Shown piece by piece: positions 1-64,000 of a stretch of 64,000 nucleotides of DNA. Source of the stretch: Paraprevotella clara YIT 11840 (GTDB lineage: Bacteria; Bacteroidota; Bacteroidia; Bacteroidales; Bacteroidaceae); assembly GCF_000233955.1 (NCBI RefSeq), contig NZ_JH376616.1, forward strand, positions 62,001-126,000. Direction: 5' to 3'. The notes under the pieces are model-generated. The model was not told the DNA's origin, did no database searches, and saw only the letters and a program-made list of their open reading frames with translations. A program made the translations under genes and the position numbers. Position 1 is the first letter of the stretch. Every line of letters starts with the position of its first letter.

Positions 1-1477
1 GACGGAAATCATCTACCGACTGACGCATGCCGCGTCCAATTACGTATTCCTGAGCCGTCCCCGACGTTTCGGCAAGTCGCTGTTGACAAGCACTTTGAAA
101 GCCTATTTCGAAGGACGGAGGGACTTGTTCAAAGGTTTGGCCATGGAACGTTTGGAAACGGAATGGACGGAATATCCGGTGCTGCATTTCGACATGAGCT
201 TGGGCAAGCACATGGAAAAGGAACAGTTGGAACGTTACCTGTTGTCCCAACTGGAACAAATAGAAGAAGATTACGGCATACATTCGGACTCTCCCGATTC
301 CAATATACGGCTGACAAAACTTATCCGTCACGTTCACGAGCAGACGGACCGCCAAGTGGTGGTGCTCATCGACGAATACGATGCGCCCTTGCTTGACGTG
401 GTGCATGAAGAAAAGAACCTGCCCGTCCTGCGTAACATCATGCGCAACTTTTATAGTCCGCTCAAAGCCTGCGACCCTTACCTGCGTTTCGTCTTCCTCA
501 CCGGTATTACCAAATTTTCGCAACTCAGTATCTTTAGCGAACTGAATAATATCCAAAACATCAGCATGTTGCCGGAATACGCCGCCATCTGTGGCATTAC
601 GGAAGAGGAAATGGCCACCCAAATGGACGAAGACTTGGACATTTTAGCCAAACGGATGGGCATAAGCCGCGAGGAAGCCGTACAGAAACTCAAGTACAAT
701 TACGACGGCTACCATTTCACCTGGCCTTCACCGGACATCTATAACCCATTCAGCCTGCTGAACGCCTTCGTCACCGGGCGGTTGGATTCTTATTGGTTCG
801 GCAGTGGCACGCCCACGTATCTCATCGAGATGTTAAAAAAGTATGGCGTGTTGCCCTCCAAGATTGGAGGCAATGAGGCCACGGCGGAAGAGTTCGATGC
901 CCCCACGGAGCGTATGGCAAGCATCACTCCCCTGCTCTACCAAAGCGGATACGTCACCATCAAGGACGCGGATACGGACTTCGGTATCTACAGGCTCGAC
1001 ATTCCCAATAAAGAAGTGCGCATAGGATTGATGCGCAGCCTCCTGCCCTATTATGTCACACCCGACACGCTGACGGCCACGACCACAATCGTCAATCTGG
1101 CCCGCGCCTTGGTGAAAGGAGACATGGAAGGCATGTTGCAACTCCTCCAGACTTTCCTTTCCACCGTGCCTTATTGCGACCATACGGACTACGAAGGCCA
1201 TTATCAACAGATGCTCTATATCATTTTCAGCCTCTTGGGCATGTATGTGGATGTGGAAGTGAGTACCCCGAGGGGACGGGTGGACATGGTGATGCGCACG
1301 GCCACTACGCTCTACATCGTGGAGCTGAAATTGAACCAATCCGCCGAAGCCGCCATGCAGCAAATTGACCTGAAGAACTATCCCGAACGCTTCGCCTTGT
1401 GCGGCCTGCCCATGGTAAAGGTCGGAATCAACTTTGACATGGAACGGCACACGCTGAAGGATTGGATGATCGAATAA
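1..1477 (+). CDS. AAA-ATPase-like / PD-(D/E)XK nuclease family protein (5' truncated)
   Basis: The reading frame is open from base 2, so the start lies before the window; about 491 residues are visible. Near the visible N-terminus a SRPRRFGKSLL stretch is the variant P-loop of the AAA-ATPase_like family (PF09820 type), and VVVLIDEYDAPL further on is the Walker B region. The C-terminus holds GRVDMVM followed by YIVELKLN, the D...ExK core of the PDDEXK_9 (DUF1703) nuclease-like domain. Such genes are abundant and often multicopy in Bacteroidales; their role is not established. The long antisense frame over 833-1513 is a shadow of this gene. Family call is firm, function is not. Confidence 0.85.
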   Translation, partial: TEIIYRLTHAASNYVFLSRPRRFGKSLLTSTLKAYFEGRRDLFKGLAMERLETEWTEYPVLHFDMSLGKHMEKEQLERYLLSQLEQIEEDYGIHSDSPDSNIRLTKLIRHVHEQTDRQVVVLIDEYDAPLLDVVHEEKNLPVLRNIMRNFYSPLKACDPYLRFVFLTGITKFSQLSIFSELNNIQNISMLPEYAAICGITEEEMATQMDEDLDILAKRMGISREEAVQKLKYNYDGYHFTWPSPDIYNPFSLLNAFVTGRLDSYWFGSGTPTYLIEMLKKYGVLPSKIGGNEATAEEFDAPTERMASITPLLYQSGYVTIKDADTDFGIYRLDIPNKEVRIGLMRSLLPYYVTPDTLTATTTIVNLARALVKGDMEGMLQLLQTFLSTVPYCDHTDYEGHYQQMLYIIFSLLGMYVDVEVSTPRGRVDMVMRTATTLYIVELKLNQSAEAAMQQIDLKNYPERFALCGLPMVKVGINFDMERHTLKDWMIE

Positions 1478-1561
1478 GCTGCCGATGGCACGTGCTTTCC
1501 GAATGGAAAGCAAGAACTTTCACCTTAACCTATTGAATAATAGACTACAGGCGCATTTACG

Positions 1562-1663
1562 CAAGTTTCAGAAGTGAAAGACTTGTGAAGGCTTTTTTAT
1601 GACAGGGTTCACCTTAATACGCTGATATACAAAAAGTATGAAGGATGCGAACCCTTTTCCCGA
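1562..1663 (+). terminator. Hairpins downstream of the AAA-ATPase gene, probable terminator
   Basis: Two stem-loops follow each other in the 300-base gap. The first (about 1562-1600) pairs CAAG-TTTCA with TGAAA-GA-CTTG and is followed by a T run. The second pairs GGGTTC (1605-1610) with GAACCC (1649-1654), encloses a second helix (CCTTAATAC with GTATGAAGG, one mismatch) and ends in TTTT. Termination of the upstream gene is the simplest reading. Confidence 0.5.
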
Positions 1664-1733
1664 CAAAACTCCTTATAGAGGAGAAAAGAGGCATGTTTGT
1701 CCGGAACCAAAAGAATAAATGAAACATTGCAAT

Positions 1734-1758
1734 CTTACTTTGCTCGCTGCAAAGTAAG
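1734..1758. promoter_or_regulatory. Perfect palindrome before ugd
   Basis: CTTACTTTGC (1734-1743), a 5-base spacer and GCAAAGTAAG (1749-1758) form a perfect 10-bp inverted repeat 22 bases before the dehydrogenase start. The left arm contains TTACTTTG, close to the Bacteroidetes -7 box, so the palindrome may overlap the promoter of the polysaccharide cluster as an operator or form a leader hairpin. No clear -33 TTTG lies at the ideal distance. Confidence 0.4.
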
Positions 1759-1780
1759 GTAATAAATCTATACTTATCAA

Positions 1781-3031
1781 ATGAAAAAGGATATAAAAAT
1801 AGCCGTAGCCGGTACAGGTTACGTCGGGCTTAGTATCGCCACACTTTTAAGCCAACATCATCAAGTAACGGCCGTAGATGTCATCCCCGAAAAAGTGGAT
1901 TTAATCAACAGCCGGAAGTCACCCATTCAGGACGAATACATCGAGAAGTATCTGGCCGAAAAGGAACTGAATCTGACCGCCACACTCGACGGAGCCAAAG
2001 CCTACGCCGATGCGGACTTCGTGGTCATCGCCGCACCGACAAACTACGACCCGGTGAAGAACTACTTCGATACCAGCCACGTGGAGGAAGTCATCGAATT
2101 AGTGAAGAAAGTCAATCCCCATGCGATAATGGTCATCAAGAGCACCATTCCTGTGGGGTACACGGAAAGCGTACGCAAAAAGTTAGGCACGGAAAATGTC
2201 ATCTTCTCACCTGAGTTCCTGCGCGAGAGCAAAGCCCTGTACGACAACCTCTACCCCAGCCGTATCATCGTAGGCCGCCCCGAAGGCGATGCCCGGTTGG
2301 ACAAGGCCGCACACGACTTTGCAGCCCTCCTGCAGGAAGGGGCCATCAAAGAAAACATTGACACGCTGTTCATGGGACTGACCGAAGCCGAGGCCGTGAA
2401 ACTCTTTGCCAACACCTACCTGGCCTTGAGGGTCTCCTATTTCAATGAGTTGGACACGTACGCCGAGATGAAGGGTCTGGACACGAAAGCCATCATCGAA
2501 GGGGTAAGCCTCGACCCGCGCATCGGAAGACATTACAACAACCCCTCTTTCGGTTACGGTGGCTACTGCCTGCCCAAAGACACCAAGCAACTGTTGGCCA
2601 ACTATCAAGACGTCCCGGAAAACCTCATCGAGGCCATAGTGGAAAGCAACCGCACGCGCAAGGATTTCATTGCCGACCGCGTACTGCACACGGCCGGTTA
2701 CTACGACTATTACAACCGTGGCGACTTCAATCCTTCCGAGGAGCGGAAGTGTGTCATCGGCGTGTACCGCCTGACGATGAAATCGAACTCGGACAACTTC
2801 CGCCAATCGAGCATCCAAGGCGTGATGAAGCGCATCAAGGCCAAAGGTGCGGAGATCGTCATCTATGAACCCACGTTAGAAGATGGCAGCACGTTCTTCG
2901 GCAGCAAGGTGGTGAATGACTTGGATGCTTTCAAGAGCCAAAGCCATGCCATTATTGCCAACCGGTATGATGCTTGTCTGGATGATGTGGAAGAAAAGGT
3001 TTATACGAGGGATATTTTCAGGAGGGATTGA
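1781..3031 (+). CDS. ugd: Nucleotide-sugar dehydrogenase, UDP-glucose 6-dehydrogenase type
   Basis: 416 residues. Oxidises a UDP-hexose, most likely UDP-glucose to UDP-glucuronate, with two NAD+, providing an acidic sugar precursor for the polysaccharide cluster it heads. The N-terminal Rossmann motif GTGYVG is at about residues 11-16. The central domain follows, and the catalytic cysteine sits in GGYCLPKDT (Cys263), diagnostic of the UDPG/MGDP dehydrogenase family. Length fits the short bacterial Ugd class. Its base composition resembles the chromosome rather than the AT-rich genes behind it. UDP-GlcNAc or UDP-ManNAc dehydrogenase activity cannot be excluded from sequence, but the short form and motif spacing favour UDP-glucose. 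Confidence 0.88.
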
Positions 3032-3248
3032 ATTTGTTTGTTAATCTAAACATGTTCTTCGTTATAAAAATATCTAAAAATAAAAATTTAGCTATCAAAA
3101 AATGATGTATTCTGATTGTAGCAAAGGAACTGCATTTGGCGTAAACCAATCTATTAAGTATTCTCTTATATTTCCAGAACCTTTCGCAATGTTTAGGATG
3201 ACAAAAAGAAAACTATTTTTAATTTAATCTCTTCAAATATACATACAC

Positions 3249-4162
3249 ATGCCTAATATAAATCAACATTCCCCAAGCAAACATGCTTATCTGATAATTG
3301 CCCACACCAACTGGGGGCAACTAAATAAATTAGTTCGTGTTTTGGATGACTCACGGAACGATATATATATACATATCGACCTGAAACAATTAATATCTTT
3401 TAACAATTCAGGGGGGGGGTAAAAACGAAATATTCTAATGTGTATATCGTCAATAGTATTGATGTAAGATGGGGACATGTCAGTCAAATAAAGGCCGAAA
3501 TAGAACTGTTTGAAAAGTCCTCGCTAAAGCAATATAGTTATTACCATTTAATAAGCGGAATGGATTTGCCCTTGCATAATCAGAATTATATTCACAAATT
3601 CTTTGAAAGGAATCAAGGCTATGAGTTTATCGGTTTCGGAAATAAAAATTGGGATGTAAGAAATAGAGTGCATTGCCATAATTTTTGTATAAGTTTTCTG
3701 AGGTCTAACAATATGTTCATAAAATATATGTCTCGTTTTCTGAGAAAAATGTTCAATAGGCTGCAAGTATTATTCCATGTATATATAAATAATGCAGATT
3801 ATATTTACAGATATGGATGTAATTGGTGCAGTGTAACGCACGATTTTGTTACAGACCTTTTAAAAGGGAAAAAAGAGATATTTCAAACATACAAATATTC
3901 CTTTTGTCCAGACGAAATATACAAGCAAACTTTTGCCATAAACTCAAAATATAGAAATAAAATTTTTGATTATAATAACGAGTTTAAAGGTTGTATGAGA
4001 GAAATAGATTGGAATCGTGGGCGACCTTATATTTGGCGGACAGATGATTTTGATACATTGATATCATCAGAAAAACTATTTGCAAGAAAATTTGACGAAA
4101 GAGCAGATAGCACAATCATTGATAAAATAGTAAATAGAATAATGTTTGAACAACAGGCTTAA
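3249..4162 (+). CDS. Core-2/I-branching beta-1,6-GlcNAc transferase-like protein, frameshifted at a poly-G tract (OFF)
   Basis: An ATG at 3249 opens a frame with AYLIIAHTNWGQLNKLVRVLDD and IYIHID, the usual start of bacterial 'Branch' family (PF02485) glycosyltransferases. It stops after 57 codons, immediately behind nine G residues (3411-3419). The rest of the protein (VYIVNSIDVRWG, YYHLISGMDLPLH, NWCSVTHDFV, CPDEIYKQT) continues to 4162 in another frame. Ten or seven G would fuse the parts into a continuous protein of 304 or 303 residues. The enzyme would add a branching GlcNAc or similar sugar in the cytoplasm. A sequencing error in the homopolymer is the alternative, but the poly-G position and the second such gene at 8051 favour phase variation. 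Confidence 0.8.
3411..3419 (+). repeat. Poly-G tract (G9), putative phase-variation switch
   Basis: Nine consecutive G inside the coding region of the branching transferase. At nine, translation hits TAA directly after the tract; at ten (or seven) the frame joins the downstream portion. Long G runs are otherwise absent from the surrounding AT-rich DNA. Confidence 0.8.
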
Positions 4163-4285
4163 AATGAATAGGTTTAAATCATTCGTTATAAATCTTTCAA
4201 TTGCAGTATATTTCAATCGATGTTATTTAAATCGTATCGTTTAAGAAATGAGCGGTTTTGAATTCAATTTTCTGAAACTCATTCT

Positions 4286-5833
4286 ATGTCTTCTCAAACA
4301 TCTGACAATAAACGCATAGCAAAAAATACACTGCTGCTATATTTCAGAATGCTCTTTATGATGGCGGTTAACCTTTACGCCTCACGTGTTATTCTGAACA
4401 CGTTGGGCATCACGGATTACGGCATCAACAATGTGGTGGGGGGAGTGATAACCATGCTAGGATTCCTTACGGGGTCTTTAGGGGGAGCTTCTTCACGTTA
4501 TATCACCTACGATTTAGGCAAAGGCGACATGACGGTTATGAAGAAAACGTTCGGCAACATCCTTAGCATCCATTTTATTCTTGCGGTTATAGTTCTGTTG
4601 GTAGGTGAAACGTTGGGACTCTGGTTCATGTCCACTCAGCTACAAATTCCTCCAGAACGTGAGGCCGCTGCCATGTGGGTATACCAGTTCTCCATTTTTT
4701 CCTCTGTACTGGCTGTGGTCAGCGTGCCATACAACGCCACCATCATAGCCCATGAAAAGATGTCGGCCTTTGCCTATATCTCCATTGCCGATGCGGTACT
4801 GAAGCTACTGATTGTCTATCTTTTGGTGCTGATTCCCTATGACAAGCTGATTGTTTATGCAATTCTATTTTTTTGTGTTCAGGCCTTTGACCGCATAGTG
4901 TATGGCATTTATTGTTCGCGTCATTTTAAAGAGACGCGGACTCGACCCAAGTACGATGGAAAGCAGTTCAAGGAAATCTTTGTTTTTGCGGGATGGACGA
5001 TGAACGGAAATCTCGCTGTGATAGGTTATACGCAGGGACTGAATATTTTATTGAATATTTTTTTCGGTCCTACGGTAAACGCAGCCCGCGGCATTGCTGT
5101 GCAGGTACAGAGCGTATGCCAACAATTTTGCGGCAATTTCCAGATGGCCCTCAATCCACAACTGACAAAAAGTTATGCCCAAGGAAATTTGGAAAACATG
5201 CACCGGCTGTTGGTAAGAAGCTCCAAATTCTCGTTTTATATTCTGCTTCTTGTCGTTCTTCCATTAATGTTCGAGGCAGAATTAGTCTTAAAAGTTTGGT
5301 TGGGGATTGTGCCAGAACATACGGTGAATTTCCTTCGTCTAATGTTGGTTGTAGGGTTACTATATACGTTGTCAAATCCTATTAACGTATCAGTCCATGC
5401 CACAGGGCAGCTCAAGAAGTTTCAGACAATAGAAGGTACAATGTTGCTGCTGATTGTACCGATAGCTTACTTTTTATTAAAACACTTTAACGTACTGCCA
5501 GAATGTGTCTTCGTAGTACATATTATAGTAGAGCTATTAACTCAGTATGCCCGTATTCGTATTGTATTACCAATGATAGGCATGCAGCTGATAACTTACT
5601 TCAAACAAGTCATTATTCCTGTGAGCATGACCGCAGTATTAACTCCTATCATTCCTTTTGTCGTGTTTACTCATATGTCAATCTGTTGGTATCAGTTCTT
5701 TGTAATCTGCGTTGTTAATGTTCTGTGCATTTCCTTTGTGATTTACACATTAGGGTGTACTACTTCTGAACGTAAATTTTTAGCTGAAAAATTTGCTTCC
5801 AGTGTTCGGAAAATAACGAACACTTACAAATAA
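4286..5833 (+). CDS. Polysaccharide flippase (Wzx-like, MATE/MOP superfamily)
   Basis: 515 residues, very hydrophobic throughout with about 12 predicted membrane spans. It matches the Bacteroidales 'lipopolysaccharide biosynthesis protein' flippases: NTLLLYFRMLFMMAVNLYASRVIL near the start and LGITDYGINNVVGG just after. It would move lipid-linked repeat units across the inner membrane for periplasmic polymerisation by the Wzy-like protein encoded at 8051. The first 123 bases upstream (4163-4285) carry no recognisable gene. A 6-G run in the coding region (4438-4443) does not disturb the frame. Confidence 0.85.
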   Translation: MSSQTSDNKRIAKNTLLLYFRMLFMMAVNLYASRVILNTLGITDYGINNVVGGVITMLGFLTGSLGGASSRYITYDLGKGDMTVMKKTFGNILSIHFILAVIVLLVGETLGLWFMSTQLQIPPEREAAAMWVYQFSIFSSVLAVVSVPYNATIIAHEKMSAFAYISIADAVLKLLIVYLLVLIPYDKLIVYAILFFCVQAFDRIVYGIYCSRHFKETRTRPKYDGKQFKEIFVFAGWTMNGNLAVIGYTQGLNILLNIFFGPTVNAARGIAVQVQSVCQQFCGNFQMALNPQLTKSYAQGNLENMHRLLVRSSKFSFYILLLVVLPLMFEAELVLKVWLGIVPEHTVNFLRLMLVVGLLYTLSNPINVSVHATGQLKKFQTIEGTMLLLIVPIAYFLLKHFNVLPECVFVVHIIVELLTQYARIRIVLPMIGMQLITYFKQVIIPVSMTAVLTPIIPFVVFTHMSICWYQFFVICVVNVLCISFVIYTLGCTTSERKFLAEKFASSVRKITNTYK

Positions 5834-5904
5834 GAACTAAAACATACAATAAAGGAAAGAATAAAAACAAGAGATATACTCATCAAGAATTAATTATATT
5901 AGTT

Positions 5905-7092
5905 ATGAATGTCTTAATCATCACTTTATATACTCCGATGCCAGAGAATTATAAAGGCATTTCAGGTCTTATTTTTCATTTGCTGGAAAAGCGCCCTAAA
6001 AATATAGCTATAACCTTGTATAGTTATAATATTAATAAAATAAGTGAAGAGGTCAGGAAAAAAGTCGCTAAAGATCTGAACGTGGAGATACGTTTATTAA
6101 AAATACCACAATGGATATTATTTTGTTGTCGAAATGCTTTATTGAAACTTATCAATCTGTTATTACCATTGGATCTTCTTTGCTATTTGCCATTACCGAA
6201 TATGATAAAGAAGGAAATTGAATGTGGAAAATATGATACGGTATGGCTTTATCCGTTCTATTTCTTTCGCTGGATAAAAATCTTTCCGTCCCAACATTTT
6301 GTTCTTACCGGATGTGACAGTGGTGCATTATTTGCAAAACGTTGTGATAAAGATGCCTTTTTCAATAGAAGCATTAAACATATGTTATCCCTAAACTTAA
6401 GAATGAGGAAAGCGCGGAAGATAGAAAAGGAATTTAATTTGCCTAATGCAAGAATACATTTTGTTGGAAAAACAGATTTAGAATATTATACTTCGCACAA
6501 TAAGGTAAACAATGGCTTTTATACACCTCATCCACATTACAGAATTGTCAATAAATCAATAAAATTTAGTTCCAATTTATTGAAGGTGTTATGGGCAGGC
6601 AGCAATGACCTGTATATGCGGACAAAGGGACGTGAACTATTAGACTCGTTAGTAAAACATGCTCATTTCCTTTGTGATAAAATTGAAATCACCTTTTTAG
6701 GAAAGGGATGGAGTGAATATCACCGAGTTCTGACTGATTACGGGTATCAAAGTCAATGTATTCATTGGGTAGATAACTATGTTAATGAGATTATAAAATA
6801 TGATATACAGTTAGCTCCAATCTCAGTAGGAACCGGAACAAAAGGCAAGGTTTTAGATGCAATGGGAAACGGGTTATTATGCATCGGGACAGCCTTTGCT
6901 CTGGAAAATATAAGTTCAAATAATGTAGGGTGTATTGAATATGAAAATGCCGATACGGTTTGTGAGATACTTCAAGACATATATCAGAATCGAGAAAAAT
7001 ATGAAAATATAGCCCGGGTTGGAAAAAGTATTGTATTAAAAGAACATGCTCCTCAGTCCTGTTCTATAGAATTCTTTTCACATTTTAAATAG
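5905..7092 (+). CDS. Glycosyltransferase, GT4/GT-B-like
   Basis: 395 residues, AT-rich like its neighbours. The opening MNVLIITLYTPMPENYKG and the C-terminal half (VLWAGSNDLYMRTKGRELLD, GTGTKGKVLDAMGNGLLCIGT) resemble GT-B fold transferases. In that second half the sugar-nucleotide site normally contains an E/G-rich loop and a 'deciding' helix such as KVLDAMGNG. Donor and acceptor cannot be inferred. It lies 71 bases behind the flippase in the same direction, so it is probably co-transcribed and builds one linkage of the repeat unit. Sequence similarity to characterised families is weak by eye. Confidence 0.65.
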   Translation: MNVLIITLYTPMPENYKGISGLIFHLLEKRPKNIAITLYSYNINKISEEVRKKVAKDLNVEIRLLKIPQWILFCCRNALLKLINLLLPLDLLCYLPLPNMIKKEIECGKYDTVWLYPFYFFRWIKIFPSQHFVLTGCDSGALFAKRCDKDAFFNRSIKHMLSLNLRMRKARKIEKEFNLPNARIHFVGKTDLEYYTSHNKVNNGFYTPHPHYRIVNKSIKFSSNLLKVLWAGSNDLYMRTKGRELLDSLVKHAHFLCDKIEITFLGKGWSEYHRVLTDYGYQSQCIHWVDNYVNEIIKYDIQLAPISVGTGTKGKVLDAMGNGLLCIGTAFALENISSNNVGCIEYENADTVCEILQDIYQNREKYENIARVGKSIVLKEHAPQSCSIEFFSHFK

Positions 7093-7159
7093 ATATCTGA
7101 AAAAATATAATAACCCCTTGTATGTCATATAAATTAAATATTTAATAAAAATATAGCAT

Positions 7160-7960
7160 ATGAAAATTGTAAATTTTAAAGGTGGATTAGGAAATCAAAT
7201 ATTTTTCTATTTGATGTGTCTATATCTCAAAGAGTCATGCCCTAAAAATAAAATTTATGGAAATTATAATTCAAAGTTATTATGTGATCATAATGGATTG
7301 GAAATTCAAAATATTTTTGATATAGAACTTCCTCCTGAAACAATATGGAGCAAACTTGTGACCATATTTGCACGAGGAGCAAGTCGATTTATTAAAGGTG
7401 TAAAAGCTGATGATAACAGATTTCGCCTAAATGCTATTTATTATGATGGATGGTGGCAAGATAAGAAATATTTCTTGAATCATATCGCATATTTAAAATT
7501 TAGAGAAGTGAAATTAGACAAAACGAATGATAAGTTATTAAGAACTATTCAAACAACGAATTCTGTCTCATTGCATATCCGAAGAGGAGACTATTTACTA
7601 CCTAAATATAAAAAACTATATGGAGATATTTGCACTCTTCAATACTATCAATCTGCCATTCACATAATAGAAGATAAAATGGATGAACCATATTATTTTA
7701 TTTTTTCTAATGATATAAAATGGGTTAAAAAGAACATTCATCTAAAGCATGCTGTTTTTGTAGAAAATAATACAGGCTCCAATAGCTATATAGATATGTT
7801 CTTAATGTCTTGGTGTAAAGCCAATATAATAGCAAATAGTAGTTTTTCTTATTGGGGAGCTAAATTAAATGTACATCAACATCAAATTGTTGTATATCCT
7901 AAAAAATGGAATCAGATTCAGACTCCGGATTTATTTCCAAACGAATGGTATGGAATATAA
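7160..7960 (+). CDS. Alpha-1,2-fucosyltransferase family protein (GT11)
   Basis: 266 residues. The GT11 signature is clear: GGLGNQ at residues 9-14, HIRRGDY around 139-145 (the GDP-fucose binding HxRRxD motif) and NSSFSYWGA around 226-234. The enzyme transfers fucose, or a related 6-deoxysugar, from its GDP form in alpha-1,2 linkage to a galactose-type acceptor. Fucosylated surface glycans are a known trait of gut Bacteroidales and can mimic host sugars. No GDP-fucose synthesis genes occur in this window, so the donor must come from elsewhere. Slightly shorter than typical members of about 290 residues. Confidence 0.9.
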   Translation: MKIVNFKGGLGNQIFFYLMCLYLKESCPKNKIYGNYNSKLLCDHNGLEIQNIFDIELPPETIWSKLVTIFARGASRFIKGVKADDNRFRLNAIYYDGWWQDKKYFLNHIAYLKFREVKLDKTNDKLLRTIQTTNSVSLHIRRGDYLLPKYKKLYGDICTLQYYQSAIHIIEDKMDEPYYFIFSNDIKWVKKNIHLKHAVFVENNTGSNSYIDMFLMSWCKANIIANSSFSYWGAKLNVHQHQIVVYPKKWNQIQTPDLFPNEWYGI

Positions 7961-8050
7961 AGATTTGTTTGACATCTTTTATTCTCGTATTTTAGATGTT
8001 AATGTAATAATCCCTTTCGGGAGAAAAATTAAGTCGCAAACACATTCTCT

Positions 8051-9362
8051 ATGTATTTATATTGGTTAATATTCTGTGCTGTTTCCTATTGTGCATTTAG
8101 AAATTGGAAAACGACAACTATTGTTTGGATGCCTTTGCAGTTATTGTTCAATGAATGTGTTTGCTTGAGATACACATCACCCGCACTAACATTGGTATTG
8201 GCTGTTGACTTTTTGCTCTTATTGGTTTATTGCTTTCAATGGAAAAAATTGTACTTCAATTATAGAAAGTTCTTTTTTAAAAATATATTGATAGCCTACT
8301 TAGCTTCTTATTTGTTATCAATGATTTTTTCAATAGTATCCATTGAGGAAGTATTAACTGGCACTATTAAATATTTCATCCAAAATTTCATTATACTTTA
8401 CTTATTTCAAAAGGCACTCACAGGCTTTGATGAAATTAAGCTATTTATCAAAGCAACTTTTGTAGTAGCTGTTTTAATTATATCACTTGGGCTGTTTGAA
8501 GCAATAGTTGGAGACAATCCTATCTTGGACTATGTGTTTATGAACGCCCCTATTGATGCAATAGAGGGAAAAATGTATTACATTCCGCCATTTATGCAAA
8601 TGTCAGGGGAATTGCAACAACGTTTTGGAATGGTCCGTGCATTTTCCTTTTTTAACATTCATATTGCATTCGGATGTGCTTGCGTCCTGTTATTGTTCCT
8701 TTATGCTTATCTGTATAAACATAAAATCATACTATTCAAAAAGTTTTATTTGGCGATAGGCATTGGCTTATTTTTGACAGGTGTTTTTCTCTGTAATTCC
8801 AAAACTCCAATGGTCGGCTTGTTATTCTTTACTATTGGAATATTGTCTTTCAGAGATATAAGCCGTAGCTATGTAGTCTTCTTCATAGTGACTGTAGCAT
8901 TTGTCCTATTGATATATTTTCCAGATTACTTGAATAATATTCAGGCTTTATTCAATAGCAATGTTGCCGAAGAGGGGGGGGGGAAGCAATGTTGCTATGC
9001 GCACCAGACAATTTGAGGTCGGCCTCAGTTTGTTTGAAAGAAGTCCCTTGGTAGGAAATGGCATAGGATCAATCGCAGTCTTTATGAAAGGTGGTAATAA
9101 TGCCGATTTATTGGGAGCCGAAAGTTCATGGTTGAAAATACTCCCGGAAAGGGGCTTGGTTGGTGTTATCGTCTATCTCTATCTTTATTTTACCATGTAT
9201 CGGAAACTGTTGCCATATATGAGCAAAAGACCCCTTATTTGTTTTCTAGGGGGGATATTGGCGATGGAAACTGCCACGGGATTTTTGAATATGGTTATTT
9301 ATGGCAGTATCGTGATTGTGCTCTATATGATAGGAAATCTCCACAAGACGGCTAAATTATGA
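8051..9362 (+). CDS. O-antigen/EPS polymerase-ligase (Wzy-like), frameshifted at a poly-G tract (OFF)
   Basis: A multi-spanning membrane protein interrupted by a frameshift. The first frame runs 8051-9016 (321 residues). It changes reading phase at ten G (8974-8983) and ends 33 bases later. The second frame (to 9362) carries RTRQFEVGLSLFERSPLVGNGIGS and the last membrane spans, the conserved C-terminal loop of the O-antigen ligase/polymerase (Wzy_C) family. Nine G, or twelve, would give one continuous protein; at nine it is 436 residues. Wzy joins flipped repeat units in the periplasm, so switching it would change chain length or capsule presence. A homopolymer sequencing error is the alternative. 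Confidence 0.8.
8974..8983 (+). repeat. Poly-G tract (G10), putative phase-variation switch
   Basis: Ten consecutive G in the Wzy-like gene. The upstream frame needs nine (or twelve) to enter the downstream frame. Together with the G9 tract at 3411 it makes two single-nucleotide repeat switches in one polysaccharide cluster. Confidence 0.8.
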
Positions 9363-9366
9363 TTTT

Positions 9367-10395
9367 ATGAATAACGAACCTTATAAAGTTTCTATCTGCA
9401 TACCCATTTATGGCGTAGAGCAATATATCGCGCGTTGTGCCGAAAGCTTGTTTGAACAAACTTATCACAACATAGAATATATATTTGTCAATGACTGTAC
9501 CCAAGATAAGAGTGTTGACATTTTGATGCAAGTATTGTCGAAGTATCAGGTACGTAAGCCTCAAGTAAAAATAATCAATCACAAATACAATCGCGGGTTG
9601 GCTGCCGCCCGTAATACCGGGATAGATGCGGTTACAAGTGATTATGTGATGCATGTGGACAGTGATGATTGGATAGAAAGAAATGCAGTTGAATTACTTG
9701 TAAAGAAGCAAATAGAGACAGGAGCAGATTACGTGATGGCAAATCATATTCAGAATTTGGGAACTTACAGGATATTTTGGGAACGTCCCCATATTGTCAA
9801 TCCCCGGCAGTTATCACTTTCGTTAATTAAGCGTTATATGCCGATTAACGTCTACGGACAGCTTTTCCATATCTCGCTTTATAGGAATCATGAAATACGG
9901 GTAGCAGAAGGAGTGAATATGGGAGAAGACTTTCAACAAGTACCTCGCTTGGCTTATTATGCCACCCAAATTGCCATAGTGGATGAATTTATATACCATA
10001 ATGAAAACACGAATAAAGCAAGTTATACCCGTTCTTCATTTAATATTAACAAATGGGAACAGGTATGGAGTTCCACTCAAATCATAATTGATTTTTGCCA
10101 AGAAAAAGGCGAAAATTTTGTACAAGCAGCTAACTTTTTACGTTTCAAAACAGCGGCAAACAGCTTGATTACACTGACAAAAGGAAAGTTATATCCTATT
10201 GAATATAAACGAATGTCCGACATCGTCAATGCCCGACGCGATTTATGGAAATCCATGCCGGTAACGCAGCAAGCATGTTTTTACCTAAGTAACATTTACA
10301 TGGTGGCGGTTTATGTAAAGGCAGCTCGAATATTAAGATTTGCACTCAATAAAATGTATAAAAAGATAAGACATCACGATATCGTAAAACCTTAA
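9367..10395 (+). CDS. Glycosyltransferase family 2 (GT-A)
   Basis: 342 residues. Starts with YKVSICIPIYGVEQYIARCAE, has FVNDCTQDKS after the first strand pair and the metal-binding HVDSDDW near residues 97-102, the classic GT2 layout. An inverting transferase using a UDP- or GDP-sugar, active on the cytoplasmic face. The start codon is 4 bases behind the Wzy-like stop, suggesting tight co-transcription. The C-terminal third is rich in aromatic and basic residues, as in membrane-associated GT2 enzymes. Sugar specificity unknown. Confidence 0.88.
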   Translation: MNNEPYKVSICIPIYGVEQYIARCAESLFEQTYHNIEYIFVNDCTQDKSVDILMQVLSKYQVRKPQVKIINHKYNRGLAAARNTGIDAVTSDYVMHVDSDDWIERNAVELLVKKQIETGADYVMANHIQNLGTYRIFWERPHIVNPRQLSLSLIKRYMPINVYGQLFHISLYRNHEIRVAEGVNMGEDFQQVPRLAYYATQIAIVDEFIYHNENTNKASYTRSSFNINKWEQVWSSTQIIIDFCQEKGENFVQAANFLRFKTAANSLITLTKGKLYPIEYKRMSDIVNARRDLWKSMPVTQQACFYLSNIYMVAVYVKAARILRFALNKMYKKIRHHDIVKP

Positions 10396-10406
10396 TGTTA
10401 TAACTT

Positions 10407-11456
10407 ATGTCAAAACAACATTCGACAATAGCTTTTATTGTTCCATATTTCGGACGCTTCAATAACTACTTCCAACTGTGGCTGAATTCATGTGCGGCCA
10501 ATCCGACAATTGATTGGTTCATATTTACAGATGATAAAAGAGATTATGATTATCCTCCCAATGTCCATGTAACTTACACGACATTGAACAAAATCAAGCA
10601 ACGGGCAGAAAAGGCATTAAACTGTCAAGTCTGTATGGATAAGCCTTATAAGCTATGCGATTTTAAACCTTTCTACGGTGTGATGTTTGCCGAAGAATTA
10701 CAAGGATATGACTTTTGGGGATATTGCGATGTAGATTTGATCTGGGGAGACATACGTCACTTTGTGACTGAAGATTTACTTACGAATAATTACAAACTAT
10801 TCAGCCACGGACATTGTACGATATTGAGAAACATGGAGGTAGTAAATCGTTTCTACTTATTGGAAGCGAAAGGAGTCATCCCTTGGCAAAAAGTTGTATC
10901 CTCGCCTTATTCCTTCTTATATGATGAGTTTGATCAAACCAACGGCATATTTGAGAAACACTTTCCTGACAAGTATCATTGGGAAACAGCTGCATTTGAC
11001 GCAAATTATAATACACGTTCTTTAAGACCGACAAGGACTACCGTACAATTGATGAAAGCAATGAACACTGATTATGTGTTTCATTGGACTGAAGGACGGC
11101 TTACCGGATTATGCATTGCAACCGACAACACTATACAAGGACAAGATTTCATGTATCTGCATTTACAGAAAAGGAAAATAGATTGCGATTTTTCACTGTC
11201 TGCTACAATCACAGATTGTATAGTTCTCCATGACAGAATCATACGAAGCATGCCAGTCACTCCCCAGAAATTCAAGCAATTATTGCCAAATAAATCAATC
11301 TTACCGTATCGGTTCGAAGAACACGTGCTTCATGTTATAAACATCATCTTTGACAATTATAGCCAGAAACCATATTTCCGTGGAACTGTGAGTTATTGGT
11401 TTGATAAACTGTTCGGGCGAACTAACAGGTACGATTATCGTTACAAGAAGTCATAA
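10407..11456 (+). CDS. DUF6625-type putative glycosyltransferase
   Basis: 349 residues. IAFIVPYFGRFNNYFQLWL at the start, IDWFIFTDD, YKLCDFKPFYG and FWGYCDVDLIWGDI are hallmarks of the DUF6625 family, common in Bacteroidales capsule and EPS clusters. The CDVD motif resembles a DxD metal-binding site of a GT-A fold. It follows the GT2 gene by 11 bases. The precise transfer reaction is not known; placement in the cluster supports a glycosyltransferase role. Confidence 0.75.
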   Translation: MSKQHSTIAFIVPYFGRFNNYFQLWLNSCAANPTIDWFIFTDDKRDYDYPPNVHVTYTTLNKIKQRAEKALNCQVCMDKPYKLCDFKPFYGVMFAEELQGYDFWGYCDVDLIWGDIRHFVTEDLLTNNYKLFSHGHCTILRNMEVVNRFYLLEAKGVIPWQKVVSSPYSFLYDEFDQTNGIFEKHFPDKYHWETAAFDANYNTRSLRPTRTTVQLMKAMNTDYVFHWTEGRLTGLCIATDNTIQGQDFMYLHLQKRKIDCDFSLSATITDCIVLHDRIIRSMPVTPQKFKQLLPNKSILPYRFEEHVLHVINIIFDNYSQKPYFRGTVSYWFDKLFGRTNRYDYRYKKS

Positions 11457-11634
11457 ACAAAAATAGGTGTAAGGCATCCAACCTCTTTTTAATCACACTT
11501 ATTGCAAACTCTTAATAGTAGAATATGGATAATAATGATAGGGCAATCATTATCGCTTAGATAGACAAAGGCAAATCTGCCGATTGTGGGAAGACGATGA
11601 AGAACTATCTCCGGACATAGAAAAACGCATTGGC

Positions 11635-12729
11635 ATGACAAAAACATTCATTCCGAAGTCTGTCAGCAGGCACATCTTGATGGCTGGCAACTATTACAAA
11701 CATCATCATCCAGGCGGAATTTCGGCAGTAGTACAATATTGGTCACGATATATTGAGGATTTGCAGTATTATCCCACATACAAATTAGGCAATGTTGCAA
11801 CAAGAGCCTGTTGGTTCATATCCTCATACCTGAGAATGGCATTAAGAATGCTAACAGACCGAAACATAAAAATCGTACACTTGCACACTGCCGCAGACGG
11901 TTCATTTTGGCGAAAAGTCCAACTGATACGCTTAGCCAAACGGATGAGACGGAAGGTTATCCTGCATGTACATGCTTCAAGGTTTAAAGATTTTTATGAA
12001 GAATCGAACCGCAAGCCATGGATATTGGAAAACTTGCAACGAGTAGACTTACTGATAGTATTGTCTGCATCATGGAAAGAATGGTTTACAAACATAGGCA
12101 TGTCTGAAGATAAAATCGTCATTCTGCACAATATTACCGAATATCCGCAAAAAAAAGGTGATAAAGTACCTCTTGAAAAAGGAAGACCTGTTCGTTTCCT
12201 TTTTTTAGGCGAAATCGGGGAACGAAAAGGCGTATTTGACATATTGGGCGGCATATCGCAACACAAAGAGGAATTGAATGGAAAGATAAAATTACGAATC
12301 GGTGGAAACAAACATGAAACCGAACTGCAAAAGCAGATAACCGACAATGGGTTGGAAAATATAGTAAATTTTGAAGGTTGGGTCAGTGGAGATAAAAAAA
12401 TTGAACTGTTGAATTGGGCGGATGTATTTATACTGCCTTCACACAATGAAGGTTTACCGATTTCTATTTTGGAAGCTATGAGTTATGGAATGCCAGTCAT
12501 ATCAACTCCCGTTGGTGGAATTCCTGAGGTCGTAAATAAACAAAACGGTATTCTAGTACAACCTGGTAACGAAGAAGCAATCGCACAATCTATAATCCAT
12601 TTTGTAGAACACCCTTCAAAGATTGCCATAATGGGCAACCATAGCCAAGAAGTAGTAAAAACTTATCTTCCTGACTATGTGATGAGCCAATTGAAAGAAA
12701 TATATGAAAAATTACTTCTGAAAAAATAA
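11635..12729 (+). CDS. Glycosyltransferase family 4
   Basis: 364 residues from the ATG at 11635, which precedes SRHILMAGNYYKHHHPGGIS, the expected first strand and glycine loop; the open frame extends upstream to a TTG at 11584 but that part looks non-coding. The C-terminal domain holds VRFLFLGEIGERKGVFDIL and the E-x7-E motif in NEGLPISILEAMSYG, followed by PVISTPVGGIPEVV. This is a retaining GT-B enzyme. The 178-base gap before it has no gene. Likely adds one sugar of the repeat unit; donor unknown. Confidence 0.88.
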   Translation: MTKTFIPKSVSRHILMAGNYYKHHHPGGISAVVQYWSRYIEDLQYYPTYKLGNVATRACWFISSYLRMALRMLTDRNIKIVHLHTAADGSFWRKVQLIRLAKRMRRKVILHVHASRFKDFYEESNRKPWILENLQRVDLLIVLSASWKEWFTNIGMSEDKIVILHNITEYPQKKGDKVPLEKGRPVRFLFLGEIGERKGVFDILGGISQHKEELNGKIKLRIGGNKHETELQKQITDNGLENIVNFEGWVSGDKKIELLNWADVFILPSHNEGLPISILEAMSYGMPVISTPVGGIPEVVNKQNGILVQPGNEEAIAQSIIHFVEHPSKIAIMGNHSQEVVKTYLPDYVMSQLKEIYEKLLLKK

Positions 12730-12746
12730 AAACTATTATAGTTACT

Positions 12747-13199
12747 ATGAAGAAAATCCTCGCCGTCGCCTCCATCGGAGGCCATTGGGTACAACTCCTC
12801 CGCATCGCTCACCCGTTAGAAGAACGTTATGAAGTGGTGTACATGTCAACCCACCCTAAATGTAAATCCATGGTCGGCAATTGCCGTTTTCATACCATGA
12901 CGGATTTCAGCCGTTGGAATGCTTGGAAAATGTTACCGGCTTCCTTCAATATTCTGGGGATTCTGCTCAAAGAACGACCGGCTGCCATCGTCACAACAGG
13001 TGCGGCTCCGGGACTGCTTACCATTATTTTAGGCAGAATGACCGGAATCAAGACCATCTGGGTAGACTCTGTAGCCAATGTACAAACCATGAGCGCTTGT
13101 GGAAAATTAGCACGCAAATTCGCAACCCACGTGTACACCCAGTGGCCGGGTCTTGCTACTGCACAAGTGCATTATGCCGGAAACATCTTTGGCGATTAA
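12747..13199 (+). CDS. Alg14/PssD-like glycosyltransferase subunit
   Basis: 150 residues. KKILAVASIGGHWVQLLRI at the start is the GGH motif of the Alg14/EpsE/PssD family, a membrane-anchored partner that recruits the catalytic Alg13-like subunit encoded next (13261). In eukaryotes Alg14/Alg13 add GlcNAc to a lipid-linked sugar. In bacteria PssD/PssE-type pairs transfer glucuronic acid or GlcNAc, which would suit the UDP-glucuronate from the ugd gene at the head of the cluster. Base composition returns to the chromosomal level here. Confidence 0.85.
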   Translation: MKKILAVASIGGHWVQLLRIAHPLEERYEVVYMSTHPKCKSMVGNCRFHTMTDFSRWNAWKMLPASFNILGILLKERPAAIVTTGAAPGLLTIILGRMTGIKTIWVDSVANVQTMSACGKLARKFATHVYTQWPGLATAQVHYAGNIFGD

Positions 13200-13260
13200 A
13201 GGCAAAACCGCCTGCTGTCCCCCGTTCTTTGACTTATTGTTACTTTAATATTTCCCGATT

Positions 13261-13728
13261 ATGATATTTTGCACTATCGGTACTCAGGCCCCATTCGACC
13301 GTTTCGTGAAAATCATTGATGAAGTGGCCGCGCATTTGGATGAGGAAATCATCGCGCAAGTGTACAAAAGTGAATATGTGGCTCAAAACATCCGTACCGT
13401 AGAATTTCTACCGCCCGATGAGTTTAACAAGTTATTCAGCAAGGCACGCCTTATTGTGGCCCATGCAGGTATGGGTACTATTATTTCCGCCATGCGCCAA
13501 CACAAGCCTATTATTATCTTTCCACGCATAGCCGCATGGGGTGAACACCGCAACGAGCATCAGTTGGCCACAGCTCAGAAGATGAAAGAACTCGGCTATG
13601 TGTACGTGGCAACCGACGCAAAAGAACTAAAAGAGTTGTTGACAACCCGGAATCTAAAACCCTTGCATGATTTGGGAGATATTGCAAGCAAAAGCCTGAT
13701 AAATGAATTATGCAAGGTCATAGGATAG
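13261..13728 (+). CDS. Alg13/PssE-like glycosyltransferase (GT28 C-terminal domain)
   Basis: 155 residues. MIFCTIGTQAPFDRFV, then LIVAHAGMGTIISAMRQHKPIIIFPR and EHRNEHQLATAQKM form the UDP-sugar binding half of GT28 enzymes (HAGxGT and NEHQ motifs). Catalytic partner of the Alg14-like protein directly upstream; the two are separated by 61 bases. Probably the last gene of the polysaccharide cluster, since a helicase gene follows one base later. Confidence 0.87.
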   Translation: MIFCTIGTQAPFDRFVKIIDEVAAHLDEEIIAQVYKSEYVAQNIRTVEFLPPDEFNKLFSKARLIVAHAGMGTIISAMRQHKPIIIFPRIAAWGEHRNEHQLATAQKMKELGYVYVATDAKELKELLTTRNLKPLHDLGDIASKSLINELCKVIG

Positions 13729-13729
13729 T

Positions 13730-16030
13730 ATGATTTGCCCCCACAGTCATCTCCGCGATTATCAAAGGAACATCCAAACGCATGTACTTGAAGCTTGGAA
13801 GTCGCACAAAAGCATCATGCTCCAGATGCCAACAGGTACGGGAAAAACCCATCTGTTGGCATCCATCATTTATGACAGTCTGAAGGAGAATGGGAAACGG
13901 TGTGTCTGGATTGTGGCACACCGCCGCGAACTGGTGGAGCAGATTAAGGAAACCATGGAACGATACGGTATTCCAAGCATCCCGAAGGAGGACGGAAGGG
14001 TAAGAGCTATGTCCATCCAATGGTTATCGCGTCATCTCACCGACCTTCACGATACACCCAACCTTATCGTCATCGACGAGGCTCACCATGCACTGGCCAA
14101 GACGTATAAGGAGTTGTGGCTGCGTCATCCCGAGGCAAAAAAATTGGGCTTGACGGCTACGCCCTGCCGACTGAACCGCAGGGGATTCACGGACTTGTTT
14201 GACGAGCTGATTACTTCGGACAGCATTACCGATTTTATCCGGCAAGGATGGCTGTCAACCTTCGACTACGTATCCATCCGCCCGGGCAGCAAATCCCAAC
14301 GATTGATAGACAACTTGTCGAAACGTGGGGCGGACGGTGATTTCCAAACGAAAGAAATGAACGAGGTGCTGAACTGCAAACCCTGCATCGAACAGTTGTA
14401 CGAAAGCGTACGGCAATATGCCGACGAGAAGAAAGGCATCGTGTATGCCATCAGCATCAGCCATGCACGGAATATTGCCGATTTCTACCGGATGCATGGA
14501 ATAAACACCGTGGCGATTGACAGCAAGACTCCGGCAAGACAACGTAGACAGCTTATAGAAGCTTTCAAACGGGGCAAGACGCAAGTGCTGGTGAATGTGG
14601 ATGTATTCAGCGAGGGCTTCGACTGCCCGGATGTGGAGTTCGTACAGATGGCACGCCCTACCCTTTCGCTGGCCAAATACTTGCAGCAAGTGGGACGCGG
14701 GCTGCGGAAGGCAGCGGGTAAAGACACTTGCATGCTGATTGACAACGTGGGGCTGTACCGCCTGTTCGGACTGCCTACGGCCTACCGGGACTGGAAGGCC
14801 ATGTTTGAAGGACGGTTGGCCGGAAAAGGCTATCGCACCACATGCAAGCCGGAATATATGGCTGCAAAGCAAGAAAAGGATCAAACGGCACGCCCCAATG
14901 GGCCGCTTGAAATGGTCATGTCGCATGAACTGTTATGGGATTACCTGAACAAAAGTAAGCCTCTCACGGACTATAATAGCACACCCCAGGAAAAACTAAA
15001 ACCATTCAAAGACCGCCAAACCGGCCTTTGGGGACTAAAATGTGGGCAGACCATTACCGCAAAGGCACAATATCCCACTTTGTTCGACGTAAAAGGCAAT
15101 CTTGCTGCCGTACGGTTCGAGGACTACCGCACAGGTATCGTAGACAAGGAGGGAAAAATACGGATGAAAACCGACAGGTACAAGCGTATGAAATTCTTGC
15201 CGGACGACATCGTGGCCGTAACAGACCGGAATGACAAGACGTCCTACATAGATTTAAGGTGTAACCGACACTACATGGACAAGCCGGTTGTGATGAAATT
15301 CGGCCAAATAGAAATACTCCAGGCAGGCCGCATGTTCTACAGCCGCACGAAGCGTATCTATGTGAACCGTTCGGACATCGACCGGCATGATTTCTTTTCA
15401 AGAGGCTTTTATCTGCTCATTTACGACCCTTTTATCACTCCCGAATTTAAATATGTAGAAAGCATGGAAGACTCCTTGAACAAGGACTATGTTTGCATAT
15501 TGGCAAATGATGAGGAAAGTTATTATCGGTTTTGCGGCGAACTGCCGGACGGAAGCATCGTGATTGCCGACGGAGAAGGAAGATACTATCATGCAGAAGC
15601 CGGTAAGGAAAAACGGTATATCGCCTGCCTGAACCCCGAAACACAAACGGAAAACTTCAAAGCGGCAGTATCAAAGTTGATAACCAAAGCAAAGGAACGT
15701 GCCGCCCAAAAGCAAGCGGACAAACAGCGTACGCAAGAAAAGAAACAGAAAGAACGGTTGGCCACCTTACAAAACGCTGTGCCGTTCAAGTCCGGACTGA
15801 AATGGGGACTGAAGTGGGGCGAGCGTATCATCGTACCGCCCATCTACCGCCGTATCCAAAAGCCGATAGGCTACTATTGTGCAATGGAAGAAAACCCGAA
15901 CCGGTGGGGTATCATCATGTTGGACGGGAAAGTCGTGGTAGAAGCCCGATATATGAACGTAGAGATAAAAGACAACGGAACGGCCTGCCTGACTATCATA
16001 CCGGGAAAGACAAAGACCGTAAAGCTATAA
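13730..16030 (+). CDS. Superfamily 2 DEAD/DEAH-box helicase with WG-like C-terminal region
   Basis: 766 residues. Helicase motif I GTGKT is at residues 36-40, motif II DEAH at about 116-119, and motif VI QVGRGLRKA in the second RecA-like domain, an SSL2/type III restriction-like arrangement. Behind residue ~420 comes a tail with aromatic-glycine repeats such as LWGLKCGQ, LKWGLKWGERIIVPPIYRR and RWGIIMLDGKVVVEARY, which resemble WG (KWG) beta-repeats. ATP-dependent nucleic-acid unwinding is expected; the biological process is unknown. No restriction or modification partner is adjacent. The start is one base after the GT28 gene, so expression may be coupled to the polysaccharide operon. Confidence 0.85.
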   Translation: MICPHSHLRDYQRNIQTHVLEAWKSHKSIMLQMPTGTGKTHLLASIIYDSLKENGKRCVWIVAHRRELVEQIKETMERYGIPSIPKEDGRVRAMSIQWLSRHLTDLHDTPNLIVIDEAHHALAKTYKELWLRHPEAKKLGLTATPCRLNRRGFTDLFDELITSDSITDFIRQGWLSTFDYVSIRPGSKSQRLIDNLSKRGADGDFQTKEMNEVLNCKPCIEQLYESVRQYADEKKGIVYAISISHARNIADFYRMHGINTVAIDSKTPARQRRQLIEAFKRGKTQVLVNVDVFSEGFDCPDVEFVQMARPTLSLAKYLQQVGRGLRKAAGKDTCMLIDNVGLYRLFGLPTAYRDWKAMFEGRLAGKGYRTTCKPEYMAAKQEKDQTARPNGPLEMVMSHELLWDYLNKSKPLTDYNSTPQEKLKPFKDRQTGLWGLKCGQTITAKAQYPTLFDVKGNLAAVRFEDYRTGIVDKEGKIRMKTDRYKRMKFLPDDIVAVTDRNDKTSYIDLRCNRHYMDKPVVMKFGQIEILQAGRMFYSRTKRIYVNRSDIDRHDFFSRGFYLLIYDPFITPEFKYVESMEDSLNKDYVCILANDEESYYRFCGELPDGSIVIADGEGRYYHAEAGKEKRYIACLNPETQTENFKAAVSKLITKAKERAAQKQADKQRTQEKKQKERLATLQNAVPFKSGLKWGLKWGERIIVPPIYRRIQKPIGYYCAMEENPNRWGIIMLDGKVVVEARYMNVEIKDNGTACLTIIPGKTKTVKL

Positions 16031-16050
16031 ATCGTTCGGCAGGAAAATAT

Positions 16051-16118
16051 GCGCCAAACAAAAAATCATTCTCAGCCAAACGATTTTTCGTTTGGCTGAG
16101 AATGATTTTTTGTTTTTA
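16051..16118. repeat. Dispersed palindromic repeat, copy A, doubling as terminator
   Basis: A perfect 26-bp inverted repeat (16058-16083 with 16088-16113) around a TTTT loop, preceded by GCGCCAAAC and followed by a T-rich tail. It sits 27 bases behind the helicase gene and just before the thiamine promoter. Its core CTCAGCCAAACGA / TCGTTTGGCTGAG recurs in three other gaps (25376, 38971, 59721). As a hairpin with T run it would terminate the helicase transcript. Confidence 0.75.
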
Positions 16119-16120
16119 CC

Positions 16121-16150
16121 TTTGCATATTGATTATTATGCGTATCTTTG
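16121..16150 (+). promoter_or_regulatory. Promoter of the thiE-thiC operon
   Basis: TTTG (16121-16124), an 18-base spacer and TATCTTTG (16143-16150) match the Bacteroidetes housekeeping promoter TTTG-N19-TAnnTTTG with one base less spacing. Transcription would start just before the TPP riboswitch. Confidence 0.7.
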
Positions 16151-16152
16151 CC

Positions 16153-16240
16153 ACTGCAAAGGGGTGCTTGCCCGATTGGGACGGCTGAGATTATACCCTG
16201 TGAACCTGATGCAGGTAATGCTGCCGAAGGGATTGTGCCT
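16153..16240 (+). ncRNA. TPP riboswitch (THI element)
   Basis: Contains the conserved TPP-aptamer blocks in order: GGGGTGC (16161), GGCTGAGAT (16183) with ATACCC, TGAACCTGAT (16201), CAGGTAATGCTG and CGAAGGGA (to 16232). It lies about 75 bases before thiE in the same direction. Binding of thiamine pyrophosphate should shut down thiE-thiC expression. The region to 16313 is the expression platform; no strong classical terminator is obvious there, so translational control is possible. Confidence 0.95.
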
Positions 16241-16313
16241 GACAAGAGACATACATCACAGCATATTCTTCTCTCCCCTTTTGTCGTAACCTTTATTTAA
16301 GAGAAAGGGATAT

Positions 16314-16946
16314 ATGCAGAACTTACAATTTATCACACATTACACGGAACAGTACGGTTACGCCGATGCCGCACGCCTGGCACTGGAAGGCGGTTGCCGC
16401 TGGATTCAACTCCGGATGAAGGACGCATCGCCCGAAGAATGGATGCGGACGGGCGCGGAAGTGGAAGCTCTGTGCCGCCGGTATGGTGCCACCTTCATCT
16501 TAGACGACCATGTGGAATGGGTGGACGTCTTGCATGCCGACGGTGTCCATCTCGGGAAAAGCGACATGCCCATCGACGAAGCCCGCAGGCTTTTGGGGCA
16601 AGACCGCATCATCGGTGGAACGGCCAACACATTGGAAGACGTGATGTTGCATGCCGTGCGGGGAGCGGATTACATCGGTTGCGGCCCGTTCCGTTTTACC
16701 ACAACGAAAGAAAAGCTCGCCCCGACCCTCGGCTTGGAAGGGTATCGCCGGATCTTGGACGGCATGAAAAAGAAAGGCATTTCGCTGCCACTGATTGCCA
16801 TCGGCGGAATTACAAAAGAAGACATCCCGGCGTTGATGGAAACGGGAGTGGACGGCATCGCCCTGAGCGGCACAATCCTGAGAGCCGGAAGTCCCACAGA
16901 AGAAACCCGGAACATCCTGAGAATATTGAACGTACAACAATCATAA
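16314..16946 (+). CDS. thiE: Thiamine-phosphate synthase
   Basis: 210 residues. Joins HMP-pyrophosphate and thiazole phosphate to give thiamine phosphate. TIM-barrel landmarks: GGCRWIQLRMKDASPEEW for the HMP-PP site, FILDDHVEW, GVHLGKSDM, GADYIGCGPFRFTTTK and IAIGGITKEDIPALMETG for phosphate binding. First gene behind the TPP riboswitch and 12 bases before thiC. In many Bacteroidales the operon starts with thiS and carries thiG, thiH and thiF between; these are absent here, so thiazole synthesis must be encoded elsewhere or thiazole is salvaged. Confidence 0.95.
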   Translation: MQNLQFITHYTEQYGYADAARLALEGGCRWIQLRMKDASPEEWMRTGAEVEALCRRYGATFILDDHVEWVDVLHADGVHLGKSDMPIDEARRLLGQDRIIGGTANTLEDVMLHAVRGADYIGCGPFRFTTTKEKLAPTLGLEGYRRILDGMKKKGISLPLIAIGGITKEDIPALMETGVDGIALSGTILRAGSPTEETRNILRILNVQQS

Positions 16947-18686
<1,740 letters not shown>

Positions 18687-18716
18687 CAAAATCTGAAAGG
18701 GAAAGAATAAAAAACG

Positions 18717-18757
18717 GGCCGTTTGTCAAGTGAAAACACTGGCAAACGGCCTTTTTT
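18717..18757 (+). terminator. Rho-independent terminator after thiC
   Basis: GGCCGTTTG pairs with CAAACGGCC around an internal loop and a small GTG-AAAA-CAC tip, followed by TTTTTT. Located 30 bases behind the thiC stop. Confidence 0.85.
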
Positions 18758-18852
18758 CGGACTTATGGATTCACTTTTGTAAAACGAATGGTTTTTAAAT
18801 GAAAAATAAAAGAAATAAAGGCCGGGCATACGTATGGCTATTGTTTTTTTGT

Positions 18853-18860
18853 TAACTTTG
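18853..18860 (+). promoter_or_regulatory. -7 promoter element of the TenI/ThiE-like gene
   Basis: TAACTTTG matches the Bacteroidetes TAnnTTTG box 25 bases before the start codon. The -33 side is only T-rich. The gene is therefore a separate unit behind the thiC terminator, outside riboswitch control. Confidence 0.55.
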
Positions 18861-18885
18861 CAATACAAATAGCGACATTGTACCA

Positions 18886-19494
18886 ATGAAATTGATATTA
18901 TTGACGCCTCCGGACTTTTTTGTGGAGGAAGATAAAATACTCACAGCCCTGTTTGAAGAAGGTTTGGACCTCCTTCATTTACGGAAACCGGACACGGAGC
19001 CGGTTTATTCGGAACGCCTGCTCACATTATTGCCGGAAAGTCATCATAATCAAATTGTCGTACACGACCATTTTTATCTGAAAGAAGAATTCAACTTACG
19101 AGGTATACACCTGAACGGAAGGAATCCGGAACCTCCGGTAGGCTACAAAGGACATATCAGTAAATCTTTCCATCATATAGACGAGTTGAAAGCGGAAAAG
19201 AAAAACTTCAATTATGTGTTTCTCAGCCCCATTTTCGACAGTATATCCAAATCCAATTACACATCGGCTTTTGACATGGAAGTGCTGAAACAGGCTTCCG
19301 CACACGGTATCATAGATAAGAGAGTGATGGCATTAGGGGGAATCACGACGGAAAACATGGCCGTAGCAAAAGAGCTCGGATTCGGGGGAGTTGTGGTATT
19401 GGGCGATTTGTGGAATCGTTTCAATATCCATTCTACACTGGATTACAAAGAATTAATCAACCATTTCCGCAAGCTGCGCAAGGCAGCCGACTGA
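18886..19494 (+). CDS. Thiamine phosphate synthase-like / TenI-like protein
   Basis: 202 residues with the ThiE/TenI TIM-barrel fold: GLDLLHLRKPDTEP, HDHFYLKEEFNLRGIHLN, SKSFHHIDEL, YVFLSPIFDSISKSNY and MALGGITTENMAVAKELGFGGVVVLGDLW. Compared with true ThiE, several residues of the HMP-PP pocket differ (LRKPD instead of LRMKD/LREK), which is typical of TenI-type thiazole tautomerases or uncertain ThiE paralogues. Monocistronic between the thiC terminator and prs. A thiamine-related role is likely but the exact reaction is not determined. Confidence 0.75.
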   Translation: MKLILLTPPDFFVEEDKILTALFEEGLDLLHLRKPDTEPVYSERLLTLLPESHHNQIVVHDHFYLKEEFNLRGIHLNGRNPEPPVGYKGHISKSFHHIDELKAEKKNFNYVFLSPIFDSISKSNYTSAFDMEVLKQASAHGIIDKRVMALGGITTENMAVAKELGFGGVVVLGDLWNRFNIHSTLDYKELINHFRKLRKAAD

Positions 19495-19533
19495 CAAGAC
19501 AAGCTACTTCTAAAATTAATACGTTATAGAGAG

Positions 19534-20472
19534 ATGAGTGCAAATAATTCATTTATGGTTTTTTCGGGAACCAAATCCAAGTATCTGGCGGAAAAGATCT
19601 GTTCCAGTTTAGGATGCCCGCTCGGCAAATTGGTGATTACCCACTTTGCCGACGGAGAGTTTTCCGTATCATACGAAGAGTCTATCCGTGGACGCGACGT
19701 ATTCCTGGTACAGTCCACGTTTCCAAACTCAGACAATTTAATGGAACTCCTGCTGATGATCGATGCAGCCAAACGTGCTTCGGCTAAAAGTATCATTGCC
19801 GTCATCCCCTACTTCGGTTGGGCACGGCAGGACCGTAAGGACAAACCCCGTGTGTCCATCGGTGCGAAGCTCGTGGCGGATATGCTGAGTGTGGCCGGGA
19901 TAAACCGATTGATTACGATGGACTTGCATGCCGATCAGGAACAGGGATTCTTCGATGTGCCGGTAGACCATCTGTATGCTTCCAGCGTATTGTTGCCTTA
20001 CATCAAATCCTTAAACCTCAAGAATATCGTAATTGCGGCTCCTGATGTAGGCGGTTCGAAACGTGCAAGCACCTATTCCAAATACCTTGAATGCCCGTTG
20101 GTGCTGTGCAACAAAACACGAAGCAAGCCCAATGAAGTGGCCGACATTCAAATCATCGGCGAAATAAAGGGAGCAGACGTCATTTTGGTAGACGACATGG
20201 TAGACACTGCCGGAACCATTACCAAGGCAGCTAATCTGATGAAAGAAAAGGGAGCTGCCTCCGTGCGTGCCGTGGCCACCCATTGTATCATGTCGGGACC
20301 GGCTTCGGAACGTGTACAAGACTCTGCCCTTGAGGAACTGGTCTTCACCGACAGTATCCCTTATTCCAGCCGATGTGCCAAAGTCAAGCAAATTAGCATT
20401 GCCGACATTCTGGCTGAAACCATCAGACGGGTGGAGAATAACGAATCCATCAGTTCGCAATATCTGATTTAA
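19534..20472 (+). CDS. prs: Ribose-phosphate pyrophosphokinase (PRPP synthetase)
   Basis: 312 residues. Makes PRPP from ribose 5-phosphate and ATP for nucleotide, histidine and tryptophan synthesis. Signature segments: FADGEFSVSYEESIRGRDVFLVQS, YFGWARQDRKDKPRVS, the metal/ATP site MDLHADQEQGFF, and the PRPP loop ILVDDMVDTAGTI. Length is standard for class I enzymes. A terminator follows immediately. Confidence 0.97.
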   Translation: MSANNSFMVFSGTKSKYLAEKICSSLGCPLGKLVITHFADGEFSVSYEESIRGRDVFLVQSTFPNSDNLMELLLMIDAAKRASAKSIIAVIPYFGWARQDRKDKPRVSIGAKLVADMLSVAGINRLITMDLHADQEQGFFDVPVDHLYASSVLLPYIKSLNLKNIVIAAPDVGGSKRASTYSKYLECPLVLCNKTRSKPNEVADIQIIGEIKGADVILVDDMVDTAGTITKAANLMKEKGAASVRAVATHCIMSGPASERVQDSALEELVFTDSIPYSSRCAKVKQISIADILAETIRRVENNESISSQYLI

Positions 20473-20509
20473 CCCGTATTTTTATTAATAAATACAATAT
20501 TTCACAAGA

Positions 20510-20555
20510 AGGCCGCCACAGATTTCAAAATCAGGAATTCCGTGCGGCCTTTTTC
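20510..20555 (+). terminator. Terminator after prs
   Basis: AGGCCGC-CAC (20510-20519) pairs with GTGCGGCCT (20542-20550), with one bulge, and runs into TTTTT. It overlaps the apparent leader of the next gene. Confidence 0.8.
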
Positions 20556-20571
20556 TAACACTCACAAACTT

Positions 20572-21669
20572 ATGAAAACAAAAAATCTGTTTATATCAGG
20601 CCTCATAGGTCTTTTCGCCTCTTGCTCGTCACAGAACTGTAAAATAGAGGGAACAGTGGAAAATGCCAAGGACGGCGATACGCTGTATCTGGCACGAATG
20701 TCCGACGGTAACTTCACCCCAACCGATACGATTATACTGCATCAGGGAAAATTTACCCTCCAGGAAAAATGCGATTCTACCATCATTGCCAGTTTCTTCT
20801 TTTATGACCAAGAAAGCAATGAAGTCTACAGCAATATTTTCTTTATGGAAAAGGGAAACATTCAGTTGAATATCGGTCCGGAAGGAAGAGTGTCGGGAAC
20901 AGAAAACAACGACATCTACCAAGAAATTACAGATTCCATTTATGCCCTTCACGAGCGGATGAGCAATATTTATGCACGACAGGCTCCGTCCGATACGGCA
21001 GAATACAATCCGGATGAGAAAACGGAACAAGAACTCGTGGCTTTGGAGCAGCAATCCAACCGGTTCGTGACTGAAAGTGTGAAGAAATACATAGATAAAC
21101 CGGTCGGATATTTCCTCTTTCTTTCCTGTTATAATATGTTTACCCCGCAAGAGGTGCTCGAACTTTCACAGAAAGTATCATCACACTATAAAAACAGTAA
21201 CGCGCTGAAATACATTGAAGAAGATGCCGAAAGAAGTAATATGACCTCAAACGGACAATCCTTCATAGACATCACCATACCGTCCATGGACGGAGGCGAA
21301 CTCAAACTCTCCGACATCATCCGGGACAATAAGCTGACCTTGGTAGATTGTTGGGCCAGTTGGTGCGGCCCCTGTCGTGCAGAAATGCCGAACGTAGTGT
21401 CGCTGTATGAGAAATACCACAAGAAGGGACTCGAAATCGTGGGTATCTCATTCGATGAGGATGAAACCGCATGGAAAAATGCAGTAAAGACAATGCACAT
21501 GACTTGGCCCCAAGCTTCGGAACTCCGTTCCTGGGACAACATCATGACACAGAAGTATGGCGTAACGTCTATCCCCTATACTATTCTGATAGACAGTAAC
21601 GGTACTATCATAGGTCAACAACTCAGAGGTGAAGAACTTGAAAACACAGTCAAACAGTATTTGGAGTGA
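20572..21669 (+). CDS. TlpA-family thiol-disulfide oxidoreductase lipoprotein with DUF4369-like domain
   Basis: 365 residues from the ATG at 20572, which gives a lipoprotein signal peptide ending in LFASC. The N-terminal half (CKIEGTVENAKDGDTLYLAR) matches DUF4369, the common N-domain of Bacteroidales TlpA proteins. The C-terminal half is a thioredoxin-like AhpC/TSA domain with WCGPC at about 264-268 and TSIPYTILIDSNGTI as the cis-proline region. It probably reduces or isomerises disulfides in periplasmic or outer-membrane proteins. Monocistronic between two terminators. Confidence 0.9.
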   Translation: MKTKNLFISGLIGLFASCSSQNCKIEGTVENAKDGDTLYLARMSDGNFTPTDTIILHQGKFTLQEKCDSTIIASFFFYDQESNEVYSNIFFMEKGNIQLNIGPEGRVSGTENNDIYQEITDSIYALHERMSNIYARQAPSDTAEYNPDEKTEQELVALEQQSNRFVTESVKKYIDKPVGYFLFLSCYNMFTPQEVLELSQKVSSHYKNSNALKYIEEDAERSNMTSNGQSFIDITIPSMDGGELKLSDIIRDNKLTLVDCWASWCGPCRAEMPNVVSLYEKYHKKGLEIVGISFDEDETAWKNAVKTMHMTWPQASELRSWDNIMTQKYGVTSIPYTILIDSNGTIIGQQLRGEELENTVKQYLE

Positions 21670-21683
21670 TTTCATCAAATGTC

Positions 21684-21725
21684 AAAAAGGCCGTCTCCCA
21701 AAAGTAAGGAGGCGGCCTTTTTCTG
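21684..21725. terminator. Bidirectional terminator between convergent genes
   Basis: AAAGGCCGTCTCC pairs with GGAGGCGGCCTTT (one G-U), flanked by A runs on the left and T runs on the right, so it can serve both the TlpA gene on the + strand and the T9SS gene on the - strand. Confidence 0.85.
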
Positions 21726-21752
21726 TGTCTCATGCGAGAAGACGGAGCAAAA

Positions 21753-24700
21753 CTAACGGACAATGAGTTTCTGTGTCCTTGCGCAGCCTTCCAGCTTCAT
21801 GCTTATCAGGTAAATGCCTTGTCCATACAATCCCGTATCCGTCACGCTGCCCGGCATCACGTTACCCTGCCACAAAACACGTCCGTCCAAATCATAAACA
21901 CGCACTTCCACTTCTTCGCTTCGTGCCGAAATCACACAAATCCGCCCGTTTTGCATTGTAGCCGACAATTCCAAGTCGTGCGTCGGTACATCTGCGATTG
22001 CGTTAGGTTTATCAGAAAGCTGTACCGTGATTTCATCCGGACAATCCGTTCCGATAATGAGCGTCCCATAGTACCTTTCTTCCTCGTTGACCTCCACTTC
22101 CAAATCATAAGTACCGAGAGGCAACGCATAGGTATTCAGATAATAATAGTAATTCAGCGTCAACGTCTTACCCTCCTTAGACAAATACATAGGAAGAATA
22201 CCGGACTCCGCCACACTATTGTCGGGCATGACAAGCCAAAGCCGGAACACCCTATATTGGCTCAAATCCACTTCCACTACCTTACCTTCATCGTCTACCT
22301 CAAACGTACCCTCCAAAGGCCATAAGCGGTGGTAATTCTCACCGACAGACACTAAACCGAACTCATAGTAATGTTTACCTTTCCGAAACATCACACTTTC
22401 TTGGTTTCTGAGTGTCATCATGCTATCCACCCGAATCTCAATGAATTTAACCTGTTCTGGTTGGTTCACCATTTCGAATGTCACTGCACGGAATTCCTCC
22501 GGATTGAATTGGATATCAACTTTCACGGCCTTATCAGCTATTTCAAAATAGAGCGTATCCCTGAAACAATATTGGTAGCCCACATAACGGGCCGTGTACT
22601 TTCCGGGAGGCAAAAGGAGGGCGCCATTTATACCGTCTTGTTGTTCTATTTTTTGCCCGTCCTTGAACACGGACACCCACCCATCAAGCAATTCCTCTTG
22701 GTTTACAGTAAAGTCCACAGCACGGTAAGCACTGAAATCCATCGTCTCGGCCACGTCGTTCTCTTTGAGTTCCACACTGAAATCAACCGAAGCTTCGTGG
22801 CCATCGAGGTCACGGACATGAACCGTACCGCAGTAATCCCCCTGCGGCATCATCATGTGACCTGCGTATTCCATCGTGGAGGCACTTTTGTCCAAAGCCA
22901 TGGGGAAGTCTTCATACACACCATTTATCCACACCGTAGGCAGGGACATGTCCCATTCATCATTGCCTTTTACCCTTAGGGAGAGGCGTCTGTACCCCTC
23001 GAAAGAGACAGTTTCCTGCAACATCCCCTCATCCACCGAAACGCTTTCCGATATAGGCAAGTAGACACTATCACCATGTGCCCAACTTCCTCCCACCTCA
23101 TAACGACAGCCCCCCGGTTCCAAAAGGAATAGCGTGCAACATCCGTCCGCATCGGTCTGGGAGGATGCTTCGTAGTCGTAGTCCGCTTGCCGCAGTGTTA
23201 CGGGAAAGCCATTGGCCGGGCGACCGTTCTCATCCTTCACGAAAAACTTGATTCCATAATAATCGTCTTCATTAAAAGCATATACGATTGGGGCTTCATC
23301 CTCCTCCAAGTTAAACGATTGTTCTTTGCCAAAAGGCAAAGCCTGCTGCCCATCTGCCGTTTGCAGTCCAACGACCCAATGGTGCTCACCCGACGGCATG
23401 AGCACGTCATGAACCGCCTCCTTGTCCAACGATACCTCCACTCCGTCTATTTCGGCTTCTCCACGGAACAAATAACCGTCGGGAGCAGTCAACTTGGCCG
23501 TAAGGTATGTGCCGAAATCATATTCAAAATTCACGTCTTTTCCGTCCAAAACAATATTGTCTTCCTGTACGCCGAGGATGTCCTTCGTTGTATTACTAAA
23601 TAGAAGGGACATGCTTGCATTGGTATATTCCTTTTCTATAAGAACGCCATATACAATATCATCGCCATCTTCTGTGCCACTTCTTGGAAATGCATCCCAT
23701 CCCCCGCCATTGTAGTGTAATCGTGAGGAACGCGACAATATACGTTTTGCATTAGAAGTACCTATTTCCTTTGTGTTTTTCAGCCTGACTGTCAGCAGTG
23801 TCGTACCGACCAGATTCACATCTTCTACAACATCTTCATCCAAAACCTGAATACTCTTTGTCTCCGGAGGATAAAACGGCTTCTCATAATCGGGATCATA
23901 GTCATAATCACCGGGCATGACGTAAATTTCGCAAAAACCGCTTGCATCAGTGGCAAGGTCAACATCTAAACGAGGATTGTCTGCCGAACGCAAATTTACG
24001 GACAAATTCTCCATGGCCGACCCGTCACGATCCGTAAACAGGAATCTCAGCGCACGGCTTTGGCTCAAATCAATATCCACGGTCACGTCTTTATTGACGA
24101 CCTGATAGGCTACGCTATAGGGAAAGTAACCCGGCGCCATGAACTCCATGGTGTAATATCCCGGAGTACGGTAAACGGCAATGAACTTCTCAGCCGCAAT
24201 TCCGTCAATTGTAGCATGCTCCACCGCAGCTCCACCGTGCCCCTTGATATTCCCTAAAGACACTTTGTATTTTCCGTTTTTCGGGGCGATAGGCACAATG
24301 CCTTTCTCTTCTTCCAAGTTGACCTCTCCACTACAATCACCGAATACCTTGGTGTTAAACTCCCAGGATATGGCAGGAGCATCCCACCAAAAAGAAAGGA
24401 TTCCATCATCTCCCATTGTTTTATACGTAGCGCCAGAGCTGCCCTTTGTAGAGACTTTCAAATCACTGCCTTTTACCTGCGCGACTTCCTCATCTGAAAG
24501 CCCCACCAGTTGGAACGTCACATAATAACCGTCCAAACTCACATTAACGGCAGAGGATATACCATCCCAAGAAAAACGCACTGTCTCATAATTATAGTCT
24601 TTATAATACCGGAACGAATAGGTACCCGAACTTCCCAACCCTTTTATTACAAAATCACCATTGGCATCAGTATCAAAGCTTTCGTTGTCGAACTGCACCG

Positions 24701-24812
24701 ACAACCCACTTACCACAGCTCCCCGTTGGTCGGTCACATGAACCGTAACATCCCGTCCGAAAGTAGCCAAAGAGACCAGTAGCAGCATACATATCAAATA
24801 AAATTGCTTCAT
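21753..24812 (-). CDS. Large secreted protein with repeated prealbumin-like (Cna-B/carboxypeptidase-regulatory) domains and T9SS sorting domain
   Basis: 1019 residues. Signal peptide of about 19 residues. Then a series of beta-sandwich modules recognisable by recurring D-A-D/N-G turns: DTDANGDFVIKGL, DASGFCEIYVMPGDY, TDADGCCTLFLLEPGG. The last ~75 residues (EVRVYDLDGRVLWQGNV ... YLISMKLEG ... QKLIVR) form a type A T9SS C-terminal sorting domain, which directs export across the outer membrane and often surface attachment. No enzymatic motif was seen; an adhesin or structural surface protein is a plausible guess. Transcribed alone with an approximately 300-base leader that contains a nested-hairpin element (24943-25039). 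Confidence 0.75.
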   Translation of the reverse strand: MKQFYLICMLLLVSLATFGRDVTVHVTDQRGAVVSGLSVQFDNESFDTDANGDFVIKGLGSSGTYSFRYYKDYNYETVRFSWDGISSAVNVSLDGYYVTFQLVGLSDEEVAQVKGSDLKVSTKGSSGATYKTMGDDGILSFWWDAPAISWEFNTKVFGDCSGEVNLEEEKGIVPIAPKNGKYKVSLGNIKGHGGAAVEHATIDGIAAEKFIAVYRTPGYYTMEFMAPGYFPYSVAYQVVNKDVTVDIDLSQSRALRFLFTDRDGSAMENLSVNLRSADNPRLDVDLATDASGFCEIYVMPGDYDYDPDYEKPFYPPETKSIQVLDEDVVEDVNLVGTTLLTVRLKNTKEIGTSNAKRILSRSSRLHYNGGGWDAFPRSGTEDGDDIVYGVLIEKEYTNASMSLLFSNTTKDILGVQEDNIVLDGKDVNFEYDFGTYLTAKLTAPDGYLFRGEAEIDGVEVSLDKEAVHDVLMPSGEHHWVVGLQTADGQQALPFGKEQSFNLEEDEAPIVYAFNEDDYYGIKFFVKDENGRPANGFPVTLRQADYDYEASSQTDADGCCTLFLLEPGGCRYEVGGSWAHGDSVYLPISESVSVDEGMLQETVSFEGYRRLSLRVKGNDEWDMSLPTVWINGVYEDFPMALDKSASTMEYAGHMMMPQGDYCGTVHVRDLDGHEASVDFSVELKENDVAETMDFSAYRAVDFTVNQEELLDGWVSVFKDGQKIEQQDGINGALLLPPGKYTARYVGYQYCFRDTLYFEIADKAVKVDIQFNPEEFRAVTFEMVNQPEQVKFIEIRVDSMMTLRNQESVMFRKGKHYYEFGLVSVGENYHRLWPLEGTFEVDDEGKVVEVDLSQYRVFRLWLVMPDNSVAESGILPMYLSKEGKTLTLNYYYYLNTYALPLGTYDLEVEVNEEERYYGTLIIGTDCPDEITVQLSDKPNAIADVPTHDLELSATMQNGRICVISARSEEVEVRVYDLDGRVLWQGNVMPGSVTDTGLYGQGIYLISMKLEGCARTQKLIVR

Positions 24813-24942
24813 TTTCTTATGAATTTAATTAATAATGTGATGAATAAACACCATTGCCCTACACAGGATAAGGGCATGAGTCCAAAACGGAAGGAAGACA
24901 ATAAAAAAGCGTGGACTCTTCACTTTGTCTGTCTTTTCAGGT

Positions 24943-25039
24943 ATCGCCAAACACCATTGCTATCAAACAAGTAAAAGCCCACGCCTGAGGCGTGAGCATC
25001 AACTTTTACTCTTGATAGCTATTTCTAAAATTTGGCGAT
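24943..25039 (-). ncRNA. Nested-hairpin leader element, copy 1
   Basis: Four stacked helices inside 97 bases: ATCGCCAAA (24943) with TTTGGCGAT (25031); GCTATCAA (24959) with TTGATAGC (25012); AGTAAAAG (24970) with CTTTTACT (25003); CACGCC-TGA-GGCGTG (24980-24994). All pairings are perfect. It lies 130 bases before the start of the T9SS protein gene and downstream of its probable promoter, so it should be in the 5' leader on the - strand. Similar architecture is seen at 56810 and 46938. Confidence 0.55.
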
Positions 25040-25127
25040 TTTGAAAAAACAAGAATAAAGCTAACGCTTTTTATCTATATGTCTGTATTCTGTCTTGCTA
25101 CATAGGCTATACGATTTATATTATGTG

Positions 25128-25135
25128 CAAAGTTA
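25128..25135 (-). promoter_or_regulatory. -7 element of the T9SS protein gene
   Basis: On the - strand TAACTTTG matches TAnnTTTG; the expected start of transcription is near 25124, giving a leader of about 310 bases. The -33 region is only weakly conserved. Confidence 0.5.
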
Positions 25136-25270
25136 ATACTTTTTTTATGACAAGAAAACTTTTACCGTACAGAAAATTGGATCGATACAATGCTTGTCTT
25201 TCCGAAGTTTTTCCGGAACACGTTCTTTTCGGGGGTAACAGGATGTATTCCCCAAAGGGTTTACAAAAAA

Positions 25271-25341
25271 CTCTTTCATCTTTCATATTATCGGATAACG
25301 CACTATCATACAATATATTACAAGATGAAAGATAGAAAGAG
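25271..25341. other. Palindrome in non-coding gap
   Basis: ACTCTTTC-ATCTTTCAT pairs with ATGAAAGAT-A-GAAAGAGT with a single bulge, around a loop of roughly 35 bases. No gene is recognisable in 24813-25651; besides this palindrome the gap holds the copy 1 leader element, repeat copy B, alternative hairpins at 25452-25533 and the phosphorylase terminator. Confidence 0.5.
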
Positions 25342-25375
25342 TATCTTTCAGGCTTCTTTCATTGCAGAGAGCGAT

Positions 25376-25445
25376 AAAAAGTTCTCAGCCAAATGATTTT
25401 TCAATCTCAAGCGAACGATTTTTCATTCTGCGCCAAACGAAATGA
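25376..25445. repeat. Dispersed palindromic repeat, copy B (degenerate)
   Basis: Carries the family words TTCTCAGCCAAATGA, TTTTTCAATCTCAAGCGAACGA and TGCGCCAAACGAA in succession. The units are in the same orientation and do not form a long perfect stem here, unlike copies A, C and D. Confidence 0.55.
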
Positions 25446-25451
25446 AACGTA

Positions 25452-25533
25452 GCTGAAGGGTTCCTGAAACATCCTTCAGCCTGTAATACCAATATTATGA
25501 AAGGCTTACAGTATAACCTGAAAGATGAAGGAT
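25452..25533. other. Mutually exclusive hairpins
   Basis: CCTTCAGC (25473-25480) can pair with the upstream GCTGAAGG (25452-25459). The overlapping ATCCTTCA (25471-25478) can pair with the downstream TGAAGGAT (25526-25533), which encloses CTGTAA/TTACAG and is followed by ATTTTT. The two folds exclude each other, as in attenuators. Confidence 0.4.
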
Positions 25534-25572
25534 ATTTTTGCAAAAATCCTGGGTAGGAAGATTTTAAAGAAA

Positions 25573-25618
25573 AATCCCGGATGCACGACGTGTTCGTATG
25601 ACGTAGACATCCGGGATT
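25573..25618 (-). terminator. Terminator of the glycogen phosphorylase unit
   Basis: AATCCCGGATG (25573-25583) pairs perfectly with CATCCGGGATT (25608-25618); on the - strand the hairpin is followed by TTTTTCTTT. Lies 34 bases behind the phosphorylase stop. Confidence 0.88.
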
Positions 25619-25651
25619 CGTTTATTGGGACAAGTCCTTTTTCAGAACCTA

Positions 25652-28216
25652 TCAATTAAACCATTTCACATAGCAGAAGTCCTGACGGTGAGGCAGGTCC
25701 TTATTTTTCGGGAACATACGGTATGCCACCTTGAAACTTCCGGCATTATTGATGGAATGAACCACCTCGAAAGTAAACAGGTCACCCTCTCTCTTCACTA
25801 CCTCCAACGGTTCTACCGAATAAATATGATCTTTACCATCTGCATCTGTGTGCAAAGTAACCAGTTCTACTCCAATAGCATCATCCAACCCTTTTTCGTC
25901 TATCACGATACGAATCGTATAATCCTTCCCGCTTTCAATCGTTCCGTTTATTAATTCGTCACACTTGTCAGCCGATACGACTTCTATCTGATCCCACTTA
26001 GAGGCTACGGTTTCTTTCCATGCCGCAATTTCCTTTGCCTTGGCATAGTTGTCGGCAGCCAAAACCTTAAAGCGGGCAGCTTCTTTATTGTAGAACTTCG
26101 AATAATAGTCGTCCAACTGCCGCTTCATCGTATAATGGGGAGCAATGTGGGCTATTGAGTTCTTGATGGTCTTAACCCATCCGGCAGAATATCCCTTGCT
26201 GTTGCGCGCATAGTACAATGGCAGAATCTCGTTTTCCAACAAGCTATAGATAGTTGCCGCATCCAACTGATCCTGATAGGCTTGATTGTCATACGTACGT
26301 TTCTCTGTCAAAGCCCATCCGGCACCCTCACGATAGCCTTCGAGCCACCATCCGTCGAGCACAGACAAGTTCAGCACACCGTTCATCAAAGCTTTTTCAC
26401 CCGATGTTCCACTGGCCTCCAACGGACGCGTCGGGGTGTTCATCCAGATATCGACACCACTTACTAAACGACGCGCCAACTGCATGTCATAGTTCTCCAG
26501 GAATATGATTTTACCCAAGAATTCAGGCCGCTGCGAGATTTCATAAATCTTTTTAATCAATCCCTGTCCCGCTCCATCGGCAGGATGAGCCTTACCGGTA
26601 TAGAGGAACTGAACAGGATAGTGCGGATTATTCACAATCTTGGCCAGGCGGTCGAGGTCGGTGAAAAGCAAATGCGCTCTCTTGTATGTGGCAAAACGAC
26701 GTCCGAAACCTATCAGCAAGGCATTGGGATTGATTTTGTCCATCAAAGAAATCACACGTGAGGGATCTCCCTGATTCTTCAACCAGCTATCACGGAACTT
26801 TTCACGGATATAGTGGATCAGTTTCGTCTTCAACTCCATACGGGTTTTCCAAATCTCCTCATCCGAGACGTCAAAAATAGCTTCCCAAATGCTTTCGTTA
26901 CTTTGGTCCTTCATGAAGTCTTTGTCGAAATGCTTCCGGTAAAGTCTTTGCCATGATGTCGAAGCCCACGTGGGGAAGTGCACACCGTTAGTTACGTAAC
27001 CTACATGGCTTTCTTCCGGGAAATAGCCTTTCCATATATTAGCAAACATCTGTTGAGACACTTTTCCATGAAGCCAACTTACGCCGTTCACTTCTTGGCA
27101 TGTGTTACATGCAAAAGTCGACATACAAAAACGTTCCGAATGGTCATCAGGATTCTGACGTCCCATACCAATCAACTCATCCCACGAAATGCCCAAAACC
27201 GACGCATAACCGCTCATATACTTGCTGAACAATCCCTCGTCGAAATAGTCGTGACCGGCTGGAACCGGAGTATGCACCGTATAAAGAGAAGAGGCACGAA
27301 CCAATTCCAATGCCTGATTGAAAGAAAGTCCTTCCTGTACATAATCCAATAAGCGTTGGATGTTACACAAAGCGGCATGGCCTTCATTACAGTGGTATAT
27401 ATCCTTATGAATACCCAGTTTCTTCAACGTAAGTACGCCACCGATACCCAATAGTATCTCCTGTTTCAGACGGTTCTCCCAATCGCCGCCGTAGAGGGCA
27501 TGGGTTATAGGCCGGTCGAATTCAGAATTCATATTGTTATCGGTATCCAAAAGATACAATTTAATACGTCCTACATTCACTCTCCATACGGAAGCGTATA
27601 CCTTATAATTCAAATAAGGTACTTCTACAATCATCGGGTTGCCATCGGCATCCAGTTGACGTTCAATCGGCAGGCTACCGAAATTCTGTGCTTCGTAATT
27701 TGCAATCTGCTGTCCATCCATGGACAAAGTCTGCGTAAAATAACCATAACGATAAAGGAAACCGACTGCACACATATCTACGTTGCTATCGGAAGCCTCT
27801 TTCAGATAATCGCCGGCCAATACTCCCAAACCACCGGAATATATCTTCAACACGTGATTCAGACCGTACTCCATACAGAAATAAGCTACAGACGGACGTG
27901 TCTTGTCCGGCTCTACGTCCATGTATTCACGGAATGCGGCATATACGTCGTTCATTTTACGTACGACCGAACTGTCTTTCGACAATTCCTCCATCTTCTC
28001 ATAGCTGAGACGTTCCAGCAGCAACACCGGATTTTGTCCCACTTCGTCAAACAAGTCTTCATCCAAACTGCGGAACAGCACGCGAGCATCATGGTTCCAC
28101 GCCCACCACATATTACGAGCTAACTCTTCGAGTTTATCCAGCTCTTTGGGAATCCTTGACTTTACATCCACTTGTTTCCAATTTGCTCCATTAGAACAAC
28201 TTGCTTTAATTTTCAT
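25652..28216 (-). CDS. glgP: Alpha-glucan (glycogen) phosphorylase, GT35
   Basis: 854 residues. Releases glucose 1-phosphate from glycogen or maltodextrin with pyridoxal phosphate. The N-terminal ~110 residues ([21 protein letters not shown]) match the DUF3417 domain of the 'alpha-glucan family phosphorylases'. [10 protein letters not shown] and CNEGHAAL follow, and the PLP lysine lies in [14 protein letters not shown]. Shorter at the core than the Maltodextrin/E. coli GlgP type. Adjacent to the glycogen synthase gene with 45 bases between, probably one operon for glycogen turnover. Confidence 0.93.
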
Positions 28217-28261
28217 AGACTCTCAAATTAAATTTATAAAATATATTTGCAATATTCATGT

Positions 28262-29926
28262 TTATTTTCCCCTACGTTGCTTCGCTTTATGCAAAGCGAT
28301 ATCGTAAGCTTGATAATAGTATCGGATAAAATGCTTCCACAAAGCATGTTCCGATATGTCGGCAGCTTTATGGCGTATCTTTTCCGCTTCTTGCGGTGTG
28401 AAAGCAGCATAAGCTGTCACGGCATCTTTAATAGCGTCTGCCACTTCGGAAGAATTATAATCCGTCCGCCGTACGACTTGTACGCCATCGGTCAGTTCTC
28501 CATCTTTTCCCAACAACTGATTTACCCATAATCCGAAACCGGACAGATTGGTTGTAATGCACGGTACGTGGAAAGCCACACTTTCCAATGGCGTGTACCC
28601 CCACGGCTCATAATAAGAAGCATAGACGGTGAGATCCATTCCAATCAACAAATCATAGTAATGCATATTAAAAATACCGTCTGCTCCATCTAAGTAACAA
28701 GGAACGAATATCACCTTTACCTTATCGTCCGGCAGATTCCACATGTTGTATCGTTTCATGTAATCAATGACCTGGTCATGGGACATCTCATGTAGCCAAT
28801 GGGTCAATAAGGGCCATTCCAACGGCGTGTCACAGGTCTTTCCTGAAGCAAGCCTTTCCTTTAAATCCTCACGGGGACAACAAACCCATCCGGGAACCTG
28901 TACAAAAGCCAGCACTTTACGCGTTAAATCCTTATTCCTCAAAGAACGGTTCATGGCTTCCATATACAAGTCAATACCCTTATTGCGAAACTCATACCGC
29001 CCGCTGGTCGAAATAATCATCACATCGTCATCGAATTCCGTACCCAACAATGCACCTGCCACTTCACGCAACTTACGACGAGCCTCTCGGCGCTTACGGG
29101 CAAACTGAGCTTTCGACGGAACGAAATCCTTTTCAAAACCATTCATCAGGACCACATCGGCCGGTTTGTCCAATAATTCCGCACACTCCCGGTTCGTCAC
29201 CTCGCTCACAGTGGTAAAACAGTCCACATGATGAGCTGTTTCGCGCTCAATGGAATGCTTGGACTGTACATTCAGCTCCTGTGCCATCTGATTCCCATTG
29301 TATGCGAACAAATATTCATAAAGCGGTTTATGGTTCCCGGCAATGGAACGTCCGATGGTCGTAGCATGTGTCGTAAATATAGTGGCAACCTCCGGAACAT
29401 GCTTCTGAATATACAAAGCCCCCAAGCCTGTCATCCACTCGTGAGCCTGATAAACGACATGTTCACATTGCCCCTTTAAAACATGATTATAATAGCTTTC
29501 GACGACCAGTCCGGCTGCATAAGAAAACATAGACGCTTCATCGTAGTCGCCATAAGCGTGAAGCGAATCTACTCCGTAGTCTTCCCATAAGCGGGTATAT
29601 ATATCGTTTTTTATAGCAAAGTAAGGTTGGAAATCCACCAAAACCGCAATGGGGTGCCCCGGAACATTCCACCGGCCTATTCGTACGTGCAAATTTTCAT
29701 TTTCAGCCGTATCTCTCCAAGATTTCAACAAGCTTGCATCTTCTTCGAAAAGCGGGTTCTCTTTCTCTTTCCACACATCCGGACCGATAAACATGATGTG
29801 ATCTTTCAATTTATCTTGTAATGTCTTTGCCCGAGTGGATAATACCGTATAAATACCGCCTACCTTATTACAAACCTCCCAACTCGACTCAAAAATAAAA
29901 TTAGGAACATACACTTCTCTACTCAT
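28262..29926 (-). CDS. Glycogen synthase, GT3-like
   Basis: 554 residues from the ATG at 29926 (MSREVYVPNFIFESSWEVCNKVGG would begin here); the longer frame upstream crosses the promoter. VCNKVGGIYTVLSTRA is the sugar-nucleotide loop of eukaryote-type GT3 synthases. ATIFTTHATTIGRSIAGN, ISTSGRYEFRNKGIDLY and ASYYEPWGYTPLESVAFHVPC complete the family pattern. Elongates alpha-1,4-glucan from UDP- (or ADP-) glucose. Paired with glgP, as in other Bacteroidales. Confidence 0.9.
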   Translation of the reverse strand: MSREVYVPNFIFESSWEVCNKVGGIYTVLSTRAKTLQDKLKDHIMFIGPDVWKEKENPLFEEDASLLKSWRDTAENENLHVRIGRWNVPGHPIAVLVDFQPYFAIKNDIYTRLWEDYGVDSLHAYGDYDEASMFSYAAGLVVESYYNHVLKGQCEHVVYQAHEWMTGLGALYIQKHVPEVATIFTTHATTIGRSIAGNHKPLYEYLFAYNGNQMAQELNVQSKHSIERETAHHVDCFTTVSEVTNRECAELLDKPADVVLMNGFEKDFVPSKAQFARKRREARRKLREVAGALLGTEFDDDVMIISTSGRYEFRNKGIDLYMEAMNRSLRNKDLTRKVLAFVQVPGWVCCPREDLKERLASGKTCDTPLEWPLLTHWLHEMSHDQVIDYMKRYNMWNLPDDKVKVIFVPCYLDGADGIFNMHYYDLLIGMDLTVYASYYEPWGYTPLESVAFHVPCITTNLSGFGLWVNQLLGKDGELTDGVQVVRRTDYNSSEVADAIKDAVTAYAAFTPQEAEKIRHKAADISEHALWKHFIRYYYQAYDIALHKAKQRRGK

Positions 29927-29950
29927 TTCTAACCTTTTATAAAACAAAGG

Positions 29951-29958
29951 CAAAGGTA
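29951..29958 (-). promoter_or_regulatory. -7 promoter element of the glycogen operon
   Basis: TACCTTTG on the - strand, 25 bases before the synthase start, matches TAnnTTTG. It supports the chosen start codon, because an upstream start would lie before the promoter. Confidence 0.6.
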
Positions 29959-30139
29959 CGAAATTTACAGTAATCCCGAAAGGAAATGGCCTGTTATTAA
30001 ACACATTTCATTAAAAATATTTTATAATCATAGAGAGTTGTTTGCAAACACAAGGGATAGAAAGAGTATATTCAAAAAAAACATTAAACCGTTTGGCATA
30101 CTGACGAACATGATTTACCTTTAAATAAAAGTTACACGT

Positions 30140-30556
30140 ATGATGAAAAAATATATCGTTACTTGTCTCATTGGTTTATGTACGGGTCTCACTACAGCCC
30201 GTTCTCCATTTAAATGCACGCTTTACGACCGTGAAAACAAAATTTATCTTCATTTGGACTTGTATGAAGAAAGCATCAATGTACCGGGAATGGAAATGTT
30301 CGGTCCCATGAACGGATATATGAACGGAAACGTGTACGGTATATGGATGATTACTTCTTCCAAGATTGAAAATGAGAAAACCGCCACATTCAGGCTGTCC
30401 AATGATTTGGGTTCGGAAACACAAGAAGTCAAACTGACGGTAGAAAACGATTCCACATACTTGTTGGAACAGCAAGGGGGGACGGTTATCAAAAAGGTCG
30501 TAAACAAGAAACTGGTCAAAATACCACGCAACTTGACATTCAACCTCCAACGATAG
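30140..30556 (+). CDS. Small secreted protein of unknown function
   Basis: 138 residues with a clear signal peptide (MKKYIVTCLIGLCTGLTTA). The mature part reads like a compact beta-rich domain (KIYLHLDLYEESINVPG, ATFRLSNDLGSETQEVKLTVEND) and has no cysteine in a lipobox. No family was recognised. Monocistronic, divergent from the glycogen operon, with a terminator directly behind it. Confidence 0.7.
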   Translation: MMKKYIVTCLIGLCTGLTTARSPFKCTLYDRENKIYLHLDLYEESINVPGMEMFGPMNGYMNGNVYGIWMITSSKIENEKTATFRLSNDLGSETQEVKLTVENDSTYLLEQQGGTVIKKVVNKKLVKIPRNLTFNLQR

Positions 30557-30567
30557 AATCTACAAAA

Positions 30568-30607
30568 AAACAGGAAAAGCCTTATTTAAAGTCTCTTCCT
30601 GTTTTTC
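30568..30607. terminator. Bidirectional terminator between 30140 gene and DUF4923 gene
   Basis: ACAGGAA pairs with TTCCTGT, with A-rich and T-rich flanks on the two sides, between convergent genes. Confidence 0.75.
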
Positions 30608-30621
30608 TGTAACAAACCGGA

Positions 30622-31284
30622 TTACTTCTTCTTGAATTGGAATCCTAATTGCATGCCATCGTATCCGCTGGCAATATTACCGATCATGTTCAGTGTACTA
30701 TTACCGGTCATTGTCGTTATATTCGTCAAGAAGTCGAGCAATTTATCCGCCTTGAAAGTGATTTGCATCTCGTTGCCCTTCAACGCAAGGTTTGCTGTGA
30801 CCGGACGGCTCAACAATCCTTTGCGCTTCAAGGTTATTTCATTGTCTTGGACAGTATAAGTTCCCGTTGAATTCCGTGACCCGATGGTCATGGTATATGT
30901 ACTATCTCCGTCGAACGAAATATCAACTTTGCCTTCCTCGAAACCGATTTTAGCGAGATACTTCTGCAACGTTTTCTCCGCAGTATTCGTCATCAGGCTT
31001 CCCCCGGCTTTCTTCAAGAGGTTAGAGGATTCGAACACCACAGCCGGGCTTTCATACGTCCAGTCTCCTTTCAAACTCGAATTTTCCACTTTGGCTGTCC
31101 CAATCAGATTCTGGAATATAGATCCCAAGACATTACCCTTCTCTTCTGTTTCGGTTTGTTGGGTTTCCGTCCCCTTATTACCCCCCAACACATTCTTCAA
31201 CAAGTTACCCAACTGCGCAGATGCAGTCGTGGTAAACAACAGACCGCAACAAACTACAATCCATTTCAAACTCAATTTTTTCAT
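30622..31284 (-). CDS. DUF4923 family secreted protein (lipocalin-like)
   Basis: 220 residues. Signal peptide ends at TTTASAQ. LKGDWTYESPAVVFESSNLLKKAGG and YLAKIGFEEGKVDISFDGDSTYTMTIG are characteristic of the Bacteroidales DUF4923 family, predicted to fold as a lipocalin-like barrel in the periplasm or envelope. Function unknown. Precedes the metallopeptidase gene stop by 21 bases, so it may be in the same transcript as the upstream gene. Confidence 0.85.
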   Translation of the reverse strand: MKKLSLKWIVVCCGLLFTTTASAQLGNLLKNVLGGNKGTETQQTETEEKGNVLGSIFQNLIGTAKVENSSLKGDWTYESPAVVFESSNLLKKAGGSLMTNTAEKTLQKYLAKIGFEEGKVDISFDGDSTYTMTIGSRNSTGTYTVQDNEITLKRKGLLSRPVTANLALKGNEMQITFKADKLLDFLTNITTMTGNSTLNMIGNIASGYDGMQLGFQFKKK

Positions 31285-31305
31285 TTTGCTTTATTTTATC
31301 GGTTT

Positions 31306-33261
31306 TCATTTAACAACTATCTTGACGGCCTTACCCTCCGTACGCAGGATGTATATGCCCGGATTAAGGTTAAGCATTTCTTCCCGTGAACGGGCAAGCA
31401 ACACGCCGTGCAGAGAATAGACCTCTACACTGGCTCCACCTTCCGCACTCACTTGCCGTACGGCATCCGCAGGTAATTGGACATAGCCGTAACCGGAAAA
31501 CTCCGAATCTTCGTATTCATCGTCCAATGCCGAAACGCCATAGGCATACGACTGATATCCGGTATCGTCCAACCGGACTGTGCAACAGGTTTCACTAAGA
31601 GAGTCGGCAACGAATACCGGATGCTCGGTCCACTGCCCATCACCGGAAATTCCGTACACTTTCACAGTATAAAACGTAGCGTTCTCCGAAGGACTCCAAC
31701 TGAATTTAAAGCTATTTGAAGCCACCTCCACAGCCGTTTCCACTACCGGAGCCTTCAACCGGCCCTTAGGCATATACTTCAATACGATGTCCCCGTTCTC
31801 CAACTCCCGGATTTGGGTAATAGGTTTGTTCATCCACGTTCCTGTGAAAACAAGTGATGCCGGTGTAGTCTCATTTGTCAGGGCTGTATTTCCCTCCGTT
31901 CCGGGATAAGGTTGTCCTCCCAATGCGTTCAGCAAATCAGCCGAACTTTCTGCATTGTACGGACCTACATAGCGGTTATTGGCCGGAATGAAACTCATAC
32001 GTTGATGTGTGGCATTCGTATTCAGCATATTGTTCTTCCATGCCGTCTCATCATAGTCGACATGCACCACCAACATTCCATGTCCCAACTTCATCAATCC
32101 ATTGTCCCAACCCACGTGCTGACGGTTCTCCAATACGTAATACTCATCCGGATTTGCCTCATTGACGACTTTATAGCCTACCCCACCCGCTTCCAACGGA
32201 CGTAATCTGACCGTAGTACTATGTTCCAACACCGTCAGCGGACGCCAACCCAACAAGTCGCGTTCGTATGCAGTCAAACCACAAGGTGTCTTTCCATTGT
32301 CGCAATAATTACCGGAATCCATCAACGACCAATATGACATGCCCAATGCGGTATAGTTCGTATCATATTCGTCCGGCAAGCCTAAAGCATGAGACACTTC
32401 ATGGCACATTGTACCGATACCCGAAGGCTGATTGCCCGAACTGCCTTTTGAAAGTTCACTGCAACACGCTGTCACGGACACCGTAACCCCATTAATCGTC
32501 ATCGGGCGGATCATCTCTTTCGGCCAAATGGCATCTTCCGTCACTCCGGGATCCGATTCCGGTAAACCGGCATATATGAAAAAGGCCAAATCCACAGTGC
32601 CGTTTCCATCATTATCGAACCGCGTTTTAAAATCAGAAACCAAAGTCGTGGCCTGTTCCAAAGCCTCGCTGCAAAATTCTGAAAAACGAATATCTTTGGC
32701 ACCCGATGGCGAATTTTCTCCATAATAAGCCATCGGCTTGTCCAATGTCACCGGGCCGATCACTTCAAACTCCGGAAGAAACAGACTGTCGCTTTGTTGG
32801 GCAAAGTAATCGCGTACAGCCCCTCTGCTGCCAGCCCCCGTGTACAAGATGCCGTCTCTCGTCCCGTTGCAATACTTATCATAATAATCGGCTATTCCCT
32901 TTGCCGTTTCCGCTACCGTGAGCTTTTCATCGCTGAAGTTTACCAGTATGACCGGTATCCGAGGACTTCCCAATGGCTTTATCGCCACCCTATCCTGGGA
33001 GCTTGCCCTCATAGCACGTACGGTCGCTGTTTTCTCTTTATCCCGTAGCCGCAATGAAGTTACACGAAAACGCCCGGTTTCCTCCTTTTCTACCAAAAAG
33101 CCCTCCTCATTCACATAATAACTTCGATATTCGTCACCGCAAAAACGGATATTCTGAAACGTACCGTCACTCATTTGAGCACGGAATACATGAAAACGGG
33201 CGGGGACAGCATAAATTTGTGCAGACAGCGTCAAAAGCCCCAAAATATGCAGTAATCTCAT
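31306..33261 (-). CDS. M6-family metallopeptidase with T9SS sorting domain
   Basis: 651 residues from the ATG at 33261, which begins the signal peptide MRLLHILGLLTLSAQIYA. The zinc site HEVSH at residues 287-291 extends to HALGLPDEYD, typical of immune inhibitor A/M6 peptidases. A fibronectin-like domain (APVVETAVEVASNSFKFSWSPSENAT, split by strands) follows. The end (SVEVYSLHGVLLARS ... GIYILRTEGKAVKIVVK) is a type A T9SS C-terminal domain. A secreted protease, probably surface-exposed or released; substrate unknown. Confidence 0.9.
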   Translation of the reverse strand: MRLLHILGLLTLSAQIYAVPARFHVFRAQMSDGTFQNIRFCGDEYRSYYVNEEGFLVEKEETGRFRVTSLRLRDKEKTATVRAMRASSQDRVAIKPLGSPRIPVILVNFSDEKLTVAETAKGIADYYDKYCNGTRDGILYTGAGSRGAVRDYFAQQSDSLFLPEFEVIGPVTLDKPMAYYGENSPSGAKDIRFSEFCSEALEQATTLVSDFKTRFDNDGNGTVDLAFFIYAGLPESDPGVTEDAIWPKEMIRPMTINGVTVSVTACCSELSKGSSGNQPSGIGTMCHEVSHALGLPDEYDTNYTALGMSYWSLMDSGNYCDNGKTPCGLTAYERDLLGWRPLTVLEHSTTVRLRPLEAGGVGYKVVNEANPDEYYVLENRQHVGWDNGLMKLGHGMLVVHVDYDETAWKNNMLNTNATHQRMSFIPANNRYVGPYNAESSADLLNALGGQPYPGTEGNTALTNETTPASLVFTGTWMNKPITQIRELENGDIVLKYMPKGRLKAPVVETAVEVASNSFKFSWSPSENATFYTVKVYGISGDGQWTEHPVFVADSLSETCCTVRLDDTGYQSYAYGVSALDDEYEDSEFSGYGYVQLPADAVRQVSAEGGASVEVYSLHGVLLARSREEMLNLNPGIYILRTEGKAVKIVVK

Positions 33262-33280
33262 AAAATCTTCATTTGTAGGG

Positions 33281-33288
33281 CAAAAGTA
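33281..33288 (-). promoter_or_regulatory. -7 element of the M6 peptidase gene
   Basis: TACTTTTG on the - strand fits TAnnTTTG, 20 bases before the chosen start codon. Confidence 0.55.
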
Positions 33289-33362
33289 CAAAACTTTTTT
33301 ATGATTCTTTCATCATAGACTTTTTTTCTTTCACAGAAATTCACAAGCCCCACAAGAATACT

Positions 33363-34358
33363 TCATTCATCGGACTCCACTGTTTCTGCATTGAGGAGTC
33401 CCTGTGCCTCGGCATTCAGATAAAAACGGCTCCGACTCAAACGCTCTTTCTCATCTTGCATAGCCTTAGCATAAAGTTCTCCGATGATGCCGTCCGCCAA
33501 ACCTATGGTAGGTACATACACGTAGTCCGAATGAATGCAGTCGGCAATAATCAGGAATATTTCTGCCGCCGGAACGATCACATCAGCCCGGTCCGGTTTC
33601 AGCCCGAAACGATCCATACGCTCTTCTACCGACAGCGGTTGCAGGTCGTTATGCAAACTACGTAAGGACGTAATCGGCAATTTAAGTTCTTTCTTACTTT
33701 TTTCTTCCGCCAAACGGAACAATTTATTGATGTTGCCCCCGCTACCTATAATATTAATAGGTCCGTAATTGGCATACATACCTGCCATATCCGCTTTAAG
33801 CCCGTCTACAATCCCATCTTTTACCGCACGGTTCAACAACCGGATCGTACCGATGTTATAGCTCATGGAACCCACCAACCGGCCTTGGTGTATCAAAGTG
33901 ATTTCCGTACTTCCTCCCCCCACATCTACATACATAAAGGTTCCTTCCTTATTGGGAAGTTTCTCTATATGGTTTCCATACAGGATACCGGCTTCTTCTT
34001 TCCCTTCGATTAAATCAATGCGTATCCCCGTCTTCTTTTCTATCTTCTTGATCAAGGCCTTGCCGTTCTTAGCGTCGCGCATGGCGCTCGTAGCGCACGC
34101 CCGATAATCCACCACATCGTACATACGCATCATCTGCTTGAACCCCTTGATCATGCGCATCATCATTTCGGCACGCTCTTTCCCGATCTTACCCTTCGAG
34201 AACACATCCATTCCCAGACGCAAAGGATAACGGATGAACAACACTTTCCTGAACTTTGTTTCTCCCAAAGGATTATGATCGATGTTCTTAATCAATAACC
34301 GGGCGGCATTCGTACCGATGTCGATAGCCGCAAAATTCATTCCTTCCATCATAGTCAT
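33363..34358 (-). CDS. ppx: Ppx/GppA-type exopolyphosphatase
   Basis: 331 residues. Degrades polyphosphate from the ends or hydrolyses pppGpp. FAAIDIGTNAARLLI is the actin-like phosphate-1 loop, FMYVDVGGGSTEITLI the second phosphate loop, and IIGSGGNINKLF the adenosine motif. The start overlaps the end of ppk by 4 bases (ATGA type), showing a translationally coupled ppk-ppx pair. Confidence 0.92.
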   Translation of the reverse strand: MTMMEGMNFAAIDIGTNAARLLIKNIDHNPLGETKFRKVLFIRYPLRLGMDVFSKGKIGKERAEMMMRMIKGFKQMMRMYDVVDYRACATSAMRDAKNGKALIKKIEKKTGIRIDLIEGKEEAGILYGNHIEKLPNKEGTFMYVDVGGGSTEITLIHQGRLVGSMSYNIGTIRLLNRAVKDGIVDGLKADMAGMYANYGPINIIGSGGNINKLFRLAEEKSKKELKLPITSLRSLHNDLQPLSVEERMDRFGLKPDRADVIVPAAEIFLIIADCIHSDYVYVPTIGLADGIIGELYAKAMQDEKERLSRSRFYLNAEAQGLLNAETVESDE

Positions 34359-36448
34359 TCGTTACTTTTATCGTTTTGCTTTTCCGCCACTTGCTTGGCG
34401 TAATAATCATATAACCGTTCCTGTGAGCGGAATGCTTCCGCACCCTCTGTTCCCTCGTAAAACATATTATGCCCCGTCCCGTCTACGATACGCCCTTTCC
34501 GGTTGTCCATCATGCCCCATTCCACAATCCGCTTCAATTCGGCACGAACGGCCGGATTGTAAACCGGAGCCATCACTTCTATCCGATGGTCCAGATTACG
34601 GGGCATCCAGTCGGCACTCCCTATAAAATACCGTTCGTCCCCTCCGTTGCAGAAAATGAGAATCCGGCTATGTTCCAGATAACGGTCTATGATTCCGTGA
34701 ATACGGATATGGTCGCTTTTCCCTTGTATTCCTGTCACTAACGCACAATTCCCTCTCACGAGCAAATCGACCTCCACTCCGGCTGCAGACGCATCATACA
34801 GTTTCCTCACGACATCTTCATCCGTGATATGGTTGATTTTAACCTTTATATAAGCTTCCTTTCCTTGCTTTTTATTTTTGATTTCCGTCTGTATCATAGC
34901 CAGAATATTCTTTTTCATGATATTCGGCGAAACCAGCAATTCTTTGAACTTCACAGGAAGAAAAGGTTTTTCTATGAAACGGAACACATTCGCCACATCC
35001 TTTACAATAGCAGGGGCGGCCGTCATCAACATGCAGTCCGTATAGATTCGGGCGTTTCCTTCGTGAAAGTTCCCGGTTCCGATGCAGGCAATGTCGCGTC
35101 CGCCACTCATCTCCACCCATAACAGTTTGGAATGTACCTTCAGCCCCTCCACACCGAAAATGACGTTGATGCCCGCATCTTTCATACGCTTGCTCCATTT
35201 TATATTGCTGGATTCGTCGAAACGCGCCAACAGCTCGATTACCACCGTCACTTTCTTCCCGTTTTTAGCCGCAGCAATCAGAGCTTCCACGACCTTACTG
35301 TCTTTAGCCAAACGGTAAAGAGTAGTCTTGATAGATTTGACACGTGGGGAAATTGCGGCCTCGCACAGCAACTGGATATAATGGTCGAAAGAATGATAAG
35401 GCACATGCAGGAAACGGTCTTCTTCACGAATCAGGTCCAACATGCTTCGTGCACCGGCAAACTCCGGTAAAAGCAACGGTTTCCATGCCGGATATTTCAA
35501 ATCGCCACGGCCGCAATCCGGAAACTTCATCAGGTCTTTATGGTTCTGGTAACGTCCGCCGGACAAGGTCGTATCGAATTTGTCGAGCGACAGGTTCAGC
35601 ATAATCTTGCGGTATAAATCCTTCGGCATGGAAGCATCGAAAACAATCCTCAGGGGCTGACCGTTCTTACGGCTTTTCACCGCACGCTGCACCCGCTGCA
35701 ATGTCCCGGCATCCGACTCATTATCCAATTCCATCTCCGCATCCTTCGTGAACTTGAAAGAATAAGCTTCGAAATGATCATAGTCCACGCTGACAAATAT
35801 CATAGGCAGGCAATACCTTATCACATCATCAATATACATGATATAATGCGTATCGTCTTCCACCGGAAGTTCGAGAAAACGACCGAACTTCTCCACCGGA
35901 ACCCTGATAAGCGCATATTCTTTCTTAGGCTTTTTAGCTTCGTCATACCAACGGGTCAGTTTCACGGCCAAATAAATCGTATCGTCGGATTCATTAGCCA
36001 ACCGCTCTGCCTGCGACAGCCATATCGGATTGGTAAATCCGGCCAGACTGTTCCGGAAATACTGGCGGATAAAAGACTGCTGCGCCTCGTTCAACTGTTT
36101 TTCATTGACAAGACGAATTTTCTCTTTTTCCAACTCTTTTGTCAACTGCCCGACAACATGTCCAAACTCTTTATTATACCGGTTATTCAACTTGTTGATG
36201 ACCTTGATGGTATGACGGGCTTCTTCTATCTGGGACTTCATTTGCTTCACGTCGCTCTCGGCAATACGCGTCAGCGTAGCCATCCGGACACGGAAAAACT
36301 CATCCAGATTATTGCTATATATCCCCATAAAACCCAAGCGTTCCAATAAGGGAACCGATGTGTTCTGGGCTTCTTGAAGGATTCTGTAGTTAAAATACAT
36401 CCAACTTACGTCACGCGGAATGACGTCTATCGACTTTTTGGGTTCCAT
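34355..36448 (-). CDS. ppk1: Polyphosphate kinase 1
   Basis: 697 residues from the ATG at 36448, giving EPKKSIDVIPRDVSWMYFN, the usual start of PPK1; the upstream extension is AT-rich and spans a terminator. Polymerises the gamma phosphate of ATP into polyphosphate. GLKVHSKLLWVE and GTGNFHEGNARIYTD contain the catalytic phospholipase D-like histidines; SADWMPRNLDHRIEV lies near the end. Slightly divergent from the E. coli enzyme in length but complete. Coupled to ppx. Confidence 0.95.
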   Translation of the reverse strand: MEPKKSIDVIPRDVSWMYFNYRILQEAQNTSVPLLERLGFMGIYSNNLDEFFRVRMATLTRIAESDVKQMKSQIEEARHTIKVINKLNNRYNKEFGHVVGQLTKELEKEKIRLVNEKQLNEAQQSFIRQYFRNSLAGFTNPIWLSQAERLANESDDTIYLAVKLTRWYDEAKKPKKEYALIRVPVEKFGRFLELPVEDDTHYIMYIDDVIRYCLPMIFVSVDYDHFEAYSFKFTKDAEMELDNESDAGTLQRVQRAVKSRKNGQPLRIVFDASMPKDLYRKIMLNLSLDKFDTTLSGGRYQNHKDLMKFPDCGRGDLKYPAWKPLLLPEFAGARSMLDLIREEDRFLHVPYHSFDHYIQLLCEAAISPRVKSIKTTLYRLAKDSKVVEALIAAAKNGKKVTVVIELLARFDESSNIKWSKRMKDAGINVIFGVEGLKVHSKLLWVEMSGGRDIACIGTGNFHEGNARIYTDCMLMTAAPAIVKDVANVFRFIEKPFLPVKFKELLVSPNIMKKNILAMIQTEIKNKKQGKEAYIKVKINHITDEDVVRKLYDASAAGVEVDLLVRGNCALVTGIQGKSDHIRIHGIIDRYLEHSRILIFCNGGDERYFIGSADWMPRNLDHRIEVMAPVYNPAVRAELKRIVEWGMMDNRKGRIVDGTGHNMFYEGTEGAEAFRSQERLYDYYAKQVAEKQNDKSNE

Positions 36449-36508
36449 ACGCGATTCATTAAAATGCGATACGACAAATATAGAATAAATATGATAAATA
36501 ATAAAAGC

Positions 36509-36546
36509 TTCTAACCGGAATTTTATAAATAAAAATCCGGTTAGAA
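36509..36546 (-). terminator. Terminator between the phosphate transporter and ppk
   Basis: TTCTAACCGG (36509-36518) pairs with CCGGTTAGAA (36537-36546), with further A/T pairs inside. It sits directly behind the transporter stop and in front of ppk, suggesting separate or attenuated transcription. Confidence 0.75.
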
Positions 36547-36562
36547 AACTTTTCAAGGCAGG

Positions 36563-38806
36563 TTATTGCTGGAAACGCTTGAATGCACGCAAATAATGCC
36601 TCAAGTCACTGAGCAACTCTTGCGTCTCCTGCAACAGGTTCAGATAAACCAAAGAAACTTTCAAGCCTTGCGACAAATCCATCTGTATGCGGTCTTCCTG
36701 CGCCCGGCGCATCTCGGAAAGCTGCTGCTTGTAAGCCTCTTCTTCGACCAGCAACGCGTCGATATGCTCATAGTCCCGGTCTTCCACGATACGTTCGCTC
36801 CGCATCAGGTAATCCACTATCTTTTTCTTGACCGGCAGAATCTCCTCTATGCACTCTCTCGAAAGCGGATTGAAATTATTGTCCACATGCTCCTTGCAAG
36901 GCTCGGACATACGTTTCAGGCAATAAAGCATTTGCTCTCCGCTGTTGGAAGCCAAATGGAACCATGTGTTCTTTTCCAAAGAAATCCGCTTGTCGATGCG
37001 GCGCATGCCCACCAATTCCCTTTGGCGCAGTTTTTTACGGCGCGATTTCTCAGCGTCTATACGTTTCACCGCACGGCGCAACGTCTTCAAGTCTTCGTCT
37101 ACGAATCCGTTGACCACATCTTCATACGTCTTCCAAACGAAATCCAGCATCTCCTGCTGGGTGGCGCAAACATGCTTCTTCAGCAAGTCCCAGCATTCCG
37201 CCTTGTCTTTCGCATTCATAATACCCTTAAAGAGTTGTTCCTCGTAATCGGTCTCGTCCTTCCGTTTTGTTGAGAAGTTACTTTTAATCAGGATGAACAC
37301 GGCCACAAAGACAAACAAGGCCATCACCACCGCACCACCGTAATACATAGCAATCGTGACCAACGCACAGGCTGAGAAAGCAATACCGGCCGTAAGGAAC
37401 CATCCGCCGATGACGTTCAGCACGCCCGTGATGCGGAACACCGCGCTTTCGCGCGACCATGCACGGTCGGCCAAAGAAGACCCCATGGCCACGATGAAAG
37501 TCACGTAGGTGGTAGAAAGAGGTAATTTCAACGATGTCCCCAATGCTATCAGCAGACCGGAAAGCACGAGGTTGATAGAAGCACGCACCAAGTCGAATGC
37601 CGCTCCCTGAGCCAAAATAGCCTCATCTTTGTTAAAACGGGCGTCAATCCATCGCACCAAAGGTTTTGGGGTATATTTGGAAAAGAACTCGTTCACATTG
37701 TTCGCCCCTCTCACGATGCTGCGCGCCACGCGTGAAGAACCGAACATCTCTTCGCCTTCGTCTTGACGCGACAAATCCACGGAAGTCTTCACCACATTCT
37801 GCGCCTTTTTCGACGTAGCCAAGGCATAGACCATCACCACACCGGAAAGAAACAGGAAAATAAACGGTGTTTTGGCACTTTCATTCAGCGAACTCATCAT
37901 AAAAGTATCGGCCTGCCCGGCACCGTTTGCGGCAAAATCCTGATAAGCCGAATAAGCAGCCAACGGCACACCGACGAAATTCACCAGGTCGTTTCCGGCA
38001 AAAGCCAAAGCCAAGGCAAAAGTACCCATAAAAATTACAATCTTGAATACATTGATTTTGCACCAATGGAACACCTGCATCAAGACGGTGCTTACCACGA
38101 AACACCCGCCCACCAGATACATCGTATTTTCTTTTATCCATGCGTTATATTCCGGAGTCATGAACGAACTGTCCTTCAATCCTTTCAGTAAAGCAAAATA
38201 AAGGATACACGTGGTGGCAATCCCCCCGAAAAGCCCTATTTTCCATTTCAACTTGGAAGTATAGTTAAACGTAAAAATCAAACGGGACAACCATTGTACC
38301 ACCGTTCCGAAGATAAAAGCCACTGCCACGGAAAGGAATATACCCAAAATCACAGAAAGGGCCTTGTCCGTATTCAACAGATCGGCAAAGCCCAAAAGCC
38401 CGGTCTCGTCCGTGGCTATTTTCAACAACGAAAGGATGAACGTACCGCCCAACAATTCAAAAACCATAGAGACGGTGGTAGACGTAGGCATTCCCAACGT
38501 GTTGAAGACATCCAGCAATACCACATCCGTCACCATGACTGCCAGGAAAATACAAAGCAAGTCGTTGAAACTGAACATCTGCGGTTGGAAAATCCCATGC
38601 CGCGCAATGTCCATCATACCGTTACTCATCGTAGCTCCCACAAACACCCCGATCGATGCGATAATCAAGATGGTGCGAAAGCGTGCGACCTTCGCTCCGA
38701 TAGCCGAGTTCAGAAAGTTCACGGCATCATTACTCACACCGACCACCAAGTCGAAAACGGCCAGCATGAACAGGAACACGATAAAACTAAAATAAACAAT
38801 TTCCAT
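36563..38806 (-). CDS. PiT-family inorganic phosphate transporter with C-terminal PhoU-like region
   Basis: 747 residues from the ATG at 38806 (MEIVYFSFIVFLFML). About 10-12 membrane spans in two PHO4 repeats: VVGVSNDAVNFLNSAIGAKVA and SLKLPLSTTYVTFIVAMGSSLADRAW hold the phosphate/cation signatures. A cytoplasmic helical tail of ~220 residues (RAVKRIDAEKSRRKKLRQREL, ECIEEILPVKKKIVDYL) resembles PhoU/DUF47. Imports phosphate with H+ or Na+. Next to ppk, ppx and a phosphate-type porin, it forms a phosphate uptake and storage neighbourhood. Confidence 0.9.
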   Translation of the reverse strand: MEIVYFSFIVFLFMLAVFDLVVGVSNDAVNFLNSAIGAKVARFRTILIIASIGVFVGATMSNGMMDIARHGIFQPQMFSFNDLLCIFLAVMVTDVVLLDVFNTLGMPTSTTVSMVFELLGGTFILSLLKIATDETGLLGFADLLNTDKALSVILGIFLSVAVAFIFGTVVQWLSRLIFTFNYTSKLKWKIGLFGGIATTCILYFALLKGLKDSSFMTPEYNAWIKENTMYLVGGCFVVSTVLMQVFHWCKINVFKIVIFMGTFALALAFAGNDLVNFVGVPLAAYSAYQDFAANGAGQADTFMMSSLNESAKTPFIFLFLSGVVMVYALATSKKAQNVVKTSVDLSRQDEGEEMFGSSRVARSIVRGANNVNEFFSKYTPKPLVRWIDARFNKDEAILAQGAAFDLVRASINLVLSGLLIALGTSLKLPLSTTYVTFIVAMGSSLADRAWSRESAVFRITGVLNVIGGWFLTAGIAFSACALVTIAMYYGGAVVMALFVFVAVFILIKSNFSTKRKDETDYEEQLFKGIMNAKDKAECWDLLKKHVCATQQEMLDFVWKTYEDVVNGFVDEDLKTLRRAVKRIDAEKSRRKKLRQRELVGMRRIDKRISLEKNTWFHLASNSGEQMLYCLKRMSEPCKEHVDNNFNPLSRECIEEILPVKKKIVDYLMRSERIVEDRDYEHIDALLVEEEAYKQQLSEMRRAQEDRIQMDLSQGLKVSLVYLNLLQETQELLSDLRHYLRAFKRFQQ

Positions 38807-38970
38807 AAAGTTAAAAATATGTGTTGATAATTCTTTGGGTGCAAAATTACAGACGCGAGATGTAAGGTGTGTGTCATTCATGTTAAGATTATGTTACAAT
38901 CCGACAGAAATCACTTTGCAATTCTTTATAACACTGAAAGAGAGAGACTTGAATCTCTAGAAAAAATCTC

Positions 38971-39045
38971 CGCACAAACGAAAATCAATCTCAGCCGAAT
39001 GAAAAATCGTTTGGCTGAGATTGATTTTTCGTTTGGCGCACAAAA
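38971..39045. repeat. Dispersed palindromic repeat, copy C
   Basis: Left arm AAACGAAAATCAATCTCAGCC (38976-38996, in two words) pairs with GGCTGAGATTGA-TTTTTCGTTT (39013-39034) with one unmatched T. The right side ends in TTTGGCGCACAAA, mirrored on the left by CGCACAAA. Lies between the divergent phosphate transporter and porin genes. Confidence 0.75.
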
Positions 39046-39111
39046 TCCGGCAGGTTTCAGGAAGGGGGCGAAAAAAGCTGTTGTCCCGGAATATTATAAG
39101 TATTTTTGAGT

Positions 39112-39119
39112 TAACTTTG
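39112..39119 (+). promoter_or_regulatory. -7 element of the porin gene
   Basis: TAACTTTG fits TAnnTTTG, 22 bases before the porin start. Confidence 0.6.
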
Positions 39120-39141
39120 CAGCCGGAAAATAAAACGTACG

Positions 39142-40245
39142 ATGAAAAAGGTATTTCTTTTTATAGCCGGTGCCTGGATGGCATGGGCAAACCATGCTGA
39201 AGGAAATAAAGGCAAATGGTGGCAAGATATCAAGCAAAACACGACATTCGGCGGCTACGTCATCGGTAAGGCTGCATTCAACGACCAGGATTTGGATAAT
39301 AAAAACGAATCGCATTCCACCTTCGACATCCGCCTCATCCGGGCATACGTCAACGGCAAAGTCTGGGATTTCAAATACGGGCTTCAAATGGAAATGAACG
39401 GCGTATCCGGAAGCAGTGCGGAGAAAGGGCCTCGCGTATTGGACGCTTGGGCGGAATGGGAAAAATACTCTTTCGTCAAAGTAAAGTTCGGCCAGTTCAA
39501 ACGTGGCTTCACCTTCGAGAATCCCATGAATCCTTGGGATATAGGTTTCGGGGCATACTCCCAGGCTACGACGATGCTGGCAGGCATGAACGACCGCGTA
39601 GGGGAACATTCCTGCAACGGACGCGACTTGGGACTTCAAGTGCAAGGCGATTTGTTCAAATCTCCCGACGACGGTCACAACTGGCTGCATTACCAATTAG
39701 GAGTGTACAATGGTCAAGGGGTGAACCACGCTGACCGTAATGACAACAAAGACCTCATCGGCGGACTTTGGCTCTCGCCCATAAAGGACTTGTGCATCGG
39801 TGCTTTCGGATGGGCCGGGGAATACAGCAAGGATGTCAACGGTAGGAAAATCACCGTAGACCGCAACCGTATGGCTTTCGGCGTGAAATACGAATCGCGC
39901 TGGACCGTGCGCGGGGAATACGTAACCAGCCAGGGACACAAGATTTCGGACTACCATGTGGCTGACGACGGGACGACGAGCGTCAGCGGAAAGGACAAGG
40001 CAGACGGCTGGTATGCCACAGTGGGAGCCCCCGTCACCTCAAGATGCAAAATATACGGCAAATGGGATGTCTATCGCGACCGGAAGGACAATGCAAGCCG
40101 GAAAAGCATCTACAACGTGGCCGTAAACTACTATTTCTATAAAAACCTGAAGATACAGGCCCTTTACGGTTTCGTGGAAGACAAAACATACGTCGGAGAC
40201 CAACATTACAACACCGGAGAAATCCAGTTGTACTGGCGTTTCTGA
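39142..40245 (+). CDS. Phosphate-selective porin O/P-like outer-membrane protein
   Basis: 367 residues. Signal peptide, then TFGGYVIGKAAFNDQD and DIRLIRAYVNGKVWDFKYGLQMEMNG, followed by a regular succession of amphipathic beta strands ending in the aromatic QLYWRF, as expected for a 16-stranded porin of the OprO/OprP family. Probably passes phosphate or other anions through the outer membrane. Divergent from the PiT transporter gene, which supports the phosphate role. In Bacteroidales this family is not always phosphate-specific. Confidence 0.85.
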   Translation: MKKVFLFIAGAWMAWANHAEGNKGKWWQDIKQNTTFGGYVIGKAAFNDQDLDNKNESHSTFDIRLIRAYVNGKVWDFKYGLQMEMNGVSGSSAEKGPRVLDAWAEWEKYSFVKVKFGQFKRGFTFENPMNPWDIGFGAYSQATTMLAGMNDRVGEHSCNGRDLGLQVQGDLFKSPDDGHNWLHYQLGVYNGQGVNHADRNDNKDLIGGLWLSPIKDLCIGAFGWAGEYSKDVNGRKITVDRNRMAFGVKYESRWTVRGEYVTSQGHKISDYHVADDGTTSVSGKDKADGWYATVGAPVTSRCKIYGKWDVYRDRKDNASRKSIYNVAVNYYFYKNLKIQALYGFVEDKTYVGDQHYNTGEIQLYWRF

Positions 40246-40339
40246 CCACTGCAAACGGAGGCAAAACAGAAATAAAACGGCTTTCCTAATGGTTATATGC
40301 CGGGAATCTCCTATTTTTGCAACCAAATCGACCCATAAT

Positions 40340-41761
40340 ATGAAAAGAAGTTTTTATTTTATCCCTGTATGGGCTGTCATGGCTTTCGCATTTCTTTCGT
40401 GCGGCGAAGACCGTACGTATGAGTTTCTGGCCAAGACGGAAGTGGATAATTGGATTGAAGCGCAAATGCGGGAAATATACCTTTACTACCGGGAAATCCC
40501 CCAACTGGAAACGGAAGATTACTTCTCTCCCGCCGAAGAGTTTTTCCCGAAGCTTCTGGCTTCGCAGGACAAATATTCTTATATAGAAGTACCCACGGAG
40601 ACGGATGCAGCCACGGGTATAAAGCTCCGCAACGCCATTCAAACCGTAACTTACGGTTTCGATTTCGTATTGACCGACGACCCGACGGGAAGTTCCAGAC
40701 AAGTGGCACGCGTGTTGCAAGTGTTGCCCCAATCTCCGGCTGCCGCAATCGGACTGCAACGGGGCGACTTTATCACAAAAGTCAACGGAAACAATGTCAG
40801 CAGTAAAAATACCGGCCTTCTGGAAAACGGGAGTGGAACGGTACTCACGGTTTCCACCCTTTCGGCCGACGAGGAGACCGGTGAATTGGTTTGGGACGAT
40901 GAAGCGACAGAACTTACACTTCCGGCTGCCGTCCACATGGAAAACAATCCCCTCTTCCTTTACAAGGTCATCGAGCAGGACGGAAGGAAAACCGGTTATC
41001 TGGTATATAATGAATTCAAGGCAGGCATAAACGACGGCGACGCATCCTATCTGGAACAAATGCTGCAAATATTCCAATGGTTCAAACAACAAGGAGTGAC
41101 CGATTTTATCCTGGACCTGCGGTACAACCAAGGCGGACAGGTGACTTGCGCACAGCTTTTGGCCTCTTTGCTGGCTCCTGCCGGCAGTCTGGGACAGGAA
41201 TTCGCCCGTTTTGAATTCAACGACAAACGGCAAGACTCGAACTACAGCCTGAACTTTCTCACGGAATACGCGAATTATAATCTGAACCTGAACCGGCTTT
41301 TCATCATTTCGGGATTGTACACCGCTTCGGCATCGGAAATGATGGTGAACTGCCTGCGCCCTTACATGACAGTCAACCTTTTGGGCACAAAAACCTTGGG
41401 TAAAAATGTGGCGATGACACGTATCGACAGTCCATACGGCTTCGTCATGTATCCGGTAACCTCCACCGTGCTCAACAAAGAAGGGCAGTCGGACTACGCC
41501 AACGGCTTCACCCCTGAGTATATCATATCCGAACTCAACTATTATCCATGGTATGAACTGGGTGATCCGAACGAACTTCTCCTGAAAAATGCACTGCAAT
41601 GGATGGCCGGCGGCGTACCGTCGGATGCGGAAAACGTCAGCGAACCCGAAGAACCGGAAACTCCGGAGAGTCCGGCTTCCCTCCGCCTACCCCGCAAACC
41701 GGCATTCGGTTATTCTTCCATCCTCGGCAAAAAAGCTCCGGCGGCAATCTTGCCCGAATAA
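40340..41761 (+). CDS. S41 family peptidase lipoprotein with PDZ domain
   Basis: 473 residues from the ATG at 40340, which gives a lipoprotein signal ending FAFLSC. A helical N-domain follows, then PDZ (RVLQVLPQSPAAAIGLQRGDFITKVNG, in pieces), then the S41 catalytic core: DFILDLRYNQGGQ, the serine in YTASASEMM and the lysine in TLGKNVA. Processes C-termini of exported proteins, or acts as an envelope protease. TATTTTTG (40312-40319) is a likely -7 box 20 bases before the start. Confidence 0.9.
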   Translation: MKRSFYFIPVWAVMAFAFLSCGEDRTYEFLAKTEVDNWIEAQMREIYLYYREIPQLETEDYFSPAEEFFPKLLASQDKYSYIEVPTETDAATGIKLRNAIQTVTYGFDFVLTDDPTGSSRQVARVLQVLPQSPAAAIGLQRGDFITKVNGNNVSSKNTGLLENGSGTVLTVSTLSADEETGELVWDDEATELTLPAAVHMENNPLFLYKVIEQDGRKTGYLVYNEFKAGINDGDASYLEQMLQIFQWFKQQGVTDFILDLRYNQGGQVTCAQLLASLLAPAGSLGQEFARFEFNDKRQDSNYSLNFLTEYANYNLNLNRLFIISGLYTASASEMMVNCLRPYMTVNLLGTKTLGKNVAMTRIDSPYGFVMYPVTSTVLNKEGQSDYANGFTPEYIISELNYYPWYELGDPNELLLKNALQWMAGGVPSDAENVSEPEEPETPESPASLRLPRKPAFGYSSILGKKAPAAILPE

Positions 41762-41788
41762 AATCCTGTATATCAAAAAGACAAACAG

Positions 41789-42454
41789 ATGACGAATATT
41801 TTAGTTTCGGAAGATATCCGGACGGTATGTCCGGAGTTTGTAGGTGCAGCCTTGGAAGCACATATCACCAATACGCCCTACTCCGCTCCGCTATGGGAGG
41901 AAATCAAGGCGTTCCAAACCGATTATTGCAGAAAATACACCACGGAGTCCATTAAGGAAATGCCTCCTATACAAGCCACCCGCTCCGTTTATAAACGCTG
42001 TGGAAAAGACCCGAGCCGTTACCGCCCTTCGTCGGAAGCCTTGGTGCGCCGCATGCTGCGGGGATTGGACTTATACCAAATAGACACGGCTGTGGATTTA
42101 ATCAATCTGGCTTCCATTGCCTACGGTTACTCCATCGGCGGATTCGATGCCGGGAAAATAGTCGGCGACACGCTTGTTTTGGGCATCGGGCGCGAAGGGG
42201 AAGCTTACGAAGGCATCGGGAGAGGCCCGTTGAACATCACCGGACTGCCGGTTTACCGCGACAACCAAGGCGGAATCGGCACCCCCACGAGCGACCATGA
42301 ACGCACGAAACTCACCCTGTCCACCACCCACCTGTTGGCATTGGTCAACGGATACGACGGCAACCGCGAACAAGTGCTGGCCTGCGCAGAGTACATGCAG
42401 GAGTTGTTAAAGAAATATGCCGGTTCGGACGGGGGAGACATCACACTTTATTAA
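41789..42454 (+). CDS. B3/B4 tRNA-binding-domain protein
   Basis: 221 residues. Shows the B3/B4 domain known from the phenylalanyl-tRNA synthetase beta subunit: PPIQATRSVYKRCGKDPSRYRPSSEALVRR is split over two helices, followed by AVDLINLASIAYGYSIGGFD. Stand-alone versions are widespread in bacteria; an editing or tRNA/amino-acid binding role is presumed but not proven. 27 bases behind the S41 gene, so possibly co-transcribed. Confidence 0.88.
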   Translation: MTNILVSEDIRTVCPEFVGAALEAHITNTPYSAPLWEEIKAFQTDYCRKYTTESIKEMPPIQATRSVYKRCGKDPSRYRPSSEALVRRMLRGLDLYQIDTAVDLINLASIAYGYSIGGFDAGKIVGDTLVLGIGREGEAYEGIGRGPLNITGLPVYRDNQGGIGTPTSDHERTKLTLSTTHLLALVNGYDGNREQVLACAEYMQELLKKYAGSDGGDITLY

Positions 42455-42487
42455 GTTTCTGGAAAAAGGAGAAAACGGAACGGATGG

Positions 42488-43768
42488 TCAGTAATACGTA
42501 ATGGTTTGCTTTTCTTTGAAAAAGAGCACACCGTTGACAAACACCACGCGTTCCGTCCAGTTGCCGCAACTGTCGGTTTTCACTTCCTTGATTTCCGCGT
42601 CCTTGTATTCCCAACTTTTACCACCGTAACCGAACCTGAAACTCATGGCCGAAGGAAGCGATCCGTCTTGCCTGTAACGATAGGTTATGTCATACCTTTC
42701 GCCATCCCCGAAATCCACGAAAAGAGGTGCGTTCCGGCTATGGGTAATATTGAAGGGAACGCCGTTCATGTTCAAGGCATAATCACACTCTATAAGGCCG
42801 TGTCCGCTTTCTCCGTCCTCATAGCTTCCCCGATAAGTGATGCCGAATTTCCCCTCCTTACGTGTGTAGGCAGCACGGAAAGGCTGTCCATTCCGTTCAC
42901 CTTCCGCCAAGACATCGCTACCGTCCGAGGCAAATATGTATTTCTCTATGAGTTTCATGTTCCCGTCGTAATTCTCATAAACAGCCAGATTGCCGTCCGG
43001 CGAGAAATACAATGACTTGAACATATTGCGCAACGGATGGGAACCATTTGTGTCTTTGTCCATGGTTTTCAGGAAATCCTCCCTATATGCACGCACATAT
43101 CCCACTTCCTTGACATTCCCCCGGAGTTGGAAAAGATTCCGCTCGGCCACAGGCACATCCTCACGGTGCAGACTTTGCTGCACCTCAAGCAGGCGGTCGT
43201 AAGCACGCAGCACGCCTCCTTCGGCCACCACAAACTCGTACGGCTCCCTCAACGGACGGCTTCCTTCCACCTGTAAAGCAAGTGATTCATTGCTGACGTA
43301 TGGATAAAGGCTGTGCGTGAACGTGATACCATTGTTACGGGGCACGCCGACATACACATAACTCGCCTGACTGCCTTGACCGCCTTGGCTGTCCGGCTCG
43401 ACAAAATCAGTAAGTTGCAATACCACATATCCCTCCTTTTCGGACAACGTGGCCGTGGAATAAGACACGGGAGCCGGTGCCTTGCCGATATAATCGCCCA
43501 ACATGGCACGTGAAAATTCCCCATGAGCCGTTTTCCGTAGATACTTTGCAGGCACGCACCCCGAGACAATCGGGGTCTTAAACTCCATCCATCCGTCACC
43601 TGTCTCCCATGCCGTGAAACTATTCATAGTACCAACCTTCCCGACCACCTCACCCGCAGCCGGATATTGGTACACATCGATATTCTCTTTCGTAACCACA
43701 TAATAATCTTGCGCCCGAAGCGGGACGACACCAACAAGAAGCATCCCCAAAAATATTTTCGTCTTCAT
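42488..43768 (-). CDS. Secreted protein with N-terminal SH3-like domain, unknown function
   Basis: 426 residues. Signal peptide (ends VVPLRAQ). The first ~80 residues (YVVTKENIDVYQYPAAGEVVGKVG, FTAWETGDGWMEFK) fit a bacterial SH3 fold that often binds cell wall. The remainder contains RHS-like tyrosine/aspartate turns (ENYDGNMKLIEKY, YRYRQDGSLPSAMSFRFGY, DSCGNWTERVVFVNG) typical of periplasmic beta-rich repeats. No catalytic motif. Monocistronic. Confidence 0.7.
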   Translation of the reverse strand: MKTKIFLGMLLVGVVPLRAQDYYVVTKENIDVYQYPAAGEVVGKVGTMNSFTAWETGDGWMEFKTPIVSGCVPAKYLRKTAHGEFSRAMLGDYIGKAPAPVSYSTATLSEKEGYVVLQLTDFVEPDSQGGQGSQASYVYVGVPRNNGITFTHSLYPYVSNESLALQVEGSRPLREPYEFVVAEGGVLRAYDRLLEVQQSLHREDVPVAERNLFQLRGNVKEVGYVRAYREDFLKTMDKDTNGSHPLRNMFKSLYFSPDGNLAVYENYDGNMKLIEKYIFASDGSDVLAEGERNGQPFRAAYTRKEGKFGITYRGSYEDGESGHGLIECDYALNMNGVPFNITHSRNAPLFVDFGDGERYDITYRYRQDGSLPSAMSFRFGYGGKSWEYKDAEIKEVKTDSCGNWTERVVFVNGVLFFKEKQTITYY

Positions 43769-43947
43769 ATCTCACATCAGCTCCACATAAATTTGTTTAT
43801 CCGAATAAAGGAAACATTGTGGCAAACGTGCCAACCCCATCGCGTCGACAAGGATTCAAACCATCACGGCCACGCTCCCAAAGGTTAAAGTTACAGAGAT
43901 TTATCATACGGCAGACTGCTTTCCGGGAAAAAAATGCGCTTCCAAGG

Positions 43948-43990
43948 GAAAATATTCGGTTAGAACCGAAGAAACTAACCGAATATTTTC
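43948..43990. terminator. Strong inverted repeat, terminator of the 44033 gene
   Basis: GAAAATATTCGGTTAG (43948-43963) and CTAACCGAATATTTTC (43975-43990) are perfect 16-bp arms around an 11-base loop, 42 bases behind the - strand gene ending at 44033. The rest of the gap 43769-44032 has no gene; a tRNA-like remnant is discussed in the findings. Confidence 0.7.
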
Positions 43991-44032
43991 GCTTGGTTAC
44001 GCCAACACACATTAAAGTCCCCACTTATAAAT

Positions 44033-45277
44033 CTACCGTACCAATGAATAGCCTTTCATGCTCACCGAATAAGAGGGGAAGAAAGTGATACCGATGTTCA
44101 CGTTCATGTCCGTGGCAAAACCGCCTTTCGTACCGGGCTTCATGGGCGGCATTCTACGCACAAACGCAAGGGCGGCCTCATCCAGATGTTGGAGGACACG
44201 CTTCTTCAAACCTACATTCGTCACCTGTCCCGAAGACGAAATCCTCGCTGTCACGATTATTTCACCATAGCCCGCCGTGGCAATGGCCGGTCGGCGGGGG
44301 CGCGGATTCCGTTGAAGATAACGCTTGCCCTCGTCGGTCAACATCGGTGGTTCCACCACATTCGACAACCGCTCCCGCTCGTCATATTCGGCTTTGACCG
44401 TGTGATACAAATCTTTGGCAGGCTCGTACCCCTTGACCACAAGGCGATCCAAGATAATGAGGGCATCGGTGATGCTTGCACGTCCGCTTTCCCCATTCTT
44501 ATAATAATAGGTGTTGTATTTGCTGCTCCTCTGCATCTTCTTCACATCGTCTTCCCCCGTACCCCGCCCGTAATAATACAGTTCGGCAAGCGTCAAAAGT
44601 TCGGATTCGGTATACTTGGCCTCATCCTTCGTAAGGTAATCGAAAGCCTTGCCGTAATCCACCGGCACCACTTTACCTTCGGCGTATATCATGCCCAATG
44701 TACCTGCCATAGCATCCACACCGTTATTGTAAATCAAGTCCATCCCGTACACCGACATTTCATATTGTCCCGATTTCCAATGATAAACCGTTGTCAGCCA
44801 TAGAGCATACATGCAATCGGAATCCATTTGGAAGGCTTTCTGGTATTCGGCCATCGCTTCTTCTCCCTTTCCTTCCCTTTGGTACATTTCGCCGCGATAG
44901 CAGTGTGCCAACGGACACTTGGCCTGTATGCCCTTGGCGAACATGTTCATGGCTATCCGGCGGTCGGCTTTCACGCCGCGCCCGTGGGCGTACAAGTCGC
45001 CAAGCACGGCCATGGCTAAGCCTTCGCCTTGCTTGGCAGCCCGCTGGAGTTTGGGTACAGCGTCCTCATAGTTCTTCAAAAGGCAATCTGCGAGTCCCAT
45101 ATTCAAGTCGAAGTTTTTCGTGTCATATCCTATCAATTCGGAATAAGCTTCCGGATAGACGAACGACATGGGGAGGTTCTCTCCTTCTTCCTGCGCCACG
45201 CCCTTTCCCACAAACAGTATGCACATCAAAAACGTCAGGCACAGCCTTGTCCTTATTCTCAAAGTTTTCATGGTCAT
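44033..45277 (-). CDS. Sel1-repeat protein with TonB C-terminal domain
   Basis: 414 residues. Signal peptide (ends GKGVAQ). The central part carries Sel1/TPR-like repeats (AAKQGEGLAMAVLGDLYAHGRGVKADRRIAM, split by helices; LAELYYYGRGTGEDD). The C-terminus (IIVTARISSSGQVTNVGLKKRVLQHLDEAALAFVRRMP, in pieces) is a TonB/TolA-type C-domain. Such proteins may bridge the periplasm and outer-membrane transporters. The start overlaps the stop of the WG-repeat gene by 4 bases, so the two are translationally coupled and probably work together. Confidence 0.82.
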   Translation of the reverse strand: MTMKTLRIRTRLCLTFLMCILFVGKGVAQEEGENLPMSFVYPEAYSELIGYDTKNFDLNMGLADCLLKNYEDAVPKLQRAAKQGEGLAMAVLGDLYAHGRGVKADRRIAMNMFAKGIQAKCPLAHCYRGEMYQREGKGEEAMAEYQKAFQMDSDCMYALWLTTVYHWKSGQYEMSVYGMDLIYNNGVDAMAGTLGMIYAEGKVVPVDYGKAFDYLTKDEAKYTESELLTLAELYYYGRGTGEDDVKKMQRSSKYNTYYYKNGESGRASITDALIILDRLVVKGYEPAKDLYHTVKAEYDERERLSNVVEPPMLTDEGKRYLQRNPRPRRPAIATAGYGEIIVTARISSSGQVTNVGLKKRVLQHLDEAALAFVRRMPPMKPGTKGGFATDMNVNIGITFFPSYSVSMKGYSLVR

Positions 45278-46869
45278 TTCCTGATTATAATGTGAATACC
45301 TTCATTGTCCGAACTCAATTCATAGGTGCAGCCATCCCGGGTTACCTTGTTTTTCCCTTCCGTACCGAAAGCTTTTTTGACGGCCTCGAACAGCAAGGGC
45401 TGCTTGTTTTTCTTCCCATAGTCGCTGATGGCTACCGTACACACAAAGCTCGTGGGACGGCGTTTCTTGTCTATCACCTTCACATATCCCCACCATCCGT
45501 CAGAGACGGAATCGAAGAAATCGCCCTTCATCTCCAGTCGTAAACTTGCCGTAGTAAGCCACGAAGGATCATAAAACAGCCGAGTCGTGCCGGATTCGCT
45601 ACGGCTGACCCTATCTTCGTCCAACCCGGCCTTCGTCATAATGTCGCCCACCGTCATGCCAAGCGTGTAACCGTTCATGCCGCCGTCCTTCACCGCATCT
45701 TTGAGTTTGCCCGCGATGTAGGACGCGTCGAAGAAATCGCTCTCCACATGGTCTACCCCCGGAATGCCGTAATAAACCTCTATCACGGAAGGGTCTACTC
45801 CGTCGAATTGCGGGTTCGCCTTGTACTTGCCGTCCGTGTCTATAAACCCGAATTTGTCGCCCACCCGCACAATGGCTATCCCACCGGCAAAGGGACTGGC
45901 ATAGTCGAACTGCGGATTGATGACAAAGTGCCCGATCCTGTCCACGTAACCGACTTTCTTTCCGTCCAATGATGCCGGAGCCAAATTCCCGTCAAAGAAA
46001 AGGGTGAGGTTTTTAAACTGGGGATTCACTATGATTTTACCATCCTGATTGCAACGCCCGTAGAGTTCCGTCCCGGAAAAGCTACACGTCAGTTCATCCC
46101 CGTCCTGCATCAGACTGCCGAATTGCGGTGTGATGAGATAATGTCCGTCCCGGTCTATCACTCCGTCCACCCATCCGTTGTCCCCGTTGATGGAGACCAC
46201 GGCCTTGCCATTCTTCTCGAAGTGCCTTGCGTATGCAAACTGGTAAGGAATCACCAACGCACCGCTTTTGTCGATGTATCCGTGTTCCATCCTATTTTTC
46301 TCTTCGTTCGTCCGCGCCACGGCCGCCCTGCCCTCCGAGAACGCGCCCACACTCTCAAACTGCGGCTTTATGGCCCATTTTCCTTTGCCGTCGAGATAAC
46401 CGTAAAGCGTGCGCCCCGTCTTCTCGTCTTTCACCGAAGCCATGGCCAAACCTTCCGTATAGGAATACACGCGCACCGCTTCTCTTGCTTCGGAAAGCTT
46501 GTTTCCTTTCGTGTCTATCAATATAGGAGCCGTGTTCTCGGCTACGACCCACGCTTTCCCGCCAGAAAAACGGGTAGCCCCTTTGTACCACGCATCATTC
46601 ATGATTTTACCGTCAGTATCCGTAAAACCATATTCCCCGTTTTCACGTTGAACGACTGCCCAACCTTCGTGGAACGCATCCGCACTCTCAAACTGCGGGT
46701 TGATGAGCCACTTCCCTTCGCTGTCCACGTATCCCCACTTCTCACCCGACTTCACCGGAATGCAGTCCATCGCCTTTTTATCGCCTCCTCCGCACGCCGC
46801 ACAAAGTAGCACAACCATACAGGCCGTCAAGTACGCCCCAAGCCCAATTCTTTGTCTTTTTGTTTTCAT
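45274..46869 (-). CDS. WG-repeat lipoprotein
   Basis: 531 residues. Lipoprotein signal ending LLCAACGGG. Then repeated units of about 45-60 residues with the pattern WGYVDSEGKWLINPQFESADAFHEGWAVV (one unit, given in part), PQFESVGAFSEGRAAVA, VGYVDRIGHFVINPQFDYASPFAGG and KFGFIDTDGKYKANPQFD: WG (KWG) repeats forming a beta-propeller-like surface. The last ~150 residues are a different, mixed domain. Likely a scaffold or ligand-binding protein in the periplasm. Four-base overlap with the Sel1/TonB gene. Confidence 0.88.
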   Translation of the reverse strand: MKTKRQRIGLGAYLTACMVVLLCAACGGGDKKAMDCIPVKSGEKWGYVDSEGKWLINPQFESADAFHEGWAVVQRENGEYGFTDTDGKIMNDAWYKGATRFSGGKAWVVAENTAPILIDTKGNKLSEAREAVRVYSYTEGLAMASVKDEKTGRTLYGYLDGKGKWAIKPQFESVGAFSEGRAAVARTNEEKNRMEHGYIDKSGALVIPYQFAYARHFEKNGKAVVSINGDNGWVDGVIDRDGHYLITPQFGSLMQDGDELTCSFSGTELYGRCNQDGKIIVNPQFKNLTLFFDGNLAPASLDGKKVGYVDRIGHFVINPQFDYASPFAGGIAIVRVGDKFGFIDTDGKYKANPQFDGVDPSVIEVYYGIPGVDHVESDFFDASYIAGKLKDAVKDGGMNGYTLGMTVGDIMTKAGLDEDRVSRSESGTTRLFYDPSWLTTASLRLEMKGDFFDSVSDGWWGYVKVIDKKRRPTSFVCTVAISDYGKKNKQPLLFEAVKKAFGTEGKNKVTRDGCTYELSSDNEGIHIIIRK

Positions 46870-46937
46870 ACCACTTAGATTTCCGTTCTCCCCAAACGGA
46901 TATATTCTTTCTCTTTTAGAAGGTTGAACATGAAAAA

Positions 46938-47027
46938 GGCGTAGGGAGGTACTTTCGCCTATCCCATGGTCTCAGGCTCTCGCATTGCCCCCATCCCTCA
47001 GGATAGGCAACGCAGCCAGCCCACGCC
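46938..47027 (-). ncRNA. Nested-hairpin leader element, copy 3
   Basis: GGCGT-A-GGG (46938-46946) pairs with CCC-ACGCC (47020-47027); inside, GCCTATCC (46957-46964) with GGATAGGC (47001-47008), ATGG (46966) with CCAT (46991), and GGC/GCC at the tip. It lies 69 bases before the WG-repeat gene on the - strand. Same order of nested helices as at 24943 and 56810, though primary sequence is different. Confidence 0.4.
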
Positions 47028-47044
47028 ATGACATATCATATAAA

Positions 47045-47152
47045 CCGGGAGAATTTTCCCCGAGTGAATACAATACAACCAACGTGGACGTTTCCCGTTG
47101 CCTAATCTTTCAGGATGGATTCAAATTTGCGAGATTTGAGACCTAAAGATTA
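47045..47152. other. Structured divergent intergenic region
   Basis: Between the divergent WG-repeat and 47323 genes. Contains CAACG/CGTTG (47080-47084 with 47096-47100) and a larger hairpin TAATCTTT-c-AGG (47103-47114) with CCT-AAAGATTA (47142-47152) enclosing CAAAT/ATTTG. No coding sequence seen from 46870 to 47322. Confidence 0.4.
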
Positions 47153-47289
47153 CGTCCGTAAACGCCCTTTTCCCATAAAATGCCCGCCAGTCCCTCATGG
47201 ACAGGCTGAGTCAAAAACAAAATTAATACTTTTTCGGATATATTCAAAGAAAATAAATAACTTTCTCACCGTTTCTTTTATTATATCCC

Positions 47290-47297
47290 TACCTTTG
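47290..47297 (+). promoter_or_regulatory. -7 element of the 47323 gene
   Basis: TACCTTTG fits TAnnTTTG, 25 bases before the start codon; the -33 side has only TTTC. Confidence 0.6.
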
Positions 47298-47322
47298 CAT
47301 ATAAATTAAACATGATCGTAAA

Positions 47323-47844
47323 ATGAGAATAGCCACATTCTTCCTGTTCCTCGGATTGTTCTTGCAAGTACAAGCACAAATGAAACAACCCGACCCAACG
47401 GTATTCATATTCGTAGGAGACTCTATTTTCCCGATGAACGTCATAACCAGCCAGACCGAACTTAAAAAAGGTTGGGACATACAAGGCATCAATGTAGGGC
47501 GAAAAATAAAAAGATACTTCTCGGGGGCGCAGGCAAGGCAAACCACCGGTCGCCAACCTAAATTTGCCATTTATCCCAAAACGCAGGATTTGAACGACTA
47601 CGCCTTGATTCGACTGAAAGAAAGACGAGGCTTCCGCTATTTGCCGGCCTCTGAATTTAAAGACTGCGACTATACCCGTGTGGAATTAGGGCTTTTCAAC
47701 ATTGAGAACCTTCCGGGATTAGGCTTTGCCGTAACACCGCTCACACCGCTCTTCCCCGGGGAATACATATTGGTGGATCTTTCTCAAAAGCCCGTCAACC
47801 AATACGGAGATGTCAAAGCATACGATTTCACGGTGGAAGAATAA
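47323..47844 (+). CDS. Secreted protein of unknown function
   Basis: 173 residues. Signal peptide MRIATFFLFLGLFLQVQA then QMKQPDPTVFIFVGDS. The rest looks like one alpha/beta domain with conserved-looking PLFPGEYILVDL near the end. No family recognised. Own promoter; no partner gene. Possibly envelope-associated. Confidence 0.65.
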   Translation: MRIATFFLFLGLFLQVQAQMKQPDPTVFIFVGDSIFPMNVITSQTELKKGWDIQGINVGRKIKRYFSGAQARQTTGRQPKFAIYPKTQDLNDYALIRLKERRGFRYLPASEFKDCDYTRVELGLFNIENLPGLGFAVTPLTPLFPGEYILVDLSQKPVNQYGDVKAYDFTVEE

Positions 47845-47962
47845 CCATTCCCATCTGCAAAATTATCAGTCTGCTTGGAATGTCTCCCGACAAAAAGCAA
47901 TGCTTCCAACGTATCCCGTTCCAACTATTTTTTATCTCTAAACGAAAAAAACTGTGATTTTA

Positions 47963-47993
47963 TTTGCCAGTTCAGGGATTCTACATATATTTG
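47963..47993 (+). promoter_or_regulatory. Promoter of the trpBEG unit
   Basis: TTTG (47963-47966), exactly 19 bases, TATATTTG (47986-47993): a perfect Bacteroidetes promoter. The preceding ACTGTGATTTT is also present at the second trp promoter (52937), suggesting either common descent or a shared operator. Confidence 0.85.
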
Positions 47994-48029
47994 CAAGCGA
48001 AAACAAGAATTTAAAAGACTAAAGCAATA

Positions 48030-48171
48030 ATGTTCTCAAATAAAAATACATATTGGTGGTGGCGCAACTCAAGACCGGAAAAGTCGTGAGGAGCAAGCCT
48101 TATATGTATTATCTACATTTACCCTAAAAGAAACATGGAGGCCTGTCGTACTTACGGCAGGTCTCTTTTTT
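48030..48171 (+). ncRNA. trp attenuator leader 1 (Bacteroid-trp type)
   Basis: A 19-codon leader peptide (48030-48089) reads [19 protein letters not shown] and contains three consecutive Trp codons. It is followed by a terminator hairpin GAGGCCTGTCG / CGGCAGGTCTC (48138-48165) with TTTTTT. Ribosome stalling at the Trp codons when tryptophan is scarce would favour an antiterminator. Matches the described Bacteroid-trp RNA class of Bacteroidetes tryptophan operons. Ends 43 bases before trpB. Confidence 0.92.
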
Positions 48172-48213
48172 ATACCCTTTTTCCCAAGAACAAACAAACG
48201 AACCAAAATACAA

Positions 48214-49416
48214 ATGAAGATGAAAACTTATCATGTAAATGAAGAAGGCTATTACGGTAATTTCGGCGGCGCATACGTCCCCGAGATTCTGTATAAAACC
48301 GTAGAAGATTTGCGTAAGGCATATCTTCCCATCCTTGAGAGCGAAGCATTCCGCAAAGAATACCATGCGCTGCTGAAAGATTATGTAGGCCGCCCCTCGC
48401 CTCTCTACCATGCACGGAGACTGAGCGAAAAATACGGTTGTAAACTCTACTTGAAACGGGAAGACCTCAACCACACCGGCGCTCACAAAATCAATAATGC
48501 CATCGGACAAATCCTTTTAGCACGGAAAATGGGCAAAACGCGTATCATTGCCGAGACCGGTGCCGGGCAACACGGTGTGGCCACCGCTACGGTCTGCGCC
48601 CTGATGAACATGCCTTGCCGAGTCTACATGGGAGCGACGGACGTGGCAAGGCAACACGTCAACGTAGAACGCATGAAAATGTTGGGTGCCGAGGTTTATC
48701 CGGTAGAAAGTGGTAACAAAACATTGAAAGATGCCACGAATGAGGCCATCCGCGACTGGTGCTGTCATCCGCAAGACACCTTCTACATCATCGGTTCCAC
48801 CGTAGGGCCACACCCCTATCCCGACATGGTGGCCCGCTTGCAAAGCGTCATCAGCCGTGAAATCAAGGAACAGCTCTTGGAAAAAGAAGGACGCAATTAT
48901 CCGGACTACCTGATGGCTTGTGTCGGTGGAGGGTCGAACGCCGCCGGTACCATCTACCACTACATCGACGACGAACGGGTTAAAATATACCTCGGCGAGG
49001 CCGGAGGCCACGGTATCGACAGCGGAGAGACCGCAGCCACGATACATTGCGGTTCATTAGGCATCATCCATGGAAGCCGCACGTTGGTCATACAGGACGA
49101 AGACGGGCAAATCATCGAACCCTATTCCATCTCTGCCGGTTTGGATTATCCAGGTATCGGCCCGTTACATGCCAACTTGGCACAAGAGCACCGGGCCACA
49201 GTCATGGCTGTCAACGACGACGAAGCTTTACGGGCCGCATACGAACTCACCCGCCTGGAGGGTATTATTCCGGCCTTGGAATCGGCACACGCACTCGGCA
49301 TGCTCCCACGAATGAAATTCAGGAAAGAGGATGTGGTCGTGCTGACGGTCAGCGGACGGGGTGACAAAGACTTAGACACCTATCTGGCCCACCGCTACGA
49401 CGAGAATTTAGAATAA
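48214..49416 (+). CDS. trpB: Tryptophan synthase beta subunit
   Basis: 400 residues. Condenses indole with serine using PLP; the PLP lysine lies in [31 protein letters not shown], and [10 protein letters not shown] (phosphate loop) are all present. TrpB1-type sequence that partners TrpA (encoded at 55712). First gene of the attenuator-controlled unit, as usual in Bacteroidales. Confidence 0.97.
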
Positions 49417-49449
49417 TAAGGCATCTCATACAAATCCATAAGAAACTCT

Positions 49450-50850
49450 ATGAATACATTTCATTACAGCACGGCTTGCCGACAAATCCTCGGCGACCTC
49501 TATACACCGGTCAGCACCTATTTGAAAGTGCGCGACCTTTATCCACAAAGTGCCCTGATGGAGAGTTCCGATTACCATAGCCATGACAACAGCCGTTCGT
49601 TCATCGCCCTGAACCCGATAGCCAGCATCGACATCAGCCATGGCACCGTGACCGCCCAATATCCGGACGGTACGCAGGAATCCCGCGAAATCAATGAAAA
49701 CTATCCGGCCGAACAAGCCTTCAACGACTTTTTATCACGCTTCACCGTGACAGGCGACAAACAGGAGTTTTGCGGCCTCTATGGTTACACGTCCTTCAAT
49801 GCGGTCCGGTATTTCGAACACATAGAAATAAAAGATTGCATGCAGGAAAAGAACGACGCACCGGACATCCTTTACATCTTATATAAATATGTCATTGCTT
49901 TCGACCACTTCAACAATACCATGACGTTAATCGAATTGGTGGAAAATCATGAACCGGATACTCTCGACGAACTGGAACGCGTCATCCGAAACCACAACTT
50001 TGCCACCTACGATTTCCGTCCTGTTGGTGAAACCTTCAGCACGCTCACGGACGATGAACATAAAGCCAACATCCGCCAAGGCATTGCCCACTGCTTACGG
50101 GGCGACGTGTTCCAAATCGTATTGAGCCGCCGTTTCGTACAACGGTATGAAGGAGACGACTTCAAGCTCTACCGCGCCCTGCGCAGCATCAATCCCAGCC
50201 CCTACCTGTTTTATTTCGACTTCGGGGGATTCCGCATTTTCGGTTCCTCACCCGAAACACATTGCCGCATAGAAGGACGCCACGCTTATATCGACCCGAT
50301 TGCAGGCACGACAAAACGTACCGGCAACGCCGATACGGATGCACAAAATGCAAACTACCTGAAAAACGACCCGAAAGAAAACGCCGAACACGTCATGTTG
50401 GTAGACCTGGCGCGGAACGACCTGAGCCGGAACTGCCACGACGTGAAAATGGACTTCTACAAAGACATGCAATATTACAGCCATGTCATCCATTTGGTGA
50501 GCCGTGTAAGCGGTACGTTGGATGACGAAGCCGACCCTGTCAAGACGTTCATCGACACCTTCCCGGCCGGTACGCTCTCCGGCGCACCCAAGGTCCGTGC
50601 CATGCAACTTATCAGTGAACTGGAGCCGCACAACCGAGGAGCATACGGCGGTTGCATCGGGTTCATCGGATTGGACGGTTCCCTGAACCAGGCCATCACC
50701 ATCCGTACGTTTGTAAGCCGTAACAACGAGTTATGGTTTCAAGCCGGAGGAGGCATTGTGGCCAAGAGCGACGAAGATTACGAGTTACAGGAAGTCAATA
50801 ACAAACTGGGAGCTTTGCGCCATGCCATCCAAATGGCAGAACGCTTGTGA
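49450..50850 (+). CDS. trpE: Anthranilate synthase component I
   Basis: 466 residues. Chorismate to anthranilate with ammonia from TrpG. Chorismate-binding domain residues in GDVFQIVLSRRF, FGSSPETH, PIAGTTKRT, DLARNDLSRN, and TFPAGTLSGAPKVRAMQLI. The N-terminal region holds the tryptophan feedback site in this family. 34 bases behind trpB. Confidence 0.96.
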   Translation: MNTFHYSTACRQILGDLYTPVSTYLKVRDLYPQSALMESSDYHSHDNSRSFIALNPIASIDISHGTVTAQYPDGTQESREINENYPAEQAFNDFLSRFTVTGDKQEFCGLYGYTSFNAVRYFEHIEIKDCMQEKNDAPDILYILYKYVIAFDHFNNTMTLIELVENHEPDTLDELERVIRNHNFATYDFRPVGETFSTLTDDEHKANIRQGIAHCLRGDVFQIVLSRRFVQRYEGDDFKLYRALRSINPSPYLFYFDFGGFRIFGSSPETHCRIEGRHAYIDPIAGTTKRTGNADTDAQNANYLKNDPKENAEHVMLVDLARNDLSRNCHDVKMDFYKDMQYYSHVIHLVSRVSGTLDDEADPVKTFIDTFPAGTLSGAPKVRAMQLISELEPHNRGAYGGCIGFIGLDGSLNQAITIRTFVSRNNELWFQAGGGIVAKSDEDYELQEVNNKLGALRHAIQMAERL

Positions 50851-50874
50851 AGCTTTCCGCATACATTCAGAATT

Positions 50875-51450
50875 ATGAAAGCAGTCATCATTGATAATTA
50901 CGATTCTTTTACCTACAATTTATATCATCTGATACGTGAAACCGGCACGGATACTACGGTGCTGCGTAATGACGCATTCGACTTGAAAGATATTGAGGCA
51001 TACGACAAAATCATTTTAAGTCCGGGCCCCGGCATTCCGGAAGAAGCCGGACTGCTATTAGACGTCATCCATACTTATGCCGGACGAAAGCCGATACTTG
51101 GCGTATGCCTCGGACATCAAGCCATCGGCCAGGCTTTTGGTGCACAGCTCGTCAACCTGTCCGATGTGTTCCACGGCGTACAGACTCCTTGTTTCCAAAC
51201 GGAAAAAGACTATATTTTTCAAGGCATCCCCAAGCAATTCCCCGTGGGACGTTACCATTCGTGGGTAGTGTCGGACGACGGTCTGCCTTCCTGTCTCGAA
51301 GTGACAGCGGTCAGCCCAGAAGGACAAATCATGGCGCTGCGCCACCGCGAATACGACATCCACGGCATACAGTTCCATCCGGAATCCGTACTCACCCCGA
51401 ATGGACGAGCCATCGTGGAAAACTTCCTCGGGCACACCTTGTGTCCATAA
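50875..51450 (+). CDS. trpG: Anthranilate synthase component II (glutamine amidotransferase)
   Basis: 191 residues. Class I amidotransferase triad: Cys in GVCLGHQAIG, His and Glu in GIQFHPESV. IDNYDSFTYNL at the start and LSPGPGIPEEAG are typical. Supplies ammonia to TrpE. Usually followed by trpD; here the operon is interrupted. Confidence 0.96.
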   Translation: MKAVIIDNYDSFTYNLYHLIRETGTDTTVLRNDAFDLKDIEAYDKIILSPGPGIPEEAGLLLDVIHTYAGRKPILGVCLGHQAIGQAFGAQLVNLSDVFHGVQTPCFQTEKDYIFQGIPKQFPVGRYHSWVVSDDGLPSCLEVTAVSPEGQIMALRHREYDIHGIQFHPESVLTPNGRAIVENFLGHTLCP

Positions 51451-51484
51451 ATGATGTTTTACGACATGTTTCCATTTATTTCAT

Positions 51485-51529
51485 GTGCCAAATATTTGTA
51501 GTTTACTTATTACTACATATATTTGGCAC
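51485..51529 (+). promoter_or_regulatory. Promoter embedded in an 18-bp palindrome
   Basis: GTGCCAAATAT-T-TGTAGT and ACTACA-T-ATATTTGGCAC form near-perfect arms around a 9-base loop. Inside them TTTG (51495-51498) and TATATTTG (51518-51525) are spaced exactly 19 bases, a perfect promoter for the lipoprotein gene at 51611. The palindrome could be a repressor operator or hairpin; it lies 35 bases behind trpG. Confidence 0.75.
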
Positions 51530-51610
51530 AAGTATACATATGTACGACTGACTATTTATAGAATAAAACAAAAAAACAAACGACATTGAATCCCAAGAAT
51601 GTTACCCACA

Positions 51611-52663
51611 ATGAACTTAAAGCATTATTTCATAGCAATAACACTTTGCGCCCTGTACATATTAAACTTGATGGGGTGCAAGAACCAGCAAGACGCGAAC
51701 GAAAAGGACTTACTTACCATCCACATCAAGGATTACGAGAATAAAGTCATTCCGCGTCCTGCCGTCATATCAAGTATCGACACCATTGCTTTAAACACCT
51801 GCGGTAATTTCATGGGAGACATCAAAACCGTATGCATTTCAGACTCCATGGTGTATGTGTTGGACAGAGCCAATACCGTATGGGCTTTCAAATTCCCTTC
51901 AGGCGATTTCGTCAAACGCATCCGGAACGTGGGACATGGAAACGGAGAATACGTTTCTGCCTGGGCCATGACTTTGGGAGATAGCCTTTTGTTCTTAATG
52001 GACTTTGACACAAAAAGCATATTGGCCTATGATGCAGTCCTCAATTACAAGTCGTCATTCCGCTATGGATTCCCTGCCATGGATTTCATAAAAGTCAAAG
52101 ACGGCTTCCTTTTCCTGAACTTGTTAGCGACTGAGAAGTTGCATCGCATTGTGCATACCAACAATCTGGGGGAAGTACAACAAAGCTATTTGCCATCCAA
52201 AATGAGTTTGGACATGATTTACAATGAAACCTCTTTTGTCCGGGATAAAAACGGGGAGGTTTACATCTTCCCTCCGTTTTCCAATGAAATATACCGTTGG
52301 ACTTCCGGAGGACCAAAACCGGCATTCCGAACAGATTTCGGTAGAAATACCGCCAAAGACAATGTGAAATCAAGTTATGACATCACGGAATCCGAAAGAG
52401 CCTTCAACACCGGCTTTTTCATTGTAGACCACCATATAATAAATAACTTTTACCACTCAGGGAAAACTTATTACTCATTCTACAACATGAAAAATGGAAG
52501 ACAACACCAAGGGTATGCAGACACGACAGAGGTCATACCGTTTGCACCCCGATGGCAATCCTCCAATGGTCTGATAGGCTACATACTTACCAATGACTAT
52601 GACAAGTGGAAGCCTCAAAAGGACTCTTGTGATGCCGCATTGTTCGTTTTCCATTTGAAGTAA
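51611..52663 (+). CDS. 6-bladed beta-propeller lipoprotein
   Basis: 350 residues from the ATG at 51611 (or 354 from 51599). The lipoprotein signal ends in LNLMGCKNQ. It belongs to the Bacteroidales 6-bladed beta-propeller/BF3164-like group (PF17170 type): CISDSMVYVLDRANTVWAF, GHGNGEYVSAWAM, LGDSLLFLMDF. Surface or periplasmic, function unknown. It sits inside the tryptophan cluster between trpG and trpD, with its own promoter. Base composition is slightly more AT-rich than the trp genes. Confidence 0.85.
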   Translation: MNLKHYFIAITLCALYILNLMGCKNQQDANEKDLLTIHIKDYENKVIPRPAVISSIDTIALNTCGNFMGDIKTVCISDSMVYVLDRANTVWAFKFPSGDFVKRIRNVGHGNGEYVSAWAMTLGDSLLFLMDFDTKSILAYDAVLNYKSSFRYGFPAMDFIKVKDGFLFLNLLATEKLHRIVHTNNLGEVQQSYLPSKMSLDMIYNETSFVRDKNGEVYIFPPFSNEIYRWTSGGPKPAFRTDFGRNTAKDNVKSSYDITESERAFNTGFFIVDHHIINNFYHSGKTYYSFYNMKNGRQHQGYADTTEVIPFAPRWQSSNGLIGYILTNDYDKWKPQKDSCDAALFVFHLK

Positions 52664-52672
52664 CACGATTGA

Positions 52673-52885
52673 GCCAAAGATGGTTTGCAAAGTGTCTTCC
52701 AGCAAGACAAAAGGGCCAACCCCCAACTGCCCTCCAATCCCATGTTGCACACTTTCCTTTTGGACGAAAACAACGAGGTGTTGGTAGTAGGAAACCCTTT
52801 GGAAAATGAGAAAATAGAGCGGATGTTCTGGAGAACCGTGAAGGAAAAGTTAGGAACTGGACAAAAAGAAAAAGCCAATGATTAA
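52673..52885 (+). pseudogene. C-terminal remnant of a thioredoxin-like lipoprotein
   Basis: A short frame without a plausible start encodes PMLHTFLLDENNEVLVVGNPLENEKIERMFW (in part), which resembles the last ~50 residues of redoxin-domain proteins often found next to 6-bladed propeller genes in Bacteroidales. An in-frame stop lies just upstream (52670-52672) and the N-terminal three quarters are missing. Best read as a decayed gene brought in with the propeller gene. Confidence 0.55.
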
Positions 52886-52936
52886 TGCCCCACACGCATA
52901 AAATTCATCTTTTCATCCGAAAAAACTGTGATTTTG

Positions 52937-52967
52937 TTTGCATACAAAGAAATTCTCTGTATATTTG
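52937..52967 (+). promoter_or_regulatory. Promoter of the trpDCFA unit
   Basis: TTTG (52937-52940), exactly 19 bases, TATATTTG (52960-52967). Same spacing, same upstream ACTGTGATTTT as the trpBEG promoter. Confidence 0.85.
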
Positions 52968-53001
52968 CAACCATAAAACAAAACAAGAAACAAACCAGAC
53001 A

Positions 53002-53146
53002 ATGTTCTTAAATAAAAATACATATTGGTGGTGGCGTAACTCAAGACCTGAAAAGTCGTGAGGAGATAGCCTTATATGTATCATCAACCACATACCAATG
53101 TGAAGACATGGAGGCCTGTCGTACTTACGGCAGGTCTCCTTTTTTA
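53002..53146 (+). ncRNA. trp attenuator leader 2 (Bacteroid-trp type)
   Basis: Leader peptide [19 protein letters not shown] (53002-53061), differing from leader 1 in one residue, again with three Trp codons. Terminator GGAGGCCTGTCG / CGGCAGGTCTCC (53110-53139) with a T run. Nearly identical to 48030-48171 over the peptide and the terminator, less so between. It makes trpDCFA independently tryptophan-controlled. Confidence 0.92.
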
Positions 53147-53198
53147 TACCCATTCCCTTGCAAACCACATACCAATAAAACTTAAATACATCACAAGC

Positions 53199-54203
53199 AT
53201 GAAACAAATACTCACAAAAATTACAAACGGCGAGGTGCTGACCCGGGAACAGACCTGCCAGATCGTCCGTCATATTGCAGACGGGGAATACAACGACGTG
53301 CAAATCAGCGCCTTGCTCACCGGACTGATTATGCGGGGCATCAAGGTGGACGAAATGCTCGGCCTGCGCGACGGGCTTATAGAAACCGGCCAGCCCGTGG
53401 ATTTCTCCCCTTACCGAGTCATTGACATCGTGGGGACAGGCGGTGACAATAAAAACACATTCAACATCTCCACCTGCGCCTGTTTCGTAGTGGCAGGAGC
53501 CGGTTACAAAGTAGCCAAACACGGCAATTACGCCGCCACCTCGACTTCGGGAGCGAGCAATGTCATAGAGCATCATGGCGTGCGGTTCACGGCCGACAGC
53601 AACCTGTTACGCCGCAGCATGGAGGCGTGCAACTTTGCCTACCTGCATGCCCCGCTGTTCGCCCACGGAATGAAAGCCGTGGCCCCCGTACGCAAAATGC
53701 TTCAGATACCGACCTGTTTCAACCTTCTCGGTCCGCTGGTCAATCCTTGCCGCCCGGCCTATCAATTATTAGGCGTGGCCAACCTGAACCAAATGCGGCT
53801 GTACAGCAGCGTGTATGAGAAGTTGGGTATCGGTTACGGTATCGTGAACAGCATAGACGGATATGACGAAATCTCGCTGACGGGTAATTTCAAAGTCAAG
53901 ACCAACACCATGGAGAAAATCTTCCGGCCTGCCGACCTCGGTCTGCCGACCGTCCGCCCGGAAGAACTCTACGGTGGTACAACCCCAGACGAGGCTGCGG
54001 AAATTTTCGACAGCGTACTCGAAAACCGCTGCACGGAAAGCCGAAAAAACGTGGTATTGGCCAATGCGGCCTTTGCCATCAAAGTCATCGAACGGGACAA
54101 GGACATCGCCGAATGCCTCGCTATCGCCCGCGAATCGCTGGAAAGCGGACGTGCCCTGGCTTGCCTGAAAACATACGTGGAACTTAACAATAAAAACTTA
54201 TGA
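53199..54203 (+). CDS. trpD: Anthranilate phosphoribosyltransferase
   Basis: 334 residues from the ATG at 53199; an upstream frame reads through the attenuator terminator and is not real. Adds PRPP to anthranilate. IVGTGGDNKNTFNISTCACFV holds the diphosphate-binding GTGGD, KHGNYAATSTSGASNV the nearby loop, NLLGPLVNPCRP the anthranilate site. First gene behind leader 2. Confidence 0.96.
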   Translation: MKQILTKITNGEVLTREQTCQIVRHIADGEYNDVQISALLTGLIMRGIKVDEMLGLRDGLIETGQPVDFSPYRVIDIVGTGGDNKNTFNISTCACFVVAGAGYKVAKHGNYAATSTSGASNVIEHHGVRFTADSNLLRRSMEACNFAYLHAPLFAHGMKAVAPVRKMLQIPTCFNLLGPLVNPCRPAYQLLGVANLNQMRLYSSVYEKLGIGYGIVNSIDGYDEISLTGNFKVKTNTMEKIFRPADLGLPTVRPEELYGGTTPDEAAEIFDSVLENRCTESRKNVVLANAAFAIKVIERDKDIAECLAIARESLESGRALACLKTYVELNNKNL

Positions 54204-55048
54204 AAGACATATTAGAAGAAATATTGGCATACAAACGCAAGGAAGTGGAACGGGAGAAAGCTGAGTTACCTCCCGAACAGCTCTTCGCCCTCGTAGAAGG
54301 CAGATGGAGAAACGCCCATGACGGGACTGCCCGCCACGGCAAAGTCCCGGCATACATGACCGACGCACGGAAGCACCGCTCCATGCGCGAGAGTCTGGCA
54401 GCCTCGCGTTCCGGCATCATCGCGGAATTCAAACGGAAATCCCCTTCCAAAGGGTGGATTAAAGAAGAAGGACGGGCGGACGTCATTCCGGCCGCCTATG
54501 CCGCAGCCGGAGCCGCAGCCCTCTCCATACTGACCGACGGAAAGTATTTCGGCGGCTGTTTGGACTACATACGGCAAGCACGTCCGATGACGGACACCCC
54601 CATCCTGCGCAAAGAGTTCATCATTGATGAATACCAACTCTACCAGGCTTGCCAAGCCGGAGCGGATGCCGTGCTACTGATTGCCGCTGCCTTGACGCGC
54701 CCCGATTATGAACGCTTGACCCGGAAAGCCCATGAATTAGGACTGGAAGTGCTGTTGGAGATACACACGGAAAAGGAATTGGACTACCTTGCCGAACGTC
54801 CGGACATGTTGGGCGTGAACAACCGCCATCTCGGGACGTTCCACACTGACGTGGAAAATTCCTTCCGTATCGCCTCTCTCTTGCCGGACGACCTCCTTTG
54901 GGTGTCGGAAAGCGGAATTTCAGAACCGGACACAGTCCGTCGGTTACGGGATGCCGGCTTTCGCGGTTTCCTGATGGGCGAAGCCTTCATGCGGCAACCT
55001 GCCCCCGGGGCGGCCTTGAAAACATTCATTCAAAGCGTAGAACGATGA
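54200..55048 (+). CDS. trpC: Indole-3-glycerol phosphate synthase
   Basis: 282 residues. Ring closure of CdRP. IIAEFKRKSPSKGWI, LSILTDGKYFGG, LRKEFIIDEYQL, LEIHTEKEL, LGVNNRHL and VSESGIS are the family blocks with the catalytic Lys and Glu residues. Overlaps trpD by 4 bases (ATGA). Confidence 0.96.
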   Translation: MKDILEEILAYKRKEVEREKAELPPEQLFALVEGRWRNAHDGTARHGKVPAYMTDARKHRSMRESLAASRSGIIAEFKRKSPSKGWIKEEGRADVIPAAYAAAGAAALSILTDGKYFGGCLDYIRQARPMTDTPILRKEFIIDEYQLYQACQAGADAVLLIAAALTRPDYERLTRKAHELGLEVLLEIHTEKELDYLAERPDMLGVNNRHLGTFHTDVENSFRIASLLPDDLLWVSESGISEPDTVRRLRDAGFRGFLMGEAFMRQPAPGAALKTFIQSVER

Positions 55049-55680
55049 AACCACTCCTAATTAAAGTATGCGGCATGCGCGACGCGGACAACGTCCGCCA
55101 AGTGGAAGCCCTCACGCCGGACATGATGGGGTTCATCTGCTGGGAGGGCTCCCGCCGCCACGTAAGCCGCCTCCCCGACTATCTGCCGGAGACTTGCCGT
55201 CGCGTAGGCGTTTTCGTCAACCCGGAAATCGGGTATGTACAGGAACGGCTCAAAACCTTCCGCCTCGACCTCGTGCAACTACACGGGCATGAGACACCGG
55301 AGTTCTGCCGAAGCATAAAAGAAGAGGGGCTGAAATCCGGCCGTGCCCTGCAAATCATCAAAGCCTTCGGCGTGGCTCTCGACGAACCGTTCCCGCATAC
55401 CGAAGATTACGAAGCGGATTGCGACTTTTTCCTATTCGACACGCGTTGCCCCACGGCCGGCGGCAGCGGCCGGACATTCGACTGGGATGTCCTGCAAAAC
55501 TACCACGGACATACGCCCTTCTTCCTGAGCGGAGGCATCGGTCCGGACAGTACGGACCGTCTTCGCAGCTTTTCACACCCCGCATGGGCGGGCGTGGACT
55601 TAAACTCGCGTTTTGAGACGGCTCCGGCCCTGAAAGACGTAGGCCTCCTCACCGATTTCATCAAAGATTTACGTGAATAA
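55045..55680 (+). CDS. trpF: Phosphoribosylanthranilate isomerase
   Basis: 211 residues from the ATG at 55045, which overlaps the trpC stop by 4 bases; a longer frame is not needed. LIKVCGMRDADNVRQVEAL contains the catalytic Cys; VQLHGHE, FLFDTRCPTAGGSGRTFDW and FFLSGGIGPD complete the barrel signature. Confidence 0.96.
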   Translation: MKPLLIKVCGMRDADNVRQVEALTPDMMGFICWEGSRRHVSRLPDYLPETCRRVGVFVNPEIGYVQERLKTFRLDLVQLHGHETPEFCRSIKEEGLKSGRALQIIKAFGVALDEPFPHTEDYEADCDFFLFDTRCPTAGGSGRTFDWDVLQNYHGHTPFFLSGGIGPDSTDRLRSFSHPAWAGVDLNSRFETAPALKDVGLLTDFIKDLRE

Positions 55681-55711
55681 AATATATCAGATAACTAAAA
55701 TACAATATATT

Positions 55712-56485
55712 ATGAACAGAATCAATAAACTATTCAACGAGAAGAAACAGAATATCCTTTCTTTGTATTTCTGTGCCGGACACCCGACGGCCGGAAGTAC
55801 GGCTGACATCATCCGCACATTGGCCGCACGAGGCATAGACATGCTGGAAATCGGCATCCCCTTCAGCGACCTGATGGCCGACGGACCCGTCATCCAAGAC
55901 GCTGCCACGAAAGCCCTGCGAAACGGCATGAGCCTGCACCGCCTCTTCGAGGAGCTGAAAGACATCCGGCAAGACGTGGAAATCCCCTTGATACTGATGG
56001 GATACCTCAACCCCATCTTCCATTATGGTTTCGAAGCCTTTTGCCAAAGCTGTGCGGACTGCGGGATAGACGGGGTCATCATCCCCGACCTCCCCTTCCG
56101 GGACTATATGGAAACATTCAAACCCATAGCCGACCGCCACGGGCTGAAAATCATCATGCTCATCACGCCGGAAACCAGCGAAGAGCGTATCCGTCTCATC
56201 GACCGGCACACGGACGGTTTTATCTACATGGTATCGTCGGCTGCCACTACCGGTGCACAAAAAGAGTTCGACCGCACCAAACAGGCCTACTTCGACCGTG
56301 TAAACCAAATGGGACTGACCCATCCGCGTATGATCGGCTTCGGTATCAGCAACCGGCAGACCTTGGAATCTGCCCAAAAGCATGCCGCCGGCGCCATTAT
56401 CGGCAGCCGGTTCGTCGCCCTGCTCGACCAATACGGCTCGGCTACGGAAGCCCTGGACAAACTATTAGATGATTTAAAGAAATAA
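55712..56485 (+). CDS. trpA: Tryptophan synthase alpha subunit
   Basis: 257 residues from the ATG at 55712 (NRINKLFNEKKQNILSLYFCAGHP follows). Cleaves indole-3-glycerol phosphate. LEIGIPFSDLMADGPVIQDA carries the catalytic Glu; GVIIPDLPF the Asp loop; GFGISNRQT the phosphate site. Last trp gene, 31 bases behind trpF. Confidence 0.96.
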   Translation: MNRINKLFNEKKQNILSLYFCAGHPTAGSTADIIRTLAARGIDMLEIGIPFSDLMADGPVIQDAATKALRNGMSLHRLFEELKDIRQDVEIPLILMGYLNPIFHYGFEAFCQSCADCGIDGVIIPDLPFRDYMETFKPIADRHGLKIIMLITPETSEERIRLIDRHTDGFIYMVSSAATTGAQKEFDRTKQAYFDRVNQMGLTHPRMIGFGISNRQTLESAQKHAAGAIIGSRFVALLDQYGSATEALDKLLDDLKK

Positions 56486-56574
56486 ACTATCGTACATAGA
56501 AAAGGAGGGCAAAGAATATTTTAATTATCACAAAAATATCCTTTCGCTTTTATCCGACGGACAACATTTTATCG

Positions 56575-56582
56575 TATCTTTG
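56575..56582 (+). promoter_or_regulatory. -7 element of the LRR gene
   Basis: TATCTTTG fits TAnnTTTG. Transcription would begin about 400 bases before the coding start at 56986, leaving an unusually long, structured leader (a small hairpin at about 56659-56696 and the element at 56810). Confidence 0.5.
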
Positions 56583-56809
56583 CATTACAATTACAAATGA
56601 ATATAACATAAATTATAATCAATACGAAACAGACAGTAGTAAAATGAAATGCAAAAGAAAACTTTCGATGCTAAAGGCATAGTTTTCATTAGAGAATTAA
56701 CAACAAGTGGGACTGTGATGATAAAAACAGTTTCACCATGTAAAACAAAACAAAGGGAAAGCGTTCCTGTTCTATAACTTTTTGACATTGGGCTTTTAGC
56801 TCTTGTTCT

Positions 56810-56936
56810 CTTCCTATTGAATACCGCCAAACATTCAACCAACGAGGACAAGCAGTGTGAAGGTTCACGCTCATAAGGCGTGAACCGTTCTGTGCTTGTT
56901 GTTGGTAAGGTCACTTGGCGGTAACCTAATAGGAAG
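56810..56936 (+). ncRNA. Nested-hairpin leader element, copy 2
   Basis: Five stacked helices: CTTCCTATT (56810) with AATAGGAAG (56928); TACCGCCAA (56822) with TTGGCGGTA (56915); ACCAAC (56838) with GTTGGT (56901); ACAAGCA (56848) with TGCTTGT (56893); GGTTCACGC (56862) with GCGTGAACC (56878). All perfect. It sits 49 bases before the LRR protein start. Shares CGCCAA/TTGGCG base helix and a CACGC/GCGTG tip with the element at 24943. Confidence 0.55.
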
Positions 56937-56985
56937 GCAAGCTATGAACGGTTATACGCCTTTTTCTTATCAAACCATCACAAAT

Positions 56986-59496
56986 ATGAAAAATAAAAAA
57001 GGACAAAGGTTATTTTCCTTTCTCAAAGGAATAACTTGTTTTTTATTCTTGGCACAAACGGGCACTGGTTGGGCGCAAAAAGACTCTTTGTATTATGACG
57101 AAGAATCAGGTTGCTCTTGGGAGTTCCTCATTTATGACGACCATGTAGAAGCCACAGGTCTTAAAGGGGAAAAATATATGGAAGCAAAACTACCGGCATA
57201 CATTGACAGAAAACCAGTCACTGTCATCAGCCCGCAGTTCTTAGGAGGATATGTTCACTCTGGTACGCACTATTTCTTTGCTACAATTATCGTCCCAACG
57301 ACCGTTGAAGAAATAGGAGATCAGGCATTTACAAGTGCACAAGATTTGGAAATCGTTTTTGAAACTCCGTCTTCCCTAAAAAGGATCGGCAAGGAAGCTT
57401 TCGCTTATTGCGGTTACCTCAAACGTGTAGAGCTTCCTGAATCGGTGGAAGAAATTGGTGAAGGATGTTTTGCGGGCAATCAAAACTTGAAAGTGGTTAC
57501 GCTACCGTCTACCCTAAAAGAAATTCCCAAACGCGCATTCGAGGGATGCTCCGACTTACAGGATTTCCAAATTCCCCAGTCAGTAGAGGTTATCGGTGAA
57601 AGGGCTTTTTACGGAGCCACAAAGCTGAAGACCACGCTTCCACCCAACCTGAAAGAAATCGGGGCTTACGCGTTCTACATAGGTCATACTTCTGCATATG
57701 AGTATAATTTAACCGAAATGAACGGAAAAATGCCAGAAACTTTGGAAACCATCGGTGATTATGCTTTCGCAGGATTCAATATGCCAAGCACTATCAAAAT
57801 CCCCGACGGGGTGTCCACAATCAACAATGGCATATTCCAATATTGCGAAGACATCGAGAAAATAACCCTTCCCGAGGCCATAGGGCGTATCGGTGCGAAC
57901 GCATTCGACGGTTGCGTCAGTTTGGAAAGCGTCAACATCCCGTCAAATACAAGCTACATCGGCAATTCAGCCTTTGCCAACACAGCCTTGGAGAAAGCAG
58001 ACTTGCCTGCTTCCGTGACTTTCATCGGCACAGGTGTCTTCAACGGTTGCGGAAAGCTGTCTTCGGCCACTTTGCCCGACCTGCTGACAAGCATCCCGGC
58101 AAACATGTTTACCGGCTGCACCTCACTGACATCGATAGAAATACCCAATACTGTCACATCTATTGGGAACGGTGCACTCTCGTGCGCTTTAGAATCTGTC
58201 AGTTTGCCTGATTCACTAAGGACAATCGGGGATGATGCATTTAAGGGGACACGCTTGCGCTCCATTGTCATTCCTCCCTTAGTGACAAGCATCGGCAAAG
58301 GAGCTTTAGAATGCGCAAGCTACGGTTCATATCCCGACTTCACGACCTATCTGGACTACATCATCCTCGAAACCAAACAATATGTAAGTTTGGAAAAAGC
58401 CATAAACCAAGACTATGTTTATGAAACGCTGTACCCTCTCCACCTCATCGTACCGTCAAACCTGAAACAAGAATACGAAACGGTTACATATAAGATTGTA
58501 AGAGGCGACATAACGGGTTACGACCCTAAAGGGGTGAATGAAATCGCCTCCAACCAATATTATACATTCAGGAACAGGAGCACAGGCCAATACTTGCAAC
58601 TCAGTGCCAACGGTGAGGACGAAACCGCTTTAGTGACTGAAGCGGACATGCGCTGCAGTGCCGGTGCACAAATACGCCTGATTGAAAGCGGCACGGCCAA
58701 TAAATACTATATGGCCGTGCAAAATGTAAGCGACCCCATGCTTGGCACACTCAACTTCAAGGGTGAAGATGCCCCAATCGAACATCCGGCTTTTTGGAGG
58801 TGGAACCTCACGGTAGACGGACAATATCTGGCCGTGGACGACAAAGGCAACTTTGTCAAGACAGACAAAGCAGACGACAATGCCGACTGGTACATTGCCC
58901 CCACCACAGAATTTGATGTGAAAATGAAAAACGGGGAAGACGGACTATCCTATGCCACGTTGTATCTCCCGTTTGATGTACAGGCATCCGGAAGCAGCAA
59001 GATGTATGTAGCTACAGGAAGTGACGATAAGGCTGTTAAACTGACGGAAGTCGCTGACGGAAAACTGAAAAGCGGAAACGGGGCATTGATAATGAACAGC
59101 GAAGGAGCCGATGTGGTGACTTTACAAATCACCTCACGCGCACAAAAGCCATCCGTCAACTTGTTTGAAGGAAGTTACAAAGACCAATACCAGGCATCTG
59201 CGGAAAACGAATATTACGTATTGGACTTCACTACGGAAAACGGCATTGGTTTTTATCCTCCGGAAACACCGGTCTTAAAAGCCAACGAAGCGTACCTGCC
59301 ATACAATGATGCCAACCCAAACGCGGTATTTTTAAGTTTGGACTTTGAGAATTCAGGAAGCGGTATCCATTCCACAACAACAGATACAGCCCCGACATCA
59401 AAAGGCCAAATGTTCGACTTGCAAGGACGCCGTATCATGCACAGACCCCAAAAAGGCATATATATAATGGACGGACGCAAATATGTCGTGAAATAA
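56986..59496 (+). CDS. BspA-like leucine-rich-repeat surface protein with T9SS-type end
   Basis: 836 residues from the ATG at 56986, giving a signal peptide ending TGWAQ. Residues ~60-470 hold about a dozen 23-residue LRR_5 (TpLRR/BspA) units such as LKRIGKEAFAYCGYLKRVELPES and IGANAFDGCVSLESVNIPSN. A ricin-type/lectin-like middle domain (YYTFRNRSTGQYLQLSANGED) follows. The C-terminus (GQMFDLQGRRIMHRPQKGIYIMDGRKYVVK, in part) resembles the T9SS type A sorting domain. A likely adhesin or host-interaction protein. Long leader with a nested-hairpin element. Confidence 0.88.
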   Translation: MKNKKGQRLFSFLKGITCFLFLAQTGTGWAQKDSLYYDEESGCSWEFLIYDDHVEATGLKGEKYMEAKLPAYIDRKPVTVISPQFLGGYVHSGTHYFFATIIVPTTVEEIGDQAFTSAQDLEIVFETPSSLKRIGKEAFAYCGYLKRVELPESVEEIGEGCFAGNQNLKVVTLPSTLKEIPKRAFEGCSDLQDFQIPQSVEVIGERAFYGATKLKTTLPPNLKEIGAYAFYIGHTSAYEYNLTEMNGKMPETLETIGDYAFAGFNMPSTIKIPDGVSTINNGIFQYCEDIEKITLPEAIGRIGANAFDGCVSLESVNIPSNTSYIGNSAFANTALEKADLPASVTFIGTGVFNGCGKLSSATLPDLLTSIPANMFTGCTSLTSIEIPNTVTSIGNGALSCALESVSLPDSLRTIGDDAFKGTRLRSIVIPPLVTSIGKGALECASYGSYPDFTTYLDYIILETKQYVSLEKAINQDYVYETLYPLHLIVPSNLKQEYETVTYKIVRGDITGYDPKGVNEIASNQYYTFRNRSTGQYLQLSANGEDETALVTEADMRCSAGAQIRLIESGTANKYYMAVQNVSDPMLGTLNFKGEDAPIEHPAFWRWNLTVDGQYLAVDDKGNFVKTDKADDNADWYIAPTTEFDVKMKNGEDGLSYATLYLPFDVQASGSSKMYVATGSDDKAVKLTEVADGKLKSGNGALIMNSEGADVVTLQITSRAQKPSVNLFEGSYKDQYQASAENEYYVLDFTTENGIGFYPPETPVLKANEAYLPYNDANPNAVFLSLDFENSGSGIHSTTTDTAPTSKGQMFDLQGRRIMHRPQKGIYIMDGRKYVVK

Positions 59497-59520
59497 AACT
59501 CATTGGACAGCATCCATACA

Positions 59521-59562
59521 GGGGCACAACAAACAAATACAAGGAGCGTTTGTTGTGCCTCT
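59521..59562 (+). terminator. Terminator after the LRR gene
   Basis: GGGCACAACAAAC pairs with GTTTGTTGTGCC, followed by a T-rich stretch; 25 bases behind the stop codon. Confidence 0.8.
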
Positions 59563-59720
59563 CTTTATTATGTCCGTAACACAAGACATCCCCATCCAAG
59601 AAGCTTGAACCCTCATGAAATAGAATCTCTAAAAAAATACAACATTCCATATTCTAATGGCATTTATTTCCGTACAAACATAACACACTGACTAACAATA
59701 AATAAACTAAATAAGAATAG

Positions 59721-59815
59721 ACAAAAATCAATCTCAGGCGAACGAAAAATCAGTTGCCTGAGATTGATTTTTCGTTTGCCTGAGATTGATTTTTTATTTG
59801 GCGCAGATTGATTTT
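59721..59815. repeat. Dispersed palindromic repeat, copy D (expanded)
   Basis: AAAAATCAATCTCAGGC (59723-59739) pairs perfectly with either of two right arms, GCCTGAGATTGATTTTT at 59756-59772 or the tandem repeat at 59778-59794; a third, partial unit TTTGGCGCAGATTGATTTT ends at 59815. Unit length about 22 bases. Same vocabulary as copies A-C. Confidence 0.75.
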
Positions 59816-59893
59816 ACCGGCTCCTCCGGCACTTTTTCATGGTAAATAATCCTGATTTTCCATCTACTTGCACTTTATATGGCCAAAAAGTGA

Positions 59894-59901
59894 TACCTTT
59901 G
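59894..59901 (+). promoter_or_regulatory. -7 element of the AspT-type gene, probably leaderless
   Basis: TACCTTTG ends only five bases before the ATG at 59906. With the usual start point a few bases behind the box, the mRNA would have almost no leader. Confidence 0.55.
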
Positions 59902-59905
59902 CAGC

Positions 59906-61567
59906 ATGGAATGGATTGACAGTTTGTTTTTCGAGCATAGCGCCATACAGGCCATCGTGGTATTGTCATTGGTCACTGCCGCCGGGTTGTGGTTGGGAAA
60001 GATGCACGTGTGGGGAATATCCTTGGGAGTCACTTTTGTATTCTTCGTCGGCATTCTGGCCGGGCACCTCGGCATTTCATTGGATGCCGACATGCTCAAC
60101 TATGCCGAAAGTTTCGGACTCGTGCTTTTCGTCTATGCCTTAGGATTGCAGGTAGGCCCCGGTTTTTTCAGTTCCCTGCGGCACGGAGGGGTCAAACTGA
60201 ATTTGTTGAGCCTCGGAGTAATCTTCATCGGAACGGCCATGACCGTACTTCTAAGCTATGGCCTGTCTATTCCCTTGCCGGACATGGTGGGCGTCCTGTG
60301 CGGAGCCACCACGAATACACCGGCACTCGGGGCGGCCCAACAAACCTTGAAGCAGATGGGAGAGCCATCCAGTAGCGCAGCCTTAGGGGCGGCCGTGGCT
60401 TATCCGCTCGGTGTCGTGGGAGTCATCCTTGCCATTCTGGTCATCCGGAAAATACTTGCTCGCCCGGCGGATATGGAAGAAAAAGAGACGGAAGACCACA
60501 ACCATCCGTACATCGCCGCATTCCAGTTGCATAATCCGGGCATTTACCATAAGACCATTAAGGATTTGGCACTCTACAGCCATACGAAATTCGTCATCTC
60601 CCGCCTGTGGAGAGACGGAAAGGTAACTATCCCGACCGGCAGCACGGAGTTGTTGGAAAACGACCGGATTCTGGTGGTAACTACGGAAAAAGATATGCCT
60701 ACCCTGACCCTGCTGTTCGGCGAACAGGAAAACCGGGATTGGAATCAGGAAGATATAGACTGGAACAGCATAGACCGAAACTTAGTGTCGGAGCATATCG
60801 TAGTGACCCAAGCTGAAATCAACGGCAAGCGTTTGGGTTCGTTGCACCTGCGCAACACTTACGACATCAACATCAGCCGCGTGTTGCGTAGCGGCGTACA
60901 AATTCTGGCCACTCCCGACCTCATCCTGCAATTAGGCGACCGGCTGACGGTGGTGGGCGAAAAAACGGCCATCAAGCGCGTGGCCGGCATATTGGGCAAC
61001 TCCGTCACCACACTTCGCGAACCCAATCTGGCCGCCATTTTCATCGGCATCGTACTGGGATTGATATTGGGTTCCGTGCCGCTCAGCATGCCGGGCATCA
61101 GCAGTCCGGTAAAAATGGGACTGGCAGGCGGCCCTATTATCGTAGGAATATTGGTAGGATGTTTCGGGCCGCGCCTGCACATGCGCACTTATACGACCCG
61201 TAGCGCCAACCTGATGTTGCGCGGTATCGGGTTGTCCCTTTATTTAGCCGGTATCGGTATCGATGCGGGTGCCCATTTCTTCGAGACCGTCGTCCGGCCG
61301 GAAGGGGCGATATGGATTGGTTCCGGATTTCTTATCACCGTGGTACCGGTGCTGCTGATGGCCGTGGTGGCCATGCGGATGTGCGGGATGAATTTCGGTT
61401 CCACTTGCGGCATGTTGTGCGGCAGCATGGCCAACCCCATGGCTTTGAATTACGTGAACGACAGTTTTCCCGGCAACGACGCTTCCGTCAGTTACGCCAC
61501 GGTCTATCCGTTGGGGATGTTCATGCGTGTGGTAATCAGTCAGGTGGTGCTGATGTTGTTCTTATAA
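59906..61567 (+). CDS. AspT/YidE-YbjL family putative transporter
   Basis: 553 residues. Two membrane blocks of about five spans each: GMLCG- and GATTNTPALGAAQ-type glycine motifs (VGVLCGATTNTPALG in the first, FGSTCGMLCGSMANPMAL in the second). They flank two TrkA-C domains, with segments such as NDRILVVTTEKD and LGDRLTVVGEK, in the middle. This is the AspT duplication architecture; AspT itself exchanges aspartate and alanine, but YidE/YbjL members have unknown substrates. Monocistronic. Confidence 0.9.
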   Translation: MEWIDSLFFEHSAIQAIVVLSLVTAAGLWLGKMHVWGISLGVTFVFFVGILAGHLGISLDADMLNYAESFGLVLFVYALGLQVGPGFFSSLRHGGVKLNLLSLGVIFIGTAMTVLLSYGLSIPLPDMVGVLCGATTNTPALGAAQQTLKQMGEPSSSAALGAAVAYPLGVVGVILAILVIRKILARPADMEEKETEDHNHPYIAAFQLHNPGIYHKTIKDLALYSHTKFVISRLWRDGKVTIPTGSTELLENDRILVVTTEKDMPTLTLLFGEQENRDWNQEDIDWNSIDRNLVSEHIVVTQAEINGKRLGSLHLRNTYDINISRVLRSGVQILATPDLILQLGDRLTVVGEKTAIKRVAGILGNSVTTLREPNLAAIFIGIVLGLILGSVPLSMPGISSPVKMGLAGGPIIVGILVGCFGPRLHMRTYTTRSANLMLRGIGLSLYLAGIGIDAGAHFFETVVRPEGAIWIGSGFLITVVPVLLMAVVAMRMCGMNFGSTCGMLCGSMANPMALNYVNDSFPGNDASVSYATVYPLGMFMRVVISQVVLMLFL

Positions 61568-61590
61568 AAAACGGCTCACAAGCCGTTTTT
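61567..61590. terminator. Bidirectional terminator overlapping the toxin 3' end
   Basis: AAAAACGGCT-CACA-AGCCGTTTTT: perfect 10-bp arms. It begins at the last base of the AspT-type stop codon and covers the final codons of the convergent toxin gene (stop at 61576). Confidence 0.9.
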
Positions 61591-61914
61591 GCGAAGCAGT
61601 GCCTCGATTTCATGAGCCGACACCGATTCGCGTTCCGCCTTGTCGTAAATATAAAGCAAGTTGATTTCCGTTTCTTCGACAGCCACTACCACCGTGAAAG
61701 TGATGACCCTTGCCCCGCCGCTCTTTCCCTTTCCTTTAGAAGCGATACGCATGCGGATTTTGCGCAAACCTCCTCCCAAGTCGGTACCGGCGGTAGGATT
61801 AGCCAAGATTTCATCACGCAAAGCCTTGATGTCGGATTTCAATGAAGGATAACGTTTGGCCAACCGCTTCACTTCTTTCTCGAAAGTACGGTCTAATACG
61901 ATTTTATAATTCAT
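61576..61914 (-). CDS. RelE/HigB-type toxin
   Basis: 112 residues. YKIVLDRTFEKEVKRLAKRYPSL opens like RelE/ParE toxins; LGGGLRKIRMRIASKGKGKSGGARVITF is the long basic hairpin region; INLLYIYDKAERESV contains the C-terminal tyrosine seen in ribosome-dependent mRNA interferases. It would cleave mRNA unless bound by the antitoxin encoded just upstream; the genes overlap by 11 bases with the antitoxin first. ParE-like gyrase poisoning is less likely given the sequence. Confidence 0.82.
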   Translation of the reverse strand: MNYKIVLDRTFEKEVKRLAKRYPSLKSDIKALRDEILANPTAGTDLGGGLRKIRMRIASKGKGKSGGARVITFTVVVAVEETEINLLYIYDKAERESVSAHEIEALLRKNGL

Positions 61915-62152
61915 TGATCAACTCCTCCAACGTCTTTGCCTTATTTCCACTATGCTTCCTCTCGACCATTTCTTTCAGTCCCGCATCAATCCCTTTCAGG
62001 ATTTCCTCTTTGCCGATATATTCTGTTTCTTCCGTCTCTTTCTGTTTGGCGAGGCGCGTAACGGCTTTCACGGCCTTCCGCATCAACGATTCGTCCTCTG
62101 CAATAATACTGAGCTGGCGGAAAAGTTCCGCATTCAATTCCATTGTAGTCAT
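61904..62152 (-). CDS. Antitoxin of the RelE-type pair
   Basis: 82 residues, acidic and helical (RQLSIIAEDESLMRKAVKAVTRLAK, KTLEELINEL). It lacks a recognisable helix-turn-helix but is of antitoxin size and position. On the - strand AAGGAGG lies 8 bases before the ATG, a rare strong Shine-Dalgarno site for this phylum. TAAGTTTG (62181-62188) is a possible -7 box. The start could also be the second Met at 62143. Confidence 0.78.
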   Translation of the reverse strand: MTTMELNAELFRQLSIIAEDESLMRKAVKAVTRLAKQKETEETEYIGKEEILKGIDAGLKEMVERKHSGNKAKTLEELINEL

Positions 62153-62250
62153 AAACTGTTCCTCCTTGTTTTGTATATTGCAAACTTACAAAAAAAGCCT
62201 GATTCTTATGTCTTTCGGACAGAAAAATCATTTTGTCTTTATAAATAAAA

Positions 62251-62303
62251 AACATCCTTCCTTCGAAAAGCCGCAAAATCATGCGTTTTTTGAAAGAAGG
62301 ATG
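62251..62303 (-). terminator. Terminator of the sensor kinase unit
   Basis: CATCCTTC...TTC-AAAA pairs with TTTT-GAA...GAAGGATG; on the - strand the stem is followed by TTTTTTATTT. It lies 22 bases behind the kinase stop. Confidence 0.8.
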
Positions 62304-62324
62304 CCACTCCTACATATTCTTTCC

Positions 62325-63800
62325 TCAGCAAGGCAAAACCATGGTAAAGACACTGCCTTTTCCCAATTCGCTGTCTACCGTCAGTGTTCCTCCGTGAGCT
62401 TCCACAAAGTCCCGGGAAATGGACAAACCCAATCCGGTTCCCTGCACTTTCGTACCCGGCACACGGAAATAATGCTCGAAAATACTTTCGTGGTAACGCG
62501 GGTCTATGCCCTTTCCGAAATCTTGTACAAACATGGCAATATGGTTGTCGTCCTGTTGGCGTGCCCCGATGACCACACGACCGGCCTCGGACGAATAACG
62601 GACGGCATTGCTCAACAGGTTGGTCAACACCCAAGCTATTTTCTCGCTGTCGACAAAGAGCTTCCCGATTTTCTCCGGATAGTCCACTTCCACTTGTATT
62701 CCGAATTTCTCAGCCTGTACGCGATTGGCCTTGATAGCATAGTCAATCAATTCGATGGGCTTGGTAATCTTCGGTTTCAGTTGCAGTTTTCCACTCTCCA
62801 CCTGCGTCATATTGAGCAACTCGCCCGTGATACTGAGCAGCCGCTCACTGTTCTCTTTAATGCTTCTCGAAAGTTCCTCCTGTTCGGGGTTCAGTCCTCC
62901 CACACGCTTGTCTTCCAGAAGTTGCAGACTCATCATAATGGCTGAAATCGGGGTTTTCAGCTCATGCGATACGGTGGATATGAAAGTCGTTTTGGCTGTG
63001 TCGAGTTCTTGGAACTCCGTCACGTTCTTCAACATGATTACATCTCCCCTCTTCTCCATCGTCACTCCGTCGTTGCCGCGCATCGTAATCTCCATATATT
63101 TCACTTGGAAATAGCTCTCCTTGTTGTCGGCGTAAATCTTCAACGACTCGCGTTTGGACTTCGGTGCCTCCTGTTCCTTCTTCTTATCTTCCCACATTCC
63201 GCAAATCAGACGACGCAGCAGGTCGTTGCGCATGGCTATCTCCTGAGCCGACTTCCGGATGACGTCCTCACGTTTCAAATTCAGTATGTTCAGCGCTTCA
63301 TTGTTGATAAAAAGAATGATCTGCTCATTGTCCAGACCGACGATGGGTTCATTGATGGAATTGATGATGGTTTCCAGATAACGTTTGGAAGCCATGAGGT
63401 CCGAAATCGTACTGTTGTGATAATCTTTCAGCCGTTTGGCCATCCTATTGAAATTCTTCGACACCTCTTCCAGTTCCTTGTCGCCTCTCAGGTCCAACTT
63501 GGCATCATAATTATGATTGGCTATCTCAAGGATACCTTTCACTAAACTTTTAAAGGGAGAATTGATGGAGTTGGGAATTTTAAACAGAATCCACAAACCG
63601 ATGCAAATACAAATGCCACCGATAATCATAATCCATGTCAATGCACGGTTCATTCCCGGCTCGGCTGCCGGGCTGTCCGGTTCGGTTGCTGTCAGTATTT
63701 GCAGATTCGTCACCGACAAAGACACCAACAAAACAATCATGGCCACCAAGACACCGATCGACACGGTGAGTTTGGTCTTAATGTTCATATCGAATTTCAT
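62325..63800 (-). CDS. Membrane sensor histidine kinase (HAMP-PAS-HisKA-HATPase)
   Basis: 491 residues. Two membrane spans (~10-30 and ~54-72) around a very short outer segment, then a HAMP region (PNSINSPFKSLVKGI), coiled linker, a PAS-like domain (YLETIINSINEPIVGLD), the phosphorylated histidine in SHELKTPISA (His279), and the ATPase with NLLSNAVRYS, DFGKGIDP and GTGLGLSISR. Directly behind a KdpD-like gene with 18 bases between; in related genomes this pair accompanies the kdp potassium operon, so potassium or turgor sensing is inferred. Confidence 0.88.
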   Translation of the reverse strand: MKFDMNIKTKLTVSIGVLVAMIVLLVSLSVTNLQILTATEPDSPAAEPGMNRALTWIMIIGGICICIGLWILFKIPNSINSPFKSLVKGILEIANHNYDAKLDLRGDKELEEVSKNFNRMAKRLKDYHNSTISDLMASKRYLETIINSINEPIVGLDNEQIILFINNEALNILNLKREDVIRKSAQEIAMRNDLLRRLICGMWEDKKKEQEAPKSKRESLKIYADNKESYFQVKYMEITMRGNDGVTMEKRGDVIMLKNVTEFQELDTAKTTFISTVSHELKTPISAIMMSLQLLEDKRVGGLNPEQEELSRSIKENSERLLSITGELLNMTQVESGKLQLKPKITKPIELIDYAIKANRVQAEKFGIQVEVDYPEKIGKLFVDSEKIAWVLTNLLSNAVRYSSEAGRVVIGARQQDDNHIAMFVQDFGKGIDPRYHESIFEHYFRVPGTKVQGTGLGLSISRDFVEAHGGTLTVDSELGKGSVFTMVLPC

Positions 63801-63818
63801 ATCTTTAAATGAGATTTA

Positions 63819-64000
63819 TTATGCTACAATAATTAAGTCAATCCGCATCTCGGACAACTGTTGCAAGAAACGCTTGTACCGTCCGATTTTAAAAAACATT
63901 TCCGGCATCTCAAACGCAGGACGCCCCATACATACGGTTGTCACCTGATTCTCTTTGCAAAACTGCACGATAGCGTCGGTCACATTCGGTGAAGACATCT
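63819..64000 (-). CDS. KdpD-like sensor protein, C-terminal end (truncated by window)
   Basis: Only the last 60 residues are visible, ending at the TAA at 63819-63821: VTDAIVQFCKENQVTTVCMGRP and FLQQLSEMRIDLIIVA are the end of a universal-stress-type domain as in the N-terminal cytosolic part of KdpD. A stop here, with the kinase domains in the next gene, indicates a split KdpD/kinase system, as known in Bacteroides. The start lies beyond the window. Confidence 0.7.
   Translation of the reverse strand, partial: MSSPNVTDAIVQFCKENQVTTVCMGRPAFEMPEMFFKIGRYKRFLQQLSEMRIDLIIVA

What the first reader, a model, noticed from the sequence alone, without database searches (positions are those of the whole stretch)
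8051..9362. Second poly-G switch, in the Wzy-like polymerase gene
Ten G interrupt the polymerase; nine would restore 436 residues. Loss of Wzy would reduce the glycan to single repeat units, a much stronger effect than losing a side branch. Two independent tracts in one cluster allow up to four surface states, and both are OFF in this assembly.
Basis: partly seen in the sequence, partly recalled or inferred. Interest (0 to 1): 0.8.

Follow-up and report, generated by a model that had tools for sequence, protein, structure and literature searches.

The report
Poly-G switch in capsule polymerase gene
In a gut bacterium, a run of ten Gs splits the gene that probably joins sugar units into long surface chains into two reading frames, most likely a slippery on/off switch, and related gut bacteria carry many similar runs in surface genes.

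Summary
Ten G (8974-8983) separate two open frames of one gene: a 307-aa and a 125-aa piece align to successive parts of intact Wzy_C proteins of the genus. Nine G at 3411-3419 split a Branch-family glycosyltransferase in the same cluster. Two runs of nine or more arise in 1 of 2000 shuffles of the cluster.

Best reading: a slippage-prone contingency tract, out of frame in this assembly. Slippage, reversibility and phenotype are not shown: no second isolate or close orthologue was found, and a miscounted homopolymer cannot be excluded. Other tracts in the genus (Paraprevotella) put acyltransferase, HsdS, propeller-sensor, acetyltransferase and glycosyltransferase genes out of frame; another genus has them in SusC-like receptors.

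Unexpectedly, runs of eight or more G are often followed by TAAA (48 against 11 controls in the genus; 92 against 3 in another genus) and, at promoters, preceded by GTTAA. The wzy tract lacks this signature. Verdict: a likely new member of a known kind, within a wider, less expected poly-G system.

The parts
8974..8983 (+). G10 tract inside the Wzy-like gene
   Evidence: Direct run-length count
8051..9016 (+). N-terminal frame of the Wzy-like gene (321 aa as read; 307 aa before the tract)
   Evidence: ORF; N piece aligns to residues 18-250 of intact homologue L021 and 85-299 of L022; a Wzy_C match at window 8765-8965, profile 4-74, below cut-off
8961..9362 (+). C-terminal frame of the Wzy-like gene (125 aa after the tract)
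   Evidence: Wzy_C profile 81-149, E 3.7e-6, 27.2 bits against cut-off 31.7; aligns to 290-410 of L021 and 304-390 of L022
8957..8967 (+). upstream copy of an 11-bp direct repeat flanking the tract
   Evidence: the repeat finder, AGCAATGTTGC, spacing 28
8985..8995 (+). downstream copy of the direct repeat
3411..3419 (+). G9 tract inside the Branch-family glycosyltransferase gene, followed at once by TAAAA
3249..3422 (+). N-terminal frame of the Branch-family gene, stopping directly after the tract
   Evidence: no Pfam match for the 54 aa
3440..4162 (+). C-terminal frame of the Branch-family gene (240 aa; this frame is open from 3404)
   Evidence: PF02485 Branch, E 3.9e-13; frame limits
3390..3423 (+). 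TTAA(N6)TTAAC(N6)G9TAAA composite signature at tract 1
1781..3031 (+). UDP-glucose 6-dehydrogenase
   Evidence: NF011631 E 4.7e-173, below its cut-off; TIGR03026 over cut-off
4286..5833 (+). Wzx-like flippase
   Evidence: NF041503 E 5.3e-6, below its cut-off
5905..7092 (+). glycosyltransferase group 1
   Evidence: PF13692 E 5.3e-5, just below cut-off
7160..7960 (+). glycosyltransferase family 11
   Evidence: PF01531 E 1.2e-25
9367..10395 (+). glycosyltransferase family 2
   Evidence: PF00535 E 2.8e-33
10407..11456 (+). DUF6625 protein
   Evidence: PF20330 E 5.1e-85
11584..12729 (+). glycosyltransferase group 1
   Evidence: PF00534 E 2.3e-34
12747..13199 (+). PssD-like glycosyltransferase subunit
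   Evidence: NF041549 E 2e-21, below cut-off
13261..13728 (+). PssE-like glycosyltransferase subunit
   Evidence: NF041548 E 1.4e-30, below cut-off

Best explanation
The gene is a Wzy-type repeat-unit polymerase of a surface polysaccharide cluster in which the place of a Gly-Gly loop has become a run of ten G. When the run gains or loses G during replication the last 125 residues fall in or out of frame, so single cells switch between long-chain polysaccharide and unpolymerised or altered glycan. Shown: the tract, the frame change at the tract, one ancestral gene across it, the cluster, and that some other poly-G tracts of the genus differ in length or frame between orthologues. Inferred: slippage at this tract, reversibility, loss of polymerase activity, and the surface effect.
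For: Pieces searched apart align to successive stretches of two intact homologues; in L022 four residues lie between the two alignments, in L021 the N alignment ends 24 residues earlier than in the query and 39 residues lie between. The homologues L021, L022 and L190 pass the Wzy_C cut-off and have GG at the junction in 3 of 3 sequences read; of these, L021 and L022 were scanned and have no G or C run of six or more. The own-genome Wzy_C search finds this gene as two rows in two frames on either side of the tract region; one of the two is the only row of 13 with a stop inside. A second tract splits another gene of the same cluster. Genus pattern: of 32 gene-spanning G9+ tracts, 13 are out of frame by a mechanical rule, 8 of them with pieces in named families: Branch, Wzy_C (below cut-off), Acyl_transf_3, Methylase_S, Reg_prop, Hexapep twice, GT2. 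Orthologue pair: propeller sensor G9 in frame (L001) against G11 out of frame (L054), net one base. Acetyltransferase tract G10 (L008) against G11 (L057) in similar flanks.
Against: No length variation was seen for this tract: no reads, no second isolate, and no homologue closer than 23-38% identity. The C piece alone is below the Pfam cut-off. The wzy tract lacks the TAAA/GTTAA signature of many other tracts. The sequencing method is not known; contig C22 starts inside a poly-G run and C48 has an N gap beside one, as expected if such runs assemble badly. In the other genomes some long G runs lie at contig ends (L037, L153, L157, L147, L150), where poly-G read artefacts are possible (recalled). 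Several orthologous coding tracts keep frame (L039/L045, L158/L187). Five of the 13 out-of-frame tracts have no named family or look like a junction of two genes.
Confidence: 0.7

Rival explanations
1. The run is real but its length was miscounted in the assembly; the gene is in frame in most cells, and the 'off' state is an artefact. This does not exclude that the tract is slippery.
For: Homopolymers of nine or ten are error-prone in several sequencing methods (recalled). Contig C22 begins in a poly-G run and C48 has an N gap beside one. Both tracts of the cluster are out of frame, whereas the other five gene-spanning G9+ tracts of this genome (L001, L003, L004, L005, and L007 in the C sense) are in frame.
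Against: Those same five tracts show that the assembly can report in-frame lengths. The existence of two long runs in an AT-rich cluster is not explained by miscounting.
Confidence: 0.2
2. The gene is a pseudogene: an irreversible frameshift in a polymerase no longer needed, with other Wzy genes doing the work.
For: Six other Wzy_C regions pass the cut-off in this genome, and no close orthologue was found to show conservation.
Against: Both halves are otherwise open, with no further stop in the 125-aa C frame, and align with open relatives. The frame change falls at the longest G run of the window, and a second cluster gene has the same kind of lesion.
Confidence: 0.12
3. Programmed ribosomal frameshifting or transcription slippage at the G run makes full-length protein from the assembled sequence.
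For: A long homopolymer at an overlap of two frames is a layout used by such systems (recalled). The frames overlap across the tract from 8934 to 9016.
Against: The three homologues read do not keep the two-frame layout. One sister pair shows an in-frame and an out-of-frame length, which favours mutation over recoding. No stimulatory structure was searched for.
Confidence: 0.06

Closest known systems
Poly-G contingency genes of Campylobacter jejuni (for example cgtB)
   Same: Frameshift by slippage in a G tract of 8-9 inside a surface-glycan gene, with mixed lengths in a population (PMC6437147, passages).
   Different: That is a terminal galactosyltransferase of LOS in Campylobacter, shown by experiment; here a putative polymerase in Bacteroidota, not tested.
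G-tract switches of Bifidobacterium breve pilus genes
   Same: Intragenic G tract in a gut commensal, with length plasticity and in vivo enrichment of a length that appears to allow pilus synthesis (PMC9187656, abstract and section list).
   Different: Gram-positive (recalled), pilus genes rather than polysaccharide.
Homopolymer slippage in an Acinetobacter baumannii capsule locus
   Same: Slippage mutants in a side-chain glycosyltransferase and in wzx that escape a phage (PMC10249906, passages).
   Different: Poly-A or poly-T tracts; flippase rather than polymerase; selected mutants.
Bacteroides fragilis capsule phase variation
   Same: Wzx/Wzy-type surface polysaccharide loci in the same order of bacteria; an acetyltransferase frameshift in a short C run, for which slippage was suggested (PMC3090145, passages).
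   Different: The mechanism described for its capsule loci is promoter inversion; the reported C run is of four bases.

Membership tests
Simple-sequence-repeat phase-variable (contingency) gene | Long mononucleotide tract inside the ORF | tested here: met
   G10 at 8974-8983
Simple-sequence-repeat phase-variable (contingency) gene | Tract lies at the frame change of one otherwise open gene | tested here: met
   Pieces align to successive parts of intact homologues; Wzy_C found in two frames
Simple-sequence-repeat phase-variable (contingency) gene | Length differs between cells or isolates | not testable with these tools
   No reads and no second isolate; nearest homologues 23-38% identical
Simple-sequence-repeat phase-variable (contingency) gene | Reversible change of phenotype | not testable with these tools
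   Needs experiment
Simple-sequence-repeat phase-variable (contingency) gene | Same organism group carries further tracts in surface or restriction genes, with length or frame differing between orthologues | tested here: met
   Length or frame differs in L001/L054 (sensor) and L008/L057 (acetyltransferase); out-of-frame tracts in HsdS L050, acyltransferase L044, GT2 L177. L039/L045 and L158/L187 keep frame
Wzy_C (PF04932) polymerase/ligase | Profile match over cut-off | tested here: inconclusive
   C piece 27.2 bits against 31.7; two frame-separated rows of 23.4 and 20.4 bits; three homologues over cut-off
Wzy_C (PF04932) polymerase/ligase | Many membrane segments | tested here: inconclusive
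   Crude hydropathy gives six segments in the N piece and one in the C piece; no dedicated predictor was run
Wzy polymerase rather than WaaL-type ligase | Repeat-unit polymerase activity, or placement with Wzx and glycosyltransferases | tested here: inconclusive
   Cluster placement fits; TIGR04370 only E 0.0018, below cut-off; activity not tested
Bacteroides-type invertible capsule promoter | Inverted repeats flanking a promoter, with an invertase | not tested
   Repeats were searched only at 8900-9060, where one direct and no inverted repeat was found

The most novel reading that the evidence does not exclude
Bacteroidaceae carry a large poly-G switching system with its own sequence grammar: GTTAA(N5-6)TTAAC, a short spacer, eight or more G, then TAA(A). 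It is used at promoters of secreted proteins, where tract length would set the spacing between an activator site and the promoter, and inside genes for capsule enzymes, restriction specificity, sensors and SusC-like receptors, where it sets the reading frame. The Wzy tract is one target drawn into the same bet-hedging programme through a Gly-Gly loop.
Probability: 0.35. Interest if true: 0.8.

Novelty: new member of a known kind. Interest (0 to 1): 0.55.

Why it matters
A switch in the polymerase would change chain length of a whole surface polysaccharide, so phages, antibodies and neighbours would meet two kinds of cell from one genome. A 2025 review names as a major question the apparent restriction of genomes with many phase-variable loci to pathogens, and adds that database bias may explain it (PMC11868660, passage); where the Bacteroides passages shown there name a mechanism, it is inversion or recombination. 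A commensal genus and family with many candidate slippage tracts in surface genes makes that question directly testable from existing metagenomes.

Tried and rejected
Looked for close orthologues of the N piece: 18 genus genomes gave two distant hits besides itself, 393 order genomes none other at E 1e-20, and a genome-contig scan none. The second genome-contig scan used UGDH to name the genus.

Considered that G8TAAA is simply composition: rejected, because the reversed pattern is about four times rarer in the genus (48 against 11) and, in the own genome, the excess starts only at eight G (13 sites with six or more, 9 of them with eight or more; control 5, of which 1). Considered that the intergenic tracts are hypervariable promoters: undecided, since 22 of 30 are exactly eight G and some orthologous promoters keep their length while others differ; a fixed regulator site remains possible. 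Sigma-70 and terminator scans were at shuffle level and are not used.

No structure was predicted: the joined protein was not made, and one part of a membrane protein alone would say little.

An earlier count said 12 of 12 downstream ORFs look secreted; the right count is 12 of 17.

Full report
What is there. The window holds exactly two G runs of seven or more, G9 at 3411-3419 and G10 at 8974-8983, and no C run of seven or more. Both lie in one cluster of a 4.23 Mb, 165-contig genome. The cluster runs UGDH, Branch-family glycosyltransferase (tract 1), Wzx-like flippase, GT group 1, GT11, Wzy-like gene (tract 2), GT2, DUF6625, GT group 1, PssD, PssE. A NusG-family gene (PF02357, 24.3 bits, cut-off 22.2) lies about 260 bases before the window start; capsule loci of Bacteroides also begin with NusG-like UpxY genes (recalled). 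Several of these family matches are below the curated cut-offs, as marked in the parts list.

Which organism. UGDH of the window is 92-93% identical to that of two uncultured Paraprevotella MAGs.

One gene, two frames. The 307 residues before the tract and the 125 after it were searched separately. Against the intact homologue of genome G017 (L021, 418 aa) residues 18-274 and 1-123 align to 18-250 and 290-410; against that of G012 (L022, 434 aa) residues 84-307 and 1-89 align to 85-299 and 304-390; identities are 25-38%. Both homologues and a third in G013 (L190) pass the Wzy_C cut-off. The N piece alone has no Pfam match and only a weak TIGR04370 match (E 0.0018); the C piece matches Wzy_C 81-149 at 27.2 bits against a cut-off of 31.7. 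A Wzy_C search of the own genome gives 13 rows, six over the cut-off. This gene appears as two rows in different frames, profile 4-74 at window 8765-8965 and 59-149 at 8925-9179, both below the cut-off; the second is the only row of 13 with a stop inside. In the three homologues the place of the tract reads GG shortly before an M-R, so the tract sits where a glycine loop is expected. An 11-bp direct repeat, AGCAATGTTGC, flanks the tract at a spacing of 28, as if a short duplication had preceded it (inference).

More than chance? Of 100 dinucleotide shuffles of the whole window 5 give as many G9 matches, so at window level the runs are only mildly unusual. In the cluster, where GC is 36.6%, 35 of 2000 shuffles give one run of nine or more G or C and 1 of 2000 gives two; 29 of 5000 codon shuffles reach a G run of nine or more. 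That each run coincides with the frame change of a gene is additional to this.

The genus. The own genome has 21 G runs of eight or more, 12 of nine or more. From the genus listing of G9 runs, whose rows were cut off in G013, and from the TAAA sites I fetched loci holding 77 distinct G9+ tracts: 43 non-coding-like, 2 left out for N gaps, 32 gene-spanning. Some of the 43 lie at contig ends and could be read artefacts. Of the 32, 13 change frame by a mechanical longest-frame rule. Eight of the 13 have a piece in a named family: the two of the window, Acyl_transf_3 (L044), Methylase_S with one specificity domain on each side (L050), a Reg_prop protein (L054), Hexapep (L057, L178) and GT2 (L177). 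The pieces tested of L033, L160, L179 and L185 had no match, and L184 has GT2 before and GNAT after the tract, so it looks like a junction of two genes. In-frame tracts include acyltransferases (L005, L173) and Reg_prop proteins (L001, L004, L158), but also a BNR_4 protein and an outer-membrane efflux protein (L003, L145), so not every tract is in a glycan or regulatory gene. In G013 a G10 tract lies near the 3' end of a GT2 gene directly downstream of a Wzy_C gene. In the UGDH-Wzx locus of G011 a G14 tract lies between an open frame without a Pfam match and a Hexapep frame; the Wzx there is 41% identical to that of the window.

Do lengths vary? DNA similarity gave 16 pairs of tracts, one of them within a single locus and so not informative. 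The Reg_prop pair L001/L054 differs by a net one base (G9 in frame, G11 out of frame), and the acetyltransferase pair L008/L057, seen, has G10 against G11 in similar flanks. Against this, the acyltransferase pair L039/L045 (G8, G9) and the Reg_prop pair L158/L187 (G11, G9) keep frame. Promoter-type pairs go both ways: L009/L053, L164/L186 and L171/L174 keep their length; L026/L143, L038/L176 and L164/L183 differ in the number of G, some of them over short alignments. For the wzy tract there is no orthologue to compare.

A sequence grammar. GGGGGGGGTAAA occurs 48 times in 18 genus genomes against 11 for the reversed pattern. In the own genome, sites with six or more G before TAAA number 13, of which 9 have eight or more; the reversed control is 5, of which 1, so the excess begins at eight. 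Of 48 sites read, 30 are intergenic-like (22 of them exactly eight G) and 18 coding-like (7 exactly eight). GTTAA lies within 25 bases upstream in 17 of 29 intergenic sites (shuffles: mean 1.6, maximum 6 in 500) and in 4 of 17 coding sites (mean 0.65, maximum 5), so the coding case is weak; one site beside an N gap and one too near a locus end were left out of the shuffles. Some intergenic sites lie about 14-23 bases before a TAnnTTTG-like element, by eye, others (L009, L053) show none; that promoter consensus is named in PMC3090145 (passage). Of 17 downstream ORFs that I picked, 12 start with a signal-like hydrophobic stretch by eye and 5 do not; families found over their cut-offs include a T9SS tail, a ricin-type lectin and an outer-membrane barrel, and several have none. 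Tract 1 of the window carries a TTAA...TTAAC-G9-TAAA form of the signature; the wzy tract does not.

The family. In 142 other genomes of the family the pattern occurs 278 times against 60 controls, in 77 of 142 genomes; in eight genomes of genus g213 it is 92 against 3. In two of those genomes (58 sites; 30 loci read) at least 13 sites lie, by eye, near the start of TonB-dependent, SusC-like receptor genes, mostly between the signal or N-terminal region and the CarboxypepD_reg-like domain; Pfam found that domain and the Plug domain in 5 of 5 tested, and the SusC subfamily itself was not tested. Others lie in an AraC-type regulator and an AMP-binding protein.

How it most likely works. Replication slippage in the G run moves the last 125 residues of the polymerase in or out of frame. 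With the assembled length the protein ends shortly after the tract, losing part of the Wzy_C domain. Cells then export single or altered units, if the gene is the cluster's polymerase and no other one substitutes. Everything after the frame change is inference.

Literature. Ten searches of an open-access library listed, in the rows shown (titles and abstract starts), no report of poly-G tracts in Paraprevotella, in Bacteroidaceae capsule polymerases or in SusC genes; papers outside that library and rows not listed were not seen. Nearest precedents are in Closest known systems; what I saw of each is stated there. PMC2831843 (abstract and section list) reports coding homopolymers, poly-A and poly-T, as over-represented and calls such tracts a general regulatory mechanism. 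Passages of PMC6249986 treat capsule phase variation in general and name slippage in siaD of Neisseria.

Noticed in passing
G000:C8:6887, C39:358061, C48:159445 and the other intergenic-like sites in loci L008-L059: Promoter-type composite GTTAA(N5-6)TTAA(C), spacer, G8 or more, TAAA; 22 of 30 sites are exactly eight G, and 12 of 17 downstream ORFs picked look secreted.
   Followed up: partly
L193-L217 (two genomes of genus g213): Poly-G tracts of 8-10 near the start of at least 13 SusC-like receptor genes, in frame in some and out of frame in others by a mechanical rule.
   Followed up: partly
L050:2006-2015: G10 splits a type I restriction specificity gene between its two recognition domains, out of frame in this assembly.
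   Followed up: partly
L001, L004, L054, L158, L187: Poly-G tracts of 9-11 inside propeller-type (Reg_prop) sensor-like genes (L187 by similarity to L158); L054 is out of frame.
   Followed up: partly
L006:1-9 (start of contig C22) and L010:2919-3010: A contig starts in a G9 run at the 5' end of an acyltransferase gene, and a scaffold gap lies between G16 and G8 runs.
   Followed up: no
L116:169: A GTTAAC...TTAAC-G9-TAAA site in an uncultured Bacteroides MAG.
   Followed up: no
window 21753-24812, minus strand: A 1019-aa secreted-looking protein whose end resembles a type IX secretion sorting tail, by eye.
   Followed up: no
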